Shown here: positions 1 to 60,758 of the stretch, piece after piece
Position numbering within the stretch: position 1 is the first letter of the stretch
Layout of the letters: the number at the start of each line of letters is the position of its first letter
From: an uncultured Lachnospiraceae bacterium
GTDB lineage: Bacteria; Bacillota; Clostridia; Lachnospirales; Lachnospiraceae
DNA length: 60,758 bases
Direction: 5' to 3'
Assembly: GCA_947570615.1 (NCBI GenBank)
Contig: CANOVJ010000020.1
Span: forward strand, 1 to 60,758
Program-made: the position numbers and the translations under genes
The notes under the pieces: generated by a model
What the model saw: the letters and a program-made list of their open reading frames with translations, nothing else
The model's database searches: none
What the model was told of the DNA's origin: nothing

Positions 1-16
1 ACTTGCATCTGTTGTT

Positions 17-35
17 CCCCCAGCTCAGCTGGGGG
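17..35. other. Perfect 8-bp hairpin near the window edge
   Basis: CCCCCAGC and GCTGGGGG pair around a three-base loop. It lies just downstream of the small minus-strand lipoprotein gene, so it may end that transcript, but neither strand has a proper T-run after the stem. Confidence 0.4.
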
Positions 36-47
36 ATTGATACTGTT

Positions 48-275
48 TCATTCATTAAAGCTCTCGCTGCCTGGCTTCATGGTATCGGCCCCATATACCT
101 TCGATAGATAATCCTCCGTTCCCATCTGCCAGTTAAATCCCTGCCCGGGCGTCAGCGCATCCCCGTCAAAGACCAGATCCGTAAACCGGGAGGCTTTCAC
201 TGTTTTTACATCCAAAGCGCCCCTGTCCCCGCAGCCCCAAAAGACCAGAATCATGGCAGTTAAAATAAATAACAA
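48..275 (-). CDS. Small putative lipoprotein, 75 aa
   Basis: The frame opens at a TTG codon (273-275) because an in-frame stop lies a few codons upstream. An ATG seven codons further in is an alternative start. The N-terminus is a short hydrophobic stretch ending in a lipobox-like FWGC, so the product is probably exported and lipid-anchored. The remaining 60 or so residues are soluble and acidic, with no domain I recognise. No clear ribosome binding site is visible and the stop lies 12 bases from the 17-35 hairpin. It could be the remnant of a longer lipoprotein gene. The real start is uncertain. Confidence 0.4.
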   Translation of the reverse strand: MLFILTAMILVFWGCGDRGALDVKTVKASRFTDLVFDGDALTPGQGFNWQMGTEDYLSKVYGADTMKPGSESFNE

Positions 276-406
276 TTGTTTTTATTATTATTCACCCGTC
301 GCCTCCTTTGCCTTTCGCAAATTTCTCCTGTTATCTGTATTTTACCATATCCGCATGGGATAAACCAGCAAATAAAATTTTTCTGAAAAATCCATAAAAA
401 TTTTTG

Positions 407-435
407 TTGACAAATCCCTTCGGGAAGCGTATGTT
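407..435 (+). promoter_or_regulatory. Sigma-A-type promoter of the ABC exporter leader
   Basis: A perfect -35 TTGACA (407-412) is separated by 17 bases from a -10 TATGTT (430-435). Transcription would start near 442, about 35 bases upstream of the leader ORF and some 430 bases upstream of the first transporter gene. Confidence 0.7.
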
Positions 436-475
436 GGATTTGTATCTGTTAACCGGCACATGAGAAAGGAGGGTA

Positions 476-625
476 ATGATGAATACGTTACGTAAAGGCT
501 TTATCTCTTTGAATTCCGATTCAACCACTGTTTTTGTTTCAAAATTACCAGGCTGCTTATGCTGTCGTAGACAGAACTGTCACAGACAGAGGCAGACGGA
601 TGCTTTCTGTCCCGGGGAAACGTAA
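476..625 (+). CDS. Putative leader peptide of the ABC exporter, 49 aa
   Basis: This short frame starts MMNTLRKGF and has a very strong ribosome binding site (AGGAGGG just upstream of tandem ATG codons at 476 and 479). It ends at TAA 623-625, 34 bases before an intrinsic terminator. The second half has a cysteine- and arginine-rich cluster (CLCCRRQNCHRQRQ). No known domain is seen. Position and size match the BmrB leader peptide upstream of bmrCD in Bacillus subtilis, where ribosome stalling on the leader lets RNA polymerase pass a terminator. The regulatory role is inferred from layout; the peptide shows no sequence likeness that I can judge. Confidence 0.6.
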   Translation: MMNTLRKGFISLNSDSTTVFVSKLPGCLCCRRQNCHRQRQTDAFCPGET

Positions 626-658
626 CGCCCCACACGAAAACGGAGAACGCACCTTTCG

Positions 659-688
659 CAGCCATGGTAATCGCCATGGCTGTTTTTT
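659..688 (+). terminator. Intrinsic terminator or attenuator before the ABC exporter
   Basis: CAGCCATGG (659-667) pairs perfectly with CCATGGCTG (674-682), followed by six T residues (683-688). It lies between the leader ORF and the exporter genes, so basal transcription would stop here unless the hairpin is prevented from forming. Confidence 0.8.
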
Positions 689-695
689 ATGCACA

Positions 696-846
696 CGGGC
701 ACCCAAATGAAATATGTCAGCAAAGCTGACGGGTGCCCGGTACGGCGAGTAGAGGGAAAATCTCCCCTACTCGATCGCAGGCCCGCATATGGTAGTTTGC
801 TGCCGGGCAGCATGCGGGCCGCGCACGGGCAGAGGAAACGCTGCCC
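696..846 (+). other. Run of four hairpins in the exporter leader
   Basis: Four stems follow the terminator back to back. The first pairs 696-704 with 731-739 and contains an inner 6-bp stem (716-721 with 725-730). The second pairs 746-752 with 767-773 and has an inner GGGA/TCCC. The third pairs 780-788 with 812-820 (9 bp). The fourth pairs 827-832 with 841-846. None has a T-run. The last ends about 25 bases before the exporter start codon. The RNA is clearly structured; I do not match it to a known riboswitch. Confidence 0.6.
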
Positions 847-871
847 CATTGCAGAAAAGAGGAAAAAGATT

Positions 872-2605
872 ATGAAAAAGGTATCGACTTACATCTGGAA
901 ACACAAATTTGCCTATCTGATGGCCTTTCTTTCGCTGGTCATCAGTGTGGCGCTGGATATGCTCTCCCCGCAGCTCACCCGTCTGATCGTGGACGACGTG
1001 ATCCTGGACGGACAGATCCAGAAGCTCACTCCCCTTCTCGTGGGAATTTTGCTGGTAGGCCTGGGGCGCTGTATCTTCCAGTACATAAAGGAAATGACCT
1101 GCGATCTGGCCGGGTCTAAAATCTCCGCCGACATACGGCGCGATCTGTTCCACCATGTCCAGTCCTTAAGCGCGGAGTTTTTCGACCGCACGGGCACCGG
1201 CGAGCTGATGAGCCGGGTAAAGGACGACGTGGACAGGATCTGGGACGGCCTGACCTACGTGGGAATGCTGATGACAGAGGTGGTGGTGCATACCTCCATC
1301 GTGCTGTTCTGCATGTACAGCCTGAACTGGAGGCTGGCCATCCTTCCCACCCTCTGTATGGGAATCGCCGCCGGTATCGCCATTTTCATGGAGAAGAAGC
1401 TCGACAGTGTCTACGAGGCCATCAGCGAGGAGAACGCCTCCTTAAATACAGTGGCGGAGGAAAATCTGGCAGGGGTGCGGACGGTGAAGGCCTTCGCCCG
1501 GGAAAAGTACGAAATCACCAAATTTCTCTCCCACAACCAGCGCTACTATGAACTGAACATGAAGCAGTCGAAGCTGTTTGTAAAATATCACCCTTACCTC
1601 TCCATGATCACCAGAATCCTCCCGCTTGTGATTCTTCTTCTGGGCGGATTTATCGTCAGGGACGGGGAGATGACGCTGGGATCCTTAAGCGCCTTTATCC
1701 AATACTCCACCAACATCGTCTGGCCCATGGAAATGCTGGGATGGCTCACCAACAGTCTGTCCTCGGCGGTGGCCTCCAACCGGAAAATCAAAAAGCTTTA
1801 TGAGGAAAAGCCCGCCATTCTCGAGGCGGAAAACCCTGTGGTACTCCCGCAGGTAAAGGGAAAGATCACCTTCTCCCATGTCTCCTTCCACAAGGCTGAC
1901 CGGCACGAGATCCTCCACGACATTTCCTTTACCGTGGAACCCGGAAAGACGGTGGGTATCATGGGCGCTACCGGAGCCGGAAAGAGCTCTCTCATTTATC
2001 TGCTCCAGCGGCTCTACGACGCCACCGACGGCTCGATCTCTCTGGACGATGTGAATGTGAAGGATCTGACCCTTAAACAGCTTCGCAGCTCCACCTCTCT
2101 GGTGATGCAGGATGTTTTCCTCTTTTCGGACACCATCCTGGAGAACGTAAAGCTGGGCCAGAAGAACCGGATTTCTCAGGAGGCGGTCCGGGACGCCGCC
2201 GCCCGTGCCCAGGCGAAGGGCTTTATCGAAAAAATGGATAACCAGTATGACACCGTGATCGGGGAACGGGGCGTAGGTCTCTCCGGAGGCCAGAAGCAGC
2301 GCCTTACCATCGCCAGGGCTCTCGCCAAAAAGACGCCTGTGCTGGTGCTGGACGATTCCACCTCGGCCCTGGACATGGAGACCGAGCAGTCCATCCATGA
2401 AACCTTAAGAGAACTGCCGGATACAACAAAAATTATTATCGGACACCGGATCAGCGCCGTATGCCACGCCGATGAGATCCTGATCCTTGAAAACGGCAGG
2501 ATCGCAGAGCGGGGCACCCACGAGAGTCTCCTGGCTTTAAAGGGCCTGTATTATCAGACCTATGTCGCTCAGTACGGTGAACCTGCGGAGGAAATTTCAG
2601 CATGA
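872..2605 (+). CDS. ABC exporter half-transporter, subunit 1 (degenerate ATPase site)
   Basis: This 577-residue protein has an N-terminal six-helix type IV exporter membrane domain and a C-terminal ATPase domain with Walker A GATGAGKSS (about 365-373), signature LSGGQ (470-474) and Walker B ending LVLDD. The second Asp (495) sits where the catalytic Glu should be, which marks the degenerate half of heterodimeric exporters such as BmrCD, LmrCD and TM287/288. The start chosen is the ATG at 872, preceded by AAAGAGGAAAAAG; the open frame reaches back to 689 but that part is hairpin-rich leader. It overlaps the next gene by four bases (ATGA). Likely role: multidrug or toxic-compound export with subunit 2. 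Confidence 0.9.
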   Translation: MKKVSTYIWKHKFAYLMAFLSLVISVALDMLSPQLTRLIVDDVILDGQIQKLTPLLVGILLVGLGRCIFQYIKEMTCDLAGSKISADIRRDLFHHVQSLSAEFFDRTGTGELMSRVKDDVDRIWDGLTYVGMLMTEVVVHTSIVLFCMYSLNWRLAILPTLCMGIAAGIAIFMEKKLDSVYEAISEENASLNTVAEENLAGVRTVKAFAREKYEITKFLSHNQRYYELNMKQSKLFVKYHPYLSMITRILPLVILLLGGFIVRDGEMTLGSLSAFIQYSTNIVWPMEMLGWLTNSLSSAVASNRKIKKLYEEKPAILEAENPVVLPQVKGKITFSHVSFHKADRHEILHDISFTVEPGKTVGIMGATGAGKSSLIYLLQRLYDATDGSISLDDVNVKDLTLKQLRSSTSLVMQDVFLFSDTILENVKLGQKNRISQEAVRDAAARAQAKGFIEKMDNQYDTVIGERGVGLSGGQKQRLTIARALAKKTPVLVLDDSTSALDMETEQSIHETLRELPDTTKIIIGHRISAVCHADEILILENGRIAERGTHESLLALKGLYYQTYVAQYGEPAEEISA

Positions 2606-4383
2606 GTATCAATTCCTATAAAGAAGACGAGCAGCTCACAGGAAGCAGCAAGGGGCGCACTCTGCTGCGCATGCTCTCCTATCTGCTTGCGTACAAAAAA
2701 GAAGTAATTCTTGTATTACTGATCATGGCCTTCTGTGTGATCGTATCCCTGATCAACCCGCTGATCGTGGAGGAGGCCATCGACAACTATATCTCAAAGG
2801 GAGATATCCCCGGCCTGGTCTGGCTGATCCTTTTTGCGGCAGTCCTCAACCTGCTGATGGTGGGCGGAATCAAACTGCGGATGTACATTATGGCGAGGGT
2901 CTGCAACAGCATCCTTGTGACCATCCGTCAGGAGCTTTACACCCACATCCAGACGCTGGACCTGCAGTTTTTTGACAGCCGCCCTACGGGAAAAATCCTT
3001 GCCCGCATCATCGGGGATATTAACTCCTTAAAGGAGGTCATGAACAACTTTGTGACCACCCTGATTCCGGAGTTTACCACTGTTATCGCGGTAGCCGTGA
3101 TTATGTTTGCAAAGAATGCGGGGCTGGCGGCGGCTTCTCTGTGCAGCCTCCCCTTCCTGATGATCTGCGTGTGGCTGATCGAATATTTCTCCCACAAGAA
3201 ATGGCAGGACTTCCGCAAAAAGTCCTCCAACTTAAACGCCTTTATCCACGAGGATATGTCCGGTATGCGGATCATCCAGAGCTTTTCGGCGGAGGAGGAG
3301 ACCAGCCAGACCTTCGACGTGCTTCTGGACGAACACCGTCGTTCCTTTGTCAGGGCGGTACGGTTATCGGACGGTATGGGCTCTGTCATCGACTTAAGCT
3401 GGGGCGTGGGGATCGCCGCCCTCTACTTCATGGGCATCCACATCATCGGGACGGAGAATGTTTCCATCGGAACCTTCCTGGCCTTTGGCAGCTACATCGG
3501 AATGTTCTGGAACCCGATCCTGAACCTGAGCAACTTTTACAATCAGATCATCACCAATATTGCGGCGGCGGAGCGGGTCTTTGAGATCATGGATACGCCT
3601 GCGGGCATTAAGGACGCGGAGAATGTGCGCGAAATCCCGCCCATTCAGGGCCGGGTCGCCTTCTCTCATGTGACCTTTGCCTACGAAAAGGATGTAAAGG
3701 TATTAAACGACGTGAGCTTTGATATTACCCCCGGCGAAACCATCGCACTGGTAGGCCCCACCGGAGCGGGAAAGACCACCATCGTCAATCTGATCAGCCG
3801 CTTTTACGACGTGCAGGAGGGCGTGGTCAGCATCGACGGCCACGATGTCAGAGAGGTTTCCATCGAGAGTCTGCGCAGGCAGATGGGCATCATGACCCAG
3901 GACAATTTTCTCTTTACCGGAACGATCAAAGATAACATTCGTTATGGTAAGCTGGACGCCACCGACGAGGAAATCATAGCCGCCGCAAAGGCGGTTCACG
4001 CCCACGACTTTATCACCAGGCTCCCGGAGGGGTACGATACGAAGCTCTCGGAGCGTGGCGGCGGCCTGTCCGTGGGACAGAAGCAGCTCCTGGCCTTTGC
4101 CAGAACCATGGTGTCCCGGCCCAATATCCTGATCCTGGACGAGGCCACCTCCAGCATCGACACCCAGACGGAGCTTCTGGTACAGGAGGGAATCGACGCC
4201 CTGCTTAAGGGCCGCACCTCCTTCGTAATCGCACACAGACTCTCCACCATCCAGAAGGCCGACCGGATCTTCGTGATCGACAACGGCGGCATCATGGAGG
4301 AGGGGACGGCGGCGGAGCTGATCGCGAAGAAGGGCGTTTATTACCGGCTGCACACAGCGCAGCTTATGACGGGGACGGCGTAG
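2602..4383 (+). CDS. ABC exporter half-transporter, subunit 2 (catalytic ATPase site)
   Basis: This 593-residue partner of the preceding gene has a six-helix membrane domain followed by an ATPase domain with Walker A GPTGAGKTT (about 385-393), an altered signature LSVGQ (489-493) and an intact Walker B ILDEATS with catalytic Glu514. In the heterodimer the degenerate Walker B of subunit 1 would face the altered LSVGQ signature here, giving one weak and one active ATP site. That is the usual asymmetric arrangement of the BmrD/LmrD class. Translation is coupled to subunit 1 through the ATGA overlap. The substrate cannot be read from sequence. Confidence 0.9.
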   Translation: MSINSYKEDEQLTGSSKGRTLLRMLSYLLAYKKEVILVLLIMAFCVIVSLINPLIVEEAIDNYISKGDIPGLVWLILFAAVLNLLMVGGIKLRMYIMARVCNSILVTIRQELYTHIQTLDLQFFDSRPTGKILARIIGDINSLKEVMNNFVTTLIPEFTTVIAVAVIMFAKNAGLAAASLCSLPFLMICVWLIEYFSHKKWQDFRKKSSNLNAFIHEDMSGMRIIQSFSAEEETSQTFDVLLDEHRRSFVRAVRLSDGMGSVIDLSWGVGIAALYFMGIHIIGTENVSIGTFLAFGSYIGMFWNPILNLSNFYNQIITNIAAAERVFEIMDTPAGIKDAENVREIPPIQGRVAFSHVTFAYEKDVKVLNDVSFDITPGETIALVGPTGAGKTTIVNLISRFYDVQEGVVSIDGHDVREVSIESLRRQMGIMTQDNFLFTGTIKDNIRYGKLDATDEEIIAAAKAVHAHDFITRLPEGYDTKLSERGGGLSVGQKQLLAFARTMVSRPNILILDEATSSIDTQTELLVQEGIDALLKGRTSFVIAHRLSTIQKADRIFVIDNGGIMEEGTAAELIAKKGVYYRLHTAQLMTGTA

Positions 4384-4546
4384 CTTCCGTGTGCTGATGA
4401 CCTGTCCGACGGGTTGAAAAATATGGAATGATTCACAATACTCCGAAACAGGGACAGCCTGCGGAAGCTCTGCCTGCCTTGATTATTTCTGCAGCATATG
4501 GTAGATTATATGTATTAAAAGGGCTGTCTCTGAGGAGAAGGTGATA

Positions 4547-4607
4547 GGTTGAAAAAAGCCTGCGGCTTTTTATCAACCGGGAATTTGTGCTGCCGCACAA
4601 AGTTCCC
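4547..4607 (+). terminator. Two strong hairpins between the exporter and ATPase genes
   Basis: GGTTGA plus AAAAAGCC (547-560 of this kilobase) pairs with GGCTTTTT plus TCAACC (4564-4578), a 14-bp stem with one bulge and a U-rich 3' arm. It is followed at once by GGGAATTTGTGC (4579-4590) pairing with GCACAAA and TTCCC (4595-4607). The first is a likely terminator for the exporter operon; the second has no T-run. Bases 4384-4546 hold nothing recognisable. Confidence 0.5.
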
Positions 4608-4652
4608 AACCTGATTTGAAAGCCGCCTGTCGTCGGCAGCATGGAGGTTAAA

Positions 4653-6245
4653 TTGAGAAAAGTATTCAACGTAAGCGGCGTCTGCAGGCCTGATTTCCAT
4701 TATATGGTCGATCTGAAATGGCGGCTCGAAGAAATCCGGGTGATGATCGAGAACGGCCAGTATTTCACAATAAACAGAGCACGCCAATATGGAAAAACGA
4801 CCCTGTTGCGCGCCCTTGCCGACTTTTTGAAGAACGATTACATGGTCGTAAGCCTTGACTTTCAGAATATCGAGTCCGGCGAATATATCGACGGGAATTC
4901 CTTCGTTCACGCCATCACACGGGAAATCAACAAAAAGCTACGTCGTATGGAGGGTGTGGGAAGCAAGGTGACAGAAAAGCTTGCCCGGCTTGCCGACTTC
5001 TCCTTTCAGAACGCCCGTATGGCGGAAATGTTTGAATGTCTGAGCGAATGGTGCGCACAGTCGGAAAAACCTGTGGTTCTACTCATCGATGAGGTTGATA
5101 CTGCGGCAAATAATCAGGTGTTTCTTGATTTTCTGGCACAGCTACGGGCCTGCTATCTGGATCGTGACGAAACTCCGACCTTCCAGTCGGTCATTCTTGC
5201 AGGCGTGTATGATGTCCGCAATATCAGCAGGAAAATCCGTCCCGAGAATGAACACAGAACCAACAGCCCGTGGAACATTGCCGCGGACTTTCTGGTAGAT
5301 ATGAGTTTTTCCATAAAAGATATTTCAGGAATGCTTGGCGAATACGAAGCGGATCATCACACGGGAATGAATATAGACCAGATGTCGCAAATGCTCTACG
5401 ACTATACTTCCGGATATCCCTATCTGGTTTCCCGCCTCTGCAAATTTATGGATGAGCGTGTGGCAGTCGAAAACAGTGCTTCTGTCCGCACAGACGCATG
5501 GACAAAGTCCGGCTTTCTGGAGGCGGTAAAGCTTCTGCTGGAAGATCAGAATCCACTGTTTGAATCGCTGATTGGGAAACTGCACGATTTTCCTGAATTA
5601 AACGATATGATCTCCAGTCTGCTGTTTCAGGGACAGGGCGTCGCATATAATCCTGATGATCAGGCAATTCAGAACGCCCGGATGTTTGGATTCATTAAAG
5701 TGGAAAATTCCCGGGTTCTGCCTGCCAACCGGATATTTGAAACAAGACTGTATAATTACTTTCTTCTGAAATTTTCCGCTCAGAACAGCGATATTTTTAC
5801 TGAAAGCTTCCGGCAGAAAAATCAGTTTGTGATCGACGGCCATCTGAATATGCGCAGGATTCTTGAGAAATTTGTGGAAACCTTCGACGATCTCTACGGA
5901 AATCAGAATGAGGCTTTTCTGGAGGACACCGGAAGAAAATATTTTATGCTGTTTTTAAAGCCGATCATCAACGGAACGGGAAACTGCTACGTGGAACCGC
6001 AGACCCGAAACCATGAGCGGATGGATCTGGTCATCGACTATCGCGGCGAACAGTATATCTGCGAGCTCAAGATCTGGCACGGGAACGCATATAATGAGCG
6101 CGGCGAGCGCCAGCTGTCAGATTATATGGACTATTTTCATATCAAAAGGGGCTATATGCTCAGCTTCAATTTCAATAAGAAAAAACAAATCGGCGTAAAG
6201 GACATTGTTCTGGGCGACAGACTGCTAACGGAGGCGGTTGTTTAA
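4653..6245 (+). CDS. AAA-like ATPase with C-terminal PD-(D/E)XK-like domain
   Basis: The product is about 530 residues. The N-terminal half is a P-loop ATPase of the type often annotated AAA_35 or AAA-ATPase-like, with Walker A NRARQYGKTT at about 41-50 and Walker B VVLLIDEVD near 145. The C-terminus carries MDLVIDYRGEQYICELKIW, the D...ExK pattern of the PD-(D/E)XK nuclease-like domain usually found at the end of these proteins. I choose the TTG at 4653 as start because GGAGG (4643-4647) sits at ideal spacing and the protein then begins RKVFNVSGVC, as relatives do; an ATG at 4641 is in frame but lacks its own binding site. The function of the family is not established; defence or mobile-element roles have been suggested. 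It stands alone and its stop overlaps the convergent gene. Confidence 0.75.
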   Translation: MRKVFNVSGVCRPDFHYMVDLKWRLEEIRVMIENGQYFTINRARQYGKTTLLRALADFLKNDYMVVSLDFQNIESGEYIDGNSFVHAITREINKKLRRMEGVGSKVTEKLARLADFSFQNARMAEMFECLSEWCAQSEKPVVLLIDEVDTAANNQVFLDFLAQLRACYLDRDETPTFQSVILAGVYDVRNISRKIRPENEHRTNSPWNIAADFLVDMSFSIKDISGMLGEYEADHHTGMNIDQMSQMLYDYTSGYPYLVSRLCKFMDERVAVENSASVRTDAWTKSGFLEAVKLLLEDQNPLFESLIGKLHDFPELNDMISSLLFQGQGVAYNPDDQAIQNARMFGFIKVENSRVLPANRIFETRLYNYFLLKFSAQNSDIFTESFRQKNQFVIDGHLNMRRILEKFVETFDDLYGNQNEAFLEDTGRKYFMLFLKPIINGTGNCYVEPQTRNHERMDLVIDYRGEQYICELKIWHGNAYNERGERQLSDYMDYFHIKRGYMLSFNFNKKKQIGVKDIVLGDRLLTEAVV

Positions 6246-6988
6246 CCGCTCTCCTCCCCGCCTTCTTTTACTCCTCTCACAAACTCCCTGTAAAAAACTA
6301 CCGAAGCACAGAGAATCGTCACAAGTCCCGCCAGAGTCAGCAAAAGAGCCGCGGGCAGATAACCTGTCTTTGTCCCGATCAATGCAAACAGATACCCCAC
6401 CGGCACAGACGCCACCACATTGGTGACAGCGTGCATGACAACTGACGTGAAAATATTTTCCGTGTAATAATAGACAGCGCCGAACAGGAGACCGCCGATC
6501 AGAGTGTGGAGCATTCTTTCCGGCGCCAGATGGAACACCGCAAAGATCACCGCCGGAATCCCGATGGCAAATCCCGCTGAAAAACAGGGGCGGCAGATAT
6601 TCAGCAGTACCCCTCTGAAAAATAATTCCTCTGCCACCGCCCCCGCTATGGAACTCAGAAAAAGAAACAGGAAATGATCAGCAGAGACCATCTCCAGCAT
6701 GGATTCAAAGTTTCCTCCCAGAATATAGAGCACAATGGAAACCGCGTTAAAAAACGCCAGCCCCACTCCCATCAACAGGGACAGGGTCATCTGCCTTTGC
6801 AGCTTTTCACCGTGGGAAAAAATGATATATCTGTTTTTCCTGACTGAATAAAGGGACAGGGCTCCCATGATCACAATCGATCCCGCCATAGTGGCAGTCG
6901 TATTATGACACAAAACACTGACAATCTGTACCAGAATCACCCAGGCAAAAACGTAGCCGATACAGCGCAAAATGGAATAAATTTTCAT
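6242..6988 (-). CDS. CPBP-family intramembrane metalloprotease (CAAX/Abi type)
   Basis: A multi-pass membrane protein of 248 residues. It carries the family's diagnostic EELFFRG motif, with the paired glutamates that act as catalyst and metal ligand, and a downstream FAVFH with the conserved His. Family members cleave prenylated or small peptide substrates in the membrane, and some give self-immunity to bacteriocins. The ATG at 6988 is chosen because it follows the stop of the upstream gene by 13 bases and the upstream in-frame extension lies inside that gene. Its stop overlaps the stop of the convergent ATPase gene. It is probably cotranscribed with the pyrophosphatase-like gene; no substrate can be inferred. 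Confidence 0.8.
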   Translation of the reverse strand: MKIYSILRCIGYVFAWVILVQIVSVLCHNTTATMAGSIVIMGALSLYSVRKNRYIIFSHGEKLQRQMTLSLLMGVGLAFFNAVSIVLYILGGNFESMLEMVSADHFLFLFLSSIAGAVAEELFFRGVLLNICRPCFSAGFAIGIPAVIFAVFHLAPERMLHTLIGGLLFGAVYYYTENIFTSVVMHAVTNVVASVPVGYLFALIGTKTGYLPAALLLTLAGLVTILCASVVFYREFVRGVKEGGEESG

Positions 6989-7001
6989 CCTCTGTTTATC
7001 C

Positions 7002-7619
7002 TCAAGCTTTCCTCTCCATAGCTGCAATCGTATTTGCAATAAATTCAAAGATCTCTCTCTGCTCCACATCCATGGTTATTTTTTCTTCCTCCTGCGTCAG
7101 TTCCGACTTGAATTTATTTAACGATGAGATCATCTGAATGGAAGCAAGGGGATATCCCTCGTCGATCACCTCGCTTTGCTGACTGGTAAAACAGCGATCG
7201 GCCTTATGGGAAAAGGTATATGTATGGCCCTGACTGACGATCGCCACACCCTTTAAGAAATATCCCTTCAGCCTGCCATTCTCGCCATACCGGTTTACCA
7301 GCTCCACATAATAATCGATCATTTCGGCATCATTTAATCGTTTGCCATTCGCCCTTCTCACGTGCGTCCCCGGCTGGATTCCGTCAGGGACGCCGTCCAG
7401 AAACAGTCCGTCGTCCAGGGCGATTGTGGGCATCCCGCTCCGTTTATTGTATGCCTCCGCCTTGATCACCGCGTTTTCTACCGGGTCTCTCCCGGTTTCG
7501 TCAACCTCACAGGCGATGCCAATTTCATTCAGTGTTACGATTTCAATGCCGCGCTCTTTCAGCCTTGATCCATAATATCTGATTTTTGCCTTGTTCGTTG
7601 TGGCCAGTAAATACGCCAT
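7002..7619 (-). CDS. RdgB/HAM1-like non-canonical purine NTP pyrophosphatase
   Basis: This 205-residue protein starts MAYLLATTNKAKIRYYG, close to the ATxNxxKxxE substrate-binding start of the ITPase/HAM1 family, followed by IALDDGLFLDG in place of the usual EDSGLEVDAL. Family enzymes hydrolyse dITP or XTP to the monophosphate and so keep deaminated purines out of nucleic acids. The glycine-rich loop and C-terminal motifs are less conserved than in canonical RdgB, so this may be a divergent paralogue with another nucleotide substrate. GGGGAGGAAGA precedes the ATG. It lies 13 bases upstream of the CPBP gene. Confidence 0.7.
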   Translation of the reverse strand: MAYLLATTNKAKIRYYGSRLKERGIEIVTLNEIGIACEVDETGRDPVENAVIKAEAYNKRSGMPTIALDDGLFLDGVPDGIQPGTHVRRANGKRLNDAEMIDYYVELVNRYGENGRLKGYFLKGVAIVSQGHTYTFSHKADRCFTSQQSEVIDEGYPLASIQMISSLNKFKSELTQEEEKITMDVEQREIFEFIANTIAAMERKA

Positions 7620-7638
7620 TCTTCCTCCCCAAATGGAA

Positions 7639-9015
7639 CTATTTCATGGAAAACCCTTCATAAGCCTCTTTCAGCGCTTCCTCCGCTTCCTCCTGGCTCA
7701 TCCCCGCCAGAGATCCCACATCCATCCACTTAAAGACGGCCGTCTGCTTCGTCAGCCCCATGTTCCCGTAATAAAGATCCGGAAAGCTCTCGTACTCTTC
7801 CTGTGTCAGCGCATTTCCGTTGCAGTCCTGGCTGGAGGCGCGCTCGGAGATCTTCCCGTCCTGCTCTTCATAGATCACCGCGCGGGTTGCCAGGGGCGTC
7901 TCCAGCACGTAATCGTTGGAGACGGTCAGAGAACTGATCCGGTTGAAATAGCTTCCCGGCGAATCCTTCATCTCATCATGTACGATGAAATGATTCAGGA
8001 TTCCTTCCCTGGAAAAGCTGCTGTATACGCTCATGCTCTCCATGATGAGATCCGGCTGGGAATCTCCCTCCCGAAAGGAGGTCTCCAGCTTCTGCAGCGC
8101 TCCCTCCTCACTGATCTTATAAAACTCACTGTAGGTATAATTGCCGGTTCCGCCCTGACTGGAGACAATCAGCACAAGCCTGCCGTCGTTGCAAAGCCCC
8201 GCAAGGGTAAAGCAGTGTCTGTCGTTGGCATAGTCCATCCCCTGAGACCAGCTCTCCCGGTTCTGCGCAAAGATCTGGATCTGCCGCTCGACGCTGAGGA
8301 TCCCGGAGAGGCTGTCCGCATAGTCCACATAGCCCGCCCAGCTTCCGGAGAGCTCCGCGATGCTGCCCGTTCGGCGCTGCGCGCTCAGATACTCCTCCAG
8401 AAAAGCGTCTCTGTAAAAGGACGGCCCCTCCTGCGCCTTTTCTTCTATACGGTAATCCTCCAGCCCGGGATGGTCGAGATAAAACATGTTGTCGGAATTT
8501 TCCTGCAAAAAGATCAGAGGCTCGTTCCACTGCCTTTCGCCGTCCCCATAAGATGCCAGCACAAGAACGTCCTTTTTTCCGTCTCCATTGTAATCCTGAA
8601 AGGCCACCGCGCTCACCGCCGTGAACCGGCCCGCCGGCTCCTGCGAAGCCTCCGGAAAGGTGTAAACCGTCTCCCCCTCCTTTATCAGCAAAAATTCCGG
8701 CCTCTGGCTTCCACCATTCGGCGTCAGGGAAACAAAGAATACCTTTCCCCACCCGTCCAGCTCCGTCTCGAAGCTCTGCTCCGGGATCATTCCCTCCAGA
8801 GCGGGCATGGAGGATTCCGTCTCCCCCGTCCGCACGGCTTCCTCCCCGGCCGGCCCCTTTGCGTCCCCGGGCTCAGCCCCGGATTCGGAATCCCACGCCG
8901 GGCCTGCAGCCTCCCATTCAGGCTCCTGCACAATCATTTCCTCCCTCTGCGCGCATCCGCCCAGAGAGAAAACAAGAATTGCAGCTAAAAAGATCATCCT
9001 GTTATTTTTCTTCAT
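7639..9015 (-). CDS. Lipoprotein with FG-GAP/VCBS-like calcium motif, unknown function
   Basis: A 458-residue lipoprotein with the signal peptide MKKNNRMIFLAAILVFSLGGC (lipobox LGGC). A motif near residue 145, DYNGDGKKDVLVL, looks like an FG-GAP/VCBS or dockerin-like Ca-binding loop as found in beta-propeller repeats, and a second region (NDRHCFTLAGLCNDGRLVLI) has similar character. It starts at the ATG overlapping the TGA of the upstream TPR gene (TGATG) with GGAG five bases before it, so the two are translationally coupled. The pair probably forms one envelope module. I do not recognise a catalytic domain. Confidence 0.65.
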   Translation of the reverse strand: MKKNNRMIFLAAILVFSLGGCAQREEMIVQEPEWEAAGPAWDSESGAEPGDAKGPAGEEAVRTGETESSMPALEGMIPEQSFETELDGWGKVFFVSLTPNGGSQRPEFLLIKEGETVYTFPEASQEPAGRFTAVSAVAFQDYNGDGKKDVLVLASYGDGERQWNEPLIFLQENSDNMFYLDHPGLEDYRIEEKAQEGPSFYRDAFLEEYLSAQRRTGSIAELSGSWAGYVDYADSLSGILSVERQIQIFAQNRESWSQGMDYANDRHCFTLAGLCNDGRLVLIVSSQGGTGNYTYSEFYKISEEGALQKLETSFREGDSQPDLIMESMSVYSSFSREGILNHFIVHDEMKDSPGSYFNRISSLTVSNDYVLETPLATRAVIYEEQDGKISERASSQDCNGNALTQEEYESFPDLYYGNMGLTKQTAVFKWMDVGSLAGMSQEEAEEALKEAYEGFSMK

Positions 9016-10430
9016 CAATACTCCGCCATCCATTCATGCTCGCCGCCCCAGTCGCCGATCAGCTCGGAGGTCATCCCCTCCGGCGTCTCCACTCTGGTCT
9101 CGAACCGGTAATTCATCTGGGGTACATATTCGTTTCCGATCTTCACATTGCTGTAGAGATAGACAAACTCATACGTTTTGTGGGGATAATACTCCCCGCC
9201 CTCCGCGGCCGGCTCATAGGAGATACAAAGGCGCTGTACCCCGGCGTCCTCGTGTTTGGCTCCCCACACATTCACGATTCCCGCTGTGGCGGGATACTCC
9301 TCGAAATCCGCGAAGGAAAATTTCCATCCTCCGTCCTCCACACGGACGAGCGACATCCGCTCCCGGCTCACCGGAATGTAGGTCTGGCCCTCCCAATATT
9401 CCATGGTCCCCGCGATAAACTGATCCCGGATGGAAACGTAGGTCTGCGACTGCATGAAATCCCGGATGGCCTCGAAGGAGCCCGACTCAAAGATCTCAAA
9501 GGCCTCCCTGAAGGTATCCTGCACCCATATCGCCTTATCCAGGCAGGCGATCAGGGAGCTGAGCTCCTCCCCCGCACCCTGCAGGGCCGCCCGCGCAAGG
9601 AGATCACGGTATTCTCCCAGGTGACTCACCTCCAGCTCCACCCGGCTTTTCTCAGGAACGGCAAACTTCAGGATCTCCTCCCTGAGCTGCTCCTTAGAGG
9701 GATCCTTTTCGTAAATGGAAAGCAGCCGCTCCATCTCCTGCCGGTACTGCCCGAAGCTGCAGCTCTGAGCAGAGCCCTGTAAAGGAGAGCCGCTCTCCCC
9801 GGACTTCTCCTCAGAGTTCTCCTCTGAGATCTCATCAGAGATCTCCCCGGCGCTTTCCCCGGCGCAGAACAGGCTGCTCTCCTCCCCCATAAGCCGCACA
9901 TAGCAGGCGTCCAGAAGCCGGTAGGCATCCGCGCTGTCTGTATCCTGCTCCAGGGCCGATATGGATTTATCCAGTGTCTCAAAGCTGCAGTTCTCCCCGT
10001 TGATATCCGCCACCGCATCATTCAGAAGATTGACGCAGTATTCCTGCAAAAGGCTCTCGTCCCGGGTGGTCTCCCATCCCCGGTACAGAACCTGCCCCGC
10101 CCCGGCCCAATCGTCCTGATCCCGGTAAACCCCGGCCATGGCCCGATACGCCTTCACGGAGCTGGAATCGATCTCCAGCGCTTCCTGGCAGGAGGCGATG
10201 GCCTCCTCATAATCCTGCGACTCCACATAGACGCTGGCCGCTTTAAGCTGCCTGGCTACCCGAAGCTCCGGCAAGTAATGCAGGGTGAGGACGATGCCAC
10301 CCGTCAGGATCAGCAAAAGGCCGCCGCCCAGCGCAAGGCGGGCCATTATAACCCGCTTTTTGCGCTTTTTGCGTCTTCTCTCCCGGATAGCTGCAGACAT
10401 TCTCTTTCTTCTTATTTCTTTTTCCTTCAT
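9015..10430 (-). CDS. Membrane-anchored TPR-like protein, unknown function
   Basis: A 471-residue protein with a very basic N-terminus (KRMSAAIRERRRKKRKKR), a single transmembrane segment at about 29-52, then helical repeats starting KAASVYVESQDYEEAIASCQEALEIDSSSVKAYRAMAGVY that read as tetratricopeptide repeats. A Ser/Glu-rich low-complexity stretch lies near residue 200. The orientation suggests a small cytoplasmic tail and an extracellular repeat domain. GGAGG precedes the ATG. It is coupled to the downstream lipoprotein by a TGATG overlap, which suggests the two proteins interact at the cell surface. No enzyme activity is indicated. Confidence 0.65.
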   Translation of the reverse strand: MKEKEIRRKRMSAAIRERRRKKRKKRVIMARLALGGGLLLILTGGIVLTLHYLPELRVARQLKAASVYVESQDYEEAIASCQEALEIDSSSVKAYRAMAGVYRDQDDWAGAGQVLYRGWETTRDESLLQEYCVNLLNDAVADINGENCSFETLDKSISALEQDTDSADAYRLLDACYVRLMGEESSLFCAGESAGEISDEISEENSEEKSGESGSPLQGSAQSCSFGQYRQEMERLLSIYEKDPSKEQLREEILKFAVPEKSRVELEVSHLGEYRDLLARAALQGAGEELSSLIACLDKAIWVQDTFREAFEIFESGSFEAIRDFMQSQTYVSIRDQFIAGTMEYWEGQTYIPVSRERMSLVRVEDGGWKFSFADFEEYPATAGIVNVWGAKHEDAGVQRLCISYEPAAEGGEYYPHKTYEFVYLYSNVKIGNEYVPQMNYRFETRVETPEGMTSELIGDWGGEHEWMAEY

Positions 10431-10474
10431 TCAGAACCTCCACACGGACGCGGCCCGCCCGGCATCACAAAAGC

Positions 10475-12238
10475 TTATTTTCTTTTGGACAGGAGTCTCC
10501 CCAGAGGGCTCTCCTCCTGCCCCTTCTTTCCTCCCTGACGGGAGCCGGACCTTCTGCTCCTGTCTCTGTCCGGAGCCTTCCCTTCCGTCCTCCCCTCGGA
10601 GAAACCGAATCGCTCGCCCCGATCCTTCCTTCCATTTCGGCTGCCGCCGGGCCATTCCTCCCGGCTTCTTTTCATGCCGCGGTCGAAGTCCGAAAGCCTC
10701 TCATCCCGGCTTCTTCCCCCGCCGTACCCGCCGTCTCTCTCATCCCGGCTCCTTCTTGTGCCGCGTCTCTCATCCCCATACCGGTCGTCGCGCCGTCCCC
10801 GGCCGCGCTCGTCTTTTGCATATCGCCCGTCCCGGTCTCTGCCAGAATCGCCTCTGCCCCGGCGTCTTCTCTCGTCCCCGAAGCTTCTGCGTCCTCTCTC
10901 CGGATAAGGCTTCTCCTCCTCGATCTCCTCGGGCTGTTCTCCCATATTCATGGCCATGAAGGCCGCCGCCAGATCCAGGGCGGTAAACCCGTTTTCCTCC
11001 GCCGCCCTCTCAATGGAGGCCTTTGTCTCCGACAGATCCTTCTGATCCATCACCTCCATGGCTCCTGCCAGGAGCTTTTCGGATTTCACCCTGACGATAT
11101 CCGCAGGGGAGGGCATCTTCCGATCCCGGATGGTGGTATGGCAGATTCTCTCGATGCTCCGTATCTTAAAGATCTCCCGCCCGGAGATCAGGGTAAAGGA
11201 TCTTCCCTTTCTCCCCGCCCGTCCGGTACGTCCGATCCTGTGTACATAATACTCGATATCCTCGGGCACGTCATAGTTGAACACCGCGTCCACGCCGCTG
11301 ACGTCGATTCCCCTGGCCGCCACATCGGTGGCGATCAGGATGGCGCACCTGCCGCCCCGGAACTGGTTCATCACCGCGTCCCTCTGGCTCTGGGAGAGAT
11401 CTCCGTGAAGGCCTTCCGCCTCATACCCCTTATCCTTGAGCTGTGCGGCGATCTCGTCCACCATTCGTTTGGTGTTGCAGAAGATCAGACTGCGGACAGG
11501 CTGATAATAGTCCAGCAGTCTGCACAGGGCCTTCACCTTATCCTTTTTGGCCACCCTGTAATAGGCCTGCTTGATGGCGGAAACCGTCAGCTCCTGAGGC
11601 GTCACCCGGATATACACCGCACTGTTCTGATATTTGCCCGCAATGTCCAGGATCTCCTGGGGCATGGTGGCCGAAAACAGCGCCATCTGATGCTCCTCGG
11701 GCATGTCCGCCAGCACGGTCTCGATATCCTCCCGAAAGCCCATGTCCAGCATCTCGTCCGCCTCATCCAGCACAATCATTTTAATTTCTGATGTCTTGAT
11801 GGTATGACGTCTTAAGTGATCCATCACACGCCCCGGGGTCCCCACAATGATCTGTACCCCCTGACTTAAGGCGCGGATCTGCCTTCCGATATCCTGCCCG
11901 CCGTAAACGGGCAGCACCTTAACCCCGTGCATATATCTGGAGAGCCTGCGGATCTCCTCCGCCGCCTGCATGGCCAGCTCTCTGGTGGGGCACAGGATGA
12001 TGCCCTGGGGCCTTCGCACGTCCGGATCGATACTCTGGATCATGGGGATCGCAAAGGCCGCCGTCTTGCCGGTTCCCGTCTGGGCCTGGCCGATGATATC
12101 CTTCCCCTCTAAGAGTACCGGGATGGACTGCTCCTGGATGGGCGTCATATTCTCAAAGCCCATCTCCGTGACAGCCCGCAAAATCTCGGGATTGATCCCC
12201 GACTCGCTGAATTTCAGTGTTTCCTTTTTTTCTTCCAT
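10475..12238 (-). CDS. DEAD-box ATP-dependent RNA helicase (CshA/DeaD type)
   Basis: This 587-residue helicase shows all core motifs in order: the Q motif with F upstream, Walker A AQTGTGKT, PTREL, DEAD in VLDEADEMLDMG, SAT, and HRIGRTGRAGRKG. The last 150 residues are an extremely Arg/Gly/Asp-rich tail (repeats such as RRGRGDSGRDRDG), an RNA-binding extension seen in CshA, DeaD and related cold-shock or ribosome-assembly helicases. The start ATG has GAGG spaced before it, and the gene follows the GT2 gene by 10 bases, so the two probably form one operon. The likely role is RNA unwinding in ribosome assembly or mRNA decay. Confidence 0.92.
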   Translation of the reverse strand: MEEKKETLKFSESGINPEILRAVTEMGFENMTPIQEQSIPVLLEGKDIIGQAQTGTGKTAAFAIPMIQSIDPDVRRPQGIILCPTRELAMQAAEEIRRLSRYMHGVKVLPVYGGQDIGRQIRALSQGVQIIVGTPGRVMDHLRRHTIKTSEIKMIVLDEADEMLDMGFREDIETVLADMPEEHQMALFSATMPQEILDIAGKYQNSAVYIRVTPQELTVSAIKQAYYRVAKKDKVKALCRLLDYYQPVRSLIFCNTKRMVDEIAAQLKDKGYEAEGLHGDLSQSQRDAVMNQFRGGRCAILIATDVAARGIDVSGVDAVFNYDVPEDIEYYVHRIGRTGRAGRKGRSFTLISGREIFKIRSIERICHTTIRDRKMPSPADIVRVKSEKLLAGAMEVMDQKDLSETKASIERAAEENGFTALDLAAAFMAMNMGEQPEEIEEEKPYPERGRRSFGDERRRRGRGDSGRDRDGRYAKDERGRGRRDDRYGDERRGTRRSRDERDGGYGGGRSRDERLSDFDRGMKRSREEWPGGSRNGRKDRGERFGFSEGRTEGKAPDRDRSRRSGSRQGGKKGQEESPLGRLLSKRK

Positions 12239-12248
12239 GTTTTACCTC

Positions 12249-13202
12249 TTATTCTTTTTCGTTCAAAAATTCTTCGATAATAAACCGGGGCCTTGCCTTG
12301 GTCTCCAGATAGATCTTGCCGATATATTCTCCCACCACCCCCAGGGAAAGCAGGATCAGCCCGCCGATGGCCCACACCGAGACCATCAGGGTGGTCCATC
12401 CCACGATGGTCGCCCCCGTAAAGTGCCGTACCAGAGAATAGATCAACATACCGATACTCACGATAAAGATGAAAAATCCCAGCCCCGTTATCATCCTGAG
12501 CGGTTTTGTGCTCAAGGAGGTAAGACCCTCCACTGCAAGAGAAAGCATCTTTCCCAGAGGGTATTTGCTCTCTCCTGCAAAGCGTTCCCCTCTCTCGTAA
12601 TAGACCACGTCGGCGGAATATCCGATCATGGGCACAATCCCCCGAAGAAACAGATTGACCTCGCCGTACTGCGCAAGCCCCTCCAGCGAGCGCCTGCTCA
12701 TGAGCCGGTAGTCCGCGTGGTTAAAGACCGTGTTCGCCCCCATGGCGTTCATAATCTTATAAAACCCTTCCGCAGTAGCCTTTTTGAAAAAGGTATCCTT
12801 CTTCCGGCTGCTGCGCACACCGTATACAATGTCTGTTCCTTCCATATATTTATCGATCATGGCGTCGACAGCGTCGATGTCGTCCTGTAAGTCCGCGTCC
12901 ATGGAGATCACCATATCCGCGCACTCCTTTACCGTCATCAGTCCCGCCAGCAGCGCATTCTGATGCCCTCTGTTCCGGCTTAAATTAATCCCGCCAAATA
13001 TTCTGTCCTGCTCATGAAGTTCTCTGATAATCTCCCAGGTTCTGTCCCTGGAGCCGTCGTTCACAAAAATGATCCGGCTCCTTGGATCGATCCTTCCCTG
13101 CCCCATAAGGCCGTGCAGCTTTTCCTTAAGACGCACGGCGGTCTCGGGCAGTACCTCCTCCTCGTTATAACAGGGGATTACCAGATATAACACATTCTCC
13201 AT
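12249..13202 (-). CDS. GT2 glycosyltransferase, DPM1/GtrB type, membrane-bound
   Basis: A 317-residue protein. The N-terminal catalytic domain begins VLYLVIPCYNEEEVLPETA and contains the GT-A motifs NDGSRDRTW and DADLQDD. Two transmembrane helices near the C-terminus (GLGFFIFIVSIGMLIYSLV and the next) match the polyprenyl-phosphate sugar transferases GtrB, ArnC and YkcC-like proteins, which load a sugar onto the lipid carrier. The ATG at 13202 follows GAGGGAGAG at good spacing; the longer open frame upstream is leader. It is cotranscribed with the helicase gene. The sugar donor cannot be inferred. Confidence 0.88.
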   Translation of the reverse strand: MENVLYLVIPCYNEEEVLPETAVRLKEKLHGLMGQGRIDPRSRIIFVNDGSRDRTWEIIRELHEQDRIFGGINLSRNRGHQNALLAGLMTVKECADMVISMDADLQDDIDAVDAMIDKYMEGTDIVYGVRSSRKKDTFFKKATAEGFYKIMNAMGANTVFNHADYRLMSRRSLEGLAQYGEVNLFLRGIVPMIGYSADVVYYERGERFAGESKYPLGKMLSLAVEGLTSLSTKPLRMITGLGFFIFIVSIGMLIYSLVRHFTGATIVGWTTLMVSVWAIGGLILLSLGVVGEYIGKIYLETKARPRFIIEEFLNEKE

Positions 13203-13292
13203 AAAGCGCTCTCCCTCACGGCCGCTTCCTGCGGCCCGCATCTACAGCCCGCGGGACAAAAAACAGCCCCGGCCTCCTGCACGCACAAAATT

Positions 13293-13324
13293 CAGCAGCG
13301 GCTTGCTCTCCCTCGCCGCTGCTG
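13293..13324 (-). other. 10-bp hairpin at the predicted 5' end of the GT2 transcript
   Basis: CAGCAGCGGC pairs perfectly with GCCGCTGCTG around a 12-base loop. It sits about where transcription from the 13331-13359 promoter would begin, so the mRNA would start with this stem. A second stem (GGCCGC with GCGGCC, near 13215-13235) lies before the start codon. It could alternatively act in ending transcripts from the DUF5722 gene. Confidence 0.45.
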
Positions 13325-13330
13325 TTACCT

Positions 13331-13359
13331 ATCATATACTATTCCGGAAAAAGATACAA
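13331..13359 (-). promoter_or_regulatory. Candidate promoter of the GT2-helicase operon
   Basis: On the minus strand, TTGTAT (13359-13354) and TATGAT (13336-13331) are separated by 17 bases. The predicted start lies near 13324, about 120 bases upstream of the GT2 start codon. Confidence 0.5.
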
Positions 13360-13457
13360 TCTTTTTTTCAAATATCTGCAAAATGCAGGCAAGACAGACC
13401 CGGCCATTGCTCATCCGCTCCCGAAGGGCGCGGTCAGCCCGCGCCTGGCAGCAGGAT

Positions 13458-15173
13458 CTACTGCGCCCAGGAGAGCGCCTCCTCCAGGGAATCCGCTCCC
13501 AGGATCCTGAGCATGAATTCCGTATGGCTCTGCGCCTTGTCCGTATCAATATACTTAAAGGTGTCGAAAATGTATTTCGGCGTCTGATCCAGATCGTAAA
13601 TCCCGAAGGCAAGCCCCTGCCTTACCTCCTCCATGGCGTCGGTCTGGCGGTTCATGATGAACGCGTCCACATAGGGATTCGCCTCGATGATATAATAGCA
13701 GTAGGCAAAGGCCGCCGCCTGCAGTTTTTCTCCCGACGCGGAGGTAAAGCCCAGCTCCGTGACCATGACGCTGCGGACCTCTCCGCTGCGGTCCAGAAGC
13801 TCCTCCCGCCTGAGCACATCCGTCACCGCGCTCAAATTCATGGGGGTGAGCACCGGCGCGTCCGCCGTCTTGTCGCATTCCTCCGCCCAGTAGTTCACCT
13901 TTGTGAGGGGATCCGGATAGGGGTGAATGGCCAGCCCCCAGTCGTAATTCCCCTTTTTCCGGGCGATCTCATTGACCGTCTCCACCACATCCCTGGCGTT
14001 AAAATGATTCTTATTATCGCCCTCGTTGTTGTTCCAGTCGTGGTCGATGCTGAAATACACGTTTGCGTCGGCGTAGCTGCTTTTGGCCGCATGGTTGAAG
14101 ATACGCAGGGCCTTCTCAAATTCCGCACAGTAGAAGCCGATATCGTCCGTCTCCATATAATTCCAGATCTTATACTGATTGATCTCATTGGCGATGACCC
14201 AGTTGGACACAAGGCCGTACTCCTTGCCGCAGTAGCGCTCGGTCAGAAAGCTTGCGATGGCCTCCAGATACCGGCATCCTTCCTCCTGCATGGTATTGAA
14301 GGCATAGTAGTAAGCGCCCGCATCCTTATTTCTGGCCTGGGGATGAATCAGCTCCAGGCAGCTCTCATTCCAGTCGTTCAGAATAATGGCGGTGGAATTC
14401 ATCCCGCACTCCGTCAGATATGTAAAAAGACCGTCATAGCCGTTGATGCTGGCTCCGTTGAACTTGTAGGTCTCGCCCCGATATTCATAGGAAATGGTGG
14501 GCAGCGCCTCATTGGTGGTCTCGCCGATGATATGGGAAAGAGGAATGTTGTAGATGGCATATTTCACCCCCAGATCGGTGAGCATGGGCGTTTTAAGCAT
14601 CTGCGGATCCAGCAGAAGCCCCTTTTTGGAGGTTGGCCTTGGCACAATCTCCGTATCCCTGGCCAGGATCTCCGGGTTGCCGATGCAGACGGGGCCTGAG
14701 AGAGGAACATACTTCCCCTCACGGAGCAAGGCGGGTACGAACTGACAGAAAAGCTGTTCCTTTTCATAATCCCATTTCAGCTCGCTCTTTTCCGCCTTTT
14801 TCACACTGGTCAGGGGCTCCCTGTCAAAGTCCTCCGGAAAAACGCAGGACTCCCACAGATCAAAGGCGAACAGATAGATCATGGGATCGTCGCTCCCGGG
14901 AATGCCCGGCATATTCAGCGCAAGGCGCGCGGTCCCATCCTCCTTCAGGCTGCAGTCCGTGATGTTCCCGTAAGTGGCAAGGTCTCTTTCTGAGACGGAA
15001 ACGTTTCCCGCCGTCAGCCTCGCGTCCCTGTTAAATCTCTCTCCCACGGAGGATCTCGAGGAGACCGTCCTGGCCTGCCCGCATCCAAAGAGACCACAAG
15101 ACAGGAAAAGAACCGCCAGCACAGCCGCGATGATAAATTTCAGTTTCCTTGTGTTGATGTTTCCGGTCTTCAA
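13458..15173 (-). CDS. DUF5722-like lipoprotein, predicted TIM-barrel glycoside hydrolase
   Basis: A 571-residue exported lipoprotein (lipobox LFGC after a long signal peptide). The body resembles DUF5722 proteins, which are predicted TIM-barrel glycosidases. Two features fit clan GH-A chemistry: VIANEINQYK, whose Asn-Glu would be the acid/base, and VMVTELGFTS late in the chain, whose Glu would be the nucleophile. HPYPDP and FNARDVVETVNEI lie between them. Its ATG overlaps the stop of the upstream BMP-family gene (ATGA), so a binding lipoprotein and a hydrolase are made together. The substrate is unknown and the assignment as an active enzyme is inferred from these motifs. Confidence 0.7.
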   Translation of the reverse strand: MKTGNINTRKLKFIIAAVLAVLFLSCGLFGCGQARTVSSRSSVGERFNRDARLTAGNVSVSERDLATYGNITDCSLKEDGTARLALNMPGIPGSDDPMIYLFAFDLWESCVFPEDFDREPLTSVKKAEKSELKWDYEKEQLFCQFVPALLREGKYVPLSGPVCIGNPEILARDTEIVPRPTSKKGLLLDPQMLKTPMLTDLGVKYAIYNIPLSHIIGETTNEALPTISYEYRGETYKFNGASINGYDGLFTYLTECGMNSTAIILNDWNESCLELIHPQARNKDAGAYYYAFNTMQEEGCRYLEAIASFLTERYCGKEYGLVSNWVIANEINQYKIWNYMETDDIGFYCAEFEKALRIFNHAAKSSYADANVYFSIDHDWNNNEGDNKNHFNARDVVETVNEIARKKGNYDWGLAIHPYPDPLTKVNYWAEECDKTADAPVLTPMNLSAVTDVLRREELLDRSGEVRSVMVTELGFTSASGEKLQAAAFAYCYYIIEANPYVDAFIMNRQTDAMEEVRQGLAFGIYDLDQTPKYIFDTFKYIDTDKAQSHTEFMLRILGADSLEEALSWAQ

Positions 15174-16390
15174 GAATCCCCCTCCTCCTGACTGTATTCG
15201 CTGACGGCAACGGTTGTCTGCGGAAATTCCCCCGGAGTCTCCAAAATCCGGATGTCTCCCGCCCGCAGACGGGCAAGCACCTGCAGATAATCGTTCATGG
15301 AGGCAGTCTCAAACCGCCAGGCCTTATCCCGCACAGGCAGAGCGGCGCATCTCTCCCGCGCGCCACAAGACATGGTTTTTCCCGCCAGCTCCTGCGGCCA
15401 GCTCCTTCCCCCGGCGATAAACTCATCCAGAGCCGCGACCATGGAGCTGTCCACCCCTTTCAGGGCGGACGTGAGAAAAAGCTGCGAATCATCGGCCAGA
15501 TCCCCGTCGGAGACGATCATCATACCCTCCCGCTCCCTGGCGGCCGATAAGACCGACTCATACAGAAGGCCTCCGCAGGCAAAGATGATCTCCACGCCAT
15601 CCTCATACCACTGCCCGGCAACCTCCTCAATCCGCTCATCTGTGGAGAAGGTGTCCGCATACCAGTATTTCACAGACACTCTGCGGCTGACCTTCTGTGA
15701 GACGGCGGCGTCGTCAATCCCTCTGAGGAAGCCATATCCATACCGCTCCACAGAGGGAATTTCCTCCCCTCCGATAAAGCCGAACCTGCGATACCCCTCC
15801 AGAACCGCCATGTAACCGGCCAGATATCCGGACTCCTCCTCTCTGTAGGAGATACAGTAGACATTGTCGGAAATGTCTGTGGGCTGGCCGGAGGAATCCC
15901 TGGGAACGCTGTCCAGCAAAAGGAAGCTGATATCCTCATATTCGTATTGCAGCTCGCCCACCGCCTGCCCGAAGGGCTCCCCCACACAGACCACCAGCTC
16001 CGCGTCATTGGAGATAGCGGTTAAAATGATGCTTTTGCAGGAATCGGGGGCGGCGTCATAAGCGCCATAGCGCGCGTAGGATACCCCCACGGCATCGGCG
16101 TATCTCTGCATCCCCTGAATGGCAACCCGGTTGAGAACGGCATTCTGATCCGAATCTCCGTCGGTCACAAGCGCAATCCGCGCGTTGGTGAAGGGATCCT
16201 TCTGCCCTTCCCCCTGACGGGCGTCGCCCGAGGTCGGGCCCAAAGCCTGTCCCTGACCGGAGGCGCCTGTGGATCCCCCCTGGAAACCGCAGCCCGAAAG
16301 CAGCAACGCGGATGCCATAAGGAGAGATATGCCCTTTATTAACATAAGGGCAGCTCTGCGAAGCATACTGCCCGTTGTTTTCCATCTCAT
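15170..16390 (-). CDS. BMP/PnrA-family substrate-binding lipoprotein
   Basis: This 406-residue protein has a lipoprotein signal peptide (lipobox LLSGC) followed by a spacer rich in Gly and Ser, and a periplasmic-binding fold of the BMP/Med/PnrA type: ARIALVTDGDSDQNAVLNRVAIQGM, ELVVCVGEPFGQAV, RRFGFIGGEE and VEIIFACGGLL are recognisable family segments. Relatives bind nucleosides and feed ABC importers, but no permease or ATPase gene is nearby, so this one may be a receptor or scavenging protein. It is first in a two-gene unit with the DUF5722 lipoprotein. No convincing binding site is seen at the ATG. Confidence 0.78.
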   Translation of the reverse strand: MRWKTTGSMLRRAALMLIKGISLLMASALLLSGCGFQGGSTGASGQGQALGPTSGDARQGEGQKDPFTNARIALVTDGDSDQNAVLNRVAIQGMQRYADAVGVSYARYGAYDAAPDSCKSIILTAISNDAELVVCVGEPFGQAVGELQYEYEDISFLLLDSVPRDSSGQPTDISDNVYCISYREEESGYLAGYMAVLEGYRRFGFIGGEEIPSVERYGYGFLRGIDDAAVSQKVSRRVSVKYWYADTFSTDERIEEVAGQWYEDGVEIIFACGGLLYESVLSAAREREGMMIVSDGDLADDSQLFLTSALKGVDSSMVAALDEFIAGGRSWPQELAGKTMSCGARERCAALPVRDKAWRFETASMNDYLQVLARLRAGDIRILETPGEFPQTTVAVSEYSQEEGDS

Positions 16391-16456
16391 TTAATAACTG
16401 TTACCCTGCCTTTCTCTCTCCCGGCAATTCACCCCTGTGCTGCCCGCGGAAAGAAA

Positions 16457-16495
16457 ACTCACTCCAATTCCATGTCACCATAAATTGAAGTGAGT
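16457..16495 (-). terminator. Terminator downstream of tpiA
   Basis: A 13-bp stem with one wobble or mismatch (ACTCACTCCAATT with AATTGAAGTGAGT) is followed on the minus strand by TTTTCTTT. It closes the gap-pgk-tpiA operon. The plus-strand continuation CTTTTG is weaker. Confidence 0.7.
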
Positions 16496-16592
16496 CTTTT
16501 GTTCAATAAGCTGGCCCGCCAGGCGTGACAGCGTCTGTTAACATAAGGATGTCCGGCGGAGCCTTGCATCCGTTGTTTGTACAGGATAATGA

Positions 16593-17342
16593 TTATTTAT
16601 AATTGACAATCTTTCCAAAGTCAGCCTTTAAGGAAGCGCCGCCTACCAGTCCGCCGTCGATGTCGGGCTGTGCAAAGAGCTCGGCCGCGTTGCCTGCGTT
16701 TACAGAGCCGCCGTACTGGATGCGAACCGCCTGCGCGGTCGCCGCATCATAGATCTCCGCGATGCAGTCGCGGACAGCCTTACATACCTCCTGCGCCTGT
16801 TCGGTGGTAGCGGTCTTGCCGGTTCCGATGGCCCAGATGGGCTCGTAGGCGATCACCATGGAGGCAACCTGATCAGCGCTCACGCCGACCAGATCGGACT
16901 TGATCTGCATACGGATCCAATCCAGGGTGATCCCCATCTCCCTCTGCTCCAGCGTCTCGCCGCAGCAGAGAATGGGAGTAAGTCCTGCCTCGAAGGCCTT
17001 CTTAACCTTCTTATTTAATAAGGCGTCGTCCTCCTTAAAGTAATCGCGTCTCTCGGAATGTCCGATGATCACATACTTAACGCCTGCGTCCACCAGCATG
17101 GATGCGCAGATCTCTCCGGTGTAAGCGCCCTTTTCCTCAAAGTACATATTCTCAGCGCCCACTTCCACGTTGGTTCCCTTAACGGCTTCCACAACAGGAA
17201 CAATGTCAATCGCGGGAACGCAGTAAACCACGTCCACATCGTCGGATTTTACCAGATCCTTTAACTCGCCGCAGAGTGCAACGGCCTGACTGGGAGTCAT
17301 GTTCATTTTCCAGTTTCCGGCCACAATTTTTCTTCTTGCCAT
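16593..17342 (-). CDS. tpiA: Triosephosphate isomerase
   Basis: This 249-residue protein matches triosephosphate isomerase throughout: the start [16 protein letters not shown] with catalytic Lys in the NWKMN motif, IIGHSERR with the electrophilic His, and [14 protein letters not shown] with the catalytic Glu and flexible loop. The length is normal for the family. It interconverts dihydroxyacetone phosphate and glyceraldehyde 3-phosphate in glycolysis. It is the last gene of the gap-pgk-tpiA operon, 65 bases after pgk, and a strong terminator follows. Confidence 0.98.
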
Positions 17343-17407
17343 GTTCTCTCTCCTTTTATGTGTGAACTCTTATCTGCATAAGGTCAGCCCACGCAGCGCG
17401 CCGGCCG

Positions 17408-18631
17408 TTATTTGTCGTCCGCCGCAACAACGCCGGGCAGCTCCTTGCCCTCCAGGAATTCCAGGGAAGCGCCGCCGCCGGTGGAAATATGGCTCATCTT
17501 ATCGGCAAAGCCAAGCTGGTTCACAGCCGCCGCGGAATCGCCGCCGCCGATGATGGTGGTTGCGTCGGTCTCTGCCAGCGCCTTCGCCACTGCGATGGTT
17601 CCCTTTGCAAGGATGGGATTCTCGAATACGCCCATGGGTCCGTTCCAGACGACGGTCTTCGCGCTCTTCACAGCGTCTGCGTAGAGGGCTGCGGTCTTCT
17701 CGCCGATGTCCAGACCTTCCTTGTCGGCGGGAATCTTGTCGGCGTCCACAGTGGAAACCGCAATTTCAGCGTCGATGGGGTTCGGGAAGCCGTCCGCAAT
17801 CACGGTATCTACAGGAAGAAGAAGCTTCTTGCCGAGCTTTTCCGCCTTCTCCATCATTTCCTTACAGTAGTCGATCTTCTCGTCGTCAACCAGAGACTTG
17901 CCGATCTCATAGCCCTTGGCTTTGAGGAAGGTAAAAGCCATGCCGCCGCCGATGATCAGGGTGTCGCACTTCTCGAGAAGATTGTTGATTACATTGAGCT
18001 TATCCGCCACCTTTGCTCCGCCGAGGATGGCTACGAAGGGTCTTACCGGGTTTTCAACCGCGTTGCCCAGGAAATCGATCTCCTTCTGCATCAGATAACC
18101 AACGGCGCACTCGCCGCCCTTTGCGCGGATGCAGTCGGTCACGCCCGCCACGGAAGCGTGGGCTCTGTGGGAGGATCCGAAGGCGTCGCACACATAAACG
18201 TCCGCCAGATCAGCCAGCTCCCTGCTGAACTCCTCGCCGTTCTTGGTCTCCTCCTTGCCGCGGAAACGGGTATTCTGAAGCAGAACCACGTCTCCCTCCT
18301 TCATGGCTGCCACGGCCTGGGAGGCTGCCTCGCCGGTCACATTGTAATCGGCAACGAAGTTTACCTCCTTACCCAGCTTCTCGGACAGTCTCTTAGCCAC
18401 GGGGGCAAGGGATTCTCCCTCGTTGGGGCCGTTTTTCACCTTGCCGAGGTGGGAGCAGAGGATCACCTTACCTCCGTCCTTAAGGAGCTTCTCGATGGTG
18501 GGAAGGGCTGCCTTAATGCGGGTCTCGTCTGTGATCTCGCCGTTCTTGAGGGGCACGTTAAAGTCGCATCTCACCAGGACGCGCTTTCCGGCCACGTTGA
18601 TATCATCAACTGATTTCTTATTTAATCCCAT
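17408..18631 (-). CDS. pgk: Phosphoglycerate kinase
   Basis: The 407-residue product starts [20 protein letters not shown] and continues into the family signature RCDFNVPL. Other conserved blocks are [30 protein letters not shown] (the DAFGxxHRxHAS motif), [10 protein letters not shown] and a C-terminal [11 protein letters not shown]. Length and motif order are those of an intact enzyme, which makes ATP from 1,3-bisphosphoglycerate. CGGAGGAAAATATC supplies a good binding site. It lies between gap and tpiA. Confidence 0.98.
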
Positions 18632-18662
18632 GATATTTTCCTCCGATACTATAAATAATACA

Positions 18663-18694
18663 GGGCCCGGTCCCTATATCATAAGACCGGACCC
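18663..18694 (-). other. Intercistronic hairpin between gap and pgk
   Basis: GGGTCCGGTC pairs with GACCGGGCCC (10 bp with one wobble) in the 104-base gap between gap and pgk, followed by the T-rich TGTATTATTT. It may be a partial terminator or an mRNA-stability element that sets the gap to pgk ratio. Confidence 0.5.
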
Positions 18695-18735
18695 TTAAGG
18701 TCTTTTGCCTGACTTCGTACTTCGTCCGCAAGCGC

Positions 18736-19749
18736 TTATGCTAACTCAGAGAAGTATTTGATGGTCCTTACCATCTGGCTGGTGTAAGAATTCTCATTGT
18801 CATACCAGGAAACAACCTGAACCTGGGTGTTGCCGTCCTCCATGGGAGCAACCATGGTCTGGGTAGCGTCAAAGATGGAACCGAAGGTGCTGCCGATCAC
18901 GTCGGAGGAAACGATCTCATCTGTGTTGTAACCAAAGGACTCTGTGGAAGCTGCCTTCATGGCGTCGTTGATCTGCTCTTTGGTAACCTGACCCTTAACG
19001 ACTGCAACCAGAATTGTGGTGGAACCTGTAGGGGTGGGAACACGCTGTGCGGAGCCGATCAGCTTGCCGTTCAGCTCAGGGATAACAAGGCCGATCGCCT
19101 TGGCAGCGCCTGTTGAGTTGGGAACGATGTTCTGAGCGCCTGCACGGCTTCTTCTCTTGTCGCCCTTCCTCTGAGGTCCGTCCAGGATCATCTGATCGCC
19201 TGTGTAAGCGTGAACGGTGGTCATGATACCGCTCATGATCGGGCACAGATCGTTGAGAGCCTTGGCCATGGGAGCCAGGCAGTTGGTGGTGCAGGAAGCG
19301 GCGGAGATAACTGTATCTTCAGGCTTTAATGTGCTGTGGTTTACATTGTAAACGATGGTGGGAAGGTCGTTTCCGGCAGGTGCGGAAATAACAACCTTAC
19401 GAGCGCCGGCCTCGATGTGGGCGCTTGCTTTTGCCTTGGATGTATAGAAACCGGTACACTCAAGGACAACGTCTACCTTCAATTCTCCCCAGGGAAGATT
19501 CTTGGCATCCGCTTCTTTGTAGATGGTGATTTCCTTACCGTTAACAGTGATGGAAGACTCGCCATAGGATACGCTGTCAGCGTATTTGTACTTGCCCTGC
19601 GCGGTGTCGTACTTAAGCAGATGCGCAAGCATCTCAGGGCTTGTCAGATCATTGATTGCAACTACTTCATACCCCTCTGCATCAAACATCTGTCTGAAAG
19701 CAAGACGACCAATACGGCCAAAACCATTGATTGCAACTCTTACTGCCAT
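18736..19749 (-). CDS. gap: Glyceraldehyde-3-phosphate dehydrogenase
   Basis: A 337-residue protein beginning [20 protein letters not shown], with the NAD-binding GxGxxG, the active-site [12 protein letters not shown] containing the nucleophilic Cys, and the C-terminal [13 protein letters not shown]. The ATG at 19749 follows AGGAGGAATCTAAA; the open frame extends further upstream only through an AT-rich leader. It oxidises and phosphorylates glyceraldehyde 3-phosphate using NAD. It is first in the gap-pgk-tpiA operon and has a near-consensus promoter. An Asp after the Gly-rich region (VVAINDLTS) fits the NAD-preferring glycolytic form. Confidence 0.98.
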
Positions 19750-19832
19750 TTTAGATTCCTCCTGAAATTGAATAATTATTTTTATATTATTTTGCAATCC
19801 GTAGAGATTGACAAAATTTTATCACCGAAATT

Positions 19833-19861
19833 ATTTTACCCAATTTGTCCTCAAAGTGCAA
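19833..19861 (-). promoter_or_regulatory. Promoter of the gap-pgk-tpiA operon
   Basis: On the minus strand, TTGCAC (19861-19856) and TAAAAT (19838-19833) are separated by exactly 17 bases in an AT-rich region. The predicted start is about 75 bases before the gap start codon. Confidence 0.7.
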
Positions 19862-20042
19862 GAACTATTTGAAAAATAATTGTATTTTCTGGCAATTTGT
19901 AAGAATCCTTCCAGTTTCTGTTCATCCCGCTGTTCATTTCTGTGCAGCTTTTTCGCCGCGCCCTGCTTTTTAATGCCACACAGGCACAAACCGCCAATAT
20001 CCGTTGTACTTTTTCGGGTAATCTGTTAGACTTAAAAAGCGC

Positions 20043-20121
20043 GCGGGAGGAAATTACGCATATACTCTCCCGCCTAAGCGGAAAGGAGGCAGGACGCTTA
20101 TTCGCAGGCGTCCGGATCAAT
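20043..20121 (+). promoter_or_regulatory. Structured 5' leader with a hairpin between ribosome binding site and start codon
   Basis: One stem pairs GCGGGAG (20043-20049) with CTCCCGC (20067-20073). AGGAGG follows at 20084-20089, then a second hairpin (GGACGC 20092-20097 with GCGTCC 20108-20113), then ATG at 20122. The linear spacing of 32 bases is far too long, but folding the hairpin leaves about 10 unpaired bases. Bases 19862-20042 hold nothing else recognisable. Confidence 0.45.
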
Positions 20122-20940
20122 ATGGCTATCAGAGCGGATTATCATCTGCACAGCTCCTTCTCCGGGGACTCCCAGGCCCCCATGGAGGAAATGATCTCAA
20201 AGGGGATCAGTCTGGGACTTGAGAGCATGTGCTTTACCGAACACCAGGATATGGATTATGTCTACGAGACCCCTGACAGGGAAGGGCTTTTTGAGGTCAA
20301 CACGGATTCATACCTTTATGAGCTGATCCGCTGTAAGGAAAAGTACGCGGACAAAATAAACGTCCTTTTTGGCATCGAGCTGGGCATACAGCCCCACTTA
20401 AGGAGGGAGCTGGCGGTTTATGCGAAAAGCCATGATTTTGATTTTATCATCGCATCCGCCCACATCTGCAACCGGAAGGATCCCTACTATCCCGCCTTCT
20501 ATGAAGGCCGCTCCGACGAGGAGGCCTACCGGGAATACTTCTCGTGCATTCTGGAGGATCTGAAGACTTTTCAGAATTTTGACGTGTTCGGGCATCTGGA
20601 CTATGTGATCCGCTATGGGAAGACGAAGGATCGGGACTACTGCTACGACAGATACAGGGATATTCTGGACAGGATTCTCACCGCCATCATCGATATGGGA
20701 AAGGGGATCGAGGTCAACACCGGGGCCATCCGCTACGGCCTGCGGGATTTAAATCCCTGCACGGAAATCCTGCGGCGCTACCGTGAGCTGGGAGGCGAGA
20801 TCGTCACCACGGGCTCCGACGCCCACGAGCCCGGCGCGCTGGCACAGGGGTTTGAGCGTGCCGCCCAGGTTCTCACAGAGGCGGGATTTCGGTATTACAC
20901 GGTTTTTGAAAAAAGAACGCCCTCCTTTCACAGGATATGA
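20122..20940 (+). CDS. PHP-family histidinol-phosphatase
   Basis: The 272-residue protein has the polymerase-and-histidinol-phosphatase metal site: ADYHLHSSFSGDS, CFTEHQDMDY, GIELGIQPH, IIASAHICN, FGHLDY and TGSDAHEPG appear in the expected order. It probably converts histidinol phosphate to histidinol in histidine synthesis, though related PHP proteins act on other phosphate esters and no other his genes are nearby. The ATG at 20122 gives the usual N-terminus; no closer binding site than the AGGAGG 32 bases upstream is present, and a hairpin occupies the gap. It is convergent with mnmA. Confidence 0.88.
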   Translation: MAIRADYHLHSSFSGDSQAPMEEMISKGISLGLESMCFTEHQDMDYVYETPDREGLFEVNTDSYLYELIRCKEKYADKINVLFGIELGIQPHLRRELAVYAKSHDFDFIIASAHICNRKDPYYPAFYEGRSDEEAYREYFSCILEDLKTFQNFDVFGHLDYVIRYGKTKDRDYCYDRYRDILDRILTAIIDMGKGIEVNTGAIRYGLRDLNPCTEILRRYRELGGEIVTTGSDAHEPGALAQGFERAAQVLTEAGFRYYTVFEKRTPSFHRI

Positions 20941-20962
20941 GAGGCGGGGCAGCTCCGGCTTT

Positions 20963-22012
20963 CTACGCTATGATTCCGCCGGCCGCCACGTATTCGCCGT
21001 CGTAGAATACCACAGCCTGGCCGGGGGTTATGGCGCGGACAGGCTTTTCAAAGAGAGCGGACAGCTCGTCCTGCCCGGTACGCCTCACCATGCACCATTC
21101 CCCCTGATGGGCATAGCGCACCCTGGCGCGAAGCCTTACGGGCTCTCTCAGATCCTCCAGCCCCATGAAGCTGATCTGATTGCAGGTCAGGCCGGTGCGA
21201 TATACGTCGCTGTCGCTGATCACCACCTCGTTGGTTTCGGGGCGCAGCCCGCAGACAAAAACCGGGTGGCCCATGGAAAGGCCAAGGCCCCTGCGCTGTC
21301 CCACCGTGTAATGGGTGATCCCTCTGTGACGGCCCAGAACGGTTCCCTCCGGGGACACAAAATTGCCCTCTCCCGGCACCCTACCGGGGGCCTGCCGCTC
21401 GATAAAGCCGGCGTAATCCCCCTGCGGCACGAAGCAGATATCCTGGCTGTCGGGCTTGTCCGCCACGGGCAGGTTCTGCCCTCTGGCCAGCTCTCTGATC
21501 TGTTCCTTTTCGTACATTCCCACCGGCATCAGGGTGTGGGCGAGCTGAAACTGGGTCAGGTTATAGAGCGCATAGGTCTGATCCTTTCCGGAGGATACCG
21601 AGCTTCTCAGAGCATATCTTCCGTTTGGGAGCCGCTGCGTCCTGGCGTAGTGTCCGGTGGCGATATAGTCCGCGCCGATCTGGAGGGCGCGCCTTAAGAG
21701 CGCCTCCCATTTCACATACCGGTTGCAGGCAATGCAGGGATTGGGGGTTCTTCCCCGGAGATATTCCGCCACAAAGTAATCCACCACATTTTTCTGAAAT
21801 GCTTCCCTGAAATTCACCACATAAAAGGGAATATCCAGGGCATGGGCCACACGCCTGGCATCCTCCGCCGCCGAAAGGCCGCAGCATCCGCCCTCCTCCC
21901 GCCACAGCTCCATGGTGACGCCGATCACCTCATAGCCCTGCTCCTTCAAAAGATATGCGGCCACGGAGGAATCCACGCCCCCCGACATGCCCACCACCAC
22001 TTTTTCTTTCAT
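20963..22012 (-). CDS. mnmA: tRNA 2-thiouridine(34) synthase MnmA
   Basis: A 349-residue enzyme with the PP-loop VGMSGGVDSSVAAYL at the N-terminus, the first catalytic Cys in PNPCIACNRYVKW and the second in DSQDICFVPQGDY. It activates U34 of Lys, Glu and Gln tRNAs with ATP and transfers sulfur from the cysteine desulfurase relay. The ATG at 22012 gives the family start MKEKVVVGMSGG; an ATG nine codons upstream (22039) is an alternative, and neither has a strong binding site. It is the last gene of a nifS-nifU-mnmA operon, so a desulfurase source sits next to it. Confidence 0.96.
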   Translation of the reverse strand: MKEKVVVGMSGGVDSSVAAYLLKEQGYEVIGVTMELWREEGGCCGLSAAEDARRVAHALDIPFYVVNFREAFQKNVVDYFVAEYLRGRTPNPCIACNRYVKWEALLRRALQIGADYIATGHYARTQRLPNGRYALRSSVSSGKDQTYALYNLTQFQLAHTLMPVGMYEKEQIRELARGQNLPVADKPDSQDICFVPQGDYAGFIERQAPGRVPGEGNFVSPEGTVLGRHRGITHYTVGQRRGLGLSMGHPVFVCGLRPETNEVVISDSDVYRTGLTCNQISFMGLEDLREPVRLRARVRYAHQGEWCMVRRTGQDELSALFEKPVRAITPGQAVVFYDGEYVAAGGIIA

Positions 22013-22103
22013 GCCCCTGTCTTCGCTTTCTGCATTCATCCCGCGTACGGCCTGCCCGCCACGCCCCGCCTGCAGGGCGCTCCGCAGACTGTCCCTGTGT
22101 CCG

Positions 22104-22544
22104 TCAGTATTCTTCTGCCGCCTGCTCATCCTCGTGGATATCGCTTCTGGGCTTTTTAAGTCCCTCGATCTCGATCCCGTTTTTCTGCGCGTAATCCCAG
22201 AGGGCCGCATGGATGGCCTCCTCCGCTAGCAGGGAGCAGTGTACCTTCACGGGGGGAAGTCCGTCCAGGGCCTCCATCACCGCCTGATTGGTCACCGCCA
22301 TGGCCTCCTGTATGGTCTTTCCCTTCACAAGCTCGGTGGCCATACTGCTGGTGGCCACCGCCGCCCCGCATCCGAAGGTCTTGAATTTACACTCCCTGAT
22401 CACATGACCCTCGTCGATATCCAGATAAATCCGCATGATATCCCCGCATTTGGCGTTTCCCACCGTTCCCACGCCGCTGGCGTTCTCAATCTCCCCCATA
22501 TTCCTGGGATTGGAAAAATGATCCATCACCTTTTCGCTGTACAT
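22104..22544 (-). CDS. nifU: NifU/IscU-type Fe-S cluster scaffold
   Basis: This 146-residue scaffold starts MYSEKVMDHFSNPRNMGEI and has the three conserved cysteines in GNAKCGDIM, KTFGCGAAVATS and VKVHCSLLAEEA. These hold the nascent Fe-S cluster built from sulfur supplied by NifS. The length is that of the short NifU-like form with an acidic C-terminal tail. Its start codon lies inside the 3' end of nifS (19-base overlap), so the two are translationally coupled. In Clostridia this pair is often followed by mnmA, as here. No iscR repressor gene is adjacent. Confidence 0.96.
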   Translation of the reverse strand: MYSEKVMDHFSNPRNMGEIENASGVGTVGNAKCGDIMRIYLDIDEGHVIRECKFKTFGCGAAVATSSMATELVKGKTIQEAMAVTNQAVMEALDGLPPVKVHCSLLAEEAIHAALWDYAQKNGIEIEGLKKPRSDIHEDEQAAEEY

Positions 22545-23743
22545 GTCTCTTCCTCCTTCAAATTTTCCTCCTTCAGAAAATCCTCGTAGAGCGGCGACAT
22601 CCGCCGCAGCTTTTCCACGATCTCCTTAATGGCCTCCACCGTCCGGTCCATCTCCTGCCGGGTGTTTTCCCCGCTTAAGGAAAGCCGCAGGGAGCCGTGG
22701 GCAATCTCGTGAGGCAGGCCGATGGCCAGCAGCACATGGGAAGGATCCAGGGAGCCCGACGTGCAGGCGGAGCCGCTGGAGGCACAGATTCCTTTCATGT
22801 CCAGCATGATCAGCAGGGATTCCCCCTCGATGAACCGGAAGCAGAAGTTCACGTTCCCGGGCAGCCGCCTGGTTCTGTGGCCGTTGAGACGGCAGAAGGG
22901 GATTTCCCTCTCGATCCGTTCGATCAGATAATCCCGCAGCTGCCTGATCCTCTCCTCCCTCTCCTGCATATGGGTAAAGGCGGCCTCCACCGCCGCTCCC
23001 AGCCCCGCGATCCCGGGCACGTTCTCGGTTCCGGCCCTGCGCCCCCGCTCCTGCGCGCCGCCGTGAACAAAGGAGCGCAATTTAAGCCCATCCCGAATAT
23101 AGAGAAATCCGATTCCCTTGGGGCCGCCCAGCTTGTGGCCGCTGGCACTGAGCATGTCGATGGCCAGGGCCTGCGCGTCGATGGGCACATGGCCGTAGGC
23201 CTGCACCGCGTCGGTGTGAAAGAGAATCCCCCTTTTTCTGGCGATACGCCCGATCTCCTCTATGGGCTGGAGGGTTCCGATCTCATTGTTGGCGAACATC
23301 ACCGAAATCAGGATGGTATCCGGCCGGATGGCCTCCTCCAGCTCCTCAGGCCTGAGGATCCCGTCCCCGTCCACATCCACGTATGTGACCTCAAAGCCCC
23401 TTTTCTCCAGATACTGGCAGGTGTGGAGGACGGCGTGATGCTCAATCTTCGAGGTGATAATATGCCTGCCCTTATCCGCATAGCTCTCCGCCGCGGCAAC
23501 CAGCGCCCAGTTATCCGACTCCGAGCCCCCCGCCGTAAAGTAGATCTCCCGGGGAGACACATGCAGCGTCCCGGCAATCTGCTCTCTGACCTGCTCGATC
23601 TTCTTTTTGCTCTCCGCCCCCATGGCGTAAATACTGCTGGCATTCCCATAGCGCTCCGAAAACCAGGGGAGCATGGCCTCCACCGCCTCCGGCAGCGTTC
23701 TTGTGGTAGCCGCGTTGTCAAGATAGATTATATTTTTATCCAT
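22526..23743 (-). CDS. nifS: Cysteine desulfurase, NifS/IscS family
   Basis: A 405-residue PLP enzyme starting MDKNIIYLDNAATTRTLPEAV. It has HHAVL near residue 100, the PLP-lysine in SASGHKLGGPKGIGFLY and the catalytic-loop Cys in CASSGSACTSGSLDPSHVL. It releases sulfur from cysteine as a persulfide for Fe-S clusters (with NifU) and for tRNA thiolation (with MnmA); both partner genes follow directly. A near-consensus promoter lies 56 bases upstream of the start. Confidence 0.97.
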   Translation of the reverse strand: MDKNIIYLDNAATTRTLPEAVEAMLPWFSERYGNASSIYAMGAESKKKIEQVREQIAGTLHVSPREIYFTAGGSESDNWALVAAAESYADKGRHIITSKIEHHAVLHTCQYLEKRGFEVTYVDVDGDGILRPEELEEAIRPDTILISVMFANNEIGTLQPIEEIGRIARKRGILFHTDAVQAYGHVPIDAQALAIDMLSASGHKLGGPKGIGFLYIRDGLKLRSFVHGGAQERGRRAGTENVPGIAGLGAAVEAAFTHMQEREERIRQLRDYLIERIEREIPFCRLNGHRTRRLPGNVNFCFRFIEGESLLIMLDMKGICASSGSACTSGSLDPSHVLLAIGLPHEIAHGSLRLSLSGENTRQEMDRTVEAIKEIVEKLRRMSPLYEDFLKEENLKEEETCTAKR

Positions 23744-23798
23744 GAATTTACGTATATCCTTTCATTTCCTGGTATTCTGCCAGGTTTTCGCATTCCCT

Positions 23799-23827
23799 AC
23801 TATAGCATTCCCGGTATGTTCTGTCAA
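23799..23827 (-). promoter_or_regulatory. Promoter of the nifS-nifU-mnmA operon
   Basis: On the minus strand a perfect TTGACA (23827-23822) and TATAGT (23804-23799) are 17 bases apart. A short CCTGG/CCAGG stem lies just after the predicted start. No IscR-type site was recognised. Confidence 0.75.
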
Positions 23828-23876
23828 TGAGGGGAGAAGCATATATTTAGGAACAAGTATCACATGGTGGTAATCT

Positions 23877-25217
23877 ATGCTTCGTATTCGCAAAACAAGT
23901 CCTCTGATCACAGGGACGATCATTCTCACGGCAACAGGATTTTTAAGCCGTTTTATCGGATTCTTTTACCGGATTTTCCTCTCGCGTCTTTTCGGGGCGG
24001 AGGGCATGGGGATCTACCAGCTCATCTCCCCGGTGCTGGCCCTGTCCTTCGCCCTCACCGTGGCGGGGATGCAGACCGCCATCTCCAAGTATGTGGCGGG
24101 GGAGACAATCACCCGGGATTACCGCTCCTCGGCCCTGCATCTGGCTGCCGGCTTTGCGCTCTCCATGAGCCTCTCCCTGCTGTGCATGGCGGGAATCTAC
24201 TGCCAGGCCGATGCCATCGCCGTCCATCTTCTCATGGAGGAGAGAACCGCCCCGCTGCTTCGGATTATCGCCCTCTCCATCCCCATGGCCACCGTGCATT
24301 CCTGCATCAACGGCTATTTTTACGGGATACGCAAAACCACGGTTCCGGCCATCTGCCAGTTGTCGGAGCAGATCGTGCGGGTGGGAAGCGTTTACCTGAT
24401 TTACTACTTTTGCCTAAAACAGGGGATGGTTCCCACCATCAGCTTTGCCGTGGTGGGGCTGGTGATCGGCGAGAGCGCCTCCATGCTGGTCTCTCTGATC
24501 GCCGTCCGGGCCCACTTCGACCATGTGGTCCCGAAAAACTACGGTGCTCTCCTGCCCCGCAGACTCTCCTGCTGGACCTGCGCGGGAAGAAACCTGCTGC
24601 GGCTGGCGGTTCCTTTATCCTTAAACAGAGTGATCATCAATTTTCTCCAGAGCGTCGAAGCCATTTTCATCCCCAACCGGCTGATGCTCTACGGCTGCGA
24701 TAACGCCGCCGCCCTGAGCGTTTACGGGACCCTCACCGGAATGAGCCTGCCTCTGATCCTCTTCCCCGGAGCCATCACCAACTCCATCTGCGTGCTGCTT
24801 CTGCCCATCGTCTCCGAGGCCGACGCCGCCGACAACCGCCACACGATCCGCAGGGCGGTGCATCAGTCCATCCGCTACGGCTTTCTGCTGGGCATCGTCT
24901 TCACGGGCATTTTTCTGTGCCTGGGACGTTTTCTGGGAAATTTCCTCTACCAGAGCGAGCTTGCGGGGAATTTCATCCTGGTGCTGAGCTTTCTGTGTCC
25001 TCTGATGTACATTGCGAGCACCTTAAACAGCATTTTAAACGGCCTTGGCAAGACGGGGCTCACCTTTCTTTTCAGTATGCTGAGCCTTATGGTGCGGCTT
25101 GGCTTCGTGTTCCTGGGGATTCCCGTCTGGGGGATTCACGGGTATCTGTGGGGACTTCTGGCCAGCCAGGCGGTGCAGACGCTGCTGTGCATGGGGGCGG
25201 TGAGAAAATACCGCTGA
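23877..25217 (+). CDS. MATE/MOP-superfamily polysaccharide flippase, SpoVB-like
   Basis: This 446-residue polytopic membrane protein starts [42 protein letters not shown], the typical start of SpoVB and related polysaccharide-type flippases, and about 14 hydrophobic helices follow. Such proteins flip lipid-linked cell-wall or spore-cortex precursors. The ATG at 23877 has GGTGG six bases upstream. It is divergent from nifS across 133 bases. Whether it acts in sporulation or in surface polysaccharide export cannot be told from sequence. Confidence 0.85.
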
Positions 25218-25238
25218 AGGGGGGATGCGCAAATACGC

Positions 25239-25268
25239 TTGTCTTTTCCGCCCGTTCTGCGGTATACT
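25239..25268 (+). promoter_or_regulatory. Candidate promoter of the exonuclease gene
   Basis: TTGTCT (25239-25244) and TATACT (25263-25268) are 18 bases apart, about 50 bases before the exonuclease start. Confidence 0.55.
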
Positions 25269-25318
25269 TCTCTTACAGAAAAAATGTCAGACAGCGGACA
25301 GAAAGGAACCCACAGAAA

Positions 25319-26077
25319 ATGAAAAAATTAGTCTCATGGAATGTAAACGGCCTGCGCGCCTGCCTGGGTAAGGGCTTTCTGGATTTTGTAAAGGAGGCGG
25401 ACGCCGACATCTTCTGCATCCAGGAATCCAAGCTGCAGCAGGGCCAGATCACACTGGAGCTTCCCGGCTATCACCAATACTGGAATTATGCGGAGAAAAA
25501 GGGCTATTCGGGAACCGCCATTTTTACCAGGCAGGAGCCCCTTGGCGTTTCTTACGGAATGGGAATCGAGGCCCACGATCACGAGGGACGCGTCATCACT
25601 CTCGAGTTTGACGGCTACTATATGGTAACCGTCTACACGCCCAACTCCCAGGACGAGCTCAGAAGGCTTTCCTACCGCATGGAATGGGAGGATGATTTTC
25701 TGGCGTACCTCAAATCCCTGGAGGAGAAAAAGCCCGTCATTTTCTGCGGCGACCTGAACGTGGCCCACCGTGAGATCGACCTGAAAAACCCTAAGACCAA
25801 CCGCAATAACGCCGGTTTCACGGACGAGGAGCGGGACAAATTTACCCGGCTTACCCAGGAGGGCTTTATTGACACCTTCCGCCATTTTTACCCTGATCTG
25901 GAGGGCGCTTACTCCTGGTGGTCCTACCGCTTCCATGCCAGGGAACGGAATACCGGCTGGCGTATCGACTACTTTCTGACCTCCCGGTCTCTGGAGGGCG
26001 CGCTCGTGGACGCGCTGATCTACAAGGATATCATGGGATCGGATCACTGCCCCGTGGGGCTGCTCATTAATATATAG
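25319..26077 (+). CDS. exoA: Exodeoxyribonuclease III / AP endonuclease
   Basis: A 252-residue enzyme of the Xth/ExoA family. It begins [20 protein letters not shown] and includes [10 protein letters not shown] (metal-binding Glu), [21 protein letters not shown] and the C-terminal GSDHCPVGL with the catalytic Asp-His. It cuts DNA at abasic sites and has 3' exonuclease activity. The ATG at 25319 has AAAGGAACC upstream; the longer open frame overlaps the flippase gene and is not real. An epimerase gene follows within 20 bases. Confidence 0.95.
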
Positions 26078-26097
26078 AAGAAAGGCGGATGATAAGA

Positions 26098-27135
26098 ATG
26101 AAAATACTCTTTATCGGAGGGACAGGCACCATCAGTATGGCCATCACCAGAGCGCTTCTCTCCCAGGGCCACACACTGTATCTGATCAACAGAGGGAACC
26201 GCCCTCTTACGCTGCCGGAGCCGTGCTCCGCGGGGACCCTTACGGAGCTTAAAGCGGATATCAATGATGAGACCCGCGTGGCAGAGCTGATAAAGGAGCT
26301 GCATTTCGACGCGGTGGCGGATTTTATCGCCTTTACGCCGGAGCAGCTCATGCGGGACTACCGGCTTTTTGGGGGAAGGACCAGACAGTTTCTCTATGTC
26401 AGCTCCGCCTCCGCCTACCAGAAGCCGCTCTCCGATTACCGGATAAACGAGGCCACGCCCCTTGCCAATCCTTACTGGGAATATTCCCGGAATAAGATTG
26501 CCGGGGAGGATTATCTGATGAAGCTCTATCGTCAGGAGGGCTTCCCCGTCACCATCGTCCGGCCCAGCCACACCTACGACGAGCGCTCCGTCCCCGTGGG
26601 GGTTCACGGGGCGAACGGAAGCTATGCGGTTATCCGGCGGATGCTCGCGGGAAAGCCCGTGCTGATTCCGGGAGACGGCTCCTCCCTGTGGACGCTCACC
26701 CACAACTCAGACTTTGCCGCCGCCTTTACAGGGCTGATCGGGAATATCCACGCCATCGGCGAAGCGGTCCAGATCACCTCCGACGAGTCCCTGACCTGGA
26801 ATCAGATCTACCAGATCATCGCCGACGCCCTGGGGGTTGAGCTGAACCCCCTTCACGTGGCCTCAGACTTTCTGGCAGCCTGCGGCGGCGATTACGATTT
26901 TCGCGGAAGCCTTCTGGGGGATAAATCCAATACGGTGGTCTTCGACAACAGCAAGCTCAAGCGGCTGGTTCCCGACTTCACCGCCAGGGTGCGGGCGGAC
27001 CAGGGGCTGCGGGAATCGCTGGACTATGTGCTCAGCCACCCCCAGTGCCAGAAGGAGGATCCAGACTTCGACGCCTTCTGCGACCGGGTGGCGCTGGCGA
27101 TGGAGCAGGCCCTGAAAATAATGAACCAAAAATAG
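26098..27135 (+). CDS. NAD-dependent epimerase/dehydratase (extended SDR)
   Basis: This 345-residue protein starts MKILFIGGTGTISMAITRALLSQG, a Rossmann start of the extended short-chain dehydrogenase family. The catalytic YxxxK is visible in YSRNKIAGEDYL, and it ends with a variable substrate-binding half. The ATG at 26098 is preferred over the one at 26089 because AAAGGCGG is then nine bases away. Relatives include CSP41-like proteins and nucleotide-sugar epimerases. The substrate is unknown. It probably shares the exoA promoter and is followed by a strong terminator. Confidence 0.8.
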   Translation: MKILFIGGTGTISMAITRALLSQGHTLYLINRGNRPLTLPEPCSAGTLTELKADINDETRVAELIKELHFDAVADFIAFTPEQLMRDYRLFGGRTRQFLYVSSASAYQKPLSDYRINEATPLANPYWEYSRNKIAGEDYLMKLYRQEGFPVTIVRPSHTYDERSVPVGVHGANGSYAVIRRMLAGKPVLIPGDGSSLWTLTHNSDFAAAFTGLIGNIHAIGEAVQITSDESLTWNQIYQIIADALGVELNPLHVASDFLAACGGDYDFRGSLLGDKSNTVVFDNSKLKRLVPDFTARVRADQGLRESLDYVLSHPQCQKEDPDFDAFCDRVALAMEQALKIMNQK

Positions 27136-27164
27136 ACACACCCGCGGGATATTTCCCGAAACAG

Positions 27165-27205
27165 GGGGAGGGATTCGCCGGCCGTCAGCGCCGGTATCCC
27201 TCCCC
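27165..27205 (+). terminator. Terminator after the epimerase gene
   Basis: GGGGAGGGAT pairs with ATCCCTCCCC, enclosing an inner GCCGGC-type stem, followed by CTGACTCTTTTC. Confidence 0.7.
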
Positions 27206-27270
27206 TGACTCTTTTCAGAAGATTTCCTTCTCCCTCATGATTGTTAAAAACCTACACAAAATGGTGGATT

Positions 27271-27300
27271 TTGACATTGCCGCAACCGCATTAATCATAT
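27271..27300 (+). promoter_or_regulatory. Candidate promoter of the glycosidase locus
   Basis: A perfect TTGACA (27271-27276) is followed after 18 bases by TCATAT, a poor -10; TATAAA begins three bases later. The weak -10 would fit an activator-dependent promoter, for example one served by the YesN-type regulator encoded downstream. Confidence 0.45.
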
Positions 27301-27370
27301 AAAGTAAAGTTAAAATCGAATGATGTTCTGTATTTATTGGTGCAAACAGCCAAAAAGGAGGTAGTATATT

Positions 27371-29302
27371 ATGGCATATTGGAAGGATACAGGGGACGGC
27401 TTCTGGGAGCTTGAGGAGGCCGGCAAAAGGATTCTGAAGGCCTGCGCCTGCGCACGGGATATAAGCGGGCGCAGAATAGACACCCGCGCCTGCACCCTCA
27501 CCGGACGCGAGGAGACAAAGGACATGCTCATCCTGCACTTTGCAGGGGAGGAGGGACTGCTTCTCACGGAGCGACTGGGAGTGAGCCCCGAGGGCATCCC
27601 CTGGGCGGACTGCGTTCTGGAGGACAGCGCCGGGCAGGAGGTACATACCCGGGAGCTCACGCCGCTGATCTTCTCCTCCCCGGGCGCCCGGGAGGGCGAA
27701 GTCGTCCCGGCCATCTGGAAGGATCTGTGGATCCGGATGCTGACGGTTCCCTATGACAACACCATGTGGCTGCGCTACGAGGCGCTGCCCCTGCGCGCCG
27801 GCAGGAAAAGTTACGAGCTGAGCGTGCTTTACTCCGAGGAGAGCCGGGAGGGCATCCTGGTGGGTGCGATGGACTTCGACCGCTGGAAAAACGCGCTGGT
27901 CTGCTCCGCCTCGGATGCGAACACCCTGGAGGCCCGCAGCGGCGCGGCGGACGAGGGGACCCACGACGCCTGTCCTCACGGCGTCCTCTCCGGCAGGGAG
28001 GTATCCTCCTCCCGCTTCTGTGTGCTCTACGGGCCGGATTACAGAAAACTTCTGGAACGCTACGGGGATTTCCTTGCGTCCATTCAGCCGCCGCTGCGGT
28101 GGACCCACGGCGTTCCCTTCGGCTTTAACAGCTGGGCCGGGCTGGCCTTTCGGCTGACGCAGGAGCGCTACGAAAAGAGCGGGGATTTCCTGCGTCAGGA
28201 GCTGATGCCCGGCGGCTATCAGAACAACGGCACGACGTATGTGAATCTGGATGCGGGCTGGAGCGTCATGTCCCCAAAGCAGCTTGCGGCCCAGACGCAC
28301 CGGCTCCATCAGGCCGGTCAGAAGGCGGGCATCTACGACGCGCCCTTCGCCTTTTTCGGGAAGGATCCGGAGGAGGAAATTCCGGGGGCAGACGGACACC
28401 GCTTTGCGGAAATCCTTCTGCGGGATGAGCAGGGCCGGCTTCTGCCCCGGGTGGACGGCGCGATCCCCTACGACGTGACCCATCCCCTCTGGCGGCAGAT
28501 GACCGAGCGCAAATTCCGGCGTTTTGTGGAGTGGGGCTTCGACTATGTGAAGCTGGATTTCATGACCCACGGCGGCATGGAGGGCGTTCATCATGACCGG
28601 ACGATCACCACGGGAAGACAGGCGATCTGCCAGGGCTACCGCTTCCTGTGCGATCTGCTCTCCGAGGAAAAAACCGGCAGGCCCTTCTTCATCAGCCTGT
28701 CCATCGCCCCCATCTTCCCTTACGGCTACGGCCACGCCAGAAGGGTTTCCTGCGACGCCTTCGGGACGGCGCAGGATGTGGAATATGAATTAAACTCCCA
28801 TACATACGGCTGGTGGTTAAACGGCAGGCTTTACCAGTTCAACGACCCGGATCACATCGTCCTGTCAAAGAGCTTTGGCATGGACAGGGAGAGCACGCAG
28901 GGCGAGGCCCGGGCGCGCTACACCACCGCGGTCATCGGCGGCACGGTGATGATGCTCAGCGACGATTACGAATGCCAGGAGGCAAGGGAACGGGCATTAC
29001 AGTTCGCATGTAACCCGGCTGTAAACCGGATTGCCGCCTCCGGAACCGCCTTTGTCCCGGTGCATTCCGCCGGTTGCAGCGCCAGCGCCGCTTATACGGC
29101 CACCATCGACGGGAAACGCTGTATCGCCCTGTTCCACTGGAGCGATCAGAAGGAAACCGTTACACTGTGCGCCGAACGGGCGCAGCTCCCAGGCCAGGGC
29201 CGCTATGTGGATCTCTGGAGCGGAGAAGCCCGCGCCATGGAAAACGGAATCCTGCGCTGGGAGGCGGAGGGCTGTGACGCCCTGCTGCTGGAGGAGGCGT
29301 AA
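27371..29302 (+). CDS. Putative clan GH-D (GH27/GH36-like) glycoside hydrolase, copy 1
   Basis: This 643-residue protein has no signal peptide and so is cytoplasmic. After an N-terminal beta-rich region comes a TIM-barrel domain with FDYVKLDFMTHGG; the Asp (about 396) lies where alpha-galactosidases of clan GH-D carry the nucleophile. RRVSCDAFGTAQD further on offers the acid/base Asp (about 462). A GGAGG sits nine bases before the ATG. It is paralogous to the next gene, sharing for example VPYDNxMWLRYE. Substrates are probably alpha-linked sugars imported by the adjacent ABC system. The exact GH family needs a profile search. Confidence 0.75.
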   Translation: MAYWKDTGDGFWELEEAGKRILKACACARDISGRRIDTRACTLTGREETKDMLILHFAGEEGLLLTERLGVSPEGIPWADCVLEDSAGQEVHTRELTPLIFSSPGAREGEVVPAIWKDLWIRMLTVPYDNTMWLRYEALPLRAGRKSYELSVLYSEESREGILVGAMDFDRWKNALVCSASDANTLEARSGAADEGTHDACPHGVLSGREVSSSRFCVLYGPDYRKLLERYGDFLASIQPPLRWTHGVPFGFNSWAGLAFRLTQERYEKSGDFLRQELMPGGYQNNGTTYVNLDAGWSVMSPKQLAAQTHRLHQAGQKAGIYDAPFAFFGKDPEEEIPGADGHRFAEILLRDEQGRLLPRVDGAIPYDVTHPLWRQMTERKFRRFVEWGFDYVKLDFMTHGGMEGVHHDRTITTGRQAICQGYRFLCDLLSEEKTGRPFFISLSIAPIFPYGYGHARRVSCDAFGTAQDVEYELNSHTYGWWLNGRLYQFNDPDHIVLSKSFGMDRESTQGEARARYTTAVIGGTVMMLSDDYECQEARERALQFACNPAVNRIAASGTAFVPVHSAGCSASAAYTATIDGKRCIALFHWSDQKETVTLCAERAQLPGQGRYVDLWSGEARAMENGILRWEAEGCDALLLEEA

Positions 29303-29340
29303 CCCTATTTTCTTTTTCATAATAAAGGAGGAAACAGATT

Positions 29341-31392
29341 ATGATGCTGCAGGAACTGACAGATCACCCCCTGGAGGCGAGAAAGCTCTGGAAGGGGAGT
29401 AAGACGCCCCGGGTCGTGCTGCGGGAGGAATGCGGACGGGCGGCGGCAGAGCTTCTGGACAACGGAACCTTCTTCTATCTGAAGGACGGGGAACGGATCC
29501 GGCACGGTTTTTCCACCGCCGATACCCTGGAGGGCGCTTCCATCAGCACCCGGACGGCCGCGCTGCAAAGCCGGGATACCCGCACGGTCCAGGACCCTCT
29601 GGGCGAGGGACGGCAGATCGTGAGCGTTTACCGGGAAAACGGCCTCACCTTACGGCAGGAGCTGACCCTGTACCAGGAGGGAGATCTGGTGGTACAGATC
29701 TTTCTGAAACGGGACGAAGGGACTGTGGGCACCCGCTACATGGCTCCTTTCTTCGCCCCCTACCCGGATCCCAGTGGGAAGCGGATCTTTCTCTCCCTGG
29801 ATCAGAAAATGCTTCTGGTCCCCTACGACAACGACATGTGGCTGCGCTACGAATCCTGCGTGCCCGCCGCCGGCAGGCCCAGCTATGATGTGACCGCCAT
29901 CTACGACGAGCAGAGCCTGGAGGGCATGGTGATCGGTGCGCTGGATTTCGATGTGTGGAAAAACGCGATCCGCTGGAATCCCCACGACGCCCGCAGCGTC
30001 ATCGCCTTCTGCGGCATCGCGGACGGCGGCACCCACGATGTCTGTCCTCATGGAATCGTGGAGGGCAGGGAGGTCTCCTCGGCCCGCTTCGTCTTAAGCT
30101 GGCACGACGATATCCGCAGAGGGATGGAGCATTACGGAGACCTGTGCGTAAAAGTGCGCCCCGCCAGGCCCTGGAGCCGCGGGAGGGTCCCCTTCGGCTG
30201 GAACAGCTACGCGGCTCTGGGGGGCACGCTGAAGGTGGAGCACTGGAAGCAGGCGGGAGAATTCATGAAGGAGGAGCTGCCCAACTATGCGGATGAGGAC
30301 GGGGTGTCCTATGTGAACCTGGACGGCGCTTTCGGCCTGGATCACGAGCGGATCCGGGACATCATCGGCCAGATCCACTCCCGGGGGCAAAAGGCCGGCT
30401 GGTATGCCGCTCCCTGCAACTGTCCGGCGGTCCTGGGCGACCTTCCTTTAAAGGGTACCGATCTTCTGATCGGGGATCTCTTTTTGAAGGACGCGTCCGG
30501 AAACGTCCTGCCCGCCGCCGACAACACGGTTCCCTTTGACGTCACCCATCCGGTATGGGAGGATTATGCCCGGAAAAATATCCGGATCCTGACGGAGCTG
30601 GGGGTGGATTATATCAAGCTGGACTTTTTAAGCCATGCCTCTGTGGAGGGCTGTCACTATGAAAAAAATGTGACGGGCCGCATGGCCATCGACAGGGTAT
30701 ACCGGCTGCTGGAGGAGGAAATCGACCGGTGCGGACGTGAAATTTTCGTCAGCCTTTCCATCGCTCCCCTCTTTCCCTACTTCCTGGGCAACGCCAGAAG
30801 ATGCTGCTGCGACTGCTTCGGCCACAGCGACGATGTGCGCTATGCGCTCAACGCCCTCAATTTCGCATGGTGGACCAACGGGCGCATTTACCGTTATAAC
30901 GACCCGGATCATGTGCCGCTGTACCATTCCATTATCGACGGAAGGGGCGTCTCCACAGAAGCGGAGGCCAAATCCAGATACTACAGCGCCGTGATCTCCG
31001 GCACCGTGATGATGCTTTCGGATAACTATGGGCCGGAGGGCGAGGAGGATATTATCTCCCACGCCAGAGAGCGGGCCGGAAAGCTCGCCAATGACGAGGC
31101 CGTCAACGCCATCGCCAGGCTGGGAAAGGCGTTTGTGCCTGTGGAGCTTACGGACGGCACCACGCCCTATTATACCCTCTCCTGCGGGGGACGGTATTAT
31201 GCCGCCATATTCAACTTTTCCTCCCGGCCCGCACGCCTTTCCTTCGACGCCCGGCGGGGAGGGCTCCCGCCGGCCGGCAGCTTTGCCGACATCCACGGCG
31301 GAGAACGGACGCCCTACCAAGACCGCATCGGCCTCGTCCTGGAGGGCCGGGATGCGGTGATTCTGGAAGTATTCCCGGAAAAAGGCTGCTGA
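29341..31392 (+). CDS. Putative clan GH-D (GH27/GH36-like) glycoside hydrolase, copy 2
   Basis: A 683-residue cytoplasmic paralogue of the preceding gene. The matching catalytic elements are VDYIKLDFLSHAS (Asp about 428) and RRCCCDCFGHSDD (Asp about 491), plus the shared VPYDNDMWLRYE and ALDFDVWKNAI. GGAGG lies nine bases before the first of two adjacent ATG codons, 38 bases after copy 1. Retention of both copies with diverged N- and C-terminal parts suggests different linkages or chain lengths rather than simple redundancy. Confidence 0.75.
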   Translation: MMLQELTDHPLEARKLWKGSKTPRVVLREECGRAAAELLDNGTFFYLKDGERIRHGFSTADTLEGASISTRTAALQSRDTRTVQDPLGEGRQIVSVYRENGLTLRQELTLYQEGDLVVQIFLKRDEGTVGTRYMAPFFAPYPDPSGKRIFLSLDQKMLLVPYDNDMWLRYESCVPAAGRPSYDVTAIYDEQSLEGMVIGALDFDVWKNAIRWNPHDARSVIAFCGIADGGTHDVCPHGIVEGREVSSARFVLSWHDDIRRGMEHYGDLCVKVRPARPWSRGRVPFGWNSYAALGGTLKVEHWKQAGEFMKEELPNYADEDGVSYVNLDGAFGLDHERIRDIIGQIHSRGQKAGWYAAPCNCPAVLGDLPLKGTDLLIGDLFLKDASGNVLPAADNTVPFDVTHPVWEDYARKNIRILTELGVDYIKLDFLSHASVEGCHYEKNVTGRMAIDRVYRLLEEEIDRCGREIFVSLSIAPLFPYFLGNARRCCCDCFGHSDDVRYALNALNFAWWTNGRIYRYNDPDHVPLYHSIIDGRGVSTEAEAKSRYYSAVISGTVMMLSDNYGPEGEEDIISHARERAGKLANDEAVNAIARLGKAFVPVELTDGTTPYYTLSCGGRYYAAIFNFSSRPARLSFDARRGGLPPAGSFADIHGGERTPYQDRIGLVLEGRDAVILEVFPEKGC

Positions 31393-31426
31393 GCGCGGGG
31401 CTGTATCATACCGCGCCAGGGATGCC

Positions 31427-31450
31427 TGCCCCGCATACGTGTGCGGGGCA
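31427..31450 (+). other. Strong GC hairpin between glycosidase and kinase genes
   Basis: TGCCCCGCA pairs with TGCGGGGCA around TACGTG. There is no T-run, so it is more likely an mRNA-processing or stability element than a terminator. Confidence 0.45.
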
Positions 31451-31502
31451 GTGTTCCCGGCGCAATTCCCGGCGCACAACACAAGGCCGTTGAGGAGGCT
31501 CC

Positions 31503-33152
31503 ATGATCAGATGGTTTCATACCCGGAAGCTGCGGACAAAAATACTGATGTGGTATACCGCATTTGCGCTCCTTCCCATGATTTTGATCACAATCTATTT
31601 CCACTTTTATACCCGACAGCTTCTGGTGGAAAACCTGACCAGAAATCTGGACGGCCAGATCAGTAAAATCGAGCGGGAGCTGAACGATAAGATCGGCAAC
31701 TACTATACCATTTCCAATCTTCTGTATATGGACGAGAGCCTGTGGAGCTATATGACGGCAGACTATTCCCGCAGAGGCTATGAAGACCTGTATCTGTATG
31801 TGGATACCCTGTTTTCCAACATCCGCATGCTCTATCCCGAGATCGACTCGCTGTGCGTGTACAGCTCCAACCCTACCCTGCCCCGGGACGACTATTATTT
31901 TCACGTGCTTGAGGAGGACGAACTGGCCCTTCGATACCGGGAACCCGCCCTGGCCGGGAACGTCATGCAGCTCTGTCCCCGTTCCGATGCGGATCTGTGC
32001 TTCGTCCGCCGTATGAACCGCTACGGAGGGGAAAAATATCTGCATTTTCTGGAAATCCATGTGCATCCGTCCGTGCTGCAGCCGATCCTTGAGAGCGTGG
32101 ACGAGCGCCTGAGCGCCGTTCTCACCGACCCGGAGGGCGTCATCCTGCTCTCCGGCCGCGGTGAACTGGCCACAATGAGCTGCCGCGATCTGGATCTGTC
32201 GCGACAGGTGGTGCGCAGGCGCAACATCGACCACTGCGGGGAGCTTCTGGTGTATATGGATCTGAAGACCTTTGACCGGCCCGTCTTCTGGGCCACGCTG
32301 CGGATCTTTTTCATATTCGCCTTAAGCTCCGGACTGGCCTTTGCCGCCATCTCCCGCTACAGCAGCTATTTTCAGAAAAATGTGGAGATCCTGATGAACG
32401 GCGCGAGCGAAATCAGCTTCGGAAATTTCACCCGGAAGATCCCTGTCACGGGCACGGACGAAATCAGCATGATCGCCCAGTCCATCAATATGCTGGGGGA
32501 GCAGGTGCAGAAAACCATCGAGGAATCCTGGAAAAAGGAGCTGGATCAGCGGATTTCCGAGCTGAATCAGCTCCAGGAGCAGATCAACCCGCATTTTCTC
32601 TACAACGCGCTCTCCTCCATCTCCTCCATGGCGTTAAACCACCAGGATCCGGAGACCAGCCAGGCCATCATCTATCTGGCGGACTTCTACCGGATCTCCC
32701 TGAACAAGGGAAACCAGGAGCTCACCATCCGGGACGAGCTCCATCTTCTGGAAAGCTACATGAGGATCCAGCATCTGCGCTTCGGGGACGGAATCGTACT
32801 GGAATACTGTCTGGACGATACCCTGCTGGATCACAGAGTGATGAAGCTCACGCTCCAGCCCCTGGTGGAGAACGCCATTCATCACGGCCGGATGGACGAC
32901 TCGGAGAGCTTCCACATCCTGATCCGCCTGTACCGTCAGGCAGAGAGGACCATCCTGGAGGTGATCGACGACGGACGGGGCATTCCTCCGGAAAAAATGC
33001 TGGAGCTGCAGGATTCCCTGGATCAGTCGGACGCCGGGCACGGCCTGCGCAATGTCAACGTCCGCATCCGTCTGCAGTACGGGGACGAATACGGTATCAG
33101 CCTGGAGAGCGAGGAGGGCTTCGGCACAAAGGTCCGGATCGAGCTGCCCTGA
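31503..33152 (+). CDS. Sensor histidine kinase, YesM/LytS-like family
   Basis: This 549-residue kinase has an N-terminal transmembrane helix (about 14-34), a sensor region outside the cell, a second helix near 265-285, a HAMP domain (NFTRKIPVTGTDEI), the His_kinase block QEQINPHFLYNAL with phospho-acceptor His364, and a HATPase domain (PLVENAIHHG, DDGRGIP). It belongs to the YesM class that senses carbohydrates through extracellular parts. GGAGG precedes the ATG. The partner YesN regulator gene follows after one solute-binding protein gene. Confidence 0.93.
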   Translation: MIRWFHTRKLRTKILMWYTAFALLPMILITIYFHFYTRQLLVENLTRNLDGQISKIERELNDKIGNYYTISNLLYMDESLWSYMTADYSRRGYEDLYLYVDTLFSNIRMLYPEIDSLCVYSSNPTLPRDDYYFHVLEEDELALRYREPALAGNVMQLCPRSDADLCFVRRMNRYGGEKYLHFLEIHVHPSVLQPILESVDERLSAVLTDPEGVILLSGRGELATMSCRDLDLSRQVVRRRNIDHCGELLVYMDLKTFDRPVFWATLRIFFIFALSSGLAFAAISRYSSYFQKNVEILMNGASEISFGNFTRKIPVTGTDEISMIAQSINMLGEQVQKTIEESWKKELDQRISELNQLQEQINPHFLYNALSSISSMALNHQDPETSQAIIYLADFYRISLNKGNQELTIRDELHLLESYMRIQHLRFGDGIVLEYCLDDTLLDHRVMKLTLQPLVENAIHHGRMDDSESFHILIRLYRQAERTILEVIDDGRGIPPEKMLELQDSLDQSDAGHGLRNVNVRIRLQYGDEYGISLESEEGFGTKVRIELP

Positions 33153-33170
33153 TCCCCTGTGGAGGTTTTC

Positions 33171-34748
33171 ATGAAAAAATATCTGGCGATAACAATCCTG
33201 TTCATATTCCTGCTTGCCGCCGGGGCGGGGGGATGCGGCGCTCCCGGGCGGACCATGCCCGAAAAGGAGGCGCAGGAGCAGCCCCCGGAGCTGGTCCTGT
33301 TTGACAAAAACTCGGAGCGTCATTCCTTTGACGATCCCATCGCCCGGGAAATCATGCGGCGCACCGGCGTGTCCATCCGGGTCATGGATTCCACCGACGA
33401 TCCGGGAAAAAGAGAGAAGCTCATGTTCACCTATCAGGATTATCCCGACCTGATCAAGGTGGAGTTGGGCGCGATCACCAAATACAGGGACGCCGGATAC
33501 CTGGTGGACTTAAACCCTTATCTTCCACAGCTGCCTGCCGTGACCGAAATGTACGGCGACATGCTGAGCCGGATGCGCGACCAGGACGGCAGCCTGTATT
33601 ATCTGGGCAACTGGTACGGGAAGGATCCGGACGCAATCTTTGGCTTTCAGATCCGATACGACTATCTCACGGAGCTGGTGGGCAGGGAACGGGCCGACAG
33701 CGACGAGCCCTTCACGCAGACGGAGTTTGTGGAGCTGCTGCGGGCATTTTCCCAAAAATACCCGGAAATAGACGGGGAGCCCTCCATCCCCTTCACCACC
33801 TGTCTGGATATCGCCTGCCAGCCCGCCATCCAGGGCATGTACGGTATCAAAAAGTATTATGAGCAGGACGGACAGCTCTCTCATCCGGCCAGGGATCCCA
33901 ACTATCTGCAGATGATCGCCTTCGAGAACAGTCTGTACCGGGAGGGACTGCTGGATAAGGAGTGGGTGGTAAACCGCAGGAGCCTGTATCAGGATAAGCT
34001 CACCAGCGGCCGGGTGTTTGCCACCGCCTGCGCCTACTGGGATATCGCCTCCGAAAACGCCGCCCTGCGCGCCCGGTACGGGGACGAGGCGTTCTTCGCC
34101 TGCTATAAGGTGCTGGGGGAGGGTGTGGACGCCTCTCAGACCTCCTACGGCGGGCGCAATTCCATCGGCTGGGACGCCATCGCGGTGACGGACCACTGCG
34201 CCGATATGGAGGCGGCCCTTAAGGTCATCAATTTCCTGGCCAGCGAGGAGGGACAGTATCTGATGCTCTGGGGGATCCAGGGACAGGACTGGGACTTCGT
34301 GGACAATGTCCGCACCCCCAGCCCGGAAAACCTCGCCCTTTTCACGCAGGATATCACCCAGGCCGTGCAGAAGACCGGAATCCGCCGCTGGCTCTGGTTC
34401 ATCAAAAACGGAAACGGCAGCGACGGCTCCCCCTACGACATGATGACCAAATACAACCCGACTCCGGAGGCTTCCCTGGCCAACCGGCGCATGGCGGGGG
34501 ATTACTGGGACGAGTCGCAGTACATGGAGCTGGATCCGCCGGAAGGCAGCGAGGAGTCCCTGATGCTCTACCACATTGACAGCATCTATGAGAAAACCTA
34601 CCCGCGGATGATCAACGCGGACAGCCCAAAGACCCTGACGGAGCTCTACCATAAGCTGATCCGGGATATGGAGATGGAGGGGCTCTCCCGGGTGGAGGCG
34701 CTCTGGACCCGGAACTATCAACAACGAATGAAACAATGGAGGGATTAA
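33171..34748 (+). CDS. Solute-binding lipoprotein encoded between kinase and regulator
   Basis: A 525-residue family 1 extracellular binding lipoprotein with lipobox AGGC in LAAGAGGCG. It is clearly paralogous to the binding protein at 36413 (shared FDKNS, FDDP, RTGV, ERADSDEPFT and DWDFVDNVRTP blocks). GGAGG TTTTC precedes the ATG at 33171. It lies 18 bases after the YesM-type kinase gene and 2 bases before the YesN-type regulator gene, so it is cotranscribed with the sensing genes rather than with the permeases. It may be a co-sensor for the kinase; it could equally be a second transport receptor. Confidence 0.88.
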   Translation: MKKYLAITILFIFLLAAGAGGCGAPGRTMPEKEAQEQPPELVLFDKNSERHSFDDPIAREIMRRTGVSIRVMDSTDDPGKREKLMFTYQDYPDLIKVELGAITKYRDAGYLVDLNPYLPQLPAVTEMYGDMLSRMRDQDGSLYYLGNWYGKDPDAIFGFQIRYDYLTELVGRERADSDEPFTQTEFVELLRAFSQKYPEIDGEPSIPFTTCLDIACQPAIQGMYGIKKYYEQDGQLSHPARDPNYLQMIAFENSLYREGLLDKEWVVNRRSLYQDKLTSGRVFATACAYWDIASENAALRARYGDEAFFACYKVLGEGVDASQTSYGGRNSIGWDAIAVTDHCADMEAALKVINFLASEEGQYLMLWGIQGQDWDFVDNVRTPSPENLALFTQDITQAVQKTGIRRWLWFIKNGNGSDGSPYDMMTKYNPTPEASLANRRMAGDYWDESQYMELDPPEGSEESLMLYHIDSIYEKTYPRMINADSPKTLTELYHKLIRDMEMEGLSRVEALWTRNYQQRMKQWRD

Positions 34749-34750
34749 AC

Positions 34751-36286
34751 ATGCTGCAGGTTTTGCTGGTGGACGATGAACCGCTGGAGCTGCAGGCGCT
34801 GCAGGATCATGTCAACTGGAAGGCGCTGGGCGTGGGCCGCGTCATGACCGCCAGAAACGGAAAAATCGCCTATGAATCCATCCTGGAGCAGGAGCCGGAC
34901 ATCGTGGTCACGGACGTACATATGCCGGTCATGGACGGGATCACCCTGGCCCGGAAAATCCATGCCCTGAACCGGAAAATCAAGGTGGTTTTTTTATCCG
35001 GATACGATGATTTTTCCTATGTGAAATCGGCCATGCAGATGGGCGCCGTCGATTATCTTCTCAAGCCCTTCACCGGAAAGAGCGTGGAGGCTGTGATAAG
35101 GAAGGTGAAGGACGTGCTGGACCGGGAGCGGCTTTTCTCCCAGTCCCTGGAGGCGCTGGAGCGGCAGCTTCTCGAACGCCTCTGCACGGGAAGCGAGGCG
35201 GAGGAAGCCACTGTGCTGGAGGAGCTCTCCTCCATCCGCAGGGCGGGAGCCTGCTCCGAAACCTTTGGCATGCTGCTCTTTTTCTTCGTCCCCGGCAAAT
35301 CCCTGGCCGACAGTATTCTGAAAAACATGACAATCTCCCATGCCGTCTGGTCGGACGAGGGAAAGCTGGCCGTGCTCCTGCACGGCTGCGTGGACCCCGG
35401 GGAGGGCGGCAGGAAAATCCTGAACTTTCTGTTCCGCCTGACAGGGCAGAGCTACAGCGGCGTGTATCTGACAAAAAGATATCTCAAAACGCAGCAGCTT
35501 CCCGCCCTGTACCGGATGCTGAAAAGCTGGGAGACTTCCGTCTATTACAGCCCCGCCGGTTCCCTTCTGGCCGTATCCTGCGCGGACCCGAAGGCCGGCG
35601 CCCCCTCTCCCCTGCCCGTTCCCCGCACGATGCCTCAGGCCATGATGGAGGAGCATCTGATGCGCCTGGAGCAATTATTCCCCTATGAGAACGAAGCGCG
35701 CAGCGTGGAGGAAATCGACCGCATCCTTAAGCATTTTCAGGAACTGCATCTGGGCCGCAGCGAGGCGGAGGCCGCCCTGCGGCAGATGCTCCTGCCTCTG
35801 GGACACAGGCTCTCAGCCGCCCCGGACGGCGCCTTTCGGACGGACCTGGGAGAAAAGAAGGTGGAAAACTGCCAGTCTGCGGACGCTCTTAAGGAGGCGC
35901 TCCTTGCCGCCCTGCGGCAGATCCTTGCCGAAACCCGGGAACGGGAAAGCGGAAAGAACGCATATGTGGTCCGCAAGGTAAAGGAGTACGTGCAGATGCA
36001 TTACGGGGAGCCCATGACCATCGAAGCCATCGCGGAGGAAATCCATCTCTCCGTCAACTATGTGCGCTCCATTTTCAAGGACGGTACCGGACAGACGATC
36101 CTGGAATATGTGACCGATTACCGCTTTGCCAGAGCCTGCGAGCTGCTGCAGAATCCCGCCCTGCGGGTGAAGGACGTGGCGAACATGGTGGGATACGAAA
36201 ACATCTCCTATTTCGGCTCCGTCTTTACCAAGCGTTACCGGATGACGCCCAACGAATACCGGAAGAAATTTGTTCACATTAGTTAA
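34751..36286 (+). CDS. YesN-type response regulator with AraC DNA-binding domain
   Basis: A 511-residue regulator: receiver domain at the N-terminus (VDDEP, phospho-acceptor Asp55 in VTDVHMPVMDG, K in LLKPF), a long middle region, and an AraC-type double helix-turn-helix over the last 100 residues (MTIEAIAEEIHLSVNYVRSI, KDVANMVGYENISYF). It would activate the transport and glycosidase genes when phosphorylated by the YesM-type kinase. GGAGG lies eight bases before the ATG at 34751. A perfect palindrome in front of the next transport gene is a candidate target. Confidence 0.93.
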   Translation: MLQVLLVDDEPLELQALQDHVNWKALGVGRVMTARNGKIAYESILEQEPDIVVTDVHMPVMDGITLARKIHALNRKIKVVFLSGYDDFSYVKSAMQMGAVDYLLKPFTGKSVEAVIRKVKDVLDRERLFSQSLEALERQLLERLCTGSEAEEATVLEELSSIRRAGACSETFGMLLFFFVPGKSLADSILKNMTISHAVWSDEGKLAVLLHGCVDPGEGGRKILNFLFRLTGQSYSGVYLTKRYLKTQQLPALYRMLKSWETSVYYSPAGSLLAVSCADPKAGAPSPLPVPRTMPQAMMEEHLMRLEQLFPYENEARSVEEIDRILKHFQELHLGRSEAEAALRQMLLPLGHRLSAAPDGAFRTDLGEKKVENCQSADALKEALLAALRQILAETRERESGKNAYVVRKVKEYVQMHYGEPMTIEAIAEEIHLSVNYVRSIFKDGTGQTILEYVTDYRFARACELLQNPALRVKDVANMVGYENISYFGSVFTKRYRMTPNEYRKKFVHIS

Positions 36287-36364
36287 TCCATATCATGCAA
36301 TAATCATATTTTGATACAAATTGGTAAAATGAAATATTTATCCTCCGGCAGGTTTTATATATGA

Positions 36365-36379
36365 TTAGTTTGAAACTAA
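36365..36379 (+). promoter_or_regulatory. 15-base perfect palindrome upstream of the binding-protein gene
   Basis: TTAGTTTGAAACTAA is a perfect inverted repeat around a central G, 34 bases before the start of the transport gene, in an AT-rich 126-base gap. It could be an operator. No convincing -35/-10 pair was identified in this gap. Confidence 0.4.
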
Positions 36380-36412
36380 AAACCTTATACACAACACCCA
36401 AAGGAGGATACA

Positions 36413-38095
36413 ATGAAAAAGAAACTTGCACTGCTTCTGACGGCCGCCCTTGTGGCCGGCACGCTGAGCGCATGCGGCGGTTCCCCTGCGGCTTCCGATC
36501 CTGCGGCGGAGAACGGCTCTTCGGAGCAGACCGACGGCGGAAACGAGACGGCGGACGCCGCTGCGGCATCTGACGCGTCCAACGAAGGCGAGGTTGCAGA
36601 GGACGGCACCCCTGTCATCACCTTTTTTGACAAGAATTCCGGCACCAGGACCTTTGACGATCCCGTCGCCCTGGAGCTGATGAAGCGCACCGGCGTCACC
36701 TTAAACCTGGTAAGCCCTACGGGAAATCCCGGTGAAAAGCTTTCCCTGATGCTGGCAGGACAGGATTATCCGGACATCGTTCTGATGGACAGAGGCTCCG
36801 ATATCGTCAATCAGTACATAGAGGCAGGGGCTCTGGTCAATCTTTCCCAGTATATGGACAAGCTCCCCAATGTAGTGGAAATGTACGGCGAGACCCTGAA
36901 CAAGACCCGCTACACCGACGGGAATAACTATTATCTGTCAAACTGGTACGGCTACGATCCCGACCCGGTCAACGGCTTTATCATGCGGCACGACCTGATG
37001 GTGGATCTGGTTGGCCAGGAGAGGGCGGACAGCGACGAGCCCTTCACCTTCTCCGAGATGGTGGATCTGTTAAAGCAGTTTAAGGAAAAATATCCCACCA
37101 TCAACGGCGCCGATTCCATCGCCACTCTGATCAATCAGCCCGGTTCCTCCGACAACCTTCACGGCTGCTTCGCAGGGATGTACGGTATGAAGACCTACTA
37201 TGTGGACGACAACGGCGATCTGCACTACAGAGTCAGCCATCCTGAATACCTGGACGCCATCCATGACATGAACACCTTATACAGGGAGGGACTGCTGGAC
37301 AAGGAGTGGACCTCCAACAATGGCGAGCTGCGCAACCAGAAGCTCAGCCAGGGCAATGTGTTCGGTTATATCGGCTCCTACTGGGACGTATGGACCCCCA
37401 ACGCCGCTCTGATTCAGTCCGAAAACGAGGATGCGGAATTCCTCGCTTACAAGGTAGTCGCCGACGGCCATGACGCGGACGCCACCACCCTCAGCGGCAG
37501 AAGCTCCCTTGGCTGGGACGCCATCGCCATCACCACCAACTGCAAAAATCTGGACGCAGCCCTCGCCTTCATCGACTACTGCGCAAGCCAGGAGGGACAG
37601 GACCTTCTGCTGTGGGGTCTCGAGGGACAGGACTGGGAGTTCGTTGACGGCGTGCGCACCCCTATCGGCGATATCGTGGAGCGCTACCAGGCAGATCCTT
37701 CCAACACGGTAAACGATACCGGTATCACCAAGTGGACCTGGTTCGTGAAAAATGACCGTCACCCGGACGATAACACCACCTGCCGGATCTGGTTCAACGA
37801 GCAGGATCGTTCCGCACAGTACGCTTACCAGAACCTCACCAACGCCTACTGGGATACCGCAGAATTCGACGGTCTGGTTCCCACCGGAAACAGCCCGGAC
37901 GCCTTAAAGGCCCAGAAATTACAGGATATCATCAATCAGGCTTACCCGAACATGGTAAACGCCGCCACCGTTGAGGAGTGCGACGCGGTCTATGAGCAGA
38001 TGATGAGCGACCTGGAGGCAGCCGGCATGGCGGATGTGGAAGCCATTATGACGGAAAGCTATAAGGCACGTATGGAACTGTGGGGCATGAACTGA
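36413..38095 (+). CDS. Sugar ABC transporter solute-binding lipoprotein
   Basis: A 560-residue binding lipoprotein (lipobox LSAC, then a Ser/Ala/Glu-rich linker) of the YtcQ/LplA-like class that works with YteP/YtcP permeases. AAAGGAGGATACA precedes the ATG. The body resembles the paralogue at 33171, with shared blocks FDKNSGTRTFDDP, DYPDIV and QDWEFVDGVRTP. It delivers oligosaccharides to the two permeases encoded next. No ATPase gene is present, as is usual: such systems use a shared MsmX-like ATPase encoded elsewhere. Confidence 0.93.
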   Translation: MKKKLALLLTAALVAGTLSACGGSPAASDPAAENGSSEQTDGGNETADAAAASDASNEGEVAEDGTPVITFFDKNSGTRTFDDPVALELMKRTGVTLNLVSPTGNPGEKLSLMLAGQDYPDIVLMDRGSDIVNQYIEAGALVNLSQYMDKLPNVVEMYGETLNKTRYTDGNNYYLSNWYGYDPDPVNGFIMRHDLMVDLVGQERADSDEPFTFSEMVDLLKQFKEKYPTINGADSIATLINQPGSSDNLHGCFAGMYGMKTYYVDDNGDLHYRVSHPEYLDAIHDMNTLYREGLLDKEWTSNNGELRNQKLSQGNVFGYIGSYWDVWTPNAALIQSENEDAEFLAYKVVADGHDADATTLSGRSSLGWDAIAITTNCKNLDAALAFIDYCASQEGQDLLLWGLEGQDWEFVDGVRTPIGDIVERYQADPSNTVNDTGITKWTWFVKNDRHPDDNTTCRIWFNEQDRSAQYAYQNLTNAYWDTAEFDGLVPTGNSPDALKAQKLQDIINQAYPNMVNAATVEECDAVYEQMMSDLEAAGMADVEAIMTESYKARMELWGMN

Positions 38096-38128
38096 CTTAA
38101 GGCCCGGTAAACATTTCTGATCTGAACA

Positions 38129-38154
38129 GGGCAGAGGAGATTTCTCCCCTGCCC
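38129..38154 (+). terminator. Hairpin between binding-protein and permease genes
   Basis: GGGCAG plus GGAGA pairs with TCTCC plus CTGCCC, followed by TTCTTC. It is probably a leaky terminator or 3' stabiliser that gives more binding protein than permease, as is common in such operons. Confidence 0.5.
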
Positions 38155-38186
38155 TTCTTCAAAAACAACCACCAGGAGGTATTCTT

Positions 38187-39140
38187 ATGGCAAAAAGTGC
38201 GGCAATTGTAAAGCCACCCAAAAAGGCTCTCAAAAAAAGGCTCTGGGATCAGCGATACCTTTTTTTGCTGATGCTTCCGGCCCTCATATGGGTGATCATC
38301 ATCTGCTATGCTCCCATGACCGGCCTGTACATGGCCTTCACCAACTACAGACCGTCCCAGAACGGTTACTGGTATGATCTGCTCAACGCGCCCTTCGTGG
38401 GCTTTGAATGGTTCGAATATTTTTTCCAGAATGATTTTAAGATGATCATGCGCAACACGCTGGCGACCAGCCTCTTAACGCTGCTGTTCTCCTTCCCTGC
38501 GCCGATCCTGACCGCTGTATTTCTCAACGAAGTGAAAAATATGAGGGTAAAGAAATTCGTGCAGACGGCTTCCTACCTTCCTTACTTTATATCCTGGGTT
38601 ATCGCTTCCAACATTTTCCTGACCTTTTTGTCCGGCGGCGGCGTTGTCAACAATCTGCTGATGGGGCTGCACATCATCGACGAGCCCGTCCTGTTTTTCC
38701 AGAACGGCAAGTATTTCTGGTGGATCATCGCTTTCGCCAACACCTGGAAGGGCATGGGCTATAACGCGATCATCTATCTGGCCGCCATTTCCGGCATCGA
38801 CCAGGAGCAGTATGAGGCGGCGGAGGTTGACGGTGCAAACCGCGTGCAGAAAATCTGGCACATCACCCTGCCCGCCATCCGCGGAACCATCTGTATCATG
38901 CTCATCCTGGCAGTGGGCGGCATCCTGACCACAGGCTTCGAGCAGCAGCTGCTGATGGGCAACAACGCCATCTTAAACTACTCTGACGTGCTGGATACCT
39001 ACTCTTACCGGTACGGCCTTGCCAAGGGCATGTACTCCTACGGAACCGCCGTAGGCATGTTCAAGTCCGTGGTATCGTTCATTCTGGTCATGTGCGCCAA
39101 TAAGATCACGGCGAAGCTCAACGACACGGCGCTGTTCTGA
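38187..39140 (+). CDS. Sugar ABC transporter permease, YteP/LplB type
   Basis: This 317-residue inner-membrane permease has six predicted helices. The EAA loop reads EQYEAAEVDGANRVQKIWHITLPAI, which contacts the ATPase. The N-terminus QRYLFLLMLPALIWVIIICYAPM is typical of the LplB/YteP class. AGGAGG lies before the ATG. It pairs with the next permease to form the channel. Confidence 0.95.
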   Translation: MAKSAAIVKPPKKALKKRLWDQRYLFLLMLPALIWVIIICYAPMTGLYMAFTNYRPSQNGYWYDLLNAPFVGFEWFEYFFQNDFKMIMRNTLATSLLTLLFSFPAPILTAVFLNEVKNMRVKKFVQTASYLPYFISWVIASNIFLTFLSGGGVVNNLLMGLHIIDEPVLFFQNGKYFWWIIAFANTWKGMGYNAIIYLAAISGIDQEQYEAAEVDGANRVQKIWHITLPAIRGTICIMLILAVGGILTTGFEQQLLMGNNAILNYSDVLDTYSYRYGLAKGMYSYGTAVGMFKSVVSFILVMCANKITAKLNDTALF

Positions 39141-39155
39141 GGAAAGGAGACTGTT

Positions 39156-40073
39156 ATGGCACAGAAGACTGCTAAAATCAAAAAAATACCGGTACACCGG
39201 CAGCCCTGCGAATGGGTACTGGATATCGCCAAGGTGATTTTCCTGGCATTTATCACCATCGTAACCGTATATCCTTTTTGGAACATTTTCATCGTATCCA
39301 TCAACGATCCCACGGACGCCGTGCGGGGCGGCCTGTACTTTTTCCCGCGCGTGTTCAGCGTTCTGAGCTATAAGGAGATCCTGGGCAGGCCCACCTTCAC
39401 CCACTCCATCCTCGTCACGCTGGCCAGGACGATTGTGGGTACCCCGCTGGCGCTTTTATGCACCTCCATGGTGGCCTACTCTCTCTCCCGCAAGGATCTG
39501 GTGGGACGCAAATTCTGGAACCTTATGTTCGTCTTCACCATGTATTTCGGCGGCGGCCAGGTTCCCTACTACATGGTCTTAAAGAACATCGGCCTGCTGG
39601 ACACCTTCTGGGTATTCATCTTCCCACTGATCATGAGCGTATACAATATGATCCTCATCCGCTCCTACATCGAATCCATGCCGGACGAACTCTTTGAGGC
39701 GGTGAAAATCGACGGCGGTAACGATCTGGTGGTCTACTGGAAGATCATCCTTCCCCTGGCCAAGCCGATCCTGATGACCGTGGCGCTGTTTGTGGCCATC
39801 AACCAGTGGAATTCCTGGTTCGACGCCTACCTGTATACCTCCAACCAGAATTTAAAGCCCATGCAGTCCATCCTGGTGGAGATCTTAAACCAGTATAACA
39901 CCGGCGCGACCACCTCGGCACAGATGTCCAACGCCAAATCCGGCAACACCATCACCCCGGATTCCCTGCGTATGGCGGCGACCATGGTGGCGACGATCCC
40001 CATCATCTGCGTGTATCCCTTCATTCAGAAATATTTCGTGAAGGGGATCATGCTGGGGGCAGTGAAAGGATAA
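39156..40073 (+). CDS. Sugar ABC transporter permease, YtcP/LplC type
   Basis: The second permease, 305 residues with six predicted helices and the EAA loop DELFEAVKIDGGNDLVVYWKIILPLAKP. The C-terminal FIQKYFVKGIMLGAVKG is characteristic of the YtcP/LplC class. AAAGGAG precedes the ATG, 15 bases after the first permease. Oligosaccharide import with the 36413 binding protein is the likely role. Confidence 0.95.
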   Translation: MAQKTAKIKKIPVHRQPCEWVLDIAKVIFLAFITIVTVYPFWNIFIVSINDPTDAVRGGLYFFPRVFSVLSYKEILGRPTFTHSILVTLARTIVGTPLALLCTSMVAYSLSRKDLVGRKFWNLMFVFTMYFGGGQVPYYMVLKNIGLLDTFWVFIFPLIMSVYNMILIRSYIESMPDELFEAVKIDGGNDLVVYWKIILPLAKPILMTVALFVAINQWNSWFDAYLYTSNQNLKPMQSILVEILNQYNTGATTSAQMSNAKSGNTITPDSLRMAATMVATIPIICVYPFIQKYFVKGIMLGAVKG

Positions 40074-40227
40074 CAAACGCCGTCACGCTTCGCGGGCCGG
40101 CTTATTGTAAGCAAATCCCCATACATCCGGCGGCGTGCGCTCCTGCACGCCATACAGGGGATGGGCCGCCGTCTGCCGGGACAGAAAAGCGCGTTGACCA
40201 GGCAAAAATATCCTTATCCTCGCTCTG

Positions 40228-40695
40228 TCAGCGCAGACGGCCTTCCTCCTTAAGCCTTTTGAGAAGTCCCTGGCACCCTTCCAGGATATCGTCGTAGGTC
40301 ACGTCAAAGTTCCCGGTGTACCAGGGATCCGCAATATCCCTGGCGCTTCCGGCAAACTCCAGCAGCTTGTAAATCTTATGCTCCTCATCTCCTCCGGCGA
40401 TCCGCCGCATGCTCCTGATATTCCCCTCGTCCATCCCGATCAGATAGTCGTAGGCTTCGTAGTCCTTTTTCTGCATGCGGACGGCGGTCTTGCCTGCGGT
40501 ACTGATTCCATACTGAGCCAGCTTCTGCCTGGCGCCGTGGTGGACGGGATTGCCGGTCTCCTCATAACTGGTGGCGGCGGAGGCGATGCGAAACCGGTCC
40601 GCCAGGCCTTCTGTTTTCACCATATCTCTGAACATGAATTCCGCCATGGGGCTTCGGCAGATGTTGCCCAGGCAGACGAAAAGTATCTTAATCAT
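40228..40695 (-). CDS. Low-molecular-weight protein tyrosine phosphatase
   Basis: A 155-residue enzyme with the CX5R active site in FVCLGNICRSPMAE at the N-terminus and the general acid Asp in DPWYTGNF. It dephosphorylates tyrosine (or arginine) residues; in Firmicutes relatives counter BY-kinases or McsB-type kinases, neither of which is encoded nearby. GGAGG precedes its ATG. That ATG would overlap the stop of the reconstructed antitoxin frame upstream, so the two were probably coupled. It is transcribed against the sugar locus. Confidence 0.93.
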   Translation of the reverse strand: MIKILFVCLGNICRSPMAEFMFRDMVKTEGLADRFRIASAATSYEETGNPVHHGARQKLAQYGISTAGKTAVRMQKKDYEAYDYLIGMDEGNIRSMRRIAGGDEEHKIYKLLEFAGSARDIADPWYTGNFDVTYDDILEGCQGLLKRLKEEGRLR

Positions 40696-40719
40696 AATAG
40701 AAATTCCTCCAATATCTCC

Positions 40720-40863
40720 TCAAACATCTGTGCAGCTTTTCATATCAGGGTCTCTGCTGACTTTCTTCGCTTCTTTCATTGCCTCAATTACTTCCGGCTT
40801 ATACTCCCATACCTCTTCCGGATATGCCACATCAATCCTTATTTGTGTTGGTGTAGTAATCAT
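40720..40863 (-). pseudogene. RelB/DinJ-like antitoxin remnant
   Basis: The open frame encodes 47 residues starting MITTPTQIRIDVAYPEEVWEY and includes VIEAMKEAKKVSRDPDMKS, which resembles the C-terminal half of RelB/DinJ antitoxins. It ends early at TGA. Removing one T there continues the frame as EEILEEFLL and ends at a TGA overlapping the phosphatase ATG. Most of the N-terminal ribbon-helix-helix is missing; TQIRID may be its beginning fused by internal deletion. No RelE-like toxin gene remains. A good promoter and a palindrome are still present upstream. Confidence 0.6.
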
Positions 40864-40889
40864 GATACCGTCTCTCCTTGCATTTTTTA

Positions 40890-40919
40890 TATTTTGCTAC
40901 AATGAGTGTACATTGTCAA
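40890..40919 (-). promoter_or_regulatory. Promoter with an inverted-repeat operator, antitoxin-type
   Basis: On the minus strand, TTGACA (40919-40914) is followed by a -10 near CAAAAT (40896-40891). The perfect inverted repeat ACAATG-6-CATTGT (40899-40916) overlaps the -35 and spacer, as in autoregulated toxin-antitoxin promoters. Bases 40920-41163 upstream hold no other recognisable element. Confidence 0.5.
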
Positions 40920-41163
40920 TTCCGTTTTTCTTACTTTATTTCCTTCCCTGCAGGAGCTGTCATAATCCCTGAACGATCCCGCAGGCATCCGCCCCAGCCG
41001 GGAAAGGTATCCGCTGGCTGCTTATACACATTCTGACGATACATCCCCTGAATCCGAGATCAGAAGAAACATTTATTCCAGGAAATCCAAAGATTATCCT
41101 CGAAAAATCTCCTCCGATATGTTACCCTGTTATTAATATACAAAGAAAGAAAAGAGGATCATT

Positions 41164-42357
41164 ATGGACAGAAAAATTCGTTTCGGACTGATCGGAATCG
41201 GGACACAGGGAAGCACCTACGCCGGATTTTTATCCGCCAAAGCCTCCCCCGGCATGCCCGCGCCGCAGCCGCTCCCTCACTGTGCTCTGGGCGCGCTCTG
41301 CGACACGGATCCGGAGCGCCGGAAAATGTGTGAGGAGACTTATCCCGAATATCCCTTCTTCACCGACTGGAAGGAGATGGTCTCCTCCGGCTGTGTGGAC
41401 GCGGTGATCACCACCGTCCCCCATTATCTGCACACCCCCATCGCCATCTACTGCCTGGAGCACGGCATGCCGGTTCTGGTGGAAAAGCCCGCCGGCGTTT
41501 ACGCCAAAGAGGTGCGCCGGATGAACGAGTGCGCCACGGCCCATCCCGACACAGCTTTCGGCATCATGTTCAACCAGAGAACCAACGTTCTGTATCAGAA
41601 GGTAAAGGCCCTGGTGGAATCCGGCGAGCTGGGAGCCATACGCCGCACAGGCTGGATCATCAATTCCTGGTGGCGTCCCGACAGCTACTATCGTCAGAGC
41701 GCCTGGCGGGCCACCTGGGGCGGGGAAGGCGGCGGCGTCCTGGTCAACCAGGCCCCTCACCAGCTCGATCTCTGGCAGTGGATCTGCGGCATTCCCAGCA
41801 GGGTTTACGCGAAATGTCTCTACGGCTGTCACCGGGATATCGTGGTGGAAAACGACGTCACCGCTGTGACGGAATATCCCGGCGGAGCAACCGGAACCTT
41901 TATCACCTGCACCCACGATCCCATCGGAACCGACCGTCTGGAGATCGACCTTGAAAAGGGAAAGATCGTGGTGGACGGCAGTCAGAAGGCTACCGTGTAC
42001 CGCCTTGCCAAAACCGAGGACGAGATGAACGCCACCATGAGCATGGGGGATGTGGCCAGGCTGGTTTCCGGCAATTCCGCGGAAGGGGGGCTCTTCACGG
42101 TGGAGACCTTTGAAAACACCGACGGCTGGGGCAAACAGCACACCACCGTGATGGAGAATTTCGCGCGGCATATTCTGGACGGGACGCCTCTTCTGGCTCC
42201 CGGCTGCGACGGCATCAACGGCGTGAATCTGGCAAACGCGATCCTGCTCTCCTCCTGGCTGGGAAAGGAAGTAGAGCTTCCGGTGGACGAGGATCTTTAC
42301 CTGGCAGAGCTGAACAAAAAAATCGCGCAGGAAGGGAAATTCCCCACCATCGGGTAA
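41164..42357 (+). CDS. Gfo/Idh/MocA-family oxidoreductase 1
   Basis: A 397-residue NAD(P)-dependent oxidoreductase. The Rossmann start IRFGLIGIGTQGSTYAGF is followed by VLVEKPAGV with the family's catalytic Lys, and GEGGGVLVNQAPHQLDLWQW with the conserved Asp/His pair. Family members oxidise sugar or inositol hydroxyls, often at C3 of intact glycosides. The binding site AGAGGATCATT precedes the ATG. It is the first of three metabolic genes with a second oxidoreductase and a TIM-barrel isomerase-like gene, downstream of the importer. Confidence 0.92.
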   Translation: MDRKIRFGLIGIGTQGSTYAGFLSAKASPGMPAPQPLPHCALGALCDTDPERRKMCEETYPEYPFFTDWKEMVSSGCVDAVITTVPHYLHTPIAIYCLEHGMPVLVEKPAGVYAKEVRRMNECATAHPDTAFGIMFNQRTNVLYQKVKALVESGELGAIRRTGWIINSWWRPDSYYRQSAWRATWGGEGGGVLVNQAPHQLDLWQWICGIPSRVYAKCLYGCHRDIVVENDVTAVTEYPGGATGTFITCTHDPIGTDRLEIDLEKGKIVVDGSQKATVYRLAKTEDEMNATMSMGDVARLVSGNSAEGGLFTVETFENTDGWGKQHTTVMENFARHILDGTPLLAPGCDGINGVNLANAILLSSWLGKEVELPVDEDLYLAELNKKIAQEGKFPTIG

Positions 42358-42424
42358 AATCCCCCCCACACGGCGCGTTTCCTGCGCCAGAAAATCTGAC
42401 AGGGAATACGGAAAGGAATCTGAC

Positions 42425-43426
42425 ATGAGAAAAGCAGCAATCATCGGAATGGGCGTGATCTCCTCCACACATTTGGCCGCCATCCAGGCCAACCCGCGAA
42501 TCACCCTGGCCGCCGTCTGCGATATTGACGAGAGCAAAAGAAGCGCCGCCCCTTTGGGCGTCCCCTTTTACACTGATTTTAGAACTATGATTCTGGAGAC
42601 CAGGCCGGATGTGGTTCACATCTGCCTGCCCCACTGCCTGCACGTCCCCGTCTCCATGGAGGCGGCGGAGCTTGGCGTCCATGTGTTCTGTGAAAAGCCC
42701 ATGGCCATGAATACCAGGCAGGCAGAAGAGTTTGCGGCTTTTGAGGCGGCGCACCCCGATATCCACATGGGGATCTGTCTCCAGAACCGCTTTAACGACT
42801 CTGTGGAAATGCTGAAGGGCCTGATCGACAGCGGCGAATACGGCGCCGTCCTGGGCGTACGCGGAACCGTTCCCTGGTACCGTGAAAAGGAATACTATGA
42901 GCAGTCCCCCTGGCGGGGGAAATGGGAAAGCGCCGGAGGCGGGTGCATGATCAACCAGGCGGTACATACCCTTGACCTGATGTATCTTCTGGGCGGTGAG
43001 ATCCGAAAGCTGAAAGCCGTCACGGCTCAGCTCCTGGACTACGGGATTGAGGTGGAGGACACGGTGGCCGCCGCGCTCACCTATGAAAACGGCGCAAGGG
43101 GGATGTTCCTTGCCACCATCGCCAACTACGACAATGAGAGCGTGCAGCTCTCCCTCCGGCTGGAAAAGGCGTCCTTTGTGATCATGAACAACACCCTTTA
43201 CCGGATCGGGCCCGACGGGTCCGGAGAGCTTCTGTGCCAGGACGGAAAACTGCCGGGCTCCAAATTTTACTACGGCTCGAGCCACAAAAAGCTCATCGAC
43301 CTGTTTTATCAGGCGCTGGAGGACGGCAGCCAGGATTACCTCCATGTAAGCCAGGCGCTCATGAGCATCCGCCTCATCGACGCCATCCAGGAGTCGGGCC
43401 GCACCGGAAAAACTGTATTTATATAA
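42425..43426 (+). CDS. Gfo/Idh/MocA-family oxidoreductase 2
   Basis: A 333-residue paralogue of the previous enzyme. It has the Rossmann start AAIIGMGVISSTHLAAIQAN, VFCEKPMAM with the catalytic Lys, and GGGCMINQAVHTLDLMYLLGG with the conserved Asp and His. The two probably act on different positions or in opposite directions, for example one oxidising and one reducing a sugar keto intermediate. GGAAAGGAA lies before the ATG. It is followed by the isomerase-like gene after 13 bases. Confidence 0.92.
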   Translation: MRKAAIIGMGVISSTHLAAIQANPRITLAAVCDIDESKRSAAPLGVPFYTDFRTMILETRPDVVHICLPHCLHVPVSMEAAELGVHVFCEKPMAMNTRQAEEFAAFEAAHPDIHMGICLQNRFNDSVEMLKGLIDSGEYGAVLGVRGTVPWYREKEYYEQSPWRGKWESAGGGCMINQAVHTLDLMYLLGGEIRKLKAVTAQLLDYGIEVEDTVAAALTYENGARGMFLATIANYDNESVQLSLRLEKASFVIMNNTLYRIGPDGSGELLCQDGKLPGSKFYYGSSHKKLIDLFYQALEDGSQDYLHVSQALMSIRLIDAIQESGRTGKTVFI

Positions 43427-43439
43427 CAGGAGTATGAAA

Positions 43440-44303
43440 ATGAAAAAAGGATTAATCGGTATTCAGATGAGTACCATCAAAAAGAAAGTGGATGAGCTGG
43501 GCGCATACGAAACCTTAAGAGCCTGCGCGGAGATGGGGTATCACTGCATGGAGGTGAGCCAGATTCCCATGACCGCCGAAAATGTGTCCGGCATGAGAAA
43601 GGCCTGCGACGAATTCGGCGTTAAGATCGCGGCCTGCTCCGCCTCCCTGGAGCCCGCCGCCGCGGGTATGCCGGGAGAATATCTCACCACACACTTTGAC
43701 AAGATCGTGGAGGACTGCAGAGCGCTGAATACGGATATGCTGCGCATCGGCATGCTCCCGGCCACCTGTATGGGAAGCAGGGAAAAGGCCCTTGACTTCG
43801 TGAAAAAGGCGGACGAGATGGCGGAGCGCCTTGAGGAGCACGGCATCGATCTGTACTACCACAATCACCACGTGGAATTCGTCAGATACGACGGCCAGTA
43901 CCTGCTGGATATCATTAAGGACAACACCCGGAAGATGGGCTTCGAGCTGGATATTCACTGGATCCACCGGGGCGGCGAAAATCCCGTAACCTTTATCAGG
44001 CGCTACGCCGGGCGTATCCGTCTTTTACATCTCAAGGATTACCGCATCGCCCATGTGACCCCGCCCGAGGATCCGTCGGGACTGAAGGAGTTCTTCGGCA
44101 GGTTTCACAATCTGGTGGAATTTGCCGAGGTGGGCGAGGGGAATCTTCCCATCCGGGAGTGTATCGAGGCGGGGCTTGCGGGCGGAAGCGAATACTTCCT
44201 CATCGAGCAGGACGATACCTACGGAAGGGATCCCTTCGAAAGTCTTATTATCAGCCGGGACAACCTGATCGCTATGGGATATAAGGACTGGTTTGAATTA
44301 TAA
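43440..44303 (+). CDS. Sugar phosphate isomerase/epimerase-like TIM-barrel protein
   Basis: A 287-residue xylose-isomerase-like TIM barrel. Probable metal and substrate ligands sit in YYHNHHVEF, FELDIHW, LLHLKDYRI and FLIEQDDTYG. The ATG at 43440 is preferred to 43434 because AGGAGT is then correctly spaced. Members of this fold isomerise sugars, epimerise keto sugars, or cleave 3-keto-glycosides, as DgpC-like proteins do with a Gfo/Idh/MocA partner. Its position next to two such oxidoreductases makes a keto-sugar role attractive, but no small DgpB-like partner gene is seen. Confidence 0.88.
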   Translation: MKKGLIGIQMSTIKKKVDELGAYETLRACAEMGYHCMEVSQIPMTAENVSGMRKACDEFGVKIAACSASLEPAAAGMPGEYLTTHFDKIVEDCRALNTDMLRIGMLPATCMGSREKALDFVKKADEMAERLEEHGIDLYYHNHHVEFVRYDGQYLLDIIKDNTRKMGFELDIHWIHRGGENPVTFIRRYAGRIRLLHLKDYRIAHVTPPEDPSGLKEFFGRFHNLVEFAEVGEGNLPIRECIEAGLAGGSEYFLIEQDDTYGRDPFESLIISRDNLIAMGYKDWFEL

Positions 44304-44308
44304 AAAAC

Positions 44309-44347
44309 AGGTCGCTGGATAGGGGATAGTCCCATATCCTGCGACCT
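44309..44347 (+). terminator. Terminator-like hairpin ending the sugar locus
   Basis: AGGTCGC plus GGATA pairs with TATCC plus GCGACCT, with one T-T mismatch, around a loop that can itself pair (GGG/CCC). It is followed by AT-rich repeats rather than a clean T-run. Confidence 0.55.
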
Positions 44348-44389
44348 GAATTCATTCCATTGAATTCATTCAATTGAATTTATTCAATT
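44348..44389. repeat. Three 14-bp tandem repeats overlapping a gene end
   Basis: The units are GAATTCATTCCATT, GAATTCATTCAATT and GAATTTATTCAATT. Within them, 44371-44390 is a perfect inverted repeat, CAATTGAAT/ATTCAATTG with two bases between. The last unit includes the stop codon of the minus-strand kinase gene. It may act as a two-way terminator between the convergent genes. Confidence 0.7.
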
Positions 44390-46954
44390 GTTTTCCGCGC
44401 TCGTTTCTGTCCCTGCGATTATTTCTGATTTATCTCCCGCAATCCGAAAACAGACCCTTACCACAAACAGATCCGCGTCCGTCTCCCAGGAAAATTCCCC
44501 GCCGCAGGCCTGGGTGAAGCTCTGGGCGATGGAAAGGCCCAGCCCGCTCCCGCCGTCCGTGCGGCTTTTATCCCCTCTGGCGAAGCGCTCCGCGAAGTCC
44601 TTATCCCTCTCCAGCTCCATCAGAGAAGCGTTTTTCACGCTGGCCACCGCCATCGCGCCATCCGCTGTCAGCGTCACATACACCCTGGAACCGGCAAGAG
44701 AATATTTGATGGCATTCTGGAACAGATTCTGGAATACCCGGTACATCCGCTGGCCGTCGGCCATAATCATTACAGGGCTCTGAGGGAAATCGGTGCGGAA
44801 GGATACAGGGCTTTTTTCAATCTCCTCCTCCATGTCCGCCAGGGTCTGGCACAGAAGCTTTCCGAAATCAAGCTTTTCCATGTGCATGGGCAGCTCCCCG
44901 GAAGCGGCCTTGCTCACCGCGAACACATCCTGCACCATGTTTTTCAGCCGCTGGGATTTCTCGTCCAGGATCGCCACATAATCCTTTATGTGCTCCGGCA
45001 GTCCCTCCTCCTGTTTCAGGAACTGGACATAGCTGATGATGGAGGTAAGGGGCGTCTTAATGTCGTGGGATACGTTGGCGATGAGCTCCACCTTCATCCT
45101 CTCGCTTTTCATCTGCTCGTCCACCGCCTTCTCCATTCCCTGGCGGATATCCTCCAGCTGCGCCATAACCGCTTCCAGATCATGACCGGCAAAGGCTTCC
45201 CCCTCCGCCCCGTAATTCCCCTCGCGGATCCGGCTGATATACCCCGCCAGTGCTTCCATATCCCTGGCCGTCTCCACATTCTTCTTTCCGATCAGATAAG
45301 CCGTCACAAGAAATCCGGCGCTCAGAATAAGGATGACAACCGCCGTCACGCCCGCCCTGCCTCTGTTTGTCAGAAAGCCTGTCAGAGCGCTCCCCCTGGA
45401 TGAGAAGGCAATCGCAGTCCCTGCGGCCAGAAGGCCGTAGAGCGCCGCGGCAGCAGAGAGCAGCGCGTTGCGGCGGGCCATTTTCAAGGGCAGCGGACGG
45501 CTTAAGCCCTTTGCAGAAAAGGCCCTGTACAGGCTGAGCGTAAGGCTGTTCTTCCACAGCTTTCTGTTATACCTGAAATCGTTCCACAAAAGCCACACGC
45601 ACCAGAACAGCAGAACCCATGCCGCCGGATGGACATTGCGCAGGATCTCGCCCCCCAGACCCGTGAGGGCCATGGCTCGATATTCATTGTAGAAATAAAC
45701 CTCCCTCAGCTCCTGCCAGAGACCGTAACCCATGTTGCTTTCCCGGACGATAAAGAACACAAGAACCAGGCCCCCTGCGAAAAGAAGCGCCTTGCACTCC
45801 GCCCAGATTCCGGCCTGAAAACCGGCGATCCTGCCTGCCGCCTCTCTCTTCCCCTTTCTGCACAGAAACGCCAGCGCAAGAAGGACGATTCCCCCAGGCA
45901 GGCAGGCAAACTCCCTCTCCAGGAGCATGCGGTTTCTCTGCCGGTTATAATACATCCAGTACAGGGTGTTATCGTACTGACCGAAGCCGCCGTCCACATA
46001 ATTGCTCTCCCTGTACAGCATCGGTTCTCTGACCACGGCCATACAGACCTGCGCTTTCTTTATGGATTCCTCCACGGGAAAGTTCCGATAGCCCGGAACG
46101 CACCAGTCGCTCTCCTTCTGCCAGTCGCTTCCGTCCCGGTAATAGCCGTCCCCGTACACGTCCAGCTCCTTCCCGTCCTTTGTGATCGTGACCCTCTCCC
46201 CGTCGAAGAACAGAAGGAAATTGCAGCCCTGGGGCGCGGCCGGCTTTCCGTCCGCCCCGGGCGCAAGCTGGTCGGTATTGGCGTAGAGCTCCTTTCCATC
46301 ATAAGAGACGGTATAGAGAAGATTCTGATCCCCTCTGATCTGTTCATGATAGCTTTGGGCAATCTGCTCTCTGCGCCTGCTGCGCGCCTTTTCCTCCTCC
46401 TCATTTATCTGCCCGGTTTCCCGGCTCAGATGTTCCTCCACTCTCCCGCTCTCCTGCTCCGGACTGCCCTGATCTATTCCCAGCTCCTCCCGGTAATGGT
46501 CCAGCTCCTGAGAATAAACCTCCAGCTCCTCCTCCAGAGCCGCCTGCATCTGCTCATACTCCACACTGTCCACACTGTCGTTGGCCCTGCGCTCCTCAAG
46601 CTCCTTAAGCTCCTCCAGAGCGGCGTTATAACCGTCCCACAGCTCCTGTACGGCTTCCTGCGCATAAAGGCTCCCCTCCTCCAGAAAGCCTGACGCGCCG
46701 TCATATCCCCAGGATCTCCTCAAATCACCGCCGCAGGCCATCACCAGAAAGTTCTCCAGCCGCCCGGAAATATAGCCCCGAAACCGCCTGCTCTGCTGGT
46801 AATCCTCCTCCAGGATCTGATCCGCCTGCCAGATATGTGCTCCGTCGGGTTTATCTCTGAGAATCCCCGAAATACTCCCCAGCGTAAGGCTGGCCCCCAG
46901 CCCGAAGATCATAAAGCTAACTGCATTTTTCCTGTTTTTCCATTTTGTATCCAA
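44384..46954 (-). CDS. Large sensor histidine kinase with multiple membrane segments
   Basis: This 856-residue kinase has an N-terminal transmembrane helix, a 300-residue extracytoplasmic region with a coiled-coil-like part (EELKELEERRAND, YEQMQAALEEELEVY), several further helices (about 370-580), a HisKA block ANVSHDIKTPLTS with the phospho-acceptor His, and HATPase motifs (FQNLFQNAIKYS, GGSGLGLSIAQ). The length and extra membrane segments are unusual. Its start lies within the 3' end of the OmpR-type regulator gene (38-base overlap). The ligand is unknown; an envelope-stress sensor is plausible. Confidence 0.88.
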   Translation of the reverse strand: MDTKWKNRKNAVSFMIFGLGASLTLGSISGILRDKPDGAHIWQADQILEEDYQQSRRFRGYISGRLENFLVMACGGDLRRSWGYDGASGFLEEGSLYAQEAVQELWDGYNAALEELKELEERRANDSVDSVEYEQMQAALEEELEVYSQELDHYREELGIDQGSPEQESGRVEEHLSRETGQINEEEEKARSRRREQIAQSYHEQIRGDQNLLYTVSYDGKELYANTDQLAPGADGKPAAPQGCNFLLFFDGERVTITKDGKELDVYGDGYYRDGSDWQKESDWCVPGYRNFPVEESIKKAQVCMAVVREPMLYRESNYVDGGFGQYDNTLYWMYYNRQRNRMLLEREFACLPGGIVLLALAFLCRKGKREAAGRIAGFQAGIWAECKALLFAGGLVLVFFIVRESNMGYGLWQELREVYFYNEYRAMALTGLGGEILRNVHPAAWVLLFWCVWLLWNDFRYNRKLWKNSLTLSLYRAFSAKGLSRPLPLKMARRNALLSAAAALYGLLAAGTAIAFSSRGSALTGFLTNRGRAGVTAVVILILSAGFLVTAYLIGKKNVETARDMEALAGYISRIREGNYGAEGEAFAGHDLEAVMAQLEDIRQGMEKAVDEQMKSERMKVELIANVSHDIKTPLTSIISYVQFLKQEEGLPEHIKDYVAILDEKSQRLKNMVQDVFAVSKAASGELPMHMEKLDFGKLLCQTLADMEEEIEKSPVSFRTDFPQSPVMIMADGQRMYRVFQNLFQNAIKYSLAGSRVYVTLTADGAMAVASVKNASLMELERDKDFAERFARGDKSRTDGGSGLGLSIAQSFTQACGGEFSWETDADLFVVRVCFRIAGDKSEIIAGTETSAENN

Positions 46955-47627
46955 TTCCCCACACCACCTTTATATATTCTGGCTCTTTCGGATTCAGTTC
47001 CAGCTTCTCGCGGATGCGCCTGATATGCACCATGACTGTGTTTTCGGAGGCGTAGGCCTCCTCCTCCCAGACCCTTCTGTAAATCTCCTCCGCCGGGAAG
47101 ACCCGCCCCAGGTTGCGCATGAACAGATCCACGATCTTCGTCTCCGTGGCGGTAAGGCGCACCGCCTCTCCGTCCGCATAGAGGACTTTTTCATCGGTCT
47201 TATACAGAAGACGCCCGTTGGCGATCTCACCGCTCCTGCTCCCCGCATGGATATCCCCAAGGCTGGTGTATCTGCGCAGATGGCTCCGCACCCTTGCCGC
47301 CAGCTCCTGGGGATTATAGGGCTTGGCTACATAATCGTCCGCACCCATGGACAGACCCAGCACCTTGTCGCTGTCCTCGCTCTTTGCGCTTAAGACAATG
47401 ACCGGGATATTCTGCCTCTCCCGGATCCGCATCAGCGCGGAGAGGCCGTCCAGCCGGGGCATCATCACGTCGATCAGTACCAGTCTCACCGGGCGGGTGG
47501 CAAGGATATCCAGCGCCTGCAGGCCGTCGTAGGCCTTCAGCACCTCGTATCCCTCCCCTTCCAGCAAAATTCCGATGGCCTTTACAATCTCTCTGTCGTC
47601 ATCTGCTACCAGCACACATTCTCTCAT
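46917..47627 (-). CDS. OmpR-family response regulator
   Basis: A 236-residue regulator: receiver with VADDD, phospho-acceptor Asp53 in LIDVMMPRLDG and K in AKPYNP, and an OmpR winged helix (LTATETKIVDLFMRNLGRVF, NTVMVHIRRIREKLE). The ATG at 47627 gives the usual length; one four codons upstream (47639) is possible, and neither has a strong binding site. It is cotranscribed with the overlapping kinase. Direct repeats in its own promoter suggest positive autoregulation. Confidence 0.93.
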   Translation of the reverse strand: MRECVLVADDDREIVKAIGILLEGEGYEVLKAYDGLQALDILATRPVRLVLIDVMMPRLDGLSALMRIRERQNIPVIVLSAKSEDSDKVLGLSMGADDYVAKPYNPQELAARVRSHLRRYTSLGDIHAGSRSGEIANGRLLYKTDEKVLYADGEAVRLTATETKIVDLFMRNLGRVFPAEEIYRRVWEEEAYASENTVMVHIRRIREKLELNPKEPEYIKVVWGIGYKMEKQEKCS

Positions 47628-47695
47628 GTCAGCACCCATGCCTTTCTGCCGCCCGCCGCGCCTTTCGCGAAAACCTCATCCTTCAGGCTGTCCCT

Positions 47696-47752
47696 AGAAT
47701 ACAATGATTTCTTTACAGTTCTGTGGGGATGTTTCTTACAAATTCCTTACAA
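47696..47752 (-). promoter_or_regulatory. OmpR-type direct repeats in the regulator's own promoter
   Basis: On the minus strand, TTGTAAGGAAT (47752-47742) and TTGTAAGAAAC (47741-47731) are tandem with an 11-base period, and a third related copy (ACTGTAAAGAA, 47719-47709) follows. A -10-like TATTCT (47701-47696) has no consensus -35, as expected when an activator helps. Confidence 0.5.
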
Positions 47753-47770
47753 TATCAGACAAACAGCCCG

Positions 47771-48616
47771 TCATCCTCTGCCCTTAAATCTCCCCGTCAG
47801 GCCAAAGGTCCATACCAGCAGCGGCAGGGTAAAAACGCCCACGATGGCCGCCGCCTTAATGCTTCCCCTTGTGACTGCCAGAAAAAGAAACAGGAGAAAC
47901 ACCACCATATACCGGCTGATAAAACGGAATATCTTTCTTTTCTTATCTGATACGCCCGTATCCTCCGCCAGCCCGGGATGCGTCATGGCGCAATGTACCT
48001 CCGCGCCGAAACGGCCAAAGGTGCGGCTTGCCGTGTATTCCACCTGATCGATCTCGAAGATCGGGCTCATGCTCTCCTGAGTGATGACCAGATCCAGATC
48101 ATTTTCCCTGGCACAGGCCAGAAGCGCATCCGTAAACTCCCGGGGCGTTTTCACCATGGTATCGGGGATGAAGGAAAAGCGTTTCATCCCCTCCTCCTTT
48201 TTCACCTGCCTGTAATCATTGATAATCGACATAAAAATTCCACCCTCCTTTTCCATCTCTTCCATTTCCTGAAGCACTCTGCCCGCGTCCAGCTCCTCAA
48301 GGCTTGTGTGGGAGAGCTTCCGGCACACGCTGATGCCGGACTCCAGCTCGGCTTTCTTCTGCGTCAGCACCTGCAGGTGTTCTTGCAACGCCTCATCCAG
48401 CATAACCTCCCTGGAAAGGACCTCACGGATCTGCTCGATGGGCATATCCAGCTTTCGCAGGATCCTGATCACCCGCAGCGTCTCCACGTCCTCCTGCGTA
48501 TACTGCCGATAATTGTTCGCCGCGTTTCTGGCCGGATGCAGCAGTCCTTTCTTTTCATAAAAGCGGATATTCTGTCGGGTTATCCCCGTCCGCTGCTCCA
48601 GTTCGTTGATATTCAT
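47771..48616 (-). CDS. MerR-family regulator with C-terminal membrane helices
   Basis: A 281-residue protein. The N-terminal winged helix is a standard MerR domain (MNINELEQRTGITRQNIRFYEKKGLL, then YTQEDVETLRVIRILRKLDMPIEQIREVL). A coiled coil follows, then a soluble middle region, and the last 60 residues form two hydrophobic helices (YMVVFLLFLFLAV, AAAIVGVFTLPLLVW). So it is probably a membrane-bound regulator with no known ligand-binding domain. Its promoter has the classic 19-base spacer with a palindrome, pointing to autoregulation. It is flanked by the OmpR and beta-lactamase genes. Confidence 0.85.
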   Translation of the reverse strand: MNINELEQRTGITRQNIRFYEKKGLLHPARNAANNYRQYTQEDVETLRVIRILRKLDMPIEQIREVLSREVMLDEALQEHLQVLTQKKAELESGISVCRKLSHTSLEELDAGRVLQEMEEMEKEGGIFMSIINDYRQVKKEEGMKRFSFIPDTMVKTPREFTDALLACARENDLDLVITQESMSPIFEIDQVEYTASRTFGRFGAEVHCAMTHPGLAEDTGVSDKKRKIFRFISRYMVVFLLFLFLAVTRGSIKAAAIVGVFTLPLLVWTFGLTGRFKGRG

Positions 48617-48675
48617 CCCCTGTGCCTCCTTTCACGACAGATGGTTTTATCAGAATCCTTTCCGGTTCTGCAGAA

Positions 48676-48706
48676 AGTATACAGTTTATAGTTGGTATAA
48701 GGTCAA
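48676..48706 (-). promoter_or_regulatory. MerR-type promoter with 19-base spacer and palindrome
   Basis: On the minus strand, TTGACC (48706-48701) and TATACT (48681-48676) are 19 bases apart. TTATA-5-TATAA forms an inverted repeat in the spacer. This is the diagnostic layout for MerR control by DNA twisting. Bases 48707-48879 upstream show nothing else recognisable. Confidence 0.7.
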
Positions 48707-48879
48707 GGATTTTCCGATATTTTTTTCTGCTCCCACTGACATCCTGTGAAATGCAGACTGTATCTTTCTATTACACATGTAAGAATAGCTGGCCGTTCCC
48801 GGCGGGACCGCGCTGCAGAGAAGTCCGGGGGATTGGGGGATCGCAGACGCGCCCGCGGCGGTCAGGAGGGGAGATGACA

Positions 48880-49851
48880 TCAGCCCACGGACGCAGGGTC
48901 CGAGAGGATGTCTATGGCAATCTTTCTGGCGACGGCGCCGGATACCTCCGCATCGTCCGTCCTTCCCAGCCAGACACAGAAAAAGAGCTGTTTTCCCTCC
49001 CGCTCATCCCGGGCAAATCCGGTAAACCAGGCGTCCACCACAGCGCCCTCTGTCATACCCGTCCCGGTTTTCCCATAAATGGAAAGACCGTCCCATCCAT
49101 CCTGCGGTACCAGCATGACCTTTTTCAATTCCTCCAGCGTCTTTTCCGAGTAGACCGTATCCTCTCCAAAAATGCGCTCCATCACCTGCACCTGCTCCCT
49201 GGGCGAAATCTCCAGCGAGGACTCGAGCCAGAAGCCGGTCAGGGCCCGGTTGTTATTGTCGGTGTCTCCCTCCCAGTCGGAGATATCGCAGTTTCCATAG
49301 GAAAGCCTCTCCAACTCCCTGCCCATGGTCCCGCTTCCGATCTCGTCCGTGAGCTGACGGAAATACCAGACGCAGGAGGCGCGGAAAGCCTCCTCAAAGC
49401 TGATGTCCCGGTTCCAGTCCTCATTCCGGAAGATCTCGCCGCTCCAGGGGCGGATGGAATTCTCCGGTTCCAGAATGCCATTCTCCAGGGCAATCAGGGA
49501 CGAGATGATCTTAAAGGTGGAGCAGGGCGATCTGCGGACCGATGCCAGATCGCTGTTATAGCTCATAAGTTTCCGGGCGGATGGGTCATACACCACCGCC
49601 GCGCCGTTTCGCCCGTCAAAATATCCTGACCAGTCCACTTCCATGTCCTGCAGCGCGCCCTCGCTCTGCGAAGGCGTTTCCGTTTCCGGGACCGGGTGCG
49701 GTGATTGCTCCTGCTCTTCGCCCGGTCCTTCCGTGCTTCGGGGCGAAGCAGACGCCGGGGCGGAAATATCCGCCCCGGCACATCCTGATAAAAGGACGGC
49801 GCAGACAGATGACAGGATTGCAGTTCTGACAGGGTAAACCTTTTTCTTCAT
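48880..49851 (-). CDS. Class D beta-lactamase, lipoprotein form
   Basis: This 323-residue protein has a lipoprotein signal (LLSGC, Cys24), a Pro/Ser/Glu-rich linker, then the penicillin-recognising fold: SxxK as STFK (Ser111, Lys114), SxV as SCV (159-161), YGN (185-187) and KTG (261-263). STFK with YGN and KTG is the class D signature, and WYFRQL nearby matches Gram-positive class D enzymes such as CDD-1 of Clostridioides difficile. It would hydrolyse beta-lactams at the outer face of the membrane. No BlaR/BlaI regulator lies beside it. A transpeptidase or sensor role is less likely. Confidence 0.85.
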   Translation of the reverse strand: MKKKVYPVRTAILSSVCAVLLSGCAGADISAPASASPRSTEGPGEEQEQSPHPVPETETPSQSEGALQDMEVDWSGYFDGRNGAAVVYDPSARKLMSYNSDLASVRRSPCSTFKIISSLIALENGILEPENSIRPWSGEIFRNEDWNRDISFEEAFRASCVWYFRQLTDEIGSGTMGRELERLSYGNCDISDWEGDTDNNNRALTGFWLESSLEISPREQVQVMERIFGEDTVYSEKTLEELKKVMLVPQDGWDGLSIYGKTGTGMTEGAVVDAWFTGFARDEREGKQLFFCVWLGRTDDAEVSGAVARKIAIDILSDPASVG

Positions 49852-49917
49852 ATTTTATATGTACCTCCAGATCTTCCTGTATTGACAGGGGACAGTATGC
49901 CCGGTAAATTATCTCAA

Positions 49918-51198
49918 CTATAACGCAGACGGAATATTCCGCTCAGATCTTTCGCACCTGAGAATGAACACCGCGGCCTCAATCCCCATAAGCAGGCTCA
50001 GCGCGAATATGACCGTCGGCGCCGCTGCCACGATCCCGGCCAGCAGAAGCATAATCCCGGGCACGACATACTTTCGCGGATGATGCCAGAGATCACTCTC
50101 GATCTTCCAGCCCCGGATGGGACAAAACCACTCCAGCAGGACGGAGAAGAGGGCGCTTTGCAGGGCAAAGAAAACGGCTGTTATCACCGCCAGTGTGCCG
50201 ACTCCCCCAACCTGAAGCTGCCAGCTTACGAGAAACACGGCGTCCGCCACGCTGTTGAAGAGAAAGATAAACAGGCAGTAAGGCACACAGAACGCCCGCT
50301 TCTGGCCGGGCAGGAAACGGACGGCCTGCTCCAGGTCCGGATCCGCGGACAAAAGGATGCAGACCGGGGTGTTCAGGGAAAGGATGGCAAAGCCAATGGG
50401 AAGAACCGCTTCCCTCTCCATCGTCCCCAGAAATACCGGCAGCACACCGGCCACGCCCCACATGACGGCGGTATTGGCAAGATAATTCTTATGCCCATCC
50501 AGATACCGGAACAGATAACGCCACACCGAAACGCTGCTCTGCTCTTTCGCCGCTTTCGCACGCTTTTTTCCCAAAAAGTGAACCCTCCTGCGCGCAGCAG
50601 GGCTTCCCGCCTTATCCCTGCGGTAAAAGTCATAGCCCTGCGCCCTTTCCAGAATCAGGAGCCCAAAACCGCCGTTCACCGCCAGCACAGGCAGCAGATA
50701 CTGCCGCTCCCCGGAAAACACAATGAAAGCCGCCATTGCCGCCGCCCACAGGAATCCCGCACACCGGTATTTTCTCATGGAAAAGACGGCGGCCGTCATG
50801 AGAATGGCGTTCCCCGCGCAAAGCAGGCTCCCTGCCAGCTCTCCGGGGCCCGCTCCCGACAGCGCAAATACCACCGCAAAAAGAGCGGCGGTTTTCGTCA
50901 GAAGGGCATAGCCCCCCAGGGACGCCACACAGGAAAAGACCAGGGCATGGCGGTCAAAGGGAAGCATGAACAGATTCTGCATACTGGCGGCATTATCATC
51001 CGAGGAGAGCGCCTGCCACATAACGCCTGCGGTGACGGTTGTGACCATCAGATACAGAACAGGCAGACCGATCTGCACATGCAGTCCCGACGTGCGCAGT
51101 CCCAGAAAGACCGTCAGATAAACCGCCAGATTGCGCGTCAGACGCTCATATCTGGCCCCAAATATATTTTTAGCAAAAGCCCTGAACATCATTTTCAT
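49918..51198 (-). CDS. ABC transporter membrane subunit
   Basis: A 426-residue polytopic membrane protein with roughly ten hydrophobic segments and no other domain. It follows an ATPase gene with a 29-base overlap, and GGGAGG lies nine bases before the ATG at 51198, so it is the permease of a two-component ABC transporter. The fold resembles permeases of bacteriocin or peptide-antibiotic exporters, but I cannot name a family. The beta-lactamase gene follows after 66 bases. Confidence 0.7.
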   Translation of the reverse strand: MKMMFRAFAKNIFGARYERLTRNLAVYLTVFLGLRTSGLHVQIGLPVLYLMVTTVTAGVMWQALSSDDNAASMQNLFMLPFDRHALVFSCVASLGGYALLTKTAALFAVVFALSGAGPGELAGSLLCAGNAILMTAAVFSMRKYRCAGFLWAAAMAAFIVFSGERQYLLPVLAVNGGFGLLILERAQGYDFYRRDKAGSPAARRRVHFLGKKRAKAAKEQSSVSVWRYLFRYLDGHKNYLANTAVMWGVAGVLPVFLGTMEREAVLPIGFAILSLNTPVCILLSADPDLEQAVRFLPGQKRAFCVPYCLFIFLFNSVADAVFLVSWQLQVGGVGTLAVITAVFFALQSALFSVLLEWFCPIRGWKIESDLWHHPRKYVVPGIMLLLAGIVAAAPTVIFALSLLMGIEAAVFILRCERSERNIPSAL

Positions 51199-51889
51199 CC
51201 CGCAAAGCCTCCCGAATGTCAGCGGCGTTGATCTTACCGCCCTCAAAAATCCGCCGGATCCCTCCCTCCTCCAGAACAAACACCCTCCCGCAGGTCAGCG
51301 TGATGCTCTCGAGAATATGCGAGGAAAACAGGCAGGTTCCGTATTCCTTATATCCTTCGATCTGCCGGTACAGATATTCCGTACTCTGAAAGTCCAGTCC
51401 GTTCACCGGTTCGTCCAGAAAGAGCAGCTCCGGCTTCAGCGCAAACGCCGTGATCAGAAACACCTTTCTGCGGTTACCGGTGGAAAGATCCTTAAGAAGA
51501 GTATGCGTGTAATCCTCAAAGTGAAATCCCTTTATGAGCTCTGACAGATCCGGCTGCTTCTTTCCGTAGACAGAAAAGACAAAGGATACATACTCCCAAA
51601 ATGTAAAATACCGGAACGAACTGTCCTCGGCAAACACCGTATAGCGGCAGGCCTTAAACGCCTCGTCCCGCAGGTTCACGTCTTTTCCATGAAACCGGAT
51701 CTGCTCTGCCGAAAAAGTGGGAAGCAGGCCGGAGAGCACCTTGAGAAAAGTGGTTTTTCCCGCGCCGTTGAGCCCGATCAGCCCTGCCGCCTCGTGCCCT
51801 TTGAGCTCCAGGTTAAAATCCCGGAGAACCTTTTTTTCACTGTCATACCACGCGCTTAAATTTTTGACAGTCAGCAGAGCTTCTTCCAT
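51170..51889 (-). CDS. ABC transporter ATP-binding protein
   Basis: A 239-residue ATPase with Walker A GLNGAGKTT. The signature region reads LLKDLSTGNRRKVFLI, where the canonical LSGGQ is altered, and Walker B is LLFLDEPVNGLD. It is like ATPases of peptide or antibiotic transporters (BcrA/CcmA class). GGAGGTCAGA supports the ATG at 51889. It is translated with the permease (29-base overlap). A GCCGCC/GGCGGC hairpin (51905-51920) lies in its 5' leader. Confidence 0.9.
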   Translation of the reverse strand: MEEALLTVKNLSAWYDSEKKVLRDFNLELKGHEAAGLIGLNGAGKTTFLKVLSGLLPTFSAEQIRFHGKDVNLRDEAFKACRYTVFAEDSSFRYFTFWEYVSFVFSVYGKKQPDLSELIKGFHFEDYTHTLLKDLSTGNRRKVFLITAFALKPELLFLDEPVNGLDFQSTEYLYRQIEGYKEYGTCLFSSHILESITLTCGRVFVLEEGGIRRIFEGGKINAADIREALRDENDVQGFC

Positions 51890-51958
51890 TCTGACCTCCA
51901 TTCCGCCGCCCGCAGGCGGCCTTCAAAGCCTGTCGCTTTTTCCATTCCGCCCCGCGCC

Positions 51959-52144
51959 TTACTTTCCATCATTCTGACTGTTTTTCCTGTGGGAATGCCA
52001 CGCAGTATAAGCGGAATACAGGAACACGCCGGCCAGGATAATGTAAAGAACCGCCGTCGAAGCGTTTCCCGCCAGACCGCTCACAAGGGCGGCCGCCAGC
52101 CAGATCACTGCCAGAATACCACGGATCATCATATGTCGCATCAT
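51959..52144 (-). CDS. Small two-helix membrane protein, 61 aa
   Basis: The product has two hydrophobic segments (GILAVIWLAAALVSGLAG and AVLYIILAGVFLYSAY) and a charged tail. A strong GGAGG lies seven bases before the ATG. It is the first gene behind the LytTR-type promoter and directly precedes the ABC transporter, so it may be an accessory or immunity peptide of that transporter. It resembles no family I know. Confidence 0.75.
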   Translation of the reverse strand: MMRHMMIRGILAVIWLAAALVSGLAGNASTAVLYIILAGVFLYSAYTAWHSHRKNSQNDGK

Positions 52145-52185
52145 GTTTTTCCCTCCTTAAATCGTCCTTTGTCTGTTGTGTCCCT

Positions 52186-52220
52186 ATTATAACCGAAAAG
52201 AAGAGGGCGTGCCGAACTGT
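52186..52220 (-). promoter_or_regulatory. Promoter with LytTR-type binding site
   Basis: On the minus strand there is a perfect TATAAT (52191-52186) with no -35 consensus. ACAGTTCGG (52220-52212), a full match to the LytTR half-site pattern, covers the -35 region. The second repeat expected 12 bases away is not clear. It lies between the AgrC-like kinase stop and the small membrane protein gene. Confidence 0.5.
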
Positions 52221-52244
52221 CCGCAATCGGCAGGTTTTTGACCG

Positions 52245-53555
52245 TCAAATGTTCTCGTACACCTCCTTCATCCCCTGATAAGACAGCGTCGCCACGGCGC
52301 GGAATACGCTCTGCGTGCAGGAGGTCTCCACCACGCCGTCGTACTTTTCCGCGGCGGTCCGGGCGCTTTTCAATCCCCAGCCATGCAGTCCGTTGTCCTC
52401 TTTGGTGGTTTTCAGCTCGCCGCCCTTTTCCACGGGAGGAGACGCCAGGCTGTTCTCCACCTTTATAACCAGCATCTGATTGATCCGCCGGATGGTCAGC
52501 CTCACCCATCTGCGCTCCGTTTCCGGTACATTTCCCGCCGCTTCCAGGGCGTTATCCAGCAGATTTCCCAGAATCGCGCACAAATCCACGCTTCTGATAC
52601 CGGTATTTCGGGGAAATTCCACCTGCACCTGCAAATCTGTCCCGTCCTGCCTGGCTCTTAGGGTTTTGCTGTTGATCAGATAGTCTATGGTCTCATCCCC
52701 TGTCCAGCAGGTCTGTGCCATCTCCCGCACGGGCGCCTGTAAGCCGTCGAGATATTGCAGGGCCTGCTGCAGCTTTCCGTGGGTGAGAAGCTGCTGCAGC
52801 ACTCCGATGTGGTTGTGAAAATCATGGAACAGCCTGGCGTTGATCCCATACGCCTGATTCAGCGTCGTATACTCTCTCTCCAAAAGCTCGGCCTGCCTGG
52901 TTTTGATCTCTGCCAGCTCCTTTTCCACCTGGTATTGCCGGCTGATGCGAAACACCAGAACGGACATCAGCAGAATCACCGCCTGAATCATCCACATCTC
53001 CAGGGTATCCTCCGGAAGCATAAGCCTGGTCTGTTCGGATAAGGTGACGACCAGGAAAATACCCGCCGCAGCCCCCGCCGAGACCGTGCGGAAAGCCTTA
53101 CCGTCTCCTGTTCCCCGGTATCCCCTCAGCCAGAGGGCGAAAATCGCCAGCGGTCCGTGGAGAATCCAGAGCGCAATCTGTCCGCTTCCCGTCCCGGCAT
53201 CCAGAAAGGCCGCAGAGCGTGTGAGCACCCCCAGCCATGCGGCAAAAAGAAATTGCCAGAAGGATACGGCAATCTCAAAAAATATTCCCAGGAACAGGCT
53301 CATTCTGGCGGCCGTCCCCTGAAAGCGCACCGCGCAGAAGACGATCCAGACCGTCTCCACCCCCATCCTGTAACGATCCGGCATCCCGCCGGCCAGGGCC
53401 GCGCCCGTGGTTATGGCTGCGCCGGCCAGCACGGTGAGAATGCTTTTTCCTCCCGGCCTTTTGCCTGTAAGAAGCCGCGCAATAAGAATCAGGCCCAAAA
53501 CGGCACGCACGCCTGCGGCCGCCGTATGGGACACAAAAATCATTTTCTCCGTCAT
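52245..53555 (-). CDS. AgrC-like GHKL-domain sensor kinase
   Basis: A 436-residue kinase with about six N-terminal transmembrane helices, a coiled-coil region with the phospho-acceptor NARLFHDFHNHIGVL, and a C-terminal GHKL ATPase domain (ILGNLLDNALEAA, NGLHGWGLKSAR). This architecture is that of peptide-sensing AgrC/ComD-type kinases. It overlaps the stop of the LytTR regulator by four bases (ATGA). No AgrB/AgrD-type pheromone genes are adjacent, so the signal may be a foreign peptide or antibiotic. Confidence 0.9.
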   Translation of the reverse strand: MTEKMIFVSHTAAAGVRAVLGLILIARLLTGKRPGGKSILTVLAGAAITTGAALAGGMPDRYRMGVETVWIVFCAVRFQGTAARMSLFLGIFFEIAVSFWQFLFAAWLGVLTRSAAFLDAGTGSGQIALWILHGPLAIFALWLRGYRGTGDGKAFRTVSAGAAAGIFLVVTLSEQTRLMLPEDTLEMWMIQAVILLMSVLVFRISRQYQVEKELAEIKTRQAELLEREYTTLNQAYGINARLFHDFHNHIGVLQQLLTHGKLQQALQYLDGLQAPVREMAQTCWTGDETIDYLINSKTLRARQDGTDLQVQVEFPRNTGIRSVDLCAILGNLLDNALEAAGNVPETERRWVRLTIRRINQMLVIKVENSLASPPVEKGGELKTTKEDNGLHGWGLKSARTAAEKYDGVVETSCTQSVFRAVATLSYQGMKEVYENI

Positions 53556-54271
53556 ATATGCTCCCCCCAGTAGCGGTTGACCCGCTCCTTTACCTCCTGC
53601 AGGTGGGAACGGCTGATGGGAAGGCTCACCCCGTTTTTCAGAACGGCCATGCCCTCTCTGATCTGCATGATATGGATCATGTTGACGATACAGCCCCGGT
53701 CGATATAGATAAATTCCTCCGCCCCCAGCTCCTCATAAACCTGCCCCAGGCTCCCGCGCACTCTGGACACGCCGGACTGCGTGACAATACTGGCGTTTTT
53801 GCCCTCGCGCTCAATATAAAGAATGCTTTTAAAGGGGATTTTCTCCAGCCGGCTGTTGGTCCGGATGGTATAGTACGCGCCGGCCTCAAGCCCGATCAGC
53901 CCGAGGGCGTCCCGCAGGGCCTGAAAAAGTCTCCTTTCCATATCCTGCTTGGGAACATAGCGGAAAATGGACAGCTCAAAGGCGTCTATGGCGTACTCCA
54001 TATGGGACGTGATAAAAATGATCTTTACATTGGGAAGAAAGGGCCTGATTTTTTCCGCGATTTCCATTCCGGTATTCCCGGGCATTTCGATATCCAGAAG
54101 AATCAGATCAAAGAAAAAGCGCTCCTGCGTAATGTCACAGAGCAGGTTGTAGCTGTCGGTATACAGCTCCACCTCGCCTATACTCCCGCATTCCTTCATC
54201 GCCCTCTCTGTCATTTCCTTATGTTTCGCAACGACGGCCTTCTCATCGTCACAGATTGCTATATGCAGCAT
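53552..54271 (-). CDS. AgrA-like LytTR response regulator
   Basis: A 239-residue regulator: receiver domain with CDDE and phospho-acceptor Asp60 in LILLDIEMPG, then a C-terminal LytTR DNA-binding domain (YYTIRTNSRLEKIPFKSILYIEREGK, FIYIDRGCIVNMIHI). GAGGTGAGG precedes the ATG. It is coupled to the AgrC-like kinase by an ATGA overlap. It probably binds the LytTR-type site upstream of the small membrane protein and ABC operon. It has its own near-consensus promoter. Confidence 0.93.
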   Translation of the reverse strand: MLHIAICDDEKAVVAKHKEMTERAMKECGSIGEVELYTDSYNLLCDITQERFFFDLILLDIEMPGNTGMEIAEKIRPFLPNVKIIFITSHMEYAIDAFELSIFRYVPKQDMERRLFQALRDALGLIGLEAGAYYTIRTNSRLEKIPFKSILYIEREGKNASIVTQSGVSRVRGSLGQVYEELGAEEFIYIDRGCIVNMIHIMQIREGMAVLKNGVSLPISRSHLQEVKERVNRYWGEHI

Positions 54272-54295
54272 AACCTCACCTCGCTTATGGGGGAC

Positions 54296-54324
54296 ATTAT
54301 ACTACTTTTCCACAGCCGGCTCAA
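54296..54324 (-). promoter_or_regulatory. Promoter of the LytTR two-component operon
   Basis: On the minus strand, TTGAGC (54324-54319) and a perfect TATAAT (54301-54296) are 17 bases apart, 25 bases before the regulator start. Confidence 0.65.
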
Positions 54325-54372
54325 TGGAAAACCTGTGGTCAGATTCCAATCGCCGGCGGCTCCCAAAGGCAG

Positions 54373-54402
54373 TTGACAAACTGGGAGAATAACCCATATA
54401 AT
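54373..54402 (+). promoter_or_regulatory. Promoter of the chemoreceptor gene
   Basis: A perfect TTGACA (54373-54378) and a perfect TATAAT (54397-54402) are 18 bases apart, about 60 bases before the start codon. It is divergent from the LytTR promoter. Confidence 0.75.
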
Positions 54403-54468
54403 AGATATAAATAAATGGCCGGGCAGATGATTCCAGGCGCCCCTGCCATACAAACGGGGGATAAAAAA

Positions 54469-56442
54469 ATGAAAAGCATTCGGACAAAAATCACCTTATG
54501 TCTCATTCTGACGGTTCTGACGACACTGGTGGCGTCGGGCATCTCCAGTATCATTCCCAACTACCGCAGTACACTCTCCACAGTGGAGCACATGATGAGC
54601 GAAACCGCGGTGTTGGCGGCGGAGCGCGTGGAGCAGGAGCTGGCGGCCTACAGGAACGTCGCCATCGACACGGGCTGCATCGCCCAGCTCTCCGATCCGG
54701 CGGTCTCCACAGAGGAAAAACAGACCATCATAAGTGAGCGCGCTTCCATGCATAATTTTCAGCGTGGAAATATCATCGGTGCGGACGGCATCAGCATTTT
54801 TGACGGAAAGGATTACTCCGACCGCGATTATGTAAAGCAGGCCATGCAGGGCAATGTGTGCGTGTCGGAGCCGCTGATCAGCAAGATCACCGGCGATCTG
54901 ACCATCATGGTGGCGGCGCCCCTTTACTCCGGCGGCACCTTTGGCTCTTCCATCGAAGGCGTCGTCTATTTTGTGCCCCACGAAACCTTCCTGAACGATA
55001 TCGTTTCCTCCATACAGATCGGCGAGGGCAGCAGGGCCTATATGATCAACAAAACAGGCGACACCATCGCCGACGTCACCCTGGATACGATCACGGTTCA
55101 GAATATCGAGGCCGAGGCCCAAAGCGATCCGGCGCTGGCCGACCTGGCGGCAATCCATGAGGCCATGCGTCAGGGTGAAAATGGCTTCGGAAGCTATGAG
55201 AGCGCCAATGGAAAAATGTTCGCCGCCTACGCGCCCGTAAAGGATACGGACGGCTGGAGCATCTCGGTTACCGCGCCGCAACTCAATTACCTCTCCAGTA
55301 CATACAGCGGTATGGCGATCAACATCGCCGTGATGGTGATCTCCGTTCTGATCTCCATCGTGGCGGCCCTGGTCCTTGCCGGCAGCATCAGCCGGCCCAT
55401 GCGGGCCTGTGTCCGGCGGATGAAACTGCTCGTGGAGGGGGATCTCGACACGCCCATGCCGGAGATCAGAACCAGGGACGAGACAGGAATGCTCGCCCGC
55501 TCCACCGCCTCGCTGGTAGAGGGAATGAGCGGCATTATCCATGATATCAGCTATCTGCTGAACGAACTGGCCAGCCAGAATCTGGACGTCCACACGGAAC
55601 ACGAGGACGCCTATGTGGGAAGCTTTCGCAGCATTCTGCTCTCCATGCGCAATATGAAGCTCCAGCTCAGCGATATCATAAAGCAGGTGAACCATTCCGC
55701 CAATCAGGTGTCCTCGGCCAGCGCCCAGCTCTCCGCCAGCGCCCAGACCCTCAGTCAGGGAACGGTGGAACAGGCCAGCTCCGTGGAGGAACTGGCATCC
55801 CAGATGAGCGAAATTTCCCGGCAGGCCAAAGACACGGCCAGCAGCGCGCTCCAGGTGCGCAGCCAGACCCACGATACCGGCGAGGAGGTTTCCGTCTGCA
55901 ACGAACAGATGCAGAAGCTGGTGGATTCCATGGAAAAAATCCGCACCAGCTCTCATGAGATTGAAAAGATTCTCAAGACCATAGACGATATTGCATTCCA
56001 GACCAATATCCTGTCCCTGAACGCAGCCGTGGAGGCCGCCAGGGCAGGAAGCGCCGGAAAGGGCTTCGCCGTCGTTGCGGAGGAAGTGCGGGATCTTGCC
56101 GGCAAATCCGCACAGGCCGCCAAAAACACCTCCGCCCTCATTGAGCGCTCCACCGAAGCGGTGCAGACCGGAACGGAGATTGCCAGCCAGACTGCAGAAG
56201 TCCTGCTTGGCGTAGTGAACAGCATCCAGTCCGTGGTGGGTTCCATCGACCACATCGCCACCATCGCCGACGAACAGTCCAGCGCTGTCTGGCAGGTTTC
56301 CGAGGGAATCAATCAGATTTCCATTGTGGTACAGAATAACAGCTCCACCGCACAGGAGGGAGCATCCGCCAGCGAACAGCTCTCCACTGAGGCATCCGGT
56401 CTCAAGCAGCTGGTAGATCAGTTCACTCTTGCCAGTGAATAA
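54469..56442 (+). CDS. Methyl-accepting chemotaxis protein with dCache-like sensor
   Basis: A 657-residue receptor: TM1 near the N-terminus ([18 protein letters not shown]), a 250-residue extracellular sensor of dCache type ([18 protein letters not shown]), TM2 (about 285-310), a HAMP domain, and a cytoplasmic signalling hairpin tip with [23 protein letters not shown] precedes the ATG. No other chemotaxis gene is in the window, so it would signal through machinery encoded elsewhere. The sensor type suggests small-molecule ligands such as amino acids or organic acids. Confidence 0.93.
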
Positions 56443-56505
56443 CGCCAACCCCAAAAAGGCCAAAGGTTGTGACGATACAGACCTTTGGCCTTTTTTAGGT
56501 TGGCG
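56443..56505 (+). terminator. Very strong nested terminator after the chemoreceptor gene
   Basis: AAAAAGGCCAAAGGT pairs perfectly with ACCTTTGGCCTTTTT, enclosed by a second stem CGCCAACC/GGTTGGCG. The T-run follows the inner stem. A further TGAACCA/TGGTTCA stem (56518-56541) repeats the AAAGG element. The chromosomal block ends here and decayed mobile DNA begins. Confidence 0.85.
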
Positions 56506-56611
56506 CACTGGCAGAAATGAACCAAAGGCTATCCTGGTTCATTGGGAGAATAACAAGTTTTCTCAAATATATAGAAGGATATGTTGATACACTCTGTTCC
56601 GCAATATTCAT
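56495..56611 (-). CDS. Short ORF with a strong ribosome binding site, 38 aa
   Basis: MNIAEQSVSTYPSIYLRKL and 19 further residues, preceded by AAAAAAGGAGGAAAGACT. The stop lies in the chemoreceptor terminator. It may be the surviving 5' end of a lost gene; no homology is recognised. Upstream, an AGTGGCAG/CTGCCACT hairpin lies at about 56650-56680. Confidence 0.35.
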   Translation of the reverse strand: MNIAEQSVSTYPSIYLRKLVILPMNQDSLWFISASAPT

Positions 56612-56781
56612 AGTCTTTCCTCCTTTTTTAGAGAAAGGCTACGGAGTGGCAGTCCCTGCTTTGACTCCTGCCACTCACAGGGGGATAGAACAACAAATAA
56701 ACTTCTATTTCGTATTTCCGGGAAACAACATAAGCAGCTGTTCCACCTGTTTCCTCTCGCTACCATTGAATGAATCATCGC

Positions 56782-57366
56782 TTAATTTGCATATTCTCCA
56801 ATTCCACTTAATTTTTTAATATCCTCATTACTCCAATATTGATTACTCCAACGATAATATACGTCTTTACGTTTCTTAAATATTCTGAACGGCTCCTGTG
56901 TATTATCATATATATGCAGGATATCGCAAATCTCAACGAACTTTGGAATCAGAGCAAGCGCTTTATCATATCCTGATCTGATTTTTTCTTCCGGAACGCC
57001 ATGCCCTCCCAGCGCTTCTCCTGCATTCACTCTTGCAACATTGATATCTGCATTGCATGTTGAAACATAAATTCCTCTGATAAAATATCCCTTTTCCTTC
57101 GCTTTTTACAGTAGCAGTAGATTCCTGTCAGTAGACAGCACGGTCTCAAATGTAAAATCTTTTCTGTCCACTATCATGCGTTCCCTTAATTCTTCCGCTT
57201 TTATAGCTGCCTCCAGATCCGTACACAATGTAGTCCTTTTTATATCGTCTGCATTTATATATTCGCCTCCAATCTTTGCCATTCGGGTTATTGTAGATTT
57301 GCCGCTTCCATTTGGACCTGCAAAAACAATGACTTCCGGAAGTCTTACCACATCATTTCCTGACAT
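56782..57366 (-). pseudogene. Zeta-type toxin gene broken by one in-frame stop
   Basis: The first part starts MSGNDVVRLPEVIVFAGPNGSGKST (Walker A) with INADDIKR and FTFETVLSTDRN, as in zeta/PezT UDP-N-acetylglucosamine kinase toxins. At 57106-57108 there is a TAA where relatives have a residue such as Gln, after which the same frame continues with KAKEKGYFIRGIYVSTC and YDNTQEPFRIFKK to 56782. So one C-to-T change in a CAA codon would explain it. The start overlaps the antitoxin end by 14 bases, with GGAGG upstream. A possible one-base deletion near 56782 extends homology to ERKQVEQLLMLFPG. Confidence 0.75.
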
Positions 57367-57943
57367 ACTCGCGCCTCCCGTCCGGATATTCAAGGTACGC
57401 CTTCTGAGTTTCATCGTCATATCCTGCAACCGGTAAACCCTTTATTTTCCTTACTTCATTATCAATCCTTATAGATTCCCTGAATCTTACCGTCAACTCC
57501 TCGTCAGAGAGTCCACAGGTGGAATCCAATTCACCTCCACCGACACCTTCCTTCTGCGCAAACTGTGCGATGCAGTATTCATAAGTACAGCCGAGAAGGT
57601 CTTCGCTCTCCGTGGTGTTGCTCATATCTATGTTATTTGTGAAGATGTCCACGACATCGCCAAGCTCGCGTTTGTCGAGATCCGGTGCTCCATCTGGCAT
57701 CTTCCGGAACAAAGAAAACATTCTCCATCGTGTAAGCATCACGAAATCCTCAATTGCACTTTTTCCGCTCTGAACCCACTCGTCAATCTCGGATCGCTTG
57801 AACTTCCATAAACGACCGATCTTATGCGCCGGGATCTCGTTCTTCGGATTTTTAATCCAACTGCGAAGAGTAACCGGCCTGATGCCCAGATAATTTGCAG
57901 CTTCTTCAAGATTTATATAGTTGTCCGTGTTATTTATTTCCAT
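57353..57943 (-). CDS. Chimeric ORF: excisionase-type HTH, HsdM fragment and zeta antitoxin
   Basis: This open 196-residue frame looks like three proteins joined. Residues 1-63 are an excisionase-type helix-turn-helix (AANYLGIRPVTLRSWIKN, IPAHKIGRLWKFKRSEIDEW) of the kind encoded beside type I restriction genes. Residues 88-138 (KRELGDVVDIFTN, LLGCTYEYCIAQFA, KEGVGGGE) match an internal part of the HsdM methylase just before its FYTP motif. Residues 142-196 (ESIRIDNEVRKIKGLPVA, AYLEYPDGRREYV) match the antitoxin found with zeta toxins in Clostridia. GAGG supports the ATG at 57943. It probably arose by deletions; whether the product still folds is unknown. Confidence 0.65.
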   Translation of the reverse strand: MEINNTDNYINLEEAANYLGIRPVTLRSWIKNPKNEIPAHKIGRLWKFKRSEIDEWVQSGKSAIEDFVMLTRWRMFSLFRKMPDGAPDLDKRELGDVVDIFTNNIDMSNTTESEDLLGCTYEYCIAQFAQKEGVGGGELDSTCGLSDEELTVRFRESIRIDNEVRKIKGLPVAGYDDETQKAYLEYPDGRREYVRK

Positions 57944-58127
57944 AAGCATCCTCGTACAAATACAGTTTATGCGATTTCAACTCTATACTGTCACATGAGA
58001 ATCGAAAATTCAGTGATATTTAATGATATTTTCGTCAGGTTGGTTGATACTCCATCCTGTGTTGCAAGAGCCCCTGCTCACGGAACCGCACCCCCACGGA
58101 CGGTAATACCACGGCATTGTCTGCACC

Positions 58128-58549
58128 GCCGCCGCCAAGATATCCGCAAAATGCCCCGAATCAGCCGCAGGCATGCCGAAAAGCCGTCAAAGCATCTGTC
58201 ACGATATCGGAAGTCGTCGCAAAATCCTCCCCGGAAGCCGCCGCAAGGCTCATCACGCCATCAATACCGGAAAGCATTTCCTCCGTCTTCCAGCCGGCCA
58301 TCGCCATATAGTTCATGGCTTCCGCCGCCGTCTTCAAGGCCTCCAGCTTTTCCTTTGCCGCCGAAACCGCCTCGCCCAGGAGCTTATGCTTCTGCGCCAA
58401 AAGTTCCGTATTCCCCGGATCAAGCTTCAAAAGCTTCTCCACGTCCTTCAGCTGCTGGGTGCTCCCGACCTGCGTGTTCACGCCCTTCAAGGCAGTCTGC
58501 AGCTTCGTGGTATCGCTGCCGATCTCGATCGCGATACCCTTTCCGCCAT
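58128..58549 (-). pseudogene. Phage tail tape measure gene remnant
   Basis: The frame encodes GKGIAIEIGSDTTKLQTAL, LKDVEKLLKLDPGNTELLAQKHKLL and later WKTEEMLSGIDGVMSLAAASGED, all typical of the N-terminal part of siphophage tape measure proteins. The ribosome binding site and ATG (58549) are present, but one base is missing after the third codon, an internal segment is lost, and an extra T near 58178 shifts the frame out of DALTAFGM. Homology ends at about 58128. Bases 57950-58127 hold no other gene that I recognise. Confidence 0.75.
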
Positions 58550-58658
58550 ACTGTGTCCCCTTTCTCAATCCGGAATATTAAGGCAACCAAAAAAGAGCCT
58601 ATCCCCCAGCCCTTTAAAAGCTGTTCCTGAATTTTCCATGAACTTTTTGAAAAAACAA

Positions 58659-58687
58659 TTGATTTTTTTCCTGTTTTGTCATACAGT
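58659..58687 (+). promoter_or_regulatory. Promoter of the DUF3800 RNA-gene unit
   Basis: TTGATT (58659-58664) and TACAGT (58682-58687) are exactly 17 bases apart. The predicted start is near 58694, just before the structured leader. Confidence 0.5.
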
Positions 58688-58693
58688 AAGGGT

Positions 58694-58772
58694 AACGAAA
58701 TCAATGATTTCATTTGGGCTGGTCGTAAGACCCAGGTCCATCACGGGCGGGGAAGTTCCCCGCCATTTTTTT
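58694..58772 (+). ncRNA. Structured leader RNA ending in a terminator upstream of DUF3800 gene
   Basis: Three stems follow in about 80 bases. GAAAT/ATTTC (58697-58711) is the first. The second is CTGGTC (58719-58724) with GACCCAG around a GTAA tetraloop of the GNRA type. The third is the perfect terminator stem GGCGGGG/CCCCGCC (58746-58764) with seven T residues. The DUF3800 start codon follows 27 bases later. Structured RNA families upstream of DUF3800 genes (named DUF3800-I and onwards) have been described by comparative genomics with unknown function; whether this one belongs to them needs a covariance search. Confidence 0.55.
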
Positions 58773-58798
58773 ACAAATACTGCAGAGGTGACAATATA

Positions 58799-59476
58799 TT
58801 GAAAGAACTCAGTATCTTTATTGACGAATCAGGTGACTTTGGGGAATATGCAGCCCACTCACCCTATTACATCATCACAATGGTATTCCACGATCAAAAC
58901 AGTGATGTCCAGCCTGCGGTCACTAAACTGAACCAGAGGCTTTCCTACCTGAACCTGAATGATCTCTGTATACATACCGGTCCAATCATCCGCAGGGAAG
59001 AAATTTATGCCGGGATGTCCATTGCTGAACGCCGACGCATTTTCAACAAAATGGTTGCGTTCATACGGCAGATCGATATCCGTTATAAATGCTTTTGCAT
59101 AGAAAAGAAACATTTTTCCGATGTCATCGAAGCAACCGGGAAACTATCCAGGCAGATATCCCGGTTCGTCAATGACCACTATGATGAATTCCTTGCGTTT
59201 GATGATGTTAAAATTTACTACGATAATGGACAGGTCGAAGTCAGCAAAATACTTTCTTCTGTTTTTAACGCATTACTTCCAAATCCAATCTTCCGTAAAG
59301 TGATGCCGGTGGAATACAAACTCTTCCAGGCTGCCGATCTGTTATGCACAATGGAACTGGTCAGGCTCAAACTGATAAACAGCCAGCTCTCCAAATCCGA
59401 AATAATGTTCTTTGGGAACATCCGCGACCTGAAGAAGAACTACCTGAAACCGCTCAGCAAAAAGGAATGGTCATAG
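58799..59476 (+). CDS. DUF3800 domain protein
   Basis: A 225-residue protein that starts at a TTG (58799) with AGAGGTG eight bases upstream; the longer open frame runs back through the leader RNA and is not real. It begins KELSIFIDESGDFG, the signature DES(G) motif of DUF3800, and ends with LFQAADLLCTMEL, another hallmark, suggesting an RNase H-like nuclease fold with acidic catalytic residues. No function is established for the family. It lies antisense between the phage tail chaperone and tape measure remnants, and is the only intact-looking gene in the decayed prophage, so it may be a phage-borne accessory (moron) gene. Confidence 0.85.
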   Translation: MKELSIFIDESGDFGEYAAHSPYYIITMVFHDQNSDVQPAVTKLNQRLSYLNLNDLCIHTGPIIRREEIYAGMSIAERRRIFNKMVAFIRQIDIRYKCFCIEKKHFSDVIEATGKLSRQISRFVNDHYDEFLAFDDVKIYYDNGQVEVSKILSSVFNALLPNPIFRKVMPVEYKLFQAADLLCTMELVRLKLINSQLSKSEIMFFGNIRDLKKNYLKPLSKKEWS

Positions 59477-59501
59477 TTACAAGGTTCTTTCTTTTTTGTA
59501 C

Positions 59502-60047
59502 TCAGAATGCGTCAAACTCCGCCTGCCCGGCTATCTGACTGTAGTATTTATCCGCCCCTTCATCATTCCTGCTCTCAACGAACATCTCATTCACCAGCCC
59601 GATGGTGAGCAGGTCAAGGTCTCTGATAGAAAGCCCGACCTGCACACACCTCAGCATAAACAGATCCGTCGTCATCTCCCTGTCAGTTGCGCGAAGTTTT
59701 TTAGCCTCCACATCGGTCTTCATGTTCAGTCCCCAAAACTCAATGATCTTCGGCAGCACCTGATAGATGCTGAAAGTATTGAACTCATCCAGCCATTCCT
59801 CCGGGCTGTACGGAATGCTCCCGTCAGCGTGCTTCGCCATGATATAAGCGATATTTTCAAACATCTCCAGCGAAAACATGTCCAGGCTCGCCCCCCTCTT
59901 CGCTGTTATCCCCGACCGCCTTCTCCAAAGCCGCCAGGTCTTTATAGATATCCCTCTGGAACTTCATCCTGTAAATCCCAGGGGCGCCGCGCTCGTCCTG
60001 AAAGCAATCTCTTTCCCGTCAATCTCAATCTTCTTCATCATGCTCAT
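59502..60047 (-). pseudogene. Phage tail assembly chaperone gene with two frameshifts
   Basis: The start MSMMKKIEIDGKEIAFR (ATG at 60047, GGAG upstream) and the long C-terminal part MFSLEMFENIAYIMAKHADGSIP...EFDAF belong to one tail assembly chaperone gene. Two one-base shifts split it: one near 59985, and one extra G in a G-run near 59890. Between them the frame reads MKFQRDIYKDLAALEKAVGD. This gene normally precedes the tape measure gene; here the DUF3800 unit lies between them on the other strand. Confidence 0.75.
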
Positions 60048-60088
60048 GATAAAAATCTCCCTTCGCAAAAAAATAGCGCCGGCCAAAA

Positions 60089-60115
60089 GAGCCCCGGAAA
60101 TATGCTCCGGAGCCC
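60089..60115 (-). terminator. Terminator of the SymE-like gene
   Basis: On the minus strand GGGCTCCGGA pairs with TCCGGGGCTC (10 bp with wobbles), followed by TTTT. A GC-rich palindrome and a second T-run lie just after it. Confidence 0.6.
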
Positions 60116-60157
60116 TAAAGACCTGTCAGCCTTACCCTTCTTCCTTCTGTAAGGCTT

Positions 60158-60334
60158 TCATCTCCCTTTCCATATACTCGCCTCTGCGGCCTTCACAGCC
60201 GCCCTCTCGGCGTCCGGTGTGATCACCAATCTGCCGTCCTCGCAGGTGACGGAGATATAATCCCCAATATCAAACCCTGGCTCTTTCAGCCACATACCCT
60301 TCAGCATAATTGTGGGCGTTTCCTGATATGCCAT
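60158..60334 (-). CDS. SymE-like toxin, truncated at both ends
   Basis: The core PTIMLKGMWLKEPGFDIGDYISV followed by EDGRLVITPD is the SymE-type fold (AbrB-like), known as an SOS-linked toxin in enterics and common in Clostridia. The start MAYQE lacks a ribosome binding site, because upstream DNA is replaced by recombinase sequence, so the true N-terminus may be lost. One missing base near 60180 changes the C-terminus; corrected, it would end EMKALQKEEG at 60132. No RNA antitoxin is obvious on the other strand. Confidence 0.65.
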   Translation of the reverse strand: MAYQETPTIMLKGMWLKEPGFDIGDYISVTCEDGRLVITPDAERAAVKAAEASIWKGR

Positions 60335-60336
60335 AA

Positions 60337-60513
60337 GGGCACACCCACGCCACAATCCTGATCGAATCCGGTGCTGACATGAAGAACGTGCAGACCCGGC
60401 TGGGCCACTCCAACATACAGACCACCTTGCAGACTTATGTGCATGATACGGAGGTCATGGCGACACGTTCCGTTGATCTCTTTGAACAGGCGGCTGGCCG
60501 GAAAACATCATAG
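60337..60513 (+). pseudogene. 3' fragment of a tyrosine recombinase (integrase)
   Basis: The frame GHTHATILIESGADMKNVQTR and what follows ends at TAG 60511-60513. It contains the HTHAT and LGHS blocks and the catalytic Tyr in LQTYVHDT of phage-type integrases. The upstream codon is a stop and homology begins abruptly two bases from the SymE start, so this is a deletion or recombination junction. The remainder of the integrase is absent. Confidence 0.8.
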
Positions 60514-60522
60514 AATACCCAA

Positions 60523-60562
60523 AGAGGGCTGACGGCAAACGTTCACTGCTGTTCAGCCCTCT
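60523..60562 (+). terminator. Hairpin after the integrase fragment
   Basis: AGAGGGCTGA and TCAGCCCTCT form a perfect 10-bp stem with a 20-base loop. A modest T-rich stretch follows (CTCCATGCTTTTG). Confidence 0.6.
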
Positions 60563-60758
60563 CTCCATGCTTTTGATTGATTTTGCTCTGAACCGGTGGC
60601 AAATCGGTGGCAAACTCCCCGTTTTCACACCCTCTAAACCCTCAAAAACCCTTATTTTATGCGGCCTAGGACCACCACCGTCTCCCTGCAAGTCGTCATA
60701 GGTTTGTGTAAACGCAAAGAAACGGCGGCTCTGAAAATCAAAGCCGCCGATTGTATGG
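60563..60758. other. Non-coding flank of the integrase with repeats
   Basis: Two direct copies of CGGTGGCAAA with an 11-base period lie at 60594-60614. A CGGCGGCT/AGCCGCCG hairpin lies at 60723-60749. No gene is recognised. This is where the attachment site of the former element might be, but no core can be defined from one copy. Confidence 0.4.

Follow-up and report, generated by a model that had tools for sequence, protein, structure and literature searches.

A DUF3800-XI RNA-gene cassette carried as phage cargo: a candidate RNA-controlled nuclease module with solo RNA copies in large phages

Results

Architecture of the cassette

The window (the whole stretch of 60,758 nt analysed here, from an uncultured Lachnospiraceae bacterium) holds on its forward strand a compact cassette in which a promoter, a structured RNA, a terminator-like hairpin and a DUF3800 gene follow one another. 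This is the self-contained unit, in an order like that of type III toxin-antitoxin systems, which an earlier reading of the letters alone (the sequence-only reading) had proposed. The promoter, TTGATT-17-TACAGT at 58659..58687, is weak, with 8 of 12 consensus positions, and being below the threshold of the promoter scan it was missed there. Three hairpins follow on the same strand. P0 (58697..58711; 6 bp, GAAATC-AAT-GATTTC) lies outside the Rfam model. P1 (58715..58740), known from the Rfam match and the alignments, has a 2-nt bulge, a nearly invariant sequence and a GNRA loop, GUAA, at 58725-58728. P2 (58746..58772), supported by a terminator scan, the fold and the alignment, resembles an intrinsic terminator, its stem at 58746-58764 being followed by ATTTTTTT. 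Downstream of the RNA are AGAGGTG (58784..58790), which resembles a ribosome-binding site, and the DUF3800 gene (58799..59476), which starts at TTG, is intact and encodes 225 aa.

The covariance-model search of the leader suggested by the sequence-only reading returned RF02975, the DUF3800-XI RNA, at 58715..58761 with 65.8 bits against a gathering cut-off of 37.8 (E 2.3e-12 for the whole window), and this was the only Rfam match over gathering cut-off in the entire window. The family reportedly originates from the 224-motif survey of Weinberg and colleagues. The region 58690-58778 folds with z = -3.70, and none of 200 shuffles was as stable. Both the structured leader with a GNRA-loop stem and the intact TTG-initiated gene described in the sequence-only reading are therefore borne out; the protein scores 32.6 bits with PF12686 (DUF3800), over the curated cut-off of 21 (E 1.6e-7 in Pfam). 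DUF3800 was the only Pfam family over cut-off in this protein, with no TPR match, and searches against PADLOC, NCBIfam and PHROGs gave no matches. The best solved structures were not significant by sequence (E 0.28 and 0.5). No tandem array of the RNA was found at 58560-58860.

Two elements of the proposed unit needed qualification. The idea of an own promoter gains from relatives, in which its position is conserved: a promoter with at least 9 of 12 consensus positions stands at the corresponding place in 81% of 69 intact units versus 16% of shuffles, although the window copy itself reaches 8. The order RNA-terminator-gene holds as far as a terminator-like stem with T-run is present at 58746-58772, but the scan found 2 terminator-like sites in a 1-kb stretch where 1.3 are expected by chance, so that the weight rests on homologues and not on the scan.

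Prophage surroundings and insertion site

The cassette lies antisense between two phage tail genes, as the sequence-only reading had stated. On one side is a tape measure protein remnant (58161..58568, reverse strand) with an internal deletion of about 380 bp near 58320-58329, which leaves an ORF of 135 aa compared to 945 aa in the related locus L157. On the other side an ORF of 125 aa (59502..59879, reverse strand) points its stop at the 3' end of the cassette; we take it to be a tail assembly chaperone from its position before the tape measure gene, its PHROGs being annotated as function unknown. By our reading of the letters, the N-terminal part of this chaperone appears to be out of frame. 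The earlier statement that all neighbouring phage genes are frameshifted is thus too strong, an HTH gene (198 aa) and the chaperone ORF of 125 aa being open. Beside the tail remnant, at 57109-57949 of the reverse strand, an HTH_17/excisionase-like gene overlaps a P-loop ORF with weak AAA_33/zeta-like resemblance. The prophage remnant has a SymE toxin-like domain (PF08845) at its edge (60161-60355, reverse strand).

We compared related phages with and without the insert, a check that had also been suggested. Among viral contigs with a related chaperone, 80 of 266 were kept, and both flanks were visible in 55. The gap between chaperone and tape measure gene was at most 300 nt in 34 of these and longer in 21, with fillings (named by eye) that include RHH-PIN pairs, DinJ/YoeB-like pairs and a transposase. 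In three further viral contigs (L236, L246 and L241) an intact, antisense DUF3800-XI cassette belonging to this clade stands at the same place, with protein identities to the window of 83%, 83% and 76%. The insertion site is therefore a cargo hotspot of related phages, in which the cassette recurs as cargo and is not a one-off, in agreement with the earlier suggestion of phage cargo. No gene family lies next to more than 3 intact units, and the informative one is the tail gene in these same three contigs.

Linkage of RNA and gene

The genome of the window (112 contigs) has four RF02975 sites, whose sequences differ from one another. Two of them, in the window and on contig C3, are followed by an intact DUF3800 gene; at the site on C23 only the first DUF3800 codons are left, and at L038 (G000:C22) a broken nucleotidyltransferase-like gene, which by eye resembles that of L065, lies 48 nt after the RNA. 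Elsewhere, in L065 (G273) and L113 (G288), an NTP_transf_2, MntA-like gene replaces DUF3800 at 46 and 90 nt after the RF02975 RNA, respectively. A gene with a CdiA C-terminal-like domain (L324:526-900) starts 19 nt after a solo DUF3800-XI RNA, and the solo RNAs L094, L316 and L325 have in common a conserved stretch directly downstream (GCGGCGGACGTCTGCGGACTATGCC...), perhaps another element.

In a survey of 397 genomes of the family, RF02975 was matched in 60 and DUF3800 in 75. The RNA search gave 85 rows, of which 81 were analysed for the downstream gene; the other four are L141 (intact gene), L154 and L155 (coding-sequence-like by eye) and G120:C6:133558 (left out). At 29 of the 81 sites a full-length DUF3800 gene of the clade lies directly downstream, while the remaining 52, some at contig ends, have a partial gene or none. 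Starting from the protein, there were 89 PF12686 rows, including all 29, and 34 of them are beside an analysed RNA site. The remaining 55 were checked by clade profile (38 + 1 within L075 + 16) and contained four full-length clade members, all with a recognisable RNA: two unlisted variants, one below cut-off and one with P2 only at a contig end. In total, every full-length clade gene (33 of 33) is accompanied by the RNA, which for one is partly visible at a contig end; a truncated clade gene, L153, is without it. The full-length gene thus never occurs without the RNA in these genomes while the RNA can stand alone, and the DUF3800 homologue lacking the leader, which would have spoken against the sequence-only reading, was not seen among full-length clade members. 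At 40 loci of other DUF3800 clades we found the DUF3800-I RNA twice and the DUF3800-VII RNA twice; the Rfam DUF3800 RNA families encountered were I, VII, IX and XI, in a series numbered up to XI.

A pattern scan of named genomes added at least 117 stretches, of which 80 were kept. Its taxa were Lachnospiraceae, Oscillospiraceae and Erysipelotrichaceae and, as metagenome bins or isolates, Spirochaetota, Fibrobacterota, Chloroflexota and Alphaproteobacteria. Acetatifactor muris and Eubacterium oxidoreducens are cultured carriers among them. Genome, scan and viral loci together gave 174 sites, or 159 after removing 15 duplicates: 70 with an intact gene, 30 with a partial gene and 59 without gene (five of them viral), 18 of the non-intact sites being near a contig or stretch end. 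The 70 intact proteins have 221-228 aa, except one of 217 aa cut by a stretch end. The start codon lies 20-95 nt past the RNA in 69 of the 70 units and 133 nt past it in one with two stacked RNAs. Extra, partly degenerate RNA copies adjoin DUF3800-XI units, in tandem or inverted, in L264 (1641-3159), L306 (1051-1134) and L099 (5235-5316).

Structure and covariation of the RNA

Neither P0 nor the last part of the P2 3' arm is in the Rfam model. We built a covariance model including P0 from 37 sequences. In 72 distinct rows from intact-gene loci (4 of the 74 intact-locus matches are the extra RNA copies in L264, L306 and L099), 73, 97 and 99% of cells are paired in P0, P1 and P2, respectively, and both partners have changed in 20 of the 24 pairs. 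The covariation score was 0.353, compared to 0.126 after shuffling and at most 0.102 after sliding. Covarying structure is thus conserved in homologous leaders, whose absence would have counted against the sequence-only reading. Among 59 gene-less rows the score was 0.432 versus 0.173 shuffled, with 76% of P0 and 98% of P2 paired, so that gene-less copies, fitted to the model, keep their pairs as well as intact ones.

Since these alignments were fitted to the structure, P0 was also tested independently of the model. Of 69 intact units, 65% have a stem of at least 6 bp beside P1, as do 41% of 59 gene-less copies (five viral), with a background of 12-14% after shuffling and 13% in a control region. 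Where the -10 box of an intact unit ends 20-40 nt upstream, P0 is present in 31 of 38 cases; where the promoter is closer, it is present in 2 of 13 (p 3.7e-5). This comparison excluded five intact units whose promoter lies farther upstream than 40 nt. P0 thus tracks promoter distance, as expected for a transcribed hairpin. RNAalifold on a plain MAFFT alignment did not find P0. On the fitted and independent tests P0 is a covarying extra hairpin outside the Rfam model. The 3' end of the cow-rumen-3 RNA (RF03083) resembles P1; a search with that family gave no matches in the 397 genomes and none in the controls either.

Selection, co-divergence and transfer

Between the window gene and twelve clade-C relatives (L236 and L246 among them being near-copies of each other), pS is 0.75-0.94 and pN 0.09-0.20. 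RNA identity to the window is 93-98% in nine of them and 89, 87 and 70% in the others, the last being the most distant relative. Synonymous sites are saturated and both protein and RNA are conserved, which supports the earlier hint of selection and extends it to the RNA (87-98% identity in 11 of 12). Nine residues are invariant in 39 sequences: D9, E10, D13, H31, H59, R65, E67, D142 and D180. The RNA subtype tracks the protein clade: subtypes assigned by hand from P2 and P1 signatures change 13 times on the protein tree, where the minimum is 9 and the shuffled mean 46.7, and none of 200 shuffles was as low.

Clade C includes Fibrobacter and Treponema bins within otherwise Bacillota and viral members. 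The whole unit seems to be transferred, since phyla are mixed in the tree, with the reservation that bins can be contaminated. Units up to 98% identical across genera share only a stretch that begins near the -35 box and ends at the stop or some 30-50 nt past it; closer relatives (L040/L258/L269 and L236/L246) have more common flank. No clear terminal repeats were seen at these boundaries. We take the unit to be cargo moved by some form of recombination, and probably not a transposon.

Gene-less RNA copies in viral records

Three DNA patterns retrieved 28 viral records, 25 of them with RF02975 over cut-off; a fourth pattern, for subtype B, gave none. Three records below cut-off were set aside (L370, L372 and L379 in G414, G416 and G423), of which G414 (35.4 bits, 91 kb, a tRNA at a distance of about 600 nt) may hold a real RNA. 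Among the 25 records, DUF3800 is over cut-off in five, partial in two and absent in 18, including all eight that exceed 50 kb (64.6-184 kb). Comparing the window protein with those large records found nothing, in a comparison run without positive control, and since the viral records are fragments (none rated at least 90% complete) the gene could lie off the contig. A DUF3800 peptide pattern found nothing in viral contigs, which reflects a limit of that method because the DNA patterns did find the gene. Two short queries of the INPHARED isolate phages gave no convincing RNA match.

The 18 gene-less viral records correspond to 13 distinct copies, which include relatives (L369 and L376 have common flanks). 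They were detected via P1, which favours copies with a good P1. P2 is present as a hairpin of at least 6 bp in all 13, with paired letters differing in several. Intact bacterial units have a T-run after P2 in 50 of 67 cases, these copies in 4 of 13 (p 0.0036). In the viral matches with and without gene (24 distinct rows, including a few weak ones), 6 of 7 P2 pairs are changed on both sides and 95% of cells are paired. Because P2 is kept by paired changes though the T-run is mostly lost, the P1-P2 part seems to act in trans beyond termination.

In 6 of the 13 copies (L238, L367, L369, L371, L376 and L380) tRNA genes of the same strand lie within 150 nt of the RNA; among bacterial sites a same-strand tRNA within 300 nt occurs at 2 of 151 (p 1.8e-6). 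In L238/L245 and L371 the RNA is inside stretches with 20 or more tRNA genes, and L369/L374 is another of the loci with a gene-less RNA in or beside phage tRNA genes. A terminase was matched in 14 of the 28 records, and in the related records G400, G403, G404 and G408 the RNA lies about 2.8 kb before it. Phage families near the RNA in L376, L371, L365 and L380 include a tail protein, homing endonucleases and an exonuclease. The terminase matches of G399 and G424 each contain two in-frame TAG codons, and G424 also has a tRNA with CTA anticodon; by these letters, both phages may recode TAG.

Gene-less copies in general show a sign of decay, a promoter of at least 9 of 12 being present in 56% compared to 81% of intact units, and have a weaker P2 where they were selected by P1 alone. 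The bacterial ones probably include both relics and RNAs that are still active. That solo bacterial RNAs are functional antitoxins is only partly supported, with decay signs in P0 and the promoter.

Discussion

Proposed function and its alternatives

We propose, giving it about even weight, that the cassette is an RNA-controlled nuclease module resembling type III toxin-antitoxin or abortive-infection systems and that the RNA copies of large phages are decoys. By its layout, one promoter would give an RNA of about 80 nt (P0-P1-P2), with transcription mostly stopping at the P2 terminator, and occasional read-through past P2 would yield the DUF3800 protein. This putative RNase H-fold nuclease would recognise its own RNA subtype by the P1/P2 part and be held inactive by excess RNA, until phage infection disturbs the RNA supply and frees it. 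Prophages and other mobile DNA would carry the module as cargo, and in large phages the P1-P2 RNA without the gene, often next to tRNA genes, would serve to keep the nuclease bound.

The most serious alternative, which we consider unlikely though worth keeping in mind, makes the RNA an activating or guiding cofactor and DUF3800 plus RNA an effector ribonucleoprotein, with the phage copies being decoy cofactors or captured inhibitors. The obligatory pairing and co-divergence of RNA and gene would fit equally well here, and the available parts of two papers describe an RNase H fold for DUF3800 and its association with CRISPR V-A2 and VI-F loci (PMC10910872, PMC12669027). However, P1 and P2 hardly vary and the variable part, P0, is a hairpin, which leaves no obvious guide-like segment, and a terminator between RNA and gene is more in keeping with dosage control of an antitoxin.

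That the RNA is a cis-only leader, an attenuator of its own gene, perhaps via protein binding (autoregulation), and with no neutralising role, we consider less probable still. A terminator-like P2 and a start codon 20-95 nt past the RNA in 69 of 70 units would suit it, but the gene-less phage copies, which preserve the structure, mostly lack the T-run and in several cases lie by tRNA genes, point to action in trans. The decay seen in many gene-less copies could also mean ordinary phage cargo, with the RNA as a promoter-terminator leader of no RNA-specific function and the solo copies as relics; compensatory change in P0, P1 and P2, above shuffled levels with and without gene and present in phage copies as well, makes this very improbable. 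Finally, a minimal transposable element with DUF3800 as transposase and the RNA acting like a bridge or omega RNA, as the sharp ends near -35 box and stop of near-identical units across genera (98% in the pairs L072/L074 and L085/L086), several internally deleted copies retaining both gene ends and the extra RNA copies beside three units might suggest, was dropped as hardly credible because 64 units show no clear excess of terminal repeats (inverted or direct: 2 versus 0.8 expected and 2 versus 1.2), no common end motif is visible by eye and no genome holds near-identical copies, those of the window's genome differing and the closest same-genome pair being 90% identical over 156 nt (G301).

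Returning to the RNA-controlled module, we would tentatively go further, with less confidence than in the module itself: DUF3800-XI may be a new RNA-neutralised nuclease defence, which several apparently different large gut and rumen phages would counter with the subtype-matched antitoxin RNA alone. By eye, the phage RNAs L239 and L242 are of A-type and L380 has an H-type P2. The available part of one paper proposes that phages counter tRNA-cutting defences in a tRNA setting (PMC10264068), and together with the tRNA-gene setting seen here this hints that DUF3800 may attack tRNA. In the portions consulted of the DUF3800 literature (preprints and most subscription journals being outside the search), no function is given for the associated RNAs, so for Rfam's DUF3800-named series the gene-less phage copies provide a concrete and cheap test. 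Should the RNA neutralise the nuclease in trans, this would account in one step for a putative defence family that is widespread, for the RNA antitoxin of that family and for a viral counter-measure.

Comparison with known systems

Relative to the sequence-only reading, the RNA is now a named Rfam family, P0 is an additional hairpin, the insertion site is a cargo site in many related phages, and large phages hold gene-less copies. The window RNA shares P1, most of P2 and the position upstream of DUF3800 with Rfam RF02975; gene-less phage copies and the tRNA-gene context are absent from the literature consulted on the family, in the parts that were accessible. The TPR-DUF3800 accessory proteins of type V-A2 and VI-F CRISPR loci have a DUF3800 domain with a predicted RNase H fold, with a catalytic rearrangement according to the accessible part of the first report (PMC10910872, PMC12669027), whereas the cassette protein is stand-alone, of about 225 aa and without TPR match in Pfam. 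RNA-linked transposons (IS110, IS200/IS605, OMEGA) have defined ends, target duplication or an end motif, which were not found in the cassette.

The resemblance to type III toxin-antitoxin systems drawn by the sequence-only reading is partial. ToxIN, CptIN and TenpIN have the order RNA-terminator-toxin and an RNA that co-diverges with the toxin, as the sections available of one study describe (PMC5086642), and the cassette, as judged from its letters, has promoter, RNA, terminator and gene in this order as well. In contrast to the tandem-repeat antitoxins of type III its RNA is not repeated in tandem, and in place of a toxin of the ToxN superfamily, to which no match was found, it has DUF3800, a distinction based on profile searches. 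A phage-borne antitoxin-like RNA suppressing the toxin is a known form of mimicry for ToxI, according to the accessible text (PMC3475682). By analogy, the nearest tested precedent is AbiF/RCd22 of a Clostridioides difficile prophage, for which the part of the paper at hand describes an RNA that neutralises the toxin by direct binding (PMC12373285). Its protein is unrelated (Abi_2, linked to Cas13), and neither the abiF motif RF03085 nor Abi_2 has a match in the window. Like the cassette, AbiF/RCd22 is prophage-borne and, in the same available part, consists of a promoter, a two-motif RNA, a Rho-independent terminator, an AGGTGA ribosome-binding site and a toxin gene (PMC12373285).
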